From contig JAUVWP010000003.1 in assembly GCA_030604085.1 (NCBI GenBank), positions 1-39,252 of the forward strand: 39,252 nucleotides of DNA, in the 5' to 3' direction. A program made the translations under genes and the position numbers. This document shows positions 1-39,252 of the stretch, piece after piece (the stretch's first letter is position 1; each line of letters starts with the position of its first letter). This DNA is from Methanosarcinales archaeon (GTDB lineage: Archaea; Halobacteriota; Methanosarcinia; Methanosarcinales; Methanogasteraceae). The notes beneath the pieces are model-generated. The model was given only the letters and a program-made list of their open reading frames with translations, had not been told where the DNA came from and did not search any database.

Positions 1-191
1 GCCTGCATGTACGTTGGAGCATTGATATTCCTCTTATGGAAGAGATCTCCGGCAATGAGCAGAAATTCTGCATCTGACTGGATCGTATAATCGACAACCC
101 GGTCGAAAGCGCGTGCAAAGTCCTTGAACCGATCGGAAAGACCGTACTGCACATATCCGAGATGGAAATCACTTGCATGCACAAAGTTCAT
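1..191 (-). CDS. mre11: DNA repair exonuclease Mre11 (N-terminal part, runs off window)
   Basis: Reverse-strand translation MNFVHASDFHLGYVQYGLSDRFKDFARAFDRVVDYTIQSDAEFLLIAGDLFHKRNINAPTYMQ has the Mre11 phosphoesterase motifs DxHLG and GDLFH. Confidence 0.88.
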   Translation of the reverse strand, partial: MNFVHASDFHLGYVQYGLSDRFKDFARAFDRVVDYTIQSDAEFLLIAGDLFHKRNINAPTYMQ

Positions 192-247
192 GTTCACTTT
201 ATCGAATCCGCGGGCACATTAATATGTCGGCACGGTAGAATATATTT

Positions 248-1207
248 ATGGATGTTCTGGGTGCTCAGGTGCCTGTGCCGGTACTGGTGCTGGTTCTCGC
301 TGTCGCGATCGATCTGGTAGCAGGTGAGATGCCATACGCCGCCCACCCCGTGGTCTGGCTCGGCACGCTGATACATCGGATATCAGGATGGTGCGAGCAG
401 ACCGATAAGAGGTATCACAGAATCTGCGGACTTGTGCTGGTGCTGATATGCGTATCGTGCGCTGCCGTCACAGGCGTTCTGTTAACCCTTCTGGCAGAGC
501 GGCATAGTCTCATTGGCATCGTCTTGATGGCGTATTTCTTGAAATCGACGTTCTCGATACGGTCGCTTGTTAGTTCTTCAAACCTGATCTACAGGGATCT
601 TTCCGCGAACGATATCGAGAGTGCAAGAAAAGACTTGATCTCGCTCGTAAGCAGGGATGCCGGAGGTCTTGACGAGCCAAAAATCGCATCAGCAGCGATC
701 GAATCGACTGCCGAGAATTATGTGGACAGTATCCTCTCACCGATACTCTATTTTGCAGTCTTTGGGATTCCGGGCGCTCTTGTGTATAAGGCAGTGAACA
801 CGCTCGACTCGATGGTCGGATACAGAAACGAGCGGTTCTCTGCGATCGGTTTCGCATCTGCAAAGTTAGACGACATCGCCAACTGGATTCCTGCGAGGTT
901 ATCTATTCTCTTCATTCTTCTCCCGTCCTTCCGGTTCAGTCCGGGGTCTGCGTTACGGGTATGTCTGCGTGACCACGCGCTTCCTCCGTCCCCGAACTCC
1001 GGATACCCGATGGCGATGGTTGCGGGCGCTCTCGGTTGCAGACTCGAGAAACCCGGGAGTTACGTGCTCGGGCGCGAATATCCGGATCCGTCGCCGCACC
1101 ACATCCTTCAGGCGAACCGGATCGCCATGCTCGCCTCGTTTCTTCTGATTGCGGTGGTTGTGGTCTGTTACTGGATTGACCAGATCCCCCTGCCCCCACT
1201 TCTCTGA
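248..1207 (+). CDS. cbiB: Adenosylcobinamide-phosphate synthase CbiB/CobD
   Basis: Polytopic protein with HPVVWLGTLI and ESTAENYVDSILSPILYFAVFGIPGALVYKAVNTLDSMVGYRNERF, typical of CbiB. Confidence 0.93.
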   Translation: MDVLGAQVPVPVLVLVLAVAIDLVAGEMPYAAHPVVWLGTLIHRISGWCEQTDKRYHRICGLVLVLICVSCAAVTGVLLTLLAERHSLIGIVLMAYFLKSTFSIRSLVSSSNLIYRDLSANDIESARKDLISLVSRDAGGLDEPKIASAAIESTAENYVDSILSPILYFAVFGIPGALVYKAVNTLDSMVGYRNERFSAIGFASAKLDDIANWIPARLSILFILLPSFRFSPGSALRVCLRDHALPPSPNSGYPMAMVAGALGCRLEKPGSYVLGREYPDPSPHHILQANRIAMLASFLLIAVVVVCYWIDQIPLPPLL

Positions 1208-1253
1208 AAATGCGGGGGCGCAATAATTATCATCCCTGCCGCCAGAACAACCC

Positions 1254-2228
1254 ATGATGGAGCTACTATTCCTGAACGAAGGCGACGTTACCGAACTGCT
1301 CGACATGCCAGGAGCGCTCAGCGTGGTTGAGGCGGCATTTCTGGAGCACGGCATGGGCAGGACGCAAATGCCTCCGAAGTCGTACCTGTACTTCCCAACA
1401 GGTGACCTCCGCACAATGCCAGCATACCTTGAGACGGCAGGGATCGCAGGCGTCAAGATCGTCAATGTGCACCCTGGCAACCCGGAGGCTGGACTACCTA
1501 CGGTGATGGCGGTCTTCATGCTGAACTCGATAGAGACCGGGGCATCGCTTGCCGTGATGGGCGGCACGTACCTGACAGATATGCGAACTGGTGCTGCGGG
1601 AGGCGTGGCTGCGGACCGCCTCGCACGAACTGACGCCGCGGTGGTCGGCATGGTCGGTGTCGGGCGGCAGGCGCGAACCCAGTTGCGTGCGATCTGCGAG
1701 GTCAGGAGCATCGAGACCGTCAAAGTCGTTGACCGCTCGGATGCGTCCTGCAAACGGTTCAGGGACGGCATGAAGAATCTCGGCTGCGAGATCACGGTGA
1801 TGGATGGCATCCGGCAGGTCTGCGACTGCGATATACTGGTCACGACAACGCCGGTCAGGGAGCCGATCGTGGCGGACGACTGGATACTGGACGGCACGCA
1901 CATCAACGCCATCGGCGCTGATGCAGCAGGCAAGGAGGAACTCGATCCGGAGATCCTCAGGCGGTCCAGAATCGTGATCGATGATCCTGCGCAGGCATTC
2001 CACTCTGGCGAGGTGAATGTCCCGCTAAAACTGGGTATCATATCTGAGGGGGACATCTACGGCACGCTTGGCGAGATCGTCGCAGGGATAAAGCCGGGAA
2101 GAACCGATGATGGCGAGATCACGGTCTTCGACTCGACAGGACTTGCCATACAGGACGTCTCGACAGCAAACCACGTCTATCAGCAGGCTGTCCGGAAAGG
2201 TATCGGAACACGCTTAAAATTATTCTAA
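1254..2228 (+). CDS. Alanine dehydrogenase / ornithine cyclodeaminase family
   Basis: Family sequence with [40 protein letters not shown] and the Rossmann-type [13 protein letters not shown]. Confidence 0.9.
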
Positions 2229-2944
2229 TGATGAACGCAGACGTATATGAGATATTCAACTCGGTTCAGGGCGAGGGAACCCGTGTCGGCGTGAGACAGG
2301 TCTTTGTCAGGTTCTGCGGCTGCCAGTTGCACTGCGAATACTGCGATACCGGAGCGGCAAGGGTTCCGGCAAAGAGGTGCAGGATTCTCGACAGGTATAT
2401 CGACAATCCGCTCGGTATGGATGCTGTGATCGACGCCATCGATGATCTGTGGACCCCCGCTACCCGAAGTGTCAGTCTAACAGGGGGAGAGCCGCTGTTG
2501 CACTGCGATTTCATAGGAGAACTTGTGAGGGGCGTTTCACGACCGATATATCTTGAGACTAACGCCGGTCTTCCGGATTCTGCCAGAACGATAGCAGATC
2601 ACATCGATATCGCTGCATGTGATATCAAACTCCCGGAACACAGGGCAACCCGGGATTATGACAGTCTTTTAGATGCTGAATTACAGTCGATCGAGATATT
2701 CCATACATCGGGTGCCGAAACTTTTGTCAAAATTATTGTTCTTCCGGAAACAACAGAAAAAAGCATCAGTGGCGCGGTTTTTGGAATCAAAGCCATCGAT
2801 GATTCGATTCCGCTGGTCATGCAGCCGGTAACTCCTTTGAGTGTTGATCTCTGCCAGTTGCTCGACCTGATGGACTTTGCAGGCGCGCACCTCTCCGATG
2901 TCCGCATGATTCCGCAACTGCACCGGATGATCGGAATTCCTTGA
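2228..2944 (+). CDS. queE: 7-carboxy-7-deazaguanine synthase-like radical SAM enzyme (QueE)
   Basis: EIFNSVQGEGTRVGVRQVFVRFCGCQLHCEYCDT radical SAM motif and LTGGEPLLH; overlaps the preceding stop. Confidence 0.9.
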   Translation: MMNADVYEIFNSVQGEGTRVGVRQVFVRFCGCQLHCEYCDTGAARVPAKRCRILDRYIDNPLGMDAVIDAIDDLWTPATRSVSLTGGEPLLHCDFIGELVRGVSRPIYLETNAGLPDSARTIADHIDIAACDIKLPEHRATRDYDSLLDAELQSIEIFHTSGAETFVKIIVLPETTEKSISGAVFGIKAIDDSIPLVMQPVTPLSVDLCQLLDLMDFAGAHLSDVRMIPQLHRMIGIP

Positions 2945-3075
2945 TGCGCTATCTCCTTATTTGCCGTACAACCGGTTAACCGGCTGCGAGTGGCTGTGCG
3001 ATAGATTTCTTTTTTTTCACTGGCTGAATGGAAGTAATTCTCTTCCCTGTTTGCGTATTGTAGGTATTTCTCAAA

Positions 3076-3114
3076 AACCTAACTTTATTAGGGTTAATTA
3101 TTTGCAAACCTAAC
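3076..3114. promoter_or_regulatory. 39-bp operator-like element, copy 1 (AACCTAACTTTATTAGGGTTAATTATTTGCAAACCTAAC)
   Basis: Same 39-bp layout recurs at 5559 and 5968; CCTAA..TTAGG..CCTAA half-sites; lies 34 nt upstream of the ATG at 3149. Confidence 0.75.
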
Positions 3115-3148
3115 TGCCCACATAGATGCACCCAAAAGGAGGTTTAAT

Positions 3149-5065
3149 ATGGAAGACACAAGATTTAAGGCAATTAGAAGAACTCTGTCAACAATCGTGC
3201 TGATAACGATCCTGCTATCATCGATCGCACCTGCTGTTGCCGGAGCTTACGAGAATGGCGGGGCGGATGAAAAGATCGGAGTCCTCGTCGTAGCACATGG
3301 AAGCCCGAGCGAGAGCTGGTGTAGCCATGTGCGGAATGAAACAGATGAGGTGGATCTGCCGTATCAGGTCGAACTCGGGTTCCTCGAGTTTGTACCAAAT
3401 GAGACGATCAATCTCGCTGTCGAGAGACTCGATGACGCCGGTGTAACAGAGATTATCGCTGTACCGCTCTTTATCTCATCACACAGCAGCCATATCCTGG
3501 AGATCGAGTATGTGCTCGGGCTTCGGGAGACGCTTCCACTGACAACTGAGCACGTCGTTGTCGAGGGCGTGGAGATGGAGCGGTCTGTCGTTCCGAATGG
3601 CGGTCGATACGCAATATCCCGTATGCCGCTTGAGGATGACGCTAACGGGGATATGCGAGCGCTGGGGCGCCCGGAAGAGGGGATGGAAGAGGAACTTGTG
3701 CCGGTCGAGACCGATGCAGAGATCATCCTCACCGCTGCGATGGATGACCACTGGCTTGTGGCAGGGATCGTTGCGGATCGCACGGCTGATCTGGTCGCGA
3801 ATCCGGAAGGCGAGACGCTCGTTCTCGTTGCGCATGGGACCGAGGAGGAGGATAACTTCGCCGGATGGGTGAACAGCACCTCATCGCTTGCCAATCAGGC
3901 GCGGCTGAAGCTTCTGTACTGGAGAGATCCCTCGATCGGGATTAGCGGCACAGAAGCCGCGTTTATCCACCATAACGAGACGCTTCACCCTGAATTCACG
4001 TTAAGACCGATCGTTTCAGACGCCGCGGATCCGGTCGTCGTCCCGCTGATGGTAAGTGAGGGATACTTCACAGGCACGAAGATTCCGGGTTTGCTTGAGA
4101 ACCTGACTTACGTCTACGATGGCAGTGCGCTTACGCCGCACCCGAATGTGGCTGAATGGATCGAGATCGTCGCTTCAGAAGAGTTCACAGATCTTACGCT
4201 CCGGATATCTGATGAAGGAGAACTTCTGGATATCTCGCTGGATGATGTGGGTGCTGCACACGGTCACATCTGCCCGTGCGTTGCAGCAGCGTTCAAGGCA
4301 AGCCAGACAGCGTTTCTGGCGTGGGACGGAGTTCCTCCTGCACGCGGCGATCTGGAGATTGCCAGTGCACACCCGTCCGACGGGCATACTGAGACGTTTG
4401 AGTACATCTTAAACTCAAGCGATGACGTCACAGTCAAGCTGCCCGAGGGAACTGATATCGTGAATCTGACTGCGGAGAACTACAACTACAGGTTCGTCGA
4501 GAAATCGACCGGCGACATGGTTGTGGTCAGCGCGAAGGATGGTCTTTTCCCTGACGGCTTCTTTGAGATGAGAAAGAGGTGCAAGACAGGGGTTACAACG
4601 CCTGACGAGAAGTTGGCATTCAAACTTGCGAAGGGGGAGCTTAAGGAGAAGATTCTCTATCTGCCGACAGAGGAAATCTTTGAGGTCGAGTATACCCGAG
4701 GAGGGAGTTCAACAGTACTCACCACCGAGATCATCCCCGCGATCTCGATGACGGTTCCGACGACAACTGTCGATTTCGGGAAGGTCGGGGCAGGGATGAC
4801 TTCTGCAAATCAGGTCATAACAGTCGTGAACACGGGAGCGAAATCTGCAAAGGTCTCTGCAATGATGCTGGATGACGATAGCGGATTCTACAACGAGTCG
4901 CTCTGGTTAAACAGCCTGAATATCGGTGGTTTCTCAAGCGTGGTGCCATCAGACACGTCAGACTTCAGATATGAGTATGAGATTCTCGCAAACCTTGTGG
5001 TGCCTGACTGGGCAGGAGGAAAGTATGATGGGACGATCTTTTTCGTTGCAGAAAGCGAGTCGTAG
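3149..5065 (+). CDS. Secreted two-domain CbiX-like protein fused to an FmdE-like domain and a C-terminal Ig/ASH-like domain
   Basis: Signal peptide; two CbiX-type blocks (GVLVVAHGSPSESW... and LVLVAHGTEEEDN...); FmdE-like HGHICPCVAAAFKASQ; C-terminal VDFGKVGAGMTSANQVITVVNTG; RBS aaaaggagg. Confidence 0.82.
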   Translation: MEDTRFKAIRRTLSTIVLITILLSSIAPAVAGAYENGGADEKIGVLVVAHGSPSESWCSHVRNETDEVDLPYQVELGFLEFVPNETINLAVERLDDAGVTEIIAVPLFISSHSSHILEIEYVLGLRETLPLTTEHVVVEGVEMERSVVPNGGRYAISRMPLEDDANGDMRALGRPEEGMEEELVPVETDAEIILTAAMDDHWLVAGIVADRTADLVANPEGETLVLVAHGTEEEDNFAGWVNSTSSLANQARLKLLYWRDPSIGISGTEAAFIHHNETLHPEFTLRPIVSDAADPVVVPLMVSEGYFTGTKIPGLLENLTYVYDGSALTPHPNVAEWIEIVASEEFTDLTLRISDEGELLDISLDDVGAAHGHICPCVAAAFKASQTAFLAWDGVPPARGDLEIASAHPSDGHTETFEYILNSSDDVTVKLPEGTDIVNLTAENYNYRFVEKSTGDMVVVSAKDGLFPDGFFEMRKRCKTGVTTPDEKLAFKLAKGELKEKILYLPTEEIFEVEYTRGGSSTVLTTEIIPAISMTVPTTTVDFGKVGAGMTSANQVITVVNTGAKSAKVSAMMLDDDSGFYNESLWLNSLNIGGFSSVVPSDTSDFRYEYEILANLVVPDWAGGKYDGTIFFVAESES

Positions 5066-5534
5066 GGGGATAATCCCCCTTCTCCTTCTTTTCCTGCTGA
5101 TCCCGCAAGCATCCGGGATCGGTGTTGGCGCATCACCTGACAGGATCGAGTTTGGCGTGGTGAGCCCGAAAGATGGAGCGGTACGAGAGCTGTACGTGAT
5201 CAACACCGGTGACGCGGCAGAACGAGTTTTACTCACGGTAGAAGGAGTAAATCTTACCGTAGACCCACTGGAGTTCGATCTTGCTGCAAAGGAGAACAGG
5301 GCTGTTGTGGTATCGGTAGATCATGCAGAAGCTGGCGAGCATGAGGGAAGCATCCTGATCACGGCTCGTCCGTCCGGAGACGGCGCAGGCGGGCTTGGTC
5401 TTGGCGCAGGCGTCAGGGTGCCGGTCTCGTTTGTTGTGGAGGACAGTACCTCATGGAAGGTCGTTGTCGTCGCCGGACCGCTTCTTCTTGTTGTGGCTGC
5501 TACGGTGTTCTGGAGGCGGCGAACAAAGGTGTGA
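5025..5534 (+). CDS. Exported, C-terminally membrane-anchored beta-domain protein
   Basis: ATG after aggaggaaagt; MMGRSFSLQKASRRGIIPLLLLFLLIPQASG signal peptide; C-terminal TM WKVVVVAGPLLLVVAATVFWRRRTKV; starts inside the 3' end of the upstream CDS. Confidence 0.8.
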   Translation: MMGRSFSLQKASRRGIIPLLLLFLLIPQASGIGVGASPDRIEFGVVSPKDGAVRELYVINTGDAAERVLLTVEGVNLTVDPLEFDLAAKENRAVVVSVDHAEAGEHEGSILITARPSGDGAGGLGLGAGVRVPVSFVVEDSTSWKVVVVAGPLLLVVAATVFWRRRTKV

Positions 5535-5558
5535 ATGATGTTTCGGGTTTTTGCGCTA

Positions 5559-5597
5559 AACCTAACTTTTTTAGGGCAACTTATTTCCATACCTAAC
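5559..5597. promoter_or_regulatory. 39-bp operator-like element, copy 2 (AACCTAACTTTTTTAGGGCAACTTATTTCCATACCTAAC)
   Basis: Aligns without gaps to copies at 3076 and 5968; upstream of the Cys-rich peptide ORF. Confidence 0.75.
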
Positions 5598-5635
5598 ACC
5601 ACAGTCTTCTAAAACATGAAAGGAGGTGGAGTACA

Positions 5636-5722
5636 ATGGGTTGTGAATGCGACGGAAACTGCGTACATTGCAGATGCAAGAAAGCCAAAGCGGCAAGCGA
5701 AGAAGTTGAAGACGAAGAGTGA
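5636..5722 (+). CDS. 28-aa Cys-rich metallothionein-like peptide
   Basis: MGCECDGNCVHCRCKKAKAASEEVEDEE: five Cys in the first 14 residues, acidic tail; strong RBS aaaggaggtgg; downstream of operator copy 2. Not in the supplied ORF track because of length. Confidence 0.7.
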   Translation: MGCECDGNCVHCRCKKAKAASEEVEDEE

Positions 5723-5741
5723 AAACCTGTGAGAAGATGCC

Positions 5742-5939
5742 TTGGAGCACCCTATGGAACGGATGAAAACCCCTCTCCGTTCCCGCACATATTGCAGGCA
5801 CATAACGAGTTTTATTGGCAAATACGTGGAGTTTGATCATCACATGAATGAGATGATTGAACAATACATCTCTTCGAAAGGTCTCTGCAGGACGATACAA
5901 TCGGCAGTGGTGATGTGGTGGGAGATTCTTGCTCAATGA
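5742..5939 (+). CDS. Small protein, possible ribbon-helix-helix fold
   Basis: 65-aa ORF; C-terminal half KYVEFDHHMNEMIEQYISSKGLCRTIQSAVVMWWEIL resembles RHH spacing; same strand just after the Cys-rich peptide. Confidence 0.4.
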   Translation: MEHPMERMKTPLRSRTYCRHITSFIGKYVEFDHHMNEMIEQYISSKGLCRTIQSAVVMWWEILAQ

Positions 5940-5967
5940 ATCTCAATAAGTTTGGATTTTCATTCAA

Positions 5968-6006
5968 AACCTAATATTTGTAGGGACAACTATTTGTATA
6001 CCTAAC
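5968..6006. promoter_or_regulatory. 39-bp operator-like element, copy 3 (AACCTAATATTTGTAGGGACAACTATTTGTATACCTAAC)
   Basis: Aligns without gaps to copies 1 and 2; downstream reading frames appear broken. Confidence 0.68.
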
Positions 6007-6233
6007 ATCCAACTTACCGGATGCAGGCATACGCTTGCGGTAGACTCGAAAAACCCGCGTCTATGTAGCGAAATATATCGCCTCCTGGATAGTTTGATGC
6101 GGGAGTGTGGTACGGGGATCGTGGACCGGGAGTGGGGTAATCTCTCATACACATCCTCCGGCGATATGCTGCAAATCAGGACAAATGGCATCAGCATCTC
6201 AAAAACGATGCGAAAGTCGAATCGGTGAACTTC

Positions 6234-6373
6234 ATGGAAAACGTACAACAACTGACCAGATGCCCGAAGTGTGGAAAACGTCGTACGTATGCGGACATAC
6301 ACAGATCTGCAGCACATGCGGCTACTGGATCCTGAAAGGGACTGCGAGAATGGATTCGATCGTTGTCATCTGA
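6234..6373 (+). pseudogene. Frameshifted small zinc-ribbon protein remnant
   Basis: Frame A MENVQQLTRCPKCGK..., then frame B ...SYVCGHTQICSTCGYWILKGT; together they make a CxxC...CxxC pair split by a frame change. Confidence 0.45.
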
Positions 6374-6488
6374 ACATCATTTTCCCACTCAGGAGAATCT
6401 GCGCATGTTCATGTCCAGGATCTTAAGAATCCTGATTTGTTCGGATTTTTGAATTTATTCGAGTTTTTGCATCACCGGTGTCGTATAT

Positions 6489-6620
6489 ATGGCGCAGTGG
6501 CCATATCCTGATCTCTTCGCAGACCTCGATCCTTCCAGTATACCTCAGGAGTATCTTGAGCGGTTTCAGGGCATGGAGGTGCCGGATAGAATCTTTGTGT
6601 ACCCGGCAAGTGAGCCATAA
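6489..6620 (+). CDS. Short acidic hypothetical protein (43 aa)
   Basis: MAQWPYPDLFADLDPSSIPQEYLERFQGMEVPDRIFVYPASEP; no clear RBS. Confidence 0.3.
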   Translation: MAQWPYPDLFADLDPSSIPQEYLERFQGMEVPDRIFVYPASEP

Positions 6621-6631
6621 AGATCAGTAGA

Positions 6632-6994
6632 TCAGTGGTGTCGGTGCTCCCGGCAAGCGTTCTCGTCGGTCGCTTCCATAAGCTGTCCCTGCTGCCATGC
6701 CTCGATTGCATCGCGCACCGTACCTGATGCACCCACAAGGACGTCGATTCCGAACTGCTCGAACATCGTAACAGCCTTAGGTCCAAGCCCCCCACAGAGC
6801 ATGACATGAGTTCCGGTCTTTGATATGAACTCCGGGGGCAGCCCGACGCCACCCATATGCTCGCTGGTATTCTGGGTTACCTCAACCTCATTCGTGTCGA
6901 GATCGACGATCGTGTATGTCGGAACCCTGCCAAAGTGCTGACCGACAGGAGCGTCGATACCGCCCTCTCCTTCTGTTGGAATACATACTTTCAT
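6632..6994 (-). CDS. Dinitrogenase iron-molybdenum cofactor biosynthesis (NifX/NafY-like) protein
   Basis: MKVCIPTEGEGGIDAPVGQHFGRVPTYTIVDLD...VMLCGGLGPKAVTMFEQFGIDVLVGASGTVRDAIEAW, characteristic of the family; internal ATG chosen over the track's GTG. Confidence 0.9.
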   Translation of the reverse strand: MKVCIPTEGEGGIDAPVGQHFGRVPTYTIVDLDTNEVEVTQNTSEHMGGVGLPPEFISKTGTHVMLCGGLGPKAVTMFEQFGIDVLVGASGTVRDAIEAWQQGQLMEATDENACREHRHH

Positions 6995-7219
6995 CTCTTC
7001 TTCGCCTCTTGTTATTTCACGTTGTTCGTTTGTCTTGCGATCAACTCTATTAATACTGTGTACGTAATAGGGCTGCCAACTTGGCTCTTGCGCTTGTATC
7101 AAACCTGAAGGCACACGTTTGCATAAATCACACGAATTGGGGCATCACAAATTTTTCTAATGTCTGGAAAGACTGTATCGACCGTGTCACGCTATTCCGA
7201 ATCCTTGCATCTACTGATA

Positions 7220-8110
7220 CTATCTCTCATGTGCGATCCCGCAGATATCCGGGACCTCGTGCCCGTGCACCTGGCAGTAACCCTCGATTCCGTCCGCAAT
7301 CTCTGCAAAGACCTGGATTCCTCCGCACACCGCAGACCCGACCTGCACAGCGCTTGCTCCAGCCATCATCATCTTGACCGCATCCTGCCACGTAGAGATC
7401 CCGCCGACCCCGATTATTGGTATGTCGAGCGCAGCATACAGGTCGTAGACACATTTCACGGCAATCGGCTTGATCGCAGTCCCTGAAAGTCCGCCGAACC
7501 GGTTGCCAAGGATCGGAAATCCAGATTCGATGTCGATAGCCATTGCACGCACGGTATTGATGGCAACAACGACATCCGCCCCCCCTTCCTGTGCGGCAAG
7601 CCCGATCTTTGTGATATCTGTGACATTCGGCGTCAGTTTCGCCCAGACCGGGATGTTAACCGCGTCCTTGACCGCAGATGTGATCTCCCGGACAAGAGAC
7701 GGGTCGATGCCGATGGACGCGCCGTATCTGTCTGCGTGCGGGCAGCTGAGGTTCAGTTCGATCCCGTCCGCAAGATCGCAGAGTCCGAGCGCAACCTCGA
7801 CGAATTCGGATGCGTTTCCACCGAAGATACTTGCAATCACAGGAACTTTGCCTTTCTTTGCGGTCACCAGCTCTTCGCGATATTGTTGATACCCTGGATT
7901 CGGCAGACCGAGCGCGTTAAGGAAACCACATTCGATTTTTACCATGCTCGGGTTCGGATGTCCGGAATTGGGCGAGCGTCCGATTGATTTTGTGACGACT
8001 GCGCCTGCGCCGCTGCCTGCAACTCGCAGGAGCGATGCGCCGGTACTACCGAGGATTCCAGCGGCGAGGATCGTTGGGTTCTTCAGTTTCAGCCCTGTTA
8101 TGGTTATCAT
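7220..8110 (-). CDS. pyrD: Dihydroorotate dehydrogenase (class 1B, PyrD)
   Basis: MITITGLKLKNPTILAAGILGSTGASLLR...ELNLSCPHADRYG...VWAKLTPNVTDI...GGLSGTAIKPIAVKCVYDL...IIGVGGISTWQDAVKMMMAGASAVQVGSA. Confidence 0.93.
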   Translation of the reverse strand: MITITGLKLKNPTILAAGILGSTGASLLRVAGSGAGAVVTKSIGRSPNSGHPNPSMVKIECGFLNALGLPNPGYQQYREELVTAKKGKVPVIASIFGGNASEFVEVALGLCDLADGIELNLSCPHADRYGASIGIDPSLVREITSAVKDAVNIPVWAKLTPNVTDITKIGLAAQEGGADVVVAINTVRAMAIDIESGFPILGNRFGGLSGTAIKPIAVKCVYDLYAALDIPIIGVGGISTWQDAVKMMMAGASAVQVGSAVCGGIQVFAEIADGIEGYCQVHGHEVPDICGIAHER

Positions 8111-8253
8111 GTTCAATTCCCCTTCGTTCCAATATCTTATGATCGTTTCTATGAATCTTTTCAATGAATTTTTTTATGGCATGATTCACCATGCCGAGAG
8201 ATCATAAATTGAATTTCTCAAATATATTTTTCAATGTTGCGCAGATCAGGATC

Positions 8254-8270
8254 AAAAAGTATATATAGGA
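8254..8270 (+). promoter_or_regulatory. Putative archaeal BRE/TATA promoter of the histone gene
   Basis: aaaaagtatatatagg, about 165 nt upstream of the histone ATG, implying a long leader. Confidence 0.5.
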
Positions 8271-8431
8271 CTTATTTCAGAAAGTAAGTTCATAGCAATA
8301 CCAAGTATGGATATGGTCATGGGATAGGGTTCTATTCTGTGCATAATTCTATGCTTGGTGTCGGTGCATGAAACCGAACACATACCGTTCGATTGCGGAC
8401 GGAATCATACCACAAAAGGAGGTAAGAACAA

Positions 8432-8659
8432 ATGGCAAAGAAAATACTACCATTGGCTCCAGTTGAGCGACTTATACGGGCTGCATCCGAAGGCGACATC
8501 AGGGTCAGCGAATCAGCATGCAGCGCTTTGACCGACGAGCTCGAGAAGATCGGAATGAAAATCGCTAAGGAAGCGATTATCGAGACGAAACACGCGGGCA
8601 GAAAGACGGTTAAGGCAGAAGACATCAACAGAGCACTTGATATACTCAAACTGGGCTGA
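8432..8659 (+). CDS. Archaeal histone
   Basis: MAKKILPLAPVERLIRAASEGDIRVSESACSALTDELEKIGMKIAKEAIIETKHAGRKTVKAEDINRALDILKLG; RBS aaaaggagg. Confidence 0.97.
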   Translation: MAKKILPLAPVERLIRAASEGDIRVSESACSALTDELEKIGMKIAKEAIIETKHAGRKTVKAEDINRALDILKLG

Positions 8660-8679
8660 ACTTCCGGTTTGAACGCTTG

Positions 8680-8720
8680 CCGCCCGGCGAATCGGTCGTT
8701 GTGGGCGGTCTTATTTTTTT
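8680..8720 (+). terminator. Intrinsic-like terminator after histone
   Basis: CCGCCC ... GGGCGG stem followed by TTATTTTTTT. Confidence 0.6.
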
Positions 8721-8729
8721 AGGGGTACC

Positions 8730-9620
8730 ATGAACACATATTACACATCTGAAGAGATCGAGAAGTATCGGCAGGCGGGAAAGATCCTTGCAGAGGTGCG
8801 GGAGCAGACCGCAAAGAGAATAACAGTCGGAGCGAGCATCCTTGAGACCGCGGTCTTTTCAGAGAATCTGATACGCGATCTCGGCGGACAGCCCGCATTC
8901 CCGTGCAACCTTTCGCTAAACGAGGATGCTGCGCACTATACGCCCGGCGCAGACGATACAGCGGTATTCGGCGAAGATATGGTAAAACTCGACATCGGGG
9001 TCCACGTCGATGGATATATCGCGGATGCTGCCATGACCGTCGATCTTTCAGATCATCCTGAACTCGTGGACGCGTCGAGGGCAGCGCTTGAGAGCGCTAT
9101 CGGCGTGATTCACGCCGGCATCGACACAAGGGAGATTGGGGCGGCAATCGAGGAGACGATTGGTGAGTTCGGATACAGACCGATCTCAAACCTCACAGGA
9201 CACGGACTCGCACAATACCAGGCACATGCCCAACCAAGCATCCCGAACGTACATGCACGCACCGGAACCGTGCTTTACGATGGGCAGGTGGTCGCAATCG
9301 AGCCGTTCGCTACTGAGGGGGAAGGAAAGGTCAGGGATGCGACGAGATGGGAGATTTACCACGTGACGACAGAAAAACCCACGCTTTCGCGCATTCCAAG
9401 AGAAAGAGCACTGCTAAAGGAGATGATGGAGTATAAAAACCTCCCGTTTGCGAGAAGATGGTTTTCCGGAGCGAAGATCGACCTCACATTCAGGCAACTG
9501 ACAAAAGCAGGACTTATCAAACCTTATCCCATCCTGCGGGAGGTCACCGGTGCGCTCGTGTCTCAGGCAGAGCATACCGTGATCGTCACCGAGAATGGCT
9601 GTGAGGTTACAACTGCATGA
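8730..9620 (+). CDS. map: Methionine aminopeptidase type II
   Basis: [78 protein letters not shown]. Confidence 0.95.
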
Positions 9621-10531
9621 TGCATCTCATCTCCGTATCAGACCTGACGCACGAGGAGATATATGAGCTCCTCGATCTGGCTGCCCGGATAAAAGAGAGA
9701 CGCGGCCATTACACGGATGCGCTCAAAGACATGAGTCTTGCCATGATATTTGAAAAGCCGTCCACGCGCACGAGGGTTTCATTTGAGGTTGCGATGACCG
9801 AATTCGGAGGACACGCGCTCTACTTGAATTACGCCGATCTCCAGCTCGGACGGAGCGAGACGATCTGCGATACCGCAAGCGTGCTCTCCAGATACGTCCA
9901 TGTGATCATGGCGCGGGTTTATCGCCACGAGACCGTACGTGAACTTGCGAGATGCGCAGATATCCCTGTGATCAATGCGCTCTCTGATATGGAGCATCCG
10001 TGCTAGTTGCTTGCAGATCTGCTGACCATCCGGGAACGAAAAGGCGATCTTAAGGATCTGCGCATCGCGTGGATCGGGGACGGGAACAACGTCTGCAACT
10101 CACTGATACTTGGAAGTGCAATAACCGGCATGAACCTCTCGGTAGCGTGCCCTGCCGGATATGAGCCGGATGCGGGGATGGTGGCTAATGCTAACGAACT
10201 CGGAAGCGGCGTCTTGATTACAAACGACCCGATCGAGGCAGCATCCGGCGCTGATGTCCTCTACACCGATGTATGGGTATCGATGGGGGATGAGAAGGAA
10301 GAAGAGAAGCGCCTCCGGGATTTTTCCGGTTTCCAGATCAACAACGATCTTTTGAGTCATGCAAAATCCGATTGTATCGTGCTTCACTGCCTACTAGCGC
10401 ATCGCGGTCAGGAAATCTCTGCCGAGGTGTTGGATGGCGAGCATTCGGTTGTGATGGATCAGGCAGAGAACCGACTGCACGCGCAAAAAGCGCTACTGAT
10501 GACGGTGATCCCGCGCCAGTGCGATGGGTAA
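9617..10531 (+). CDS. argF: Ornithine carbamoyltransferase, interrupted by an in-frame TAG (10004-10006) in the HPCQ motif
   Basis: [20 protein letters not shown]...[23 protein letters not shown]...[11 protein letters not shown]; both halves in the same frame (305 codons including TAG). Confidence 0.9.
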
Positions 10532-10548
10532 CCCCACGCACACCAAAG

Positions 10549-10558
10549 GTTTATATCC
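10549..10558 (+). promoter_or_regulatory. Box A / TATA element upstream of tRNA-Lys
   Basis: gtttatatcc about 30 nt upstream of the mature tRNA 5' end. Confidence 0.6.
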
Positions 10559-10586
10559 TGCATGACCCAACAGATCACGTCCAGAC

Positions 10587-10660
10587 GGGCTCGTAGCTCA
10601 GCCAGGCAGAGCGGTGGGCTCTTAACCCATTCGCCAAGGGTTCGAATCCCTTCGAGCCCG
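10587..10660 (+). tRNA. tRNA-Lys (anticodon CTT)
   Basis: GGGCTCG/CGAGCCC acceptor, GCTC D-arm, GTGGG-CTCTTAA-CCCAT anticodon arm, AAGGGTTCGAATCCCTT T-arm; no encoded CCA. Confidence 0.95.
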
Positions 10661-10674
10661 TTTGCAACCCAAGG

Positions 10675-10995
10675 GTGGCAAACGTGGTAACGATCACCAA
10701 GTCCGCAGTAGATGAACTGAAAACCATTCTCAAAGCCGAAGCCAGCCCAGAACATGCCGATTGCGGTCTGCGAATATATGTGGTTGGAGTGGGCGATCAT
10801 GGCATAACTTATGGTCTTGAACTGGACAGTGCCCGAAACGGCAGTGACATTGTGCTCGATCTCGGCGGGATCAGGACGCTCATCGACGAGAAGATCGCGC
10901 CATCGATGCAGAACATCGTGATCGATTTTACGGATACCTGCGATGGGCGTGGATTCGTGATCAATAATCCATACATGTGCTGTGGTTGCAGGTGA
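10675..10995 (+). CDS. HesB/IscA-like iron-sulfur assembly protein
   Basis: ITKSAVDELKTILKAE...LRIYVVGVGDHGITYGLELD...VIDFTDTCDGRGFVINNPYMCCGCR. Confidence 0.85.
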   Translation: MANVVTITKSAVDELKTILKAEASPEHADCGLRIYVVGVGDHGITYGLELDSARNGSDIVLDLGGIRTLIDEKIAPSMQNIVIDFTDTCDGRGFVINNPYMCCGCR

Positions 10996-11063
10996 CGTTC
11001 CTGGCAGACATACTTTTATAGATCGCCATAACCCTATCAGAATACAGAATATGAGGAATCATA

Positions 11064-12065
11064 ATGATGAAGAAAATATTATTGATATGCATCCTACTGC
11101 TTTCCTTTGCACCCAATGCAGTCGGTTCTCCACAGTATGCGATGCAGGGTGTGACCATACCAATGAATCTCCTCGAACTGAACTACAATATCGGCGATGA
11201 TGCAGCGACAATAACCGAAACGATCGTATTCAGAAACAACGGGGATACAAACTACTCAGGGGATCTGCACATCACGATTCCCGGGAATGCACAGATCATG
11301 CAGGTTCGGAAGATGGGACATGCAGCCAATGCCACGCCGACCTCGATCCCGCATGAGTTGGATGGAGAAATCCTGCGCTGGGGTGCAGCGATTGATCCGG
11401 GGGACATGGCGATGTACTCGGTGATGTATGCCGTACCAATCGCCGAATCAGGCGAGTTTGTAAAGAATCTCGATCCGGCAGTCGTGAACTATCCGATCGG
11501 CGCATTCAGATTGAAAGTCAATACGGATGCCAGCGTCAAATTCACGGATGGTGCCAAGAATGCGATAAAACCCGATGAAACAAGTCAGGAAGAGGATGGT
11601 AGCATGCTCTATGCATGGTCAGGACCTTTAGCGTTTAAGGAGTTGCATGTGAATACATCACAGCCACAGCCATCCAGTATGGATAAATGGATTGTATACG
11701 GCATCATTGCGGTGCTAATCATCGCTGCGCTGAGCTATCCGATAATCCATGTTAGGAATAACAAACTGCGTGCGAAGGAAGGCGGAAATAAATTATCATG
11801 CGCGTCCTGCACTGTTTGCAGCGGGGACGATGAGAATGATAAAGAGCCGAGAGGGGGCGACTGGGATGAGATGGATGAGATCCTCACGGAGGTCTCCCAG
11901 ACTGAAGAGGATCTGATACGGAAGAAGAGGGCGATCCTTGCCGTGCTTAATAAACTGGAAGAGGATCGTGAAACTGGCGCGGTTTCAGATGCGTATTACA
12001 AGCGGCTATCATCGAAATATGAGAAGCAGGCAATCGAGATAATGAAACAACTGGACCGGATGTGA
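11064..12065 (+). CDS. Exported membrane-anchored hypothetical protein with cytosolic coiled-coil tail
   Basis: Signal peptide, beta-rich ectodomain, TM WIVYGIIAVLIIAALSYPII, then a CASCTVC motif and a charged helical tail. Confidence 0.75.
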   Translation: MMKKILLICILLLSFAPNAVGSPQYAMQGVTIPMNLLELNYNIGDDAATITETIVFRNNGDTNYSGDLHITIPGNAQIMQVRKMGHAANATPTSIPHELDGEILRWGAAIDPGDMAMYSVMYAVPIAESGEFVKNLDPAVVNYPIGAFRLKVNTDASVKFTDGAKNAIKPDETSQEEDGSMLYAWSGPLAFKELHVNTSQPQPSSMDKWIVYGIIAVLIIAALSYPIIHVRNNKLRAKEGGNKLSCASCTVCSGDDENDKEPRGGDWDEMDEILTEVSQTEEDLIRKKRAILAVLNKLEEDRETGAVSDAYYKRLSSKYEKQAIEIMKQLDRM

Positions 12066-12066
12066 G

Positions 12067-12672
12067 ATGAGAACCGGAATCATCCTCTGTGGCGGCAGAA
12101 GCAGACGTTTCGGGAAGGATAAGGCACTGCTGACAATCGATGGGGTGCCGATGGTTCGAAGGATGGCTGGTCGCATCTCACAGGTCGTGGATGATGTCAT
12201 CATCGCTGCACGGGACTCTGCATAGTGCGAATCGCTTGCAGCAATTTCAGCGGTTCCCGACGATGCAGAGGTTGTATGTGATCCGGTCAAAGGATACGGT
12301 CCCGTCGCAGGCATTCTCGCTGGATTGAGCGCATCGAAATCAGAGTATTCGATCTGTCTCGCATGTGATCTGCCTTACGTCAATCCGGATGTTATCGATG
12401 CGCTCTTTGGATGCGCAGAGGAGAATAATAGCGATGCTGCAATCCCGAAGCATCCGAATGGGATACTTGAACCGCTCCATGCCATCTACGGCAGGTCGAT
12501 GGCAGATGCGTGTCGCGATGCTATGGGGACGGGGGAGCACACCATCCGCGGAGCGATATCATTGCTGGATGATGTTCTTTTTGTGTCGGTAGAATCGCTC
12601 CGCAGGTTCGATCCTGATCTGCGTACGTTTCTGAACGTGAATTATCCGGAGGATCTTGGGGTGATGGCATGA
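12067..12672 (+). CDS. mobA: Molybdenum cofactor guanylyltransferase (MobA-like) interrupted by an in-frame TAG (12223-12225)
   Basis: [30 protein letters not shown]...[72 protein letters not shown]; halves are in the same frame. Confidence 0.85.
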
Positions 12673-13751
12673 GAGAGAACCACATCGCAGAGAAGACACT
12701 GCTCGAGATGATCGAGGACCTCTACGACCAGTTCGAGAACGGAACGATCCCGAACATCAAGATATCTACGAGAACAAAGAAGAACATCGAGTACAACGAG
12801 GATAGTGAGGTCTGGGTATATGGCGATCAAACCAGCGTGCGAAGTGCAAAGACTGTAAAGGGCGCGTATCATCTCTTGAAGATGGCATATTCGATAGAAC
12901 TCCTCGTAAACGAGCATTTGAGGAACAACCGCGGATCCACGCTGCGAGAACTCTACTACATATCAGAGAACTGGGATATTGCAAAGTTTAAGCAGCAGTC
13001 AGAGAGCGATCGGCTGATCGAGGATCTCGAGATCATCACTGCGCTCCAGCGGGAGGATTTCCATATCCGGCCCGAGGAGGATGGGGCAACGATCTTCGGA
13101 CCCGTATCCCTACTCGAAGAGACAAAAAGGGGCGAGCGTCTCATCCACTGCCGGGAGGATGTTGGCGAGAGCGGATACCAGATACCGTTTAACGTGGACA
13201 ACGTCAGATTCAAGGATCACGATGCGAAACTCGTTGTTGCGATCGAGACCGGCGGTATGTATGCCAGGTTGATCGAGAACGGGTTTGATGAGGAGTATGA
13301 TGCGATTCTAGTGCACCTGAAGGGTCAGCCAGCACGCAGCACCCGCCGCATGGTAAAACGCATGAGCGAGGAGTTATCACTCCCTGTCGTCGTCTTCACG
13401 GACGGCGATCCATGGAGTTACCGGATCTATGCAAGCGTTGCTTACGGATCGATCAAGAGTGCGCACCTTTCTGAGTATCTTGCGGCACCGAAGGCATTCT
13501 TTCTTGGCGTGCAGCCGTCAGACATCGTAGAGTACTCACTTTCCACGGACAAGTTGACAGATCAGGATATCGCCGCTCTGAAGAGCGAACTCACCGATCC
13601 GAGATTCGATACCGAGTACTGGAAGGAACAGATCAATCTCCAGCTCAAACTCGGGAAGAAATCCGAGCAGCAGGCGTTTGCCGGGAAGGGTCTGGATTTC
13701 GTGACTGACACATATCTGCCAACCCGCCTCTCAGAGATGGGGGTCGTATAA
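12669..13751 (+). CDS. top6A: DNA topoisomerase VI subunit A
   Basis: [36 protein letters not shown] plus Toprim-like [44 protein letters not shown] and [22 protein letters not shown]. Confidence 0.96.
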
Positions 13752-14567
13752 GTGGGCAACTTCCTCTTTGCTGCCCGGTCGTGCCTCGGATTCCTGACCA
13801 CGATTCCTGTTGGCATCAGCATGGAAGGGCTTGCTGCTCTCGGTAAGCGCCTGTATCTCTTTCCGGTGATCGGCGCGGTCATCGGGCTTCTGATAGGCGG
13901 GATCGGCTATCTCTTCGGATCAGTTCTGCCGCCAGAGGCAGCTTCGGTCATGATCGTAGCCTCGCTCTATTATCTCACAGGCATCAACCACCTCGACGGG
14001 CTTTCTGACTTTGGCGACGGGTTCGTTGCACACGGTTCACGCGAAAAAAAGATCGGTGCGATGCGCGACGTCTCGCTTGGTATCGGAGGGGTTGTCTTCT
14101 GTGTGATCGCGGTTCTCGGATTGTTCGCAGCGATGAGCGGGATACTGGGGCGCGATGCGGTCGGTGTCGGCTATCAGTTTCTTGCGGTCATGATCGCTGC
14201 CGAGGTGAGCGCAAAGCAGGCGATGCTCACGATCTCGGCGTTCGGAAGAAGCATCCACCCGGGACTTGGATCGATCATGATCGATGAGACCGGATTTCGT
14301 GAGTTCGCAATCGGGCTTGTCTTTTCGGCTGCGGTCTGCGTGCTTGTCTTCGCGGTTGTGGGCGGGGGTATGTATGTTGGCCCGGGTGCAGGCGCAGGTC
14401 TGCCCTTGCTCGGTATTGCGATGCTCGGCAGCGCAATCGCATTGTCGCTCGTCGTTCTCCGAATCGCAAACCGCAACTTCGGCGGCATCAGCGGCGATGT
14501 GATAGGGGCTACGAATGAGATTGCACGGCTTGGTGCGCTGCTGGTGGCTGTGGTGTGGGTGATGTAG
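13752..14567 (+). CDS. cobS: Adenosylcobinamide-GDP ribazoletransferase CobS (GTG start)
   Basis: FLTTIPVGI...LDGLSDFGDGFVAHGSREKKIGAMRDVSLGIGGV...NRNFGGISGDVIGATNEIARLGAL. Confidence 0.94.
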   Translation: MGNFLFAARSCLGFLTTIPVGISMEGLAALGKRLYLFPVIGAVIGLLIGGIGYLFGSVLPPEAASVMIVASLYYLTGINHLDGLSDFGDGFVAHGSREKKIGAMRDVSLGIGGVVFCVIAVLGLFAAMSGILGRDAVGVGYQFLAVMIAAEVSAKQAMLTISAFGRSIHPGLGSIMIDETGFREFAIGLVFSAAVCVLVFAVVGGGMYVGPGAGAGLPLLGIAMLGSAIALSLVVLRIANRNFGGISGDVIGATNEIARLGALLVAVVWVM

Positions 14568-14684
14568 CGCTATAGCTATATGCAAACCCTGTACCGGTGT
14601 GTATGATACTAGGCGGTCGAATAATACGCCCAAAGCCGTCACACACCAAACCTTTATAGGTATGTCGCAGCATACGAAACTCTG

Positions 14685-15656
14685 ATGAACAAGGAGGCGC
14701 TAACACTCCAGGTTATCGAGATCCTGAGCAAAGCCGGGTTTACGCTCTCGGATCGGTGTAATATCCGACCTCGAAGTTTCGATCTGGCTGCGCGGCGCTG
14801 CAACATCCTGCTGCTACTCCGCGTACTCTCGAACATCGATGGGTTGAGTGCCGAGACTGCACGGGAGATGCGGCACCTCTCCGGTTTTCTGGATGGGAGC
14901 CCGCTGGTCATAGGGAGTAAGTCGCGCGATCAGACGCTTGCGGATGGTGTGACATATTTCAGATACGGCATCCCATCGATCAATCCTGGCACGCTGCGCG
15001 ATTGCTTTATAGAGGGCGTGCCCCCGCTGGTTCATGCCGCACCGGGCGGACTCTACATTAAGATCGATAGCGAACGCCTGAAAAGCATCCGCACCGCTAA
15101 TAATATCTCGCTTGGGGAACTCGCAGCCGAACTTGGGATATCGCGGAGAACGGTCAGCAAGTACGAGGAAGGAGGGACGGATGCATCGATCGATGTGGTG
15201 CTCCGTCTCGAAGAGATCCTCGATGCCGAACTGGTCTGCCCGATCAAGCTACTCTCGACAGAAAGGGACCTAACCAAACAGGATCCTGTGCCGGAACCGT
15301 CAGAACAGTCCGAACCGAATGAAGTTTCGTTGCTGCTCACACCGCTTGGATTTTTCGTATTTCCTGCGAAACAGGCGCCGTTCAATGCCATATCCAACGA
15401 TAGCAGCGATAACAACACTATGCTGACCGGGTTTAGCACGTACAACCGGACGATGGTGAGAAATGCCCGCTTGATGAGCAGCATCTCATCCGTTGCAGGA
15501 ACTAAATCCGTGTACATTGTGAAAGGGGTGTGCAGACATACGCAGATCGATGGAACTGTACTGATCGAAGAGAGCGAATTCAAAAGAATCGATGACCTTG
15601 ATGATGTCATGCGACTCATTCAGGAGAGAAATGTCGATAAAGGAGATACAACATGA
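14685..15656 (+). CDS. Archaeal XRE-family transcriptional regulator (COG1395-like)
   Basis: VIEILSKAGFTLSDRCNIRPRSFDLAARR...LKSIRTANNISLGELAAELGISRRTVSKYEEGGTDASIDVVLRLEEIL. Confidence 0.88.
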   Translation: MNKEALTLQVIEILSKAGFTLSDRCNIRPRSFDLAARRCNILLLLRVLSNIDGLSAETAREMRHLSGFLDGSPLVIGSKSRDQTLADGVTYFRYGIPSINPGTLRDCFIEGVPPLVHAAPGGLYIKIDSERLKSIRTANNISLGELAAELGISRRTVSKYEEGGTDASIDVVLRLEEILDAELVCPIKLLSTERDLTKQDPVPEPSEQSEPNEVSLLLTPLGFFVFPAKQAPFNAISNDSSDNNTMLTGFSTYNRTMVRNARLMSSISSVAGTKSVYIVKGVCRHTQIDGTVLIEESEFKRIDDLDDVMRLIQERNVDKGDTT

Positions 15657-16255
15657 AAGCAATCAAGATAATAATGATAATCCTTCTGGCAGTTGCCGCG
15701 TGTGCGTGCATCGTGCCAGACGAGCCGGAGATACCGACACCAACACCGACCCCCGACCAGACGCCAATAATACCGCAAGGCATCGCAGGCATGATTCCCG
15801 CGGAGAATCTCCCGAGGACGTTTAAACTGATAGCACTGGTCGATGAAAACACGACAGGGTCGATGAACATAACCGAGGAAGCACTGTCAATGATCGTTGG
15901 AAACCTAAGCGTCGGAGAGATTAAGGCAGTTCAGGGAGTCTACGACTTTGAAGCTAAGACATATTCAGTCTCTGTAACCGTCATCGAGTGCACCGATTCG
16001 GTGAATGCCGCAAATGCTGTCGAGAACTACAAGAACAATCCAGATTTCGAGAACCCCCCGTCACTGACGGTCTCTCGATTCGGGAAGGTGACGTTCAACG
16101 AGCACGAGGCGACCGAAGTTCGGAGGAAACCACTTGGAAGCGATGGCATAAGATATGGCTATATCTGGTCAAACGGCAACTTCGTCTTCATCGTTGAGCC
16201 CGGGACTGACAACAGACTGGAGAGCATGGAACTGGCTCAAATGACCCTATCCTAA
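15653..16255 (+). CDS. Hypothetical exported lipoprotein
   Basis: N-terminal LLAVAACACIVPDEPEIPTPTPTPD: lipobox-like Cys followed by Thr/Pro linker; overlaps upstream stop. Confidence 0.7.
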   Translation: MKAIKIIMIILLAVAACACIVPDEPEIPTPTPTPDQTPIIPQGIAGMIPAENLPRTFKLIALVDENTTGSMNITEEALSMIVGNLSVGEIKAVQGVYDFEAKTYSVSVTVIECTDSVNAANAVENYKNNPDFENPPSLTVSRFGKVTFNEHEATEVRRKPLGSDGIRYGYIWSNGNFVFIVEPGTDNRLESMELAQMTLS

Positions 16256-16268
16256 AACAGGAGGCTAC

Positions 16269-17264
16269 ATGAAGAAAACTATAGTAATACTGAAGGTACT
16301 ACTGCTTGCAGCGTTTTCCGGATGCGTCGAAAGTCCGGAAGATGACGAGGCAGAAGAAGCAACAATGACACATCTCCGCATCGGATACCAGCCAAGCACC
16401 CATCAGATCGCACACATGGTTGCGATGGATAAGGGCTGGTGGGAAGAGGATCTCGCAGAGTTCGGGATCACGAAAGTTTCTGATAGCGAGTTCCCATCGG
16501 GTCCGCCAGAGATGGTTGCCATGATGGGCGGTCACCTCGATATCGCGTACGTTGGCGCTGCGCCGCCGATCACTGCGATCGCGCAAGGGCTCGATGCGAA
16601 GATCGTTGCTGCTGTGCAGACCCAAGGATCCGATCTCGTGCTCAGGCCAGAGATCAACTACACCTCACCATCCGACCTTCGCGGGCTTACGATCGCAACG
16701 TTCCCGCCGGGCTCGATTCAGGACACAGTATTCAGGAAATTCCTGATGGATAACAACATCAGCACCGATGATGTTGTGATCAAGGAGATGGGACCTGGTG
16801 ACGCGATGGCTGCGATCACAGCAGGGGCAGTGGATGGTGTCTTCCTGCCGCATCCGGGTCCGGCAGTGATCGAGATGGAGGGTAACGGCAGAAGCGTTGT
16901 CGGTTCAGGCGAGATGTGGCAGGATCATGCATGCTGCTGCCTGCTCGTAAGCGGTGAACTGATCAGGAAACACCCGGAGATGGTCAAGCAGATCATCAGG
17001 ACGCACATCAAGGCGACCGAGTATCTCAAAGGGAACCAGGACGAGGCAGCCGGGATATTCGCAAATAAGACAGGATATGATCTCGACAAGGTCAAGTATT
17101 CCTTCGAAACGTGGGACGGTGAATGGATCAGCGATCCACACCTCGAGATTAACAGCACCCTCAAATTTGCGAAGGTTCACTACGATCTCGGAAATATCGA
17201 CACAACGCTTACAGAGGAGGATCTCTTTGATACAAGGTTCTATGATGCGGTGACAGGGGAGTAA
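16269..17264 (+). CDS. ABC transporter substrate-binding lipoprotein (NMT1/SsuA/NrtA-like)
   Basis: Lipobox AAFSGCVES; MTHLRIGYQPSTHQIAHMVAMDKGWWEE...GHLDIAYVGAAPPITAIAQGLDAKIVAAVQTQGSDLVL. Confidence 0.87.
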   Translation: MKKTIVILKVLLLAAFSGCVESPEDDEAEEATMTHLRIGYQPSTHQIAHMVAMDKGWWEEDLAEFGITKVSDSEFPSGPPEMVAMMGGHLDIAYVGAAPPITAIAQGLDAKIVAAVQTQGSDLVLRPEINYTSPSDLRGLTIATFPPGSIQDTVFRKFLMDNNISTDDVVIKEMGPGDAMAAITAGAVDGVFLPHPGPAVIEMEGNGRSVVGSGEMWQDHACCCLLVSGELIRKHPEMVKQIIRTHIKATEYLKGNQDEAAGIFANKTGYDLDKVKYSFETWDGEWISDPHLEINSTLKFAKVHYDLGNIDTTLTEEDLFDTRFYDAVTGE

Positions 17265-17275
17265 TCCCCTTTTTG
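17256..17275 (+). terminator. Hairpin terminator with stop codon in loop
   Basis: GGGGA-GTAA-TCCCC followed by TTTTT. Confidence 0.65.
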
Positions 17276-17391
17276 TTTCTTTTTAGCGCTATCGAATATA
17301 TCTGGTACTGTTCTAACATACGGTAGTTTGCCACAGTGGGTGCTATAATCGAATATGCTCAATAGCATCGGGCTGCATACCCCCCGGGTCT

Positions 17392-17477
17392 CACCACAGA
17401 GGCCGCGGAGAACGCGGAGTTTTTCACTCCGCTCCCTCTACATGCTGCCGGCTTTGCTAACGCATTCCGCGGTTAAA
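17392..17477. repeat. CCACAGAG...CCGCGGTTAAAT palindromic intergenic repeat (copy A)
   Basis: GC-rich imperfect inverted repeat sharing gctgcc...ttccgcggtta with the copy at 24889. Confidence 0.5.
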
Positions 17478-17603
17478 TCCCCTACATTGGTCCTCGTGAT
17501 TTTAACCACGCTGTATCGAGCGCGTATACCTGATTTGGGACACTACCCAAAAATCTTATATGTTCCGGAACCCATTGCAAAGGACAGGGAGTAATACGGG
17601 AGA

Positions 17604-19589
17604 GTGGTTATGGGACAAGTTGGCACAGCTGATGGTGATGCTTCCGGGCGTCCGGACTCGAATGATAAGAATATAACCTCATACAAGATCACGATCTCGA
17701 TTCTTTTCGGGTTGCTCGGATTTATAGTAAACTTCTATCCTGTGGATTTTGTATTTTACGGCACGTATAAAATGAGTTTTCTCCTCGGGCTCGTGTTTCC
17801 CATGCTGATCACGCTTGCGTGGGGCTGGAGGTACGGGCTTCTGTCCGCGCTCGCTGGCGGCTGCCAGACGCTGTGGATACTCTGGATGCCAGGAAGCGGT
17901 TACGGTCCATTTGTATCGGTGCCGCCGTTTACGCTCTGGATCGTCTGGCACGGATGGTTCTTGCGTATCAGATACAGCATCTATCTCGGAGAGCTGATAT
18001 TCCGTATATTCAATACAGCGCTCCTCTACACCGTATTCAGATGGGTATTTACCCTAAACGTCCCGCCTGCCAACACATACATGCCGCTTGCGGTAGCGCA
18101 CTCGATCGTGTTTAAAAAGGCGGTAAACGGGCTGTTAATCATCTTTATCGCACAGGGGCTCCTGTACTCAGACCCTGTAAGGCAGTTTTTTAAGCTGCCG
18201 AAGAGCACGGCAGACCCGCGCCTCTATTACACCTATACAAGCGCCGTCATTCTTGGCGGGATACTGATCTTCAGTTTCATCGGCGAGAGGTATATATGGG
18301 GGCTCTGGGGTCCCGAGTTTCAATATGCTGCCTGCATACTCGGCTCGGTACTGTTGCTGATGCTCGGAATCCTCTGCACATACAAAGCCGCCAATGTATT
18401 TGCGAAGAGGAAGACCGAAGAACTCATCCATGCGGAAGAAGTGCTGCGTGAGAGCGAGAAGAAACTCTCGCAGATCATCGATGGAAGTTCGATACCGACC
18501 TTTGTGATCGATGGAGGTCACACCGTGACACACTGGAACATAGCGTGTGAGAACCTGACAGGAATCCCTGCAAGCGCGATTGTAGGAACCAGCAGACACT
18601 GGTCGGCATTCTATCCGGCAGAGAGACCGCTCATGGCTGATATGATAGTGGATGAGCTGCCAGAGGAAGAGATGGCCAGATACTACGGCGATGAGTATCA
18701 AATATCCACCCTTATCGAAGGAGGTTGTGAAGCCGAGAAATTCTTCCCGCATCTGGGCGGGGGTGGGAAATGGATTTTTTTCACAGCAGCGCCACTTAGG
18801 AACCCCGAAGGGGAGATCGTTGGCGCTATCGAGGCGTTGCAGGACGTAACTGCGCGCAAAATCGCGGAGGCAAAGCTGAATCAGACGTTGACAGACCTGA
18901 AGCGTTCCAATGCTGAACTCGAGCAGTTCGCATACGTCGCGTCCCATGACCTGCAAGAGCCGCTTCGCATGGTCTCTGGTTACATGCAGCTTATGAAACG
19001 GCGATACGAGGGCAAACTTGACTCCGATGCCGACGAGTTCATCGGCTTTGCCGTAGACGGTGCGAACCGGATGCAGACGCTGATCAACGACCTGCTCTCA
19101 TATTCGCGGGTCGGCACACGTGGTAAGCCGCTCACACCGACCGACTGCGAAATGCTCCTTGAGCAGACACTCTCCAACCTGAAAGCATCTATTGACGATA
19201 GTGGTGCAGTGGTTACCCATGATCCCCTCCCAACCGTGATGGCGGATGGCTCGCAACTGGCTCAGATGTTTCAGAACCTGATCGGTAACGCGATCAAGTT
19301 TAAGGGCGAGGAGCCGCCGCGTATCCACATCACAGCAGAGCAAAAGGGGGATGAGTGGCTCTTCTCGGTGGCTGACAACGGCATCGGCATCGAGCATGAG
19401 TTCTTCGACCGCATCTTTGTGATATTCCAGCGCCTGCACGGCAGGGACGTGTATACGGGCACCGGGATCGGGCTTGCGATCTGCAAGAAGATTGTCAATC
19501 GGCACGGCGGCAGGATTCGGGTGGAATCGGAGCCCGGGCAGGGCTCGACGTTCTATTTCACGATCCCGACAAAAGGAGGGGGGCAGTAA
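17604..19589 (+). CDS. Membrane-associated sensor histidine kinase (multi-TM, PAS, HisKA, HATPase)
   Basis: Polytopic N-terminus; PAS-like block; ELEQFAYVASHDLQEPLRMVSGYMQLMKRRY H-box; NLIGNAIKFKGEE; FSVADNGIGIEHEFFDRIFVIFQRLHGRDVYTGTGIGLAICKKIVNRHGG. Confidence 0.93.
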   Translation: MVMGQVGTADGDASGRPDSNDKNITSYKITISILFGLLGFIVNFYPVDFVFYGTYKMSFLLGLVFPMLITLAWGWRYGLLSALAGGCQTLWILWMPGSGYGPFVSVPPFTLWIVWHGWFLRIRYSIYLGELIFRIFNTALLYTVFRWVFTLNVPPANTYMPLAVAHSIVFKKAVNGLLIIFIAQGLLYSDPVRQFFKLPKSTADPRLYYTYTSAVILGGILIFSFIGERYIWGLWGPEFQYAACILGSVLLLMLGILCTYKAANVFAKRKTEELIHAEEVLRESEKKLSQIIDGSSIPTFVIDGGHTVTHWNIACENLTGIPASAIVGTSRHWSAFYPAERPLMADMIVDELPEEEMARYYGDEYQISTLIEGGCEAEKFFPHLGGGGKWIFFTAAPLRNPEGEIVGAIEALQDVTARKIAEAKLNQTLTDLKRSNAELEQFAYVASHDLQEPLRMVSGYMQLMKRRYEGKLDSDADEFIGFAVDGANRMQTLINDLLSYSRVGTRGKPLTPTDCEMLLEQTLSNLKASIDDSGAVVTHDPLPTVMADGSQLAQMFQNLIGNAIKFKGEEPPRIHITAEQKGDEWLFSVADNGIGIEHEFFDRIFVIFQRLHGRDVYTGTGIGLAICKKIVNRHGGRIRVESEPGQGSTFYFTIPTKGGGQ

Positions 19590-19810
19590 TGAGTGCGCGG
19601 GGCAATCCCCTAGCGATTGTTATCCTCGCCATGTTTCTTATCCTCTCCCTGTGTGCCCTGCTTTCGTATGCGCGAGGAAGAGCCGGCAAAAGCGTGTGCT
19701 TGTACTGAATTCGTATCACAGGGGTTTGCACAGACTGATGATGCTGTAAAAAGAATTGAGTCTGTTTTGGAACCGGAAAAATGGTATTGAACCTGTAAAA
19801 CGTTTCGATA
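19589..19810 (+). pseudogene. Decayed ABC-type periplasmic substrate-binding/sensor protein remnant
   Basis: Signal-peptide-like MSARGNPLAIVILAMFLILSLCALLSYA, then in other frames KRVLVLNSYHRGL and QTDDAVKRIESVLEPEK; overlaps the kinase stop. Confidence 0.6.
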
Positions 19811-19816
19811 AATCGG

Positions 19817-20341
19817 CTATCGATCCCCGGTCTTCACCAGTTCGAGACGCTGCCCTTTGACTACCAGCTTGTCCGACCGTCTTGCAATGCCTCTTATGAA
19901 CGTCGAACTCAGGTCAAAGACCCTGGACAGTCCTGCCATCGAGCGGTTGCCCTTGGAAACTTCCTCTTCGATCGACTCGATCATATCGGCAAGCTCCCCA
20001 TCGCTCTTGAACGTGATCATGATCAGGTCGCTCATATCCTTGATCGAACACTGGAAATTTGCATGTAACTTTGAATACGATACCGTATACTCCTTGTCCG
20101 GAGTTTTGCCAGGCTCTGGCATCCGCCACTGGCTCTCGATCAGCCCGCTCTTCCGCAGGATCTCGAGACTTGGCTTGACGTCTGTACCGATGCTCTCTGC
20201 AAGTTCCTGCTCGGTCATCCATCCCTCTGATAACTCATCAAAGACGCTTTTGTGTATACCTGAGCCGAATGTCCGCAGCAATGGCACCAGATCGGAAGGG
20301 TCGTTTACGAGTTTTGTCCGTTTCCCCATCTGTGTCGTCAT
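19817..20341 (-). CDS. Archaeal winged-HTH transcriptional regulator
   Basis: GIHKSVFDELSEGWMTEQELAESIGTDVKPSLEILRKSGLIESQWRMPEPGKTPDKEYTVSYSKLHANFQCS. Confidence 0.8.
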   Translation of the reverse strand: MTTQMGKRTKLVNDPSDLVPLLRTFGSGIHKSVFDELSEGWMTEQELAESIGTDVKPSLEILRKSGLIESQWRMPEPGKTPDKEYTVSYSKLHANFQCSIKDMSDLIMITFKSDGELADMIESIEEEVSKGNRSMAGLSRVFDLSSTFIRGIARRSDKLVVKGQRLELVKTGDR

Positions 20342-20347
20342 GGTGCA

Positions 20348-20623
20348 CTATGTCCTTGCCAGATTGTCCAGAAACGCCTTTGCCTCGGTCTCATCGCCGT
20401 GCACGAAAATAAGTCTCATCTCATTGTTCAGTTCGATCACCATCTTATCAAAGAATTTCTTTTTGGCGTGAACCCTAATATCGTTTTCGGTGTACATACG
20501 CGCATCGTTACTGTAGTACAGATCATGCCCGCCTTCGATACGGAAGACCTTAAACCCCATCTTCGAAAGAATATCGGTGACCGATTCTACGGAGATCCTA
20601 TCCTCATACTGTCTTATAATCAT
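20348..20623 (-). CDS. Conserved-looking hypothetical protein (91 aa)
   Basis: MIIRQYEDRISVESVTDILSKMGFKVFRIEGGHDLYYSN...; 12 nt downstream of the tubulin-like gene. Confidence 0.65.
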   Translation of the reverse strand: MIIRQYEDRISVESVTDILSKMGFKVFRIEGGHDLYYSNDARMYTENDIRVHAKKKFFDKMVIELNNEMRLIFVHGDETEAKAFLDNLART

Positions 20624-20635
20624 GCATCCCTATTA

Positions 20636-21742
20636 TTAGTATATTGGCTCAAGATCTTCGATATGAGAAAACGCGCTGTCGAGCTGGCTTTTTGACTTGT
20701 CCTGCCGTTCCCTCTCAAACCGAATTGCCTCTGCCGCAATGGCATACAATTTTTCAAGTTCCGGGACTGAGTTTAGCGTAAATAGCGATAAAACTCTTGG
20801 TCTGCCCTTCTGGATAAGAACCCCTTTGAAGACCTGTCCAACCTCGGTGGACAGATCTTCTATGGTCTTGGTGATCAGATCAAGATCAAGATATTTCTTG
20901 TCGCCTTTGATGATCAGCATCGCACGCGCACCTTCCTTGTAGACGTTTGTCGGGAAGAGAAGTCCGCTCGGCTTGAAACTTCCGAGAATCGCTGATTTGA
21001 TTGTACTATCCTTGGACGCCTCGTAAAATCCCATGGTTCCGATACCGATCCCCCCGTTCATCACAGTCTTGAGATCGCCAAGGTCGGTGACCATCAGCAT
21101 CTCGCTGTTGAGCGCCTCTATAAGGAAGAGCAACCGCCGCGCGGTCGTGGTGTTGAACTTGTCGTAAGCGGATTTGATGTCGCCGGCGTACTTCTTCAGA
21201 TATTGGTTATCCACGAGCAGCACTCCGGAAGGTTTCTCTTCTACGAGGTCTTTCAGGCAGAAAGCAGCGTTCTGCAGGAAGATGGATCCTTCTTCCCTGA
21301 ATGGAAGTACTGCAATGCAGATTACCGGAGCGTTGTTATATGTTTCTTTCAGTTCGCGCACGAGAAGCGGTGCAAATGATGAACCGCTCCCGCCGGCGGC
21401 AGATGTGATGATGAAAATAAGGTCGAATGTCCCTCTTCTATCGATCTCGCTCATGATAATTTCCTTATTATCCTCAAAAACTTGTTTCCCGAGGGTTCGA
21501 TTCGCGCCGACGCCGTGCAGATGCGGGACATGCAACCGGTCCTTCGCACGCGTATCCACAAGTCCTTTCAAGTCATTGATCGCTGTGTTGATCGCAATCG
21601 TCTTGACCGATGCCGGAAACTTCTGGCGTGTGTAGTATTTCGCAAATGCACCGCCGCGTCCAAACGCCTCACGATTCATCGCATCAAGTATCCGATTTCC
21701 GCATTGCCCCAGTCCAAGAACTAATATGTTAAGCATGGTCAC
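20636..21742 (-). CDS. Tubulin/FtsZ superfamily protein (CetZ-like, divergent)
   Basis: ILVLGLGQCGNRILDAMNREAF...TIAINTAINDLKGL...FIITSAAGGSGSSFAPLLVRELKE (tubulin-type signature). Confidence 0.85.
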   Translation of the reverse strand: MTMLNILVLGLGQCGNRILDAMNREAFGRGGAFAKYYTRQKFPASVKTIAINTAINDLKGLVDTRAKDRLHVPHLHGVGANRTLGKQVFEDNKEIIMSEIDRRGTFDLIFIITSAAGGSGSSFAPLLVRELKETYNNAPVICIAVLPFREEGSIFLQNAAFCLKDLVEEKPSGVLLVDNQYLKKYAGDIKSAYDKFNTTTARRLLFLIEALNSEMLMVTDLGDLKTVMNGGIGIGTMGFYEASKDSTIKSAILGSFKPSGLLFPTNVYKEGARAMLIIKGDKKYLDLDLITKTIEDLSTEVGQVFKGVLIQKGRPRVLSLFTLNSVPELEKLYAIAAEAIRFERERQDKSKSQLDSAFSHIEDLEPIY

Positions 21743-21751
21743 CTGTCTCTT

Positions 21752-22918
21752 TTAATAAGAATATTCTCTGCGTCGCTTTATGATCCATAACAGTATTAAG
21801 AGTATCGGGATTGCCGCAATGATATATACATAATACTTTTCCAAACCCGACTTCTCTGCCCAGAACTCGAAAACGGCGGTTGCCTCCTCGCCTGCCCACA
21901 TCATTTTCATCTCAACCACGTGTTTGCCTTCCTCGCTTGCGACCAGTGTAACCTCGTACTCCTCACCTTTATCTGGCTTGACCGATTCGTATACCGGTTC
22001 CAACTCGCCGCCTTTCGCCAATTTCACGCCGGGAGGCAGATCGCCTTTGACGTAGACCTTTTCAGAGGTGGCGTTCCCGATATTCGTGATCGTAACAACC
22101 ATCGGGACATCATCGCCGCAGGTTACGACGTAGTCGATCGGGTCGATCGAGATCGTCAGTTCCGGCAGCAGGACTTCCTTGGGTATGATCGTAAGGACGC
22201 TGGACTGTGACTCGGTAGAATCCGAAACGCCTGACTCGCCCTTATAGTTCAATACGGAAGCGGGCATCTCGCGCGTCCCTGACTGTGCATCCTCCCTGAT
22301 CTTCAGATCATACTCGATCCTTTCAGTCGCTCCTGCTGCTATATCCTCGATTGTGGACGGGCAGCCATCCTTGTACGTCTTCGCAATCGTGCCCTCATCA
22401 AGCATAATATCCGTGGCAGTGCCGTTTCCTGTGTTCTTGATCGTGAGCGTGACCTTGACGGTCTGGCCGATCTCTGCCTTGTTCGGATCGATCGTTCTCG
22501 TGATGGTAAGTTTCGGGACGGCGACTGGTTCGGTTTCTACTTCGCCAGCATTCCGGTCGGTGACGTATAGTTTTTTCGAGCTTTCTATCACAAACGAGGC
22601 GGCATTGGAGAAGACTGAATCGAGCGTAACCTCTATTATCAGACCGCTACCGCTTGGGTATTCGGTAGGAATGTCTCCTGTATACAGTGTCTTTTTTGTA
22701 CCAACTGGGTCTAGATAACTGTAAAAATGGACTTGTGCAGACCAGCCCATGTCCCCACTAACATCGAGCACCTCAATGTAAATATCATTATTCAGTACTA
22801 CGTATTCATTTACACCTATAGTAACTTTGGTAGTCTCCACGCCAGCAGCAGTCATCGGAAGTACCAGTATGAGAAGAGCCGCAGCCGCCACAACCACTAA
22901 AACTCTACAACCGTTCAT
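21752..22918 (-). CDS. Exported S-layer/CARDB-type membrane-anchored protein
   Basis: Signal peptide VAAAALLILVLPMTAAG; repeated LTISIDPIDYVVTCGDDVPMVVTITNIGNATSEKV-type domains; C-terminal TM YYVYIIAAIPILLILLWIIKRRR. Confidence 0.82.
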   Translation of the reverse strand: MNGCRVLVVVAAAALLILVLPMTAAGVETTKVTIGVNEYVVLNNDIYIEVLDVSGDMGWSAQVHFYSYLDPVGTKKTLYTGDIPTEYPSGSGLIIEVTLDSVFSNAASFVIESSKKLYVTDRNAGEVETEPVAVPKLTITRTIDPNKAEIGQTVKVTLTIKNTGNGTATDIMLDEGTIAKTYKDGCPSTIEDIAAGATERIEYDLKIREDAQSGTREMPASVLNYKGESGVSDSTESQSSVLTIIPKEVLLPELTISIDPIDYVVTCGDDVPMVVTITNIGNATSEKVYVKGDLPPGVKLAKGGELEPVYESVKPDKGEEYEVTLVASEEGKHVVEMKMMWAGEEATAVFEFWAEKSGLEKYYVYIIAAIPILLILLWIIKRRREYSY

Positions 22919-22973
22919 CGATACTAACCTCTGTGTGTATATGTTTTAAACTTTGCGAACCACTGCACCTGAA

Positions 22974-24797
22974 TCACGCGTATCTTCTCCTGAATAGGTA
23001 TACAGCAGCAACTATGGTTAGCACCCAGTACCAACCCAGACCCGCCGTCTCCGCGGTCTCTTCGTCCACAGTCTCTCTTATTCCATCGGTTCCCTGTTCC
23101 ACAGTCCGGTTGCCCTGACCTGCGAAGAACCGCGCTGTTCTCGCAACCATCTTTGCATACCCGTAATCAACAATCCGGTCAGTATCGGATGCCGCGAGTA
23201 TTTCTGCGTGTTCATAAGCGCTCGTGGCAAGAATCGGCTCTGCCCCGCCCGTCCTCGCAGCGAGGATGGCCGACATCGCATCCCTCTCGCTCTTGTTCAC
23301 CTTCTCATCGATATCAGCGATGCCCATAAGTTCGATCGCGGTTCCCGAAAGCACCATCGCGTGCAGCGAATCGTAGATTGCGCCGGCATAGTATCCTGTA
23401 CGGAGTTCCCTTCTGGCGCGGGATAGGTCATCTGTCGCATCCATGATCCATGATCGGTCCCCTCCCGCCTCGCTGGTCAGCATCTCGGCATAAGCGAGTA
23501 TCGACGCGGATTGGCTGTAGTACCTGCCTGCACGATCCTTGAGCAGATCCTCCGGAATCTCCGCACCTCCGCCGACACATGAGAGCGTCGCCCACCACTT
23601 TGCTGACCGTGCCCGCTCCATCGCAAACGCAAGCAAGTAGATCGTATCGTCCGCGCTCTCTGCATGACTTGCCCATTCCAATCGCTCTTTCGCTATCGTA
23701 AGTCTCGATTCTGCCGCACCTATCCCCTCTAAAACCCCGTTTTCCAATCTCGCTTCCGAAACGGCAAGTTCGGCGTCTGCGATCTCGTCCTCGACGCAGA
23801 CTGTAAGATTAGAGAGATACTCGTCCTTGTCATCGGAGTCGAGATACAGAGAGTGCCACCCGATGCGCCGAATCTTGATCATCGTATTAAAACTCCTGCT
23901 CATGGACGCATAGTAGTTTCCTGAATCGTAATCGTTCTGTGCATCCTCAATCGCATGAATCTGGCTATCAAGCGCATCCTTAAGACGTGAATCCACTATT
24001 GCATCGGTCTCATTGTACTGCACTCTCGTCTCGTCCAGCAATGCAAGAGCAAGCGGCTGCATCGCATCTAAGTATCCTCTGGTTTGCACTTCACCAGTCA
24101 GTATTATCCGGGGAATCTCGTTACCAGTGTATGCGTAAACCGCGTCTCTTATGTCGTCGATTTCCCTGACCTCGACTCCTCGCGCCGCTCCGAGTTCGAT
24201 CACGTTTGTAGTGACCAGTTCATCGCTGATCGTGACAACGGGATCATCGTGTTCGATGACCTGCACGATTTCCGTGATATTTCCCTGTCCCGGCGGTATC
24301 AGGAATGTGTGCGCACCATGTCTTACGGATACGTTTAATTTTGCAGGTATTCCCCCGACCGCACCGATCGATCCGTCCGGATTGATCATGCCAGTCATAA
24401 CGACGCCGGAGTCAACAGTCCAGTTCTCAAGCGCTGCAACTGTAGCGACGGTCATTGCCGCGCCTGCTGAGGGTCCGCCGATCACTGGCGAGTCTGAGTG
24501 TATCACGTAAAAGAAGTCGTGGGCTTCGGGATCGGTGCCTGTGATGTCACATGCCACCATCGATGACAACCTGGCAGAGCCCTGCATATCGACCTGTGCG
24601 AACGGCTTGGTGTCGACGAAGACGTGTCCGGTGCCGTCTGTCACCCAGACCGTCAGATTCGTGAGCACGCCGATCTCTTCGCTTGCATATACTGCGGGAA
24701 GCAGGACCGACACCGGTGCAGCCGATGTGCATGGGGTGCAGGACAAGAGGATTGGAAGTATCAGAAGTATCAGGATCAGGCGCTTCTTTTCCATCAA
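22974..24797 (-). CDS. Exported, membrane-anchored Lon-like S16 serine protease (COG1750-like, no ATPase)
   Basis: Signal peptide; S16 Ser motif IGGPSAGAAMTVATVAAL and Lys motif IGAVGGIPAKLNVSVRHGAHTFLIP; C-terminal TM GWYWVLTIVAAVYLFRRRYA. Confidence 0.9.
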   Translation of the reverse strand: MMEKKRLILILLILPILLSCTPCTSAAPVSVLLPAVYASEEIGVLTNLTVWVTDGTGHVFVDTKPFAQVDMQGSARLSSMVACDITGTDPEAHDFFYVIHSDSPVIGGPSAGAAMTVATVAALENWTVDSGVVMTGMINPDGSIGAVGGIPAKLNVSVRHGAHTFLIPPGQGNITEIVQVIEHDDPVVTISDELVTTNVIELGAARGVEVREIDDIRDAVYAYTGNEIPRIILTGEVQTRGYLDAMQPLALALLDETRVQYNETDAIVDSRLKDALDSQIHAIEDAQNDYDSGNYYASMSRSFNTMIKIRRIGWHSLYLDSDDKDEYLSNLTVCVEDEIADAELAVSEARLENGVLEGIGAAESRLTIAKERLEWASHAESADDTIYLLAFAMERARSAKWWATLSCVGGGAEIPEDLLKDRAGRYYSQSASILAYAEMLTSEAGGDRSWIMDATDDLSRARRELRTGYYAGAIYDSLHAMVLSGTAIELMGIADIDEKVNKSERDAMSAILAARTGGAEPILATSAYEHAEILAASDTDRIVDYGYAKMVARTARFFAGQGNRTVEQGTDGIRETVDEETAETAGLGWYWVLTIVAAVYLFRRRYA

Positions 24798-24888
24798 GTG
24801 TTGTTACTACTTATGTGCATAAAACAATATCCCGGGACTTTACTATACGGGCACGGCTTGTCCCGAACCTGCCTGAGCCAAACAGTGA

Positions 24889-24985
24889 ATTTAACCGCAG
24901 AGATCGCTGAGGGGCGCGGAGCGGAAGAGCTCTGCGACCTCCGCGTGCTGCCAACAGCAAAGCTCCCACCTTCCGCGGTTATTTT
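24889..24985. repeat. TTTAACCGCAGAG...CCGCGGTTA palindromic intergenic repeat (copy B)
   Basis: Terminal TAACCGC / GCGGTTA inverted repeat with internal CGCGGAG..CTCCGCG stem. Confidence 0.55.
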
Positions 24986-25175
24986 TCTCGCCAGAAAGCA
25001 TGGAACCGCAATCGGTGACCCGAACACCCTGATAAGTTGGTAACCCATCCCCGAATCAGTCTTATTACTATGTCCGCCCTGATATTCGTGATGATTTACG
25101 CCCCCCTCCCGATTCTTATATGTGGTTTCATGTTACTATATGAAAGCATCAGACTGCAATACGGACGATCATCCC

Positions 25176-25961
25176 ATGAACATCGAAGACAAATTCACTG
25201 AACTGAAAACCCGAAACGAGGGTGCACTCATCGCATACATCTGCGCGGGCGACCCGACACCAGACGACACGGTGGCGATCGTGCACGCACTGGTACGCGG
25301 CGGCGCGGACGTGATCGAACTGGGACTTCCGTTCTCAGACCCGATCGCTGACGGTCCGACGATTCAGGCATCGATCGAACGGGCGCTTGATGCTGGCATG
25401 AACCCGGACATATTCTTCGATCTTGCTCACTCGCTTGACGTTTCTGTTCCGCTTGTGGTGATGACCTACTACAACATCATATTCAAGCGCGGGCTCGAAC
25501 GATTCGTACGCGACTGTGTAAAGAGCGGGATCTCGGGTATCATCGTCCCTGATCTTCCGGTCGAGGAGTCAGACGGTCTCGCCACGCATTGCAGGACACA
25601 CGGGGTTGACCTTATCTTCCTGATCGCGCCGACCACGTACCCGGAACGGATGGGAAAAATCGCGGACAGGGGTTCAGGTTTCATCTATCTCGTTGCAAGA
25701 ATCGGCGTCACCGGTGCAAGGGATGACATTGCAGAATCGACACTCTCATTAATCGATCTCGTGCGCGGCACAACCCAGACAACGACGCCGCTTGCAGTCG
25801 GATTCGGTATATCGACGCCGGATCAGGCCTCCGCCATCATAAAAGCGGGCGCAGACGGCGTGATCGTCGGTTCTGCGTTCGTAAACATCATCGCAGACCG
25901 CGTGAACGTACCCGAACGCATCGAAGAACTTACACGGGAACTAAAATCCGCTGTGCTATGA
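25176..25961 (+). CDS. trpA: Tryptophan synthase alpha subunit
   Basis: LIAYICAGDPTPDDT...GGADVIELGLPFSDPIADGPTIQASIERAL...GISGIIVPDLPVEES...FIYLVARIGVTGARDD. Confidence 0.95.
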   Translation: MNIEDKFTELKTRNEGALIAYICAGDPTPDDTVAIVHALVRGGADVIELGLPFSDPIADGPTIQASIERALDAGMNPDIFFDLAHSLDVSVPLVVMTYYNIIFKRGLERFVRDCVKSGISGIIVPDLPVEESDGLATHCRTHGVDLIFLIAPTTYPERMGKIADRGSGFIYLVARIGVTGARDDIAESTLSLIDLVRGTTQTTTPLAVGFGISTPDQASAIIKAGADGVIVGSAFVNIIADRVNVPERIEELTRELKSAVL

Positions 25962-25970
25962 TATGTGATA

Positions 25971-26324
25971 TCACGGCGCTGTCGGCGGATTTACCTCTTC
26001 ATCCGCATATCCAACCGTCTCAATCTCGATCTTGATGCCTTCCGAATCCACAGAGATTGGGGGATTTGGATTCATCACAGTTCCGCCGCCTTTTGAGACG
26101 AGTAACCCTTCGTGCACCAGCTGGTCGGCGGTCTGCATAATCTCTTTATCATCGACCTCCTCAAAGACGTTCTTGAACAGATCGATGATGTCAAGTATCT
26201 GGACGCCGCTTAATCCCCTGGGTTTCATATATTCGGCATACGCATCGTTGTCTGCAAGCACATTGACGACGAACATAACCCTGCGCCTGTTCTCAAAGAA
26301 GAGATCATCTTCACTTAGTCCCAT
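25971..26324 (-). CDS. Archaeal hypothetical protein (117 aa)
   Basis: MGLSEDDLFFENRRRVMFVVNVLADNDAYAEYMKPRGLSG...; in line with the L10e/aIF2-beta genes. Confidence 0.65.
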   Translation of the reverse strand: MGLSEDDLFFENRRRVMFVVNVLADNDAYAEYMKPRGLSGVQILDIIDLFKNVFEEVDDKEIMQTADQLVHEGLLVSKGGGTVMNPNPPISVDSEGIKIEIETVGYADEEVNPPTAP

Positions 26325-26344
26325 AATTCCCCCATTTTCGATCG

Positions 26345-26965
26345 CTATGATTTCCGTTCGAGCAGTTCAGCGAATGCGAGTGTGCCGGAGATGCTCTTGA
26401 TTTTTATGTTTACGATCTCACCTTTGATCGTCTTCGGGACGTAGATGGTGTATTTGTCGATCTGTGTAAATCCGTCGCCTTTTCGACCGACTCCGGTGAT
26501 CTTGACATCATATTCCCCGCCTTCTTCTATCGGTTCCTTTGCCTGTACCGCACGAACCTTGCGTTTCCTGATCGGTCGATGCGCGCCACATGCATCGCAT
26601 TTCAACATCAGCACACGGTCGGTGCGCACCAGTATGGTGTCAGGACGTCCGCACTCAGAGCATATCACAAACTCATCGACATAAGCCTGGATCTGGGATT
26701 GGATGGTCTCGGTGGTGAACTTTCCCTGAAAGATCACACGAGTCCCGTCGAATTTGCCAGCAGTTCCAAGTTCTCTCAGGAGATACTTCAGCAGGTGGGT
26801 CGGGTCTCGATTGATGGTATCGGTGATCTTAAGAAAGTTTCTTAAAACGGTGGTTTTCCCTTCTATGATCACGTCTGCTTCCGGAACTGAGAAACGCACA
26901 TCAGTCGTCAGGTAATCCGGCATCTGTTCGAATGCCCGGTCCAGGTTTCCTGCATAATCGGTCAT
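26345..26965 (-). CDS. Translation initiation factor aIF2 beta with C-terminal TRAM domain
   Basis: [76 protein letters not shown] plus a TRAM-like tail. Confidence 0.95.
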
Positions 26966-27477
26966 TGAACCAGTTCCTGCCCCTTATCGATCACGATACG
27001 GACCGGCGTTGGCAGTTTATACCCGGCACGCCTCATCGACTCCTTTGCGTGCTGGAACTGCTGTGGTCGCACCGATACCGTAAAGACGCGCTGCCCTGCA
27101 TGTACCCGTGCGGCAGTCCCGACCAGTTTCCCAAACGCATGTCGCATGCCGCTTGATACACGGTCAGCGCCTGCGCCAGTCGCCTGTTTGTTCTCCCGAA
27201 GCACCTGGTGCGGGTATACGCGCAGTTTCATGTGGAAATTCGCACGTCCGGCTTCCCTGAGCAGATACCTGTTTGCGGTGATCCGTGCAGCTTCAAGCGC
27301 GTTGTGCCTGACCTGACACTGTTCCTTTGCGATTAAAGATATGGAAACTGGAAACTCATCTGTGAGGTTTCCCATGTCAAAACTTACGATGTGGCTGCCG
27401 GGTACCCCGCCCATGTATTCACGGCGTGTGTACGGGCGCTTAAATTTGCGGTACATTTTCGCGGGTTTGGTTACCAT
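26962..27477 (-). CDS. rpl10e: Ribosomal protein L10e (uL16)
   Basis: [37 protein letters not shown]...[26 protein letters not shown]. Confidence 0.95.
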
Positions 27478-27595
27478 TTATATGCTCCTTTTTCTCTATA
27501 CATAACGGTTTTGTGGTTATAAATGTTGGGATTGCCGGAAGCATGATCGCTCTTTGAGTAAAACGCACAACCAACTCCCATCCACCATATCCACC

Positions 27596-28771
27596 CTATC
27601 TACCAATGATCAGTTTTGCAAGCGTCACAGGAGACCTGCGGGCGCACCACCTGTTAAAATCGGTATAAGTCATATCACCTCTCACGGTTCTCAGATACTC
27701 CATAAACAACCTTTTGTCCCGCCATAACGCCTTTAAAAACAGGTCCCGATGACCATAAGCAAAGTTTGCAAACTTCAGTGCGGATTTCAGATCATAATTA
27801 AACTCCTTTTCACACCTCATCACATATTCATGTAAAAATCTATCTGAGAAATCGCCGCTCTCGACAGCCCCTGCCGCAACGTCTGCTGCTATCTCGCCGC
27901 TCTTCATAGCATAATATATCCCCTCGCCAAGAAACGGATCGACAAAACCGGCAGCATCGCCTGTTAGCAGCACACGGTCGCCATGTATTCTCCGCGGGAA
28001 GCCGCCAGCAGGAATTCTATAGCTGTTTATTTGAGTTATCCTTCCTTCGATATCGATATTCTTCTGGACCGAGACGTCTCTGACAAATCTGCTGAACGAT
28101 CCCTTCAGGTTATGCGCTCGTGTGATAAGTTCGCCGATGCCTATCGAGATGTGATCCCTCTTCGGAAATACCCATCCGTAACCCCAGTCTCCGATAAAAT
28201 AAAATTCAATCAATCTATCATCGACACACTCCTCGACCACAGTCCCTCCGAGTTTTACCTCTGCTTCCAGACACATACCGATATCGTCACCCCAGCGCGT
28301 TCTTATGCCTGATCTTCTCGCTACCGTGCTGTTCACCCCGTCAGATCCGATAATCATCCTTGAACGGTACCGGTTTTCGGATGTCACCACCTCCACACAG
28401 TCTTTATTGAAAAGAACATCTTTTACAGCCTCTCCATCCTGAACCACCGCGCCTGCATCCTCTGCTTTGTTGATGAGCCAGTGATCAAGATTCTCCCGCC
28501 GAGTCATCACCGCGACCCGGTCATCAAGCATCCCTGCGAAGTTTCGGTAATCCGGGAGAAAGATGCGTGCACCGAATGCTTCGCGCTCGATCAGTTCCTT
28601 ATCGATCCCTCCGATGACATCCAGCGCTTTCTGAGAGACCGCACCGCCGCATATCTTGTTTCTCGGATATACTGCCTTCTCAAGCATCAGCACAGAAAGT
28701 CCACCTCTCGCAGCCCTCTCTGCGGCAATCGAGCCTGCAGGACCGCCGCCGACGATGATCACGTCGTACAT
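27596..28771 (-). CDS. Geranylgeranyl reductase family FAD-dependent protein
   Basis: MYDVIIVGGGPAGSIAAERAARGGLSVLMLEKAVYPRNKICGG...RVLLTGDAAGFVDPFLGEGIYYAMKSGEIAA. Confidence 0.93.
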   Translation of the reverse strand: MYDVIIVGGGPAGSIAAERAARGGLSVLMLEKAVYPRNKICGGAVSQKALDVIGGIDKELIEREAFGARIFLPDYRNFAGMLDDRVAVMTRRENLDHWLINKAEDAGAVVQDGEAVKDVLFNKDCVEVVTSENRYRSRMIIGSDGVNSTVARRSGIRTRWGDDIGMCLEAEVKLGGTVVEECVDDRLIEFYFIGDWGYGWVFPKRDHISIGIGELITRAHNLKGSFSRFVRDVSVQKNIDIEGRITQINSYRIPAGGFPRRIHGDRVLLTGDAAGFVDPFLGEGIYYAMKSGEIAADVAAGAVESGDFSDRFLHEYVMRCEKEFNYDLKSALKFANFAYGHRDLFLKALWRDKRLFMEYLRTVRGDMTYTDFNRWCARRSPVTLAKLIIGR

Positions 28772-28772
28772 A

Positions 28773-29672
28773 TCATCCCGCCGCGGCAAGTTCCTCGAAG
28801 TATCTTCCGACCAGATCAGCGTCAGCAATTCGCTCCTGTGATGTTCCGGAACCAGCCGCCTCTACCGGAAACGTGGGGGACTCCGTAAACTCCTGAGCCG
28901 CTGTTTCCGATACTTCGCGGATCGAAAACTCGGATCCGATGCCGGTGTACATCGTGAGGTCAAGGTTCGTGCCCTCGATGGACGCAACCGAGGGCTCGCC
29001 ATAGATATCACCGCTGCCGCCCGTGCCTACTCCCTCGATCGTATCGCCACTGCCACCGATGCCGACATCGCCTTCACCCTCGCCAAACACAGGCAGTTTT
29101 ACACCATCGATAGACTCGACCACAGAGAAATTCGCAACCGCAAGCGATACGATGAAGAGCGCAAGCAGGATGATCAAGACAACTCTCGATGTGATCCGTT
29201 TCCGGTTCAAAAACGACGAATATGCGATCTCATCCATCTCCGCTGTGACCATCTCTGTCAGATCATCAACCACCACATTCTCAATCCCGCGGTTGTCATA
29301 CGCGGTTTTCAAGGGCTCATCCAGTCCGGGATATGCTGCACCTACGGATGCGCAGACGCCATCGCGCCTCCTGCGTGTAAACATTGCAAGCAGGATCGAG
29401 ATCGGCACCATAGCCGCAACGGCAAGCAGGATCGCACACACCGCAGGTGCCGCAATTTCCATGCCGATCTCCGAGAACGTGATGATATCGACACCTGCCA
29501 CCTCTGCGCAGATCTGGTGGATGCCGGTGAAGATGACAAGAGCGTACGAAGCCATAAAGACGAGAATCACGTCAAGCAGCGCATAATATCGCCCCAGTTT
29601 CCCAGAGAAACCGCCGAGTTCGGACAGCATCCCAGTGAATCGGTACATGCTGGATTCTCCCTCCACATCCAT
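28773..29672 (-). CDS. Four-TM membrane protein with Gly-rich ectodomain segment
   Basis: TM segments flanking VDDLTEMVTAEMDEIAYSSFLNRKRITSR; Gly-rich GEGEGDVGIGGSGDTIEGVGTGGSGDIYG; one nt from the GGR gene. Confidence 0.7.
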   Translation of the reverse strand: MDVEGESSMYRFTGMLSELGGFSGKLGRYYALLDVILVFMASYALVIFTGIHQICAEVAGVDIITFSEIGMEIAAPAVCAILLAVAAMVPISILLAMFTRRRRDGVCASVGAAYPGLDEPLKTAYDNRGIENVVVDDLTEMVTAEMDEIAYSSFLNRKRITSRVVLIILLALFIVSLAVANFSVVESIDGVKLPVFGEGEGDVGIGGSGDTIEGVGTGGSGDIYGEPSVASIEGTNLDLTMYTGIGSEFSIREVSETAAQEFTESPTFPVEAAGSGTSQERIADADLVGRYFEELAAAG

Positions 29673-29673
29673 A

Positions 29674-30219
29674 TTAACTGCTTCGCTTGCGTGCGGCAAG
29701 TTCGATCGCCCGCACAATGCTGTTCGTCGGATTGATCGTTGCCACCGGGATGCTTAATATCTTCTCAACAGTCGGGCTTACGATCGGTGCGCATACGAGC
29801 GCTGATGCGCCGTCACGCTCGGCACGAACCGCTGCTATGATCGCATCCTCCATCGTGGCTGCTGCATACTCTCGCACGACCACGCTCTCGCCCTCGATCA
29901 AGAGTTGCCTCTCTGTGATGCGGTCGAGTACCGGGCGGGCTGCAATGACCGCGATAAAGTTCTTCTCGGTCCCTTCGAGTTTTCGTATCGTCTTTACGAT
30001 CTGCCGAAGCGTCTTCACATTCGGCTCGCGGCGCCCTTCGAGTATCTTGTACATCGTGCTGTGCGGAATCGAGGCGCATTCGCTGAACTCGAGGACGGTC
30101 ATGCCAAGTTCATCCTTTATCACTCTCGAAAGCACGCTCCGAAACCGCTCATCCGATTCGAATACGGAAAGGATCACCCCATCTGCTAACGCCTCTGGCG
30201 TCGACGCTTGCGTTATCAT
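29674..30219 (-). CDS. Archaeal HTH transcriptional regulator
   Basis: VIKDELGMTVLEFSECASIPHSTMYKILEGRREPNVKTLRQIVKTIRKLEG HTH. Confidence 0.82.
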   Translation of the reverse strand: MITQASTPEALADGVILSVFESDERFRSVLSRVIKDELGMTVLEFSECASIPHSTMYKILEGRREPNVKTLRQIVKTIRKLEGTEKNFIAVIAARPVLDRITERQLLIEGESVVVREYAAATMEDAIIAAVRAERDGASALVCAPIVSPTVEKILSIPVATINPTNSIVRAIELAARKRSS

Positions 30220-30258
30220 GCAATTATATAATGTTCATAGACGCTCATATACCTTCAC

Positions 30259-30606
30259 ATGACCGAGTACAAACAGTGCATCATCATCCGGGAGGATCTG
30301 AAACTCTCACGCGGGAAACTTGCGGTGCAGGTCGCACATGCTGCAGTATCTGCGGCAGAGCAAGCGGATTCGAGCACTCGCAGGGCATGGAAGGATGGCG
30401 GGCAGAAGAAGATCGTGCTGCAGGTGAAGGATATCTCAGAGATGTATGAACTGAAGATGGACGCGGAAGCAGCAGGGCTTCCGGCATCGCTGATCACGGA
30501 CGCGGGTCTAACCGAGATACCGCCTGGCACTGTCACAGCACTCGGCATAGGACCTGGCAAGTCTGATAAACTGGACGCGGTCACAGGAGAACTGCGGCTG
30601 GTGTAG
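30259..30606 (+). CDS. pth2: Peptidyl-tRNA hydrolase type 2
   Basis: MTEYKQCIIIREDLKLSRGKLAVQVAHAAVSAAEQA...WKDGGQKKIVLQVKDISEMYELKMDAEAAGLPASLITDAGLTEIPPGTVTALGIGPGKSDKLDAVTGELRLV. Confidence 0.96.
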   Translation: MTEYKQCIIIREDLKLSRGKLAVQVAHAAVSAAEQADSSTRRAWKDGGQKKIVLQVKDISEMYELKMDAEAAGLPASLITDAGLTEIPPGTVTALGIGPGKSDKLDAVTGELRLV

Positions 30607-30632
30607 ATGCTCGAAGTCTCAGCCTCGTCACA

Positions 30633-30648
30633 CCCGATTAAAATCGGG
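30633..30648 (+). terminator. Hairpin downstream of pth2
   Basis: CCCGATT-AA-AATCGGG perfect stem. Confidence 0.4.
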
Positions 30649-30749
30649 CGTATCCGTGTTGTTTCATCCTCCCCTCATCAAAAGATGTGCCACAGCTAAT
30701 AATCCTGTGATCGTAAATAAAAATTCAAATCCACTCTATTTCATGCATG

Positions 30750-32105
30750 TCATGTTTTCTTACATGCCATATCACATTTTCCATTTCCATCGAATTTGCA
30801 CTCTATTTTTTCCCTTTTATCGATTCGATATATTTTTATTTTTTCAGATTCCGGTGATTCAGGATCTATGATGATAAATGAATTGGTACACTTTCTCTCA
30901 TGGGGTTCTTTCACCCATCCGCCGCAGTTGTAAATGTTTAGATTAGTTTTCGAATCTCTTATCTTTCCCGCAACATGGGTATGTGCAAATATATAATGAT
31001 TAATCTTCTTTTTATCGTTTCCCAACTCCTCTATGAGGTTTAGGTAAGTGTAGTTTTTTCTTTCCATACTGATATCTTTTTCTGTTATTTCATGCATAAC
31101 TTTCTTGATGGTGTTCCCTCTTTTATTGCTAACAGTGTTTGTCACAACATTCGAAAGCAATATTCCACTTATTTTAGGAAGAGAATAAACTAACGCTGTG
31201 ATAGGTACGCCTATTTTAAGTATCCGTATAGGTTCAAGACTATGTAGCCACTCAGGTATTCCGGAACTATAAAGAGTTATTAAACTCGGTAAACTCGGCA
31301 ATATAAAACCTATAATAGCAGAAAAAATAAGCCAGCGCGCTTTTTTAATTCTCCAAATAAAGTCCCTTCCCGCTCGTACTACGTCATCGAATTTTGTGTA
31401 GTATATCAGTGAATAGAGAGATGAAAAATTTGATTCGAGGTCGTTTCTGATTTCTTCGGAATCGGCATCTTTTTTAATTTTTATTGGTCTTCTGTGGAAT
31501 ATACTTGAAAATATGGGAATAGTCGGGACATATTTGTAGACTTTTGCAAGAAAAACTTTCATAAACCTTTCTGCTCTCTCAGGATAATGCCCGTGATCAA
31601 AGTATATAGTTCCCAGTCCGTCGATTTCCCGTTTATAGTGTGGATAGTAGAACTTCACATTTTTCAGTTCATGGGTGAGATTTAGATTGCCTATTTCATT
31701 TATTAGCCCTTTAAATATTTTTTCCGGCTTTTTGCCGTTTATTATATCTCTATATCTTTCTAAACTATCCATTCCGAAGCTTATTTCTTTTAAAAAATGG
31801 TCATGGTTTCCTATAACATATATTAATTCTACATCACGATCTTTATTATTTTCCACATATTTCGAAAGCCTTTCAAAGAATTGTATATCACTTGCATTAT
31901 CCCATGCATCCGCAAATCCTACCCGCCATAAATCAAAAATATCTCCAAGTAAAATTATTTCCTTGGGCTTAATCTCAGTTTCTATCAAATCCAAAAGATT
32001 TATAAGATCTACAACATTTGTTTCCTCATCTTCAGTTGGGTCATGTATTACGCCGAAATGTGTATCCGAAAATACAACAATTTTGTTCAAATTATCTAAA
32101 CCCAT
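30750..32105 (-). CDS. Membrane-inserted calcineurin-like metallophosphoesterase
   Basis: VVFSDTHFG, LLGDIFDLWRVG, YVIGNHDHFL, FDHGHY, FAHTHVAGKI motifs; two TM segments between them; markedly AT-rich. Confidence 0.85.
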   Translation of the reverse strand: MGLDNLNKIVVFSDTHFGVIHDPTEDEETNVVDLINLLDLIETEIKPKEIILLGDIFDLWRVGFADAWDNASDIQFFERLSKYVENNKDRDVELIYVIGNHDHFLKEISFGMDSLERYRDIINGKKPEKIFKGLINEIGNLNLTHELKNVKFYYPHYKREIDGLGTIYFDHGHYPERAERFMKVFLAKVYKYVPTIPIFSSIFHRRPIKIKKDADSEEIRNDLESNFSSLYSLIYYTKFDDVVRAGRDFIWRIKKARWLIFSAIIGFILPSLPSLITLYSSGIPEWLHSLEPIRILKIGVPITALVYSLPKISGILLSNVVTNTVSNKRGNTIKKVMHEITEKDISMERKNYTYLNLIEELGNDKKKINHYIFAHTHVAGKIRDSKTNLNIYNCGGWVKEPHERKCTNSFIIIDPESPESEKIKIYRIDKREKIECKFDGNGKCDMACKKT

Positions 32106-32134
32106 TTTGTCCTCCAAAAAAGTCACTGTACCCC

Positions 32135-32258
32135 GCACTTAAGAGGCTGTCCCATAATTGGATATTTTGCGAAATCAGATGCTTATTTTCAGATATAAAG
32201 CTCTGTTCGGTCTTCTTTTTGCCATGATTTTGAATTGTGAGACAGCTTCTTAAGTACA
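32135..32258. mobile_element. MITE-like element with about 20-27 bp imperfect terminal inverted repeats
   Basis: Left GCACTTAAGAGGCTGTCCCATAATT against reverse complement of right GTACTTAAGAAGCTGTCTCACAATT; no ORF in between. Confidence 0.6.
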
Positions 32259-32284
32259 GGGCTTGTGCATTGCGATTCACCCTT

Positions 32285-32710
32285 TCACGCATAATCTTGC
32301 GTCCCGATGTATTTCTCTACAACTTCCCATCCATGACCAACCGAGCCATGATAACATCCAGGAGCCCATAGATGATCCTTGCACCATTCCCTGAGATGTG
32401 GGAAGTGTTGTCTCAGTATCCTGCTCGACCTGCCTTTTATCTTTTTGGCTATAAAACTCACAGAATACTTCGGAGGATATTCTATAAATAGATGAATATG
32501 CTCCACATTCAAGGCCATGTCGATGATCTCAATCTTCATCTCTTTACAGGTCGTACGGATAATCCCCTCTACCGCGAGCGCGATCATCTTCTCGACCAGA
32601 ATCTTTCCACGGTACTTCGGCGTAATCACCTTATGGTCAGTTAACAAAGAAACCCTGTGTCTATCGTGGCGGAGTTCTTTTCGCGCCATGCACTGTGTGT
32701 CAGAACTCAT
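32285..32710 (-). mobile_element. tnpA: IS200/IS605-family TnpA (Y1 transposase); start may be 32689
   Basis: RHDRHRVSLLTDHKVITPKYRGK...IDMALNVEHIHLFIEYPPKYSVSFIAKKIKGRSSRIL...WAPGCYHGSVGHGWEVVEKYIGTQ. Confidence 0.9.
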
Positions 32711-32769
32711 CTTACATAAATTTACTTGACCGCACGATCACCGACACCAGAGGACGTGACAGCCCAATA

Positions 32770-33115
32770 ATGACCGAGTACAAACAGTGCATCATCATCC
32801 GGAAAGATCTGAAACTCTCACCGGGAAACTTGCGGTGCAGGTCGCACATGCTGCGGTATCTGCGGCAGAGCAAGCGGATTCGAGCACTCGCAGGGCATGG
32901 AAGGATGGCGGGCAGAAGAAGATCGTGCTGCAGGTGAAAGATATCTCAGAGATGTATGAACTGAAGATGGACGCGGAAGCAGCAGGGATTCCGGCATCGC
33001 TGATCACGGACGCAGGTCTAACCGGATACCGCCCGGCACTGTCACAGCACTCGGCATAGGGCTTGGCAAGTCCGATAAACTGGACGCGGTCACAGGGGAA
33101 CTGCGGCTGGTGTAG
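32770..33115 (+). pseudogene. Frameshifted duplicate of pth2
   Basis: Near-identical to 30259-30606 but 2 nt shorter (346 vs 348): loss in ctcaCGCggg->ctcaCCggg and in accGAGata->accGGata. Confidence 0.9.
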
Positions 33116-33194
33116 ATGGTCGGGTCACCAAACTACGTGCGACGCCTTCACTTTCACTTCCTCGAGCAAAGAGCGCACACCAGTGAATCCGGAA

Positions 33195-33422
33195 TCAATC
33201 ATCATCAAAGATAAACAGCTCCTCAATCGTCGTCTCCAGAACCTTTGCGACATCATGCGCCAGCTTGAGCGACGGATTATACTTTCCCTTCTCGAGAAAC
33301 ACAATCGTCTCCCTCCTGACCCCAACCTCCTTCGCAAGTTCCTCCTGAGTCAGGTTGTATCGTGCCCGCAGCTCCTTGATTCTGGTATTCACCGGACGTC
33401 GCCCCTCCGATTGTAATACCAT
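33195..33422 (-). CDS. XRE-family HTH regulator (start may be GTG at 33392)
   Basis: [64 protein letters not shown]. Confidence 0.93.
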
Positions 33423-33793
33423 CTGAGTATAACAAACGAAAGCATTCCAACAAAGAAAATATCAGGCGAAACGCTCTTATAGCTAAGATTTAATCTCCCA
33501 AACATAGCTATTGATTGAACAAGAGCCATGGTCACAAGCAGAATCCAGAATGCATGATAACCTGCCTTTTCGTCGACTCTCACAGATCGTTCATCCTGTA
33601 TCAGATCTTCTTTAGGTCTTGCTGCTGTGATGATGGCTATGATGATCGCAATAATCCCCATGATGATCAGGACGAAACCAATCCCGAAATAGGTGAGACC
33701 GGAAAGAAAACTCATCATAAGGATTCCGACGAGGATCAATAGAACAGCAATGCCTGAGAAACGCAGGATATCTTTATCTTTTCTGAATTTCAT
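33389..33793 (-). CDS. DUF2178-like small membrane protein, paralog 1
   Basis: [14 protein letters not shown]...[23 protein letters not shown]...[12 protein letters not shown]. Confidence 0.82.
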
Positions 33794-34200
33794 CAAACCA
33801 CGTCTCCTTTTCTGCTGTAATGCCACCTGAGTACGCTCCACGAAATTATCCCGACAAACATCGCCGCATAGTACATATCTACGAGTTCGACTCCAATCGA
33901 CCATACCCGATCCGACCAGAACAGGATGGTTATCGATAGCAGAACCAGCCAGAACGCATGATAACCTGCCTTTTCGTCGACTCTCGTGACCCGTTCGTCT
34001 ACCACCAGTTCTGTTTCCGGCTTTGTTGCGGCGTGTAACAATATAGCAAACATAAGCATCCCGGCAACGATCAAGCCCAGACTGATGAAGGACATGGCCC
34101 TGGAAGGCGCCCCAAAGGTCAGTATGGCAGCAGCCAGCACAATCACGCTCAAACTGACCCCCATAGACCGCAGAATCTTATTGTTAGTTCTTATTTTCAT
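33793..34200 (-). CDS. DUF2178-like small membrane protein, paralog 2
   Basis: MKIRTNNKILRSMGV...[23 protein letters not shown]...LRWHYSRKGDVV. Confidence 0.82.
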   Translation of the reverse strand: MKIRTNNKILRSMGVSLSVIVLAAAILTFGAPSRAMSFISLGLIVAGMLMFAILLHAATKPETELVVDERVTRVDEKAGYHAFWLVLLSITILFWSDRVWSIGVELVDMYYAAMFVGIISWSVLRWHYSRKGDVV

Positions 34201-34517
34201 CCCACATCCCCCATCCTGCTGTAGTAACAATGCGCAACCAGAAAACTCCCGATCATCGTTCCGGAAACAGCGGCGATAACCAGACGGACAGTCAACAGTT
34301 CCGGTCTGACTATACATGCGAACGCCAGAGTCCCAACGGTCACGAATGTGAGACACCATGAGGCACTCAACGACTGTTTTGTGATCCTGTTTGTTCGCTC
34401 GTCAAATTCTATCTCGTCTACGTGCTTATACCCCCGCCGCAGCCTGCAAACCGTTTCATAAAGCACCACGATCAGCACGAAATACAGACACCATATCCAG
34501 AAATCTCCTTCCTGCAT
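34197..34517 (-). CDS. DUF2178-like small membrane protein, divergent paralog 3
   Basis: FDERTNRITKQSLSASWCLTFVTVG...AHCYYSRMGDVG; same layout as its neighbours. Confidence 0.68.
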   Translation of the reverse strand: MQEGDFWIWCLYFVLIVVLYETVCRLRRGYKHVDEIEFDERTNRITKQSLSASWCLTFVTVGTLAFACIVRPELLTVRLVIAAVSGTMIGSFLVAHCYYSRMGDVG

Positions 34518-34553
34518 ATTCTCACTTCTCCCGGATTCCTAACGATATGTTCC

Positions 34554-34967
34554 TCATACGATCTCACCTCTCCTGTTGTAGTACCATCTGAGTATAAGAA
34601 ATGAATATATTCCCACTATTAGGGTCATGGTGTACATATCCTTAAGTTCGAGGTTCAGTGACCAGATTTTGTCTGCCCAGAACATGAACGTCACAGACAA
34701 CATAATTAGCCAGCCCGCAGTATAACCCGCTTTTTCAGTGATTCTCGTGACCCTTTCATCCGCTACGAGTTCTGTTTTTGGTTTTGTTGTCGTTGCGGCA
34801 TACAACGCTACAATGAATATGAATAATCCGAAAATAATTAAATTTATTCCAACAAAAAGCAGGGCTTTGGAATATAGCTGGAACTGGAACGCAAGCACAC
34901 CCAATAGGACCGACAACAGACCAATTCCTGAAGCGAGTAAAATCTTTTTATTTGTTCTTATTTTCAT
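34554..34967 (-). CDS. DUF2178-like small membrane protein, paralog 4
   Basis: MKIRTNKKILLASGIG...ADERVTRITEKAGYTAGWLIMLSV...[12 protein letters not shown]. Confidence 0.82.
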   Translation of the reverse strand: MKIRTNKKILLASGIGLLSVLLGVLAFQFQLYSKALLFVGINLIIFGLFIFIVALYAATTTKPKTELVADERVTRITEKAGYTAGWLIMLSVTFMFWADKIWSLNLELKDMYTMTLIVGIYSFLILRWYYNRRGEIV

Positions 34968-34968
34968 A

Positions 34969-35352
34969 TCATTCACCTTTTTTGTTGTACATCCATTGGA
35001 ATACAAGCCACACATATATCCCGACTAAAAATAGCAATGCGTATATTTGAGATGGTGACGGCATCCATATTTTATAAAAATAAAGCAAATTGAAGATAAT
35101 TATCAATATAAGCATTGTATTAAATGCGTGATAACCTGCCTTTTCTTTGTTTCTTACTGAACGCTCATCTTCAATAAAATCTTCCGTTGACTTTGTAGCA
35201 TTGTATAATGCGCCAAGTGTCAGGATTAACCCTGCAAGAATCCATCCATACCCTATATCAAAACCAAACATCAGGATTGCTGAACCTACTGCCATTAATC
35301 CCATGCTCATCATAAAACGATTTCTCACATCTTCATCTTTTCTTATTTTCAT
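34969..35352 (-). CDS. DUF2178-like small membrane protein, paralog 5
   Basis: MKIRKDEDVRNRFMMSMG...[23 protein letters not shown]...FQWMYNKKGE. Confidence 0.82.
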   Translation of the reverse strand: MKIRKDEDVRNRFMMSMGLMAVGSAILMFGFDIGYGWILAGLILTLGALYNATKSTEDFIEDERSVRNKEKAGYHAFNTMLILIIIFNLLYFYKIWMPSPSQIYALLFLVGIYVWLVFQWMYNKKGE

Positions 35353-35393
35353 CCCACATCACCCAGTATAGCACAAAATAAAAAAACACGGAG

Positions 35394-36470
35394 TCATACA
35401 AGCGACTCCGCTACCTTCACCAACTCGTCCTGCTCAAACTCACCCGACAGCGAGTAATCGATGCCATCTGCGCCCCACTGAAGCGAGTTCCTGCCAAACA
35501 TCGACGTAAACTCTCCGTCTGTGCCGTTGATCTCCACGATCTCGGGTTCACCCATCGCAGGTTTTAACTGATCCGAACCATCGCTGACGCATTCCCTGAG
35601 GTGCAGTATCCCGGATCCATTTGTGTATTTCAGCGATAATATCTCCTGCTCGCTGCCGTAGAGATCGCCGAGCAACATCGCATGGTCGAACACATATCCA
35701 TCCGGCAGGTACGAGGGCGTCTTCGGATCGAACGTGAGGTTGGCTCTTGCATCCTCAAGCGTCATCTCCTTGGACACCATATCCTCAAGCGACGTCTCTA
35801 CAACATCAGCTCCAGCAGGCACCTCGAATATGAACTCGCTGTCTGGAATTCCGGTGTTAAACGTAATATCCCTGTACTCCGCCTTCGAGATGAGATTGTC
35901 GTCTCTATCGTACATCTCCATCCCGAGAACCATCCAGTTTTCACGATCGACCCATACGCGCGTATTGGAGAAGAGTCCGCGCTCGGTTTCGTTCTTCGGC
36001 GTTGCCTTGAGCACATAAGTGCTCCGTCCACCGACATCCTCGATGCCTTCGAGGGATATGTCGTTCTCGTCCAGCAGCGCCTTGACGATCTGTGTATAAT
36101 CCATCTCAGATGGCATATCCACCGGAAGCACCATCTTCGTCACCTGATTCTTTGCAGGGTCATACATCCACATCGTGCTGCCGTTTGTGACCATCACCAT
36201 GCCTGTAAGTTCGGCTGGTTCAGTGTATTCGACGCGACTCTTGTCTGGCGGTATCGTCACCATTGTCGCCCGCACAGTCATATCATCTCCGCCATACGAC
36301 GATGTTACGACCATCGTGGCTGAGAAGTCCTCAATCTCTGCCTGCTTCGCCTCCATCATGGACGCAATCTCGTCTGCGGACATTTCAGACATCTGATCGA
36401 CGCATCCTGTGAGCAGGACGGCTGCAATGACGATTGCGACTGCTGCGATCTGTTTCGTCTCTTTCTTCAT
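35394..36470 (-). CDS. LolA-like/DUF4367-type exported lipoprotein
   Basis: Lipobox VLLTGCVDQ; IEDFSATMVVTSSYGGDDMTVRATMVTIPPDKSRVEYTEPAELTGMVMVTNGSTMWMYDPAKNQVTK; C-terminal LPDGYVFDHAMLLGD...LSLKYTNGSGILHLREC. Confidence 0.83.
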   Translation of the reverse strand: MKKETKQIAAVAIVIAAVLLTGCVDQMSEMSADEIASMMEAKQAEIEDFSATMVVTSSYGGDDMTVRATMVTIPPDKSRVEYTEPAELTGMVMVTNGSTMWMYDPAKNQVTKMVLPVDMPSEMDYTQIVKALLDENDISLEGIEDVGGRSTYVLKATPKNETERGLFSNTRVWVDRENWMVLGMEMYDRDDNLISKAEYRDITFNTGIPDSEFIFEVPAGADVVETSLEDMVSKEMTLEDARANLTFDPKTPSYLPDGYVFDHAMLLGDLYGSEQEILSLKYTNGSGILHLRECVSDGSDQLKPAMGEPEIVEINGTDGEFTSMFGRNSLQWGADGIDYSLSGEFEQDELVKVAESLV

Positions 36471-36506
36471 CTGGTTTCATCCTCTGGTATTGTCTCTGTT
36501 CTTGAA

Positions 36507-36543
36507 GTTATCTATTTCTAACTCCATGTTAGATATAGATAAC
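36507..36543. promoter_or_regulatory. 37-bp near-perfect palindrome (operator) in promoter of the LolA-like gene
   Basis: GTTATCTATTTCTAAC-TCCAT-GTTAGATATAGATAAC: 16-bp arms with one mismatch; TATA-like cttttttatacc just upstream on the minus strand. Confidence 0.75.
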
Positions 36544-36644
36544 ATTGGGGTATAAAAAAGTTTCGGAACTACGCCTGACGGTCGTGATTGCATCATCCCA
36601 CGCCCATTGACTTGCAATGGTGGCTACATCACAACTTATCAAGT

Positions 36645-36911
36645 TTAGGATATGGCGCCGGCTATGATTCCAAATGCGACTACCAGAAGAACGGCTATTA
36701 AAGTACCTATTATAAGTGTAACGAGCCCATAAAAAGTCATCTGCCCGTAATAACCACAAATAGTCCAGAATGGGGTTACTTCATCGTTTGACATCGATTT
36801 ATGAATTAACCACCCTATTCCGCATGGAACCAACATTAAATTCAGAGAAATTGCCCCAACTATTGTATAACCAATATTTGGCTCTTTAATCGTTATTATT
36901 TCACCAGTCAT
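36645..36911 (-). CDS. Small two-TM membrane protein (88 aa)
   Basis: MTGEIITIKEPNIGYTIVGAISLNLMLVPCGIGWLIHKS...GQMTFYGLVTLIIGTLIAVLLVVAFGIIAGAIS. Confidence 0.55.
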   Translation of the reverse strand: MTGEIITIKEPNIGYTIVGAISLNLMLVPCGIGWLIHKSMSNDEVTPFWTICGYYGQMTFYGLVTLIIGTLIAVLLVVAFGIIAGAIS

Positions 36912-37053
36912 ACACGATCACCTCAAATATCATCTCTCCACGAGTCTTTCCGGGAAACTGATAAAACTTTCCACCCTGGGAGAATTGCCAACTCTGGCGT
37001 TGGCGCCGGATTGAGACTCTGGTTATCCGTACGGTATCTATGCACCGCCGAGA

Positions 37054-37845
37054 TCAAAGCCCGAGAACCTCTTCCATACCGTGCACCCCAATCGGTGCAT
37101 CCATCACCCACCGCGCGGCTTTGATCGCACCGCCTGCGAACGCCTGCCTGCTGTGCGCCTGATGCTTAATCTCGATCCGCTCGCCATTCCCTGCAAATAA
37201 CACGAGATGATCGCCGATGATGTCGCCGCCCCGGATCGCATGGATGCCGATCTCATCACCCCTCGGAGCAAGTCCCTCACGCCCGTAGACCAGTTCCTTT
37301 CCCCCAAGAGCCTTACTGATCACGTCAGCCGCATGCATCGCTGTTCCTGACGGCGCATCCTTCTTGTGGCGGTGGTGCGCCTCAACGATCTCGATATCCC
37401 AGTCGCCGATGTATGCGGCGGCTTCTGCAAGCAATTTCCAGAAGACGTTGACCCCTACCGAGAAATTAGGTGCAATCACGGCAGGGACGTTTCCGGCTAT
37501 GATCCCTGCGATCTCCTCCTGGTACGGTTCGAGACCGGTCGTCCCGAGAACGATGGCAACGCCGTTCTCTACAGCGGCTATGACGTTTCCGACGGCGGCA
37601 CTCGCGATCGTGAAATCGATCAGGACGTCAGGAGAAGTGCTCGCAAGCAGCGCATCGATCTCGCGGGCATCCGATACCCGGACATCGCCTGCGCCAGCAG
37701 CGACGCCAGCGCCAGCGCCGATCAGCATCCCGATGTCATGGATGTCAAACGCTGCCACCAGTTCCATATCTGGCGCATCACCGACATCCTCGATTATAAG
37801 CGAGCCCATGCGCCCGAGTGCGCCTGTTACTGCAACTGTTATCAT
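37054..37845 (-). CDS. dapB: 4-hydroxy-tetrahydrodipicolinate reductase
   Basis: MITVAVTGALGRMGSLI...VLGTTGLEPYQEE...APNFSVGVNVFWKLL...EIVEAHHRHKKDAPSGTAMHAAD...LVLFAGNGERIEIKHQAHSRQAFAGGAIKAARW. Confidence 0.96.
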   Translation of the reverse strand: MITVAVTGALGRMGSLIIEDVGDAPDMELVAAFDIHDIGMLIGAGAGVAAGAGDVRVSDAREIDALLASTSPDVLIDFTIASAAVGNVIAAVENGVAIVLGTTGLEPYQEEIAGIIAGNVPAVIAPNFSVGVNVFWKLLAEAAAYIGDWDIEIVEAHHRHKKDAPSGTAMHAADVISKALGGKELVYGREGLAPRGDEIGIHAIRGGDIIGDHLVLFAGNGERIEIKHQAHSRQAFAGGAIKAARWVMDAPIGVHGMEEVLGL

Positions 37846-37912
37846 GATATCACCTGTATCCATCTATCCCCAAGTCATCTAATATATTCGCACCATGGAT
37901 GCTGCCCGCCCT

Positions 37913-38518
37913 TCAGACCGTCCTGAACTGCCCGAACAGATTGTCCCGCCCGATCCGGTGCAGTCTGGATCGCACGAGTACGGCAAGCTGCGACACATCT
38001 CCTTTTTTCGCAGAGACTGGTGCAATCGTGTCGATCCACTGCTTCCATGGCGGGAGAAAGTCGAAACGCTCCACGATCTGATCGAGTGCATCGTCTCGAT
38101 CGGTTACCAGGTCCATCTTATTTGCCGCGATAACCGTATCGATATCGAGATCTGACAAAAATTCAAACAATTCGATATCAACCGGCATCTCGCCCCGTTC
38201 TGACCATCTATCCACGATATCGCAGAAAACGTTTGCATCGATCACCTGAACGGCACAGAGGATGCGGTCGCAGTTGTCTTCGATATAATGGACGATCGAA
38301 TTCTTTATGCGCTCCTGAACCACATCCGGGACACCGTGCAGAAATCCATAACCCGGCAGATCGGTTATCAACAGATCTCTAAACGTTATATGTGTCGGTT
38401 TCCTCGTGACGCCGGGGCGCCTCCCTGTTTTGACGCTTCTGCCGGTCAGTCTCTTGATCAGCGATGACTTCCCGACGTTTGATCTGCCCGCGAAGATTAT
38501 CTCATGATTAATTGCCAT
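37913..38518 (-). CDS. engB: EngB/YihA-type GTP-binding protein
   Basis: EIIFAGRSNVGKSSLIKRLTGRSVKTGRRPGVTRKPTHI...ITDLPGYGF...VIAANKMDLV...IAPVSAKKGD. Confidence 0.94.
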   Translation of the reverse strand: MAINHEIIFAGRSNVGKSSLIKRLTGRSVKTGRRPGVTRKPTHITFRDLLITDLPGYGFLHGVPDVVQERIKNSIVHYIEDNCDRILCAVQVIDANVFCDIVDRWSERGEMPVDIELFEFLSDLDIDTVIAANKMDLVTDRDDALDQIVERFDFLPPWKQWIDTIAPVSAKKGDVSQLAVLVRSRLHRIGRDNLFGQFRTV

Positions 38519-38744
38519 CTCTGTTGACCTCCGTCTGCGTACTCGTCTGGATACCTACATCAAACTCTTCAAGGAAATTTTTCAGAGCTTTATTCGTTAA
38601 GAGGATTTTGTTTCGGATGTTTTGGATGTTCATTTTTAATGGACATCTCTCTCCAATCCTAATCAAGAATTGCTCTTCAGTAGCTAACATTTTTACACCA
38701 AACCGCATCTGTTTTTGTAACTTTCGGCCGCTGTTTACACGCAC
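38508..38744 (-). CDS. Small hypothetical protein overlapping the engB start
   Basis: 78-aa ORF filling the gap between DUF2103 and engB on the same strand; no family recognised. Confidence 0.4.
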   Translation of the reverse strand: MRVNSGRKLQKQMRFGVKMLATEEQFLIRIGERCPLKMNIQNIRNKILLTNKALKNFLEEFDVGIQTSTQTEVNRDGN

Positions 38745-38753
38745 CCTGCAACC

Positions 38754-39071
38754 CTACGCACCCATCGCCTCTGAGAGCATCTCGCTTAACTCGCGTCTCA
38801 GCGATTCCCCTTCCGAAAAATCCCCCGCGGTCGTTATGATGCGCAGTTCCTGTGCCGACGTGCCGGATGAGATTAAGAGGCGGAGGTTGCCTCGTGCGTC
38901 AGAGCGCAGCACCTTTGCCGTGGTCTTTCCTCCGGCGGCTCCCTTGACGCTGATGATCATAGGAATGATCCGCTTTACCTTCGGATGCCATGCTACGATC
39001 TCTGCTGCCTTCCTTTCGGTTCTGCCGCCGATTATGGTGGTGTGCGTACCGCCGAGTTTGTTCTGGGACAT
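38754..39071 (-). CDS. DUF2103-like protein
   Basis: MSQNKLGGTHTTIIGGRTERKAAEIVAWHPKVKRIIPMIISVKGAAGGKTTAKVLRSDARGNLRLLISSGTSAQELRIIT. Confidence 0.75.
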   Translation of the reverse strand: MSQNKLGGTHTTIIGGRTERKAAEIVAWHPKVKRIIPMIISVKGAAGGKTTAKVLRSDARGNLRLLISSGTSAQELRIITTAGDFSEGESLRRELSEMLSEAMGA

Positions 39072-39141
39072 GACATCCTATTGTGCAAGATCACACATCA
39101 AGAAACCCTGCACGATACCGCGCATGTTCTGGTTTCCAGAC

Positions 39142-39252
39142 TTAATCCTTCCTCAGGCGCTTGCTGATCAGCACAGCCGCCAGACACGCAAGGATCGCAA
39201 GAATGCCAGCAAACCCGGGCTCCCTGCGCACAGGAGTCTTCGCGATCTCAAC
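39142..39252 (-). CDS. C-terminus of an exported protein with a PGF-CTERM archaeosortase signal (partial)
   Basis: Reverse-strand VEIAKTPVRREPGFAGILAILACLAAVLISKRLRKD*: PGF, TM helix, basic tail. Confidence 0.75.
   Translation of the reverse strand, partial: VEIAKTPVRREPGFAGILAILACLAAVLISKRLRKD

Follow-up and report, generated by a model that had tools for sequence, protein, structure and literature searches.

The three repeated sequences examined here lie in a window of 39,252 nucleotides (the whole stretch of DNA analysed, contig C162 of a 2.0-Mb archaeal genome), and belong to a genome-wide set of promoter elements which, together with its counterparts in relatives, is well supported by comparative evidence as an iron-starvation regulon. 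Marine methane- and ethane-oxidizing archaea have the element in common, and it very probably switches on iron scavenging under iron shortage, because it stands in front of iron-uptake genes and its users share one iron-sensor protein. The original prediction of a metal-responsive, DtxR-type operator in front of genes for a CbiX-FmdE protein and a Cys-rich peptide agrees with the comparative evidence presented below, and needs widening: iron is most likely the metal, the element has four half-sites, and one clade of short DtxR proteins is the likely regulator.

A pattern search of the window recovered three ungapped 39-bp copies on the plus strand (3076-3114, 5559-5597 and 5968-6006), exactly as had been described, while 100 dinucleotide shuffles gave no match. 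The ATG codons said to follow the first two copies were found 34 nt (3149) and 38 nt (5636) past them, each preceded by a GGAGG Shine-Dalgarno sequence. The features of this region are listed in the table.

Table. Features of the window around the operator-promoter arrays.
Feature	Positions	Strand	Details
Operator-promoter array 1	3060..3114	+	GTAGG 3060-3064, CCTAA 3078-3082, TTAGG 3088-3092, CCTAA 3109-3113; same position at nine orthologous loci
Presumed TATA box TATTT of array 1	3099-3103	+	Within array 1
Secreted 638-aa CbiX-FmdE-type chelatase-like protein	3149..5065	+	Pfam CbiX 2.6e-11; Shine-Dalgarno GGAGG 3138-3142
Second secreted/anchored protein	5025..5534	+	ORF list; overlaps end of CbiX-FmdE ORF; no Pfam match; probably in one operon with cbiX-fmdE
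Operator-promoter array 2	5542..5597	+	TTCGG 5542-5546, CCTAA 5561-5565, TTAGG 5571-5575, CCTAA 5592-5596
28-aa Cys-rich peptide MGCECDGNCVHCRCKKAKAASEEVEDEE	5636..5722	+	16 homologs
Operator-promoter array 3	5951..6006	+	TTTGG 5951-5955, CCTAA 5970-5974, GTAGG 5980-5984, CCTAA 6001-6005; kept in seven genomes
Zinc-ribbon small gene (MENVQQLTRCPKCGK...)	6234..6335	+	Frameshifted here; 46 aa in relatives
Remnant of fourth local array	6440..6472	+	Centre and 3' end lost in this genome; intact in several relatives (AGTCGAGTTTTTATAGGGCAGGATATTTGCATACCTAAT)

In a sequence logo built from 92 non-redundant sites, CCTAA (positions 3-7), TTAGGG (13-18), TATTT (24-28) and ACCTAAC (33-39) are invariant or nearly so, the DtxR-type half-sites CCTAA/TTAGG themselves being invariant. 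The proposed operator length of 39 bp was too short, since a fourth half-site lies upstream: TTAGG with at most one mismatch started at -17, -16 or -15 in 76 of 83 non-redundant sites, compared to 34 of 83 that reach one mismatch in a control window, and was followed by a T-tract. The array consensus is TTAGG-N13-15-CCTAA-N5-TTAGG-N16-CCTAA, about 55 bp, and it is strictly oriented towards the gene. Among the gene classes checked, starts with a Shine-Dalgarno sequence lay at least 37 nt past the element (34 nt for cbiX-fmdE), and DUF454, which lacks one, had its start exactly 16 nt behind the element in six of the seven cases. These spacings place the likely transcription start within about 10-17 nt of the element end and make TATTT the probable TATA box, bracketed by half-sites, with the inner TTAGG on one side of it and the last CCTAA on the other.

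The arrangement had been said to differ from the usual DtxR/IdeR operator, and it does. In IdeR, each monomer reads one CCTAA and a single dimer needs TTAGGNNNNCCTAA (PMC8464063); the full IdeR/DtxR box is TTAGGTTAGSCTAACCTAA, with TTAGGNNNNCCTAA as its single-dimer form (PMC8464063, PMC10317159). The array resembles this box in having four CCTAA/TTAGG half-sites, in its iron-uptake targets, in overlapping the core promoter, and in the presence of a DtxR-family regulator in the same genomes, but it spreads the half-sites over about 55 bp (N13-15, N5, N16) instead of 19 bp, with an everted central pair, a non-palindromic orientation and strict bracketing of the presumed TATA box. The minimal palindrome TTAGG-N4-CCTAA is absent from both the 39-bp core and the 57-bp array, and occurs as a separate downstream box only. 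As a definition of the regulon this palindrome was rejected, as it occurred once in this genome and 13 times in 17 family genomes, less often than the reversed control, although most of the boxes found adjoin arrays. Leyn and Rodionov reportedly described archaeal DtxR regulons (FetR/MntR/ZntR) that include FeoAB in 2015, with motifs said to be short palindromes. DtxR-type control of FeoAB in archaea is a shared trait, but here the four-half-site array is the main element and the palindrome an accessory at some promoters. The element appears, from its sequence features, to function like a DtxR/IdeR operator without being a canonical one, and would represent a new operator architecture for a known regulator family.

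Exactly 12 strong sites (E<=1e-7) were identified in the genome by relaxed pattern searches, a local rescan and R1, a sequence-only profile made from 12 sites. The next-best matches were partial (E>=0.04), and a search with the reversed pattern gave no match in the genome. The regulon is therefore not the local one that had been proposed. In addition to the window sites, before cbiX-fmdE, the 28-aa Cys-rich peptide gene and the broken zinc-ribbon gene, there are sites on contig C100 before DUF454, DUF3793, a three-domain FeoA, FeoA-FeoA-FeoB and flavodoxin, on C73 before a second three-domain FeoA, on C39 before a secreted dockerin protein and a 1552-aa CobN-like protein, and on C172 before the remnant of a DUF3793 gene. 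The iron regulon reading came from the presence among the targets of FeoAB and flavodoxin, both classic genes of iron starvation; with FecCD, seen in relatives, FeoA, FeoB, flavodoxin, DUF454 and DUF3793 make up a set for iron uptake or iron sparing. The C172 site (L019:5115-5260; G000:C172:11114) is an intact array before a decayed DUF3793 remnant of 20 codons, between NAD kinase and cbiQ, and a full DUF3793 gene lies behind the same array in relatives G001, G004 and G006.

About 150 ungapped sites were read in the fetched loci of relatives, with iron-type genes downstream, FeoA genes being the largest target class. Neither of the two outcomes named beforehand as a refutation was seen: the copies are tied to promoters, and they recur upstream of orthologs. 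All nine CbiX-FmdE orthologs for which upstream DNA was retrieved (69-90% protein identity; they include ANME-2 HMMV-459B1 and E20ANME2, GoM-Arc1 GB37, an HMMV ANME-3 bin and CSMAG bins) carry the element about 34 nt upstream, and in L126 a homolog that follows the same element combines the CbiX and FmdE domains. The 28-aa peptide follows the pattern CxCxxxCxxCxC with an acidic tail and matched no family in Pfam or NCBIfam; all but one of its 16 homologs start 37-39 nt after the element, and the 39-bp core of array 2 is letter-for-letter identical across several genera. Behind the third window site, six relatives carry a 46-aa zinc-ribbon ORF 219-235 nt downstream (one with a divergent end). 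Further targets in relatives were FecCD, DUF2325, thioredoxin-like and beta-helix secreted proteins. In relative G013, a gene for a FecCD-type iron/cobalamin ABC permease lies behind an array (L119:9307-10422), so the reach of the regulon may extend to an ABC importer, although none was found behind a site in the present genome.

Across the order, 36 of the 186 genomes scanned contained the element: all 17 of family f1, genera g11 and g16 of f2, f3, and in f4 genus g27 alone plus one single-site genome. It was absent from all f5 genomes and all those of f2 genus g5, which have only a long DtxR. Each f1 genome has one strong short DtxR gene (about 152 aa), and in the DtxR tree the short proteins formed one clade (99/98) with those of element-bearing genomes of other families. 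In at least 20 genomes the clade gene shares a contig with the feoAAB element and lies downstream of it at a distance of about 3 kb. The exceptions, all incomplete genomes, were G034 and G049, where a clade gene was not found, and G030, which has no element; a few f4 genomes whose element matches are weak (G027, G066, G069, G096) have basal or divergent clade members. Genus g27, which includes the HMMV2 record and is probably ANME-3, has the element and was therefore predicted to carry the same clade; such a gene was found in five of five g27 genomes, grouping with f2 genus g11. This suggests that regulator and sites were transferred horizontally together, and the apparent joint passage of operator and DtxR between the two genera is a clean example of a regulator travelling with its binding sites.

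A TAGG-N4-CCTA palindrome lies just before the ATG of most clade dtxR genes of f1, f3 and g16, and TTAGG-N4-CCTAA (at most one mismatch) was found 7-23 nt downstream of 24 of 149 arrays, against 0.3 in shuffles. Half-site sequence and adjoining canonical boxes together point to the clade DtxR as the regulator. Its predicted metal ligands, judged against two approximate reference sequences, include an IdeR-type Cys and an Asp at the Met10 position, as in MntR. Iron-sensing IdeR and manganese-sensing MntR are distinguished by Met10 and Cys102 as primary-site ligands (PMC10317159), and by this rule the Cys would favour iron, the Asp being MntR-like. In this genome the only dtxR (L018:11027-11486; G000:C100:19026-) is frameshifted in an A-run, leaving 57 aa and a downstream fragment, while those of relatives are intact at 152 aa; either the assembly is wrong here or the iron repressor has really been lost. 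The long dtxR genes (223-230 aa, in f2 g5 and f4 g27, e.g. L174 and L251) have TTAGG-N4-CCTAA-like palindromes in their own promoters, which suggests classic autoregulation by a second DtxR type.

Another regulator travelling with feoAAB, such as a FeoC-like winged-helix protein, could instead act on the array and leave only the canonical boxes to DtxR. A small Cys-rich, winged-helix-like ORF does lie between feoB and dtxR (L018:10718-10977), and the array lacks the canonical palindrome, but the half-site is exactly the DtxR/IdeR sequence, and arrays and canonical boxes are adjacent with half-sites in common, so this arrangement is considered rather unlikely. A NikR-like ribbon-helix-helix tetramer, bound to the TTAGG-N16-CCTAA part, would make the regulon responsive to nickel or cobalt and not to iron. 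NikR is encoded in this genome, CbiX and CobN chelatase-like targets handle Co/Ni tetrapyrroles in known cases, and the half-sites in question lie two helical turns apart on one face, with the N16 spacing of the E. coli NikR operator, GTATGA-N16-TCATAC. That spacing is the only point of agreement, as the NikR half-sites GTATGA/TCATAC were not found in the array, which has the DtxR-like TTAGG/CCTAA, two extra half-sites, and canonical DtxR boxes adjoining many copies. The targets include FeoAB and flavodoxin but no nickel-specific transporter, and 49 of 50 genomes have NikR, whether they carry the element or not. Being nearly universal in the order and showing no co-distribution, NikR was rejected as the regulator, and a nickel or cobalt regulon is improbable.

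Less probable again is that the array is an activator site or a core-promoter variant, with an unusual BRE/TATA for strongly expressed genes, and not a repressor operator. The conserved TATTT within it and its strict orientation towards the gene would fit, and DtxR proteins can activate as well as repress, but the array is restricted to iron-type genes, not highly expressed ones, and most of the order lacks it. Copies that are numerous, nearly identical and oriented alike with respect to genes would also fit a dispersed repeat or a transcribed RNA element such as a riboswitch, but both were rejected, and are hardly credible, as the copies sit in promoters of specific genes with conserved spacing and with flanks unlike one another within one genome, Rfam matched nothing in the window besides a tRNA, and where an ATG follows after only 16 nt there is scant space for the element to be transcribed.

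Repression of the array by Fe(II)-DtxR, in an iron-starvation regulon, is probable, and is the best overall explanation of the sequence evidence. From the computed sites, architecture, conservation, targets and co-distribution with the DtxR clade, we infer DtxR binding, an iron signal, the sign of regulation and the position of the TATA box. The short two-domain DtxR-family iron sensor, encoded behind feoAAB, would bind as several dimers along the array in the presence of ample Fe(II), the half-sites being about 19, 10 and 21 bp apart centre to centre, near whole helical turns. Bound DtxR would hide the TATA box and block TBP/TFB, with transcription starting just past the array. When iron falls, DtxR would leave and the FeoA/FeoB importers and flavodoxin would be made, along with FecCD uptake (in relatives), the CobN-like and CbiX-FmdE surface chelatase-like proteins, and the Cys-rich peptides. 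The main gap in this mechanism is the binding mode, as the 39-bp core has no minimal IdeR-dimer site (TTAGG-N4-CCTAA), and known DtxR-DNA complexes do not explain it, the convergent half-sites standing about one turn further apart than such complexes would allow.

The CobN-like protein on contig C39 (PF02514, CobN-Mg_chel, 1021.6 bits) has the heme dechelatase HmuS as its closest PDB relative and contains HIGTHG, in keeping with the HFG[TA]HG-type motif that defines the superfamily (PMC12583661). It was rejected as an HmuS, as the HmuS-specific LSLDHxxEFMGG (His-1209/Glu-1212) is missing and the CobN-like LDGDDPFQYFGG aligns in its place. The setting resembles that of HmuS with FeoAB in Bacteroidota, where an exported CobN-superfamily protein likewise belongs to an iron-starvation set with FeoAB (PMC12583661, PMC6460266), but the archaeal protein differs at this motif and is a predicted chelatase. 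In Bacteroides fragilis, CobN-like proteins and FeoAB are both required for use of heme iron (PMC6460266), and the role of archaeal CobN/HmuS-family homologs was stated to be unclear in 2025 (PMC12583661). The present data place archaeal CobN/HmuS-type and CbiX-type surface chelatases under a putative iron-starvation promoter, which makes a function in tetrapyrrole iron a testable hypothesis. More tentatively, in marine alkane-oxidizing archaea the DtxR sensor may read CCTAA in an expanded four-half-site array around the TATA box, a DNA-reading mode undescribed for the family, and the surface CobN- and CbiX-like chelatases of its regulon may remove iron from tetrapyrroles outside the cell, with the heme of consortium multiheme cytochromes as a possible source; this combined reading is possible but doubtful.

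ANME archaea are the main marine methane sink, and searches of the literature turned up no account of how they regulate iron. The element supplies an operator, together with a candidate sensor and a list of targets, with which metatranscriptomes can be interrogated. Elsewhere in the window, the ornithine carbamoyltransferase gene (argF, 9617-10531) has an in-frame TAG at the conserved HPCQ motif (EHPC*LLADLLT), which is a premature stop, a sequencing error, or a TAG read as an amino acid.
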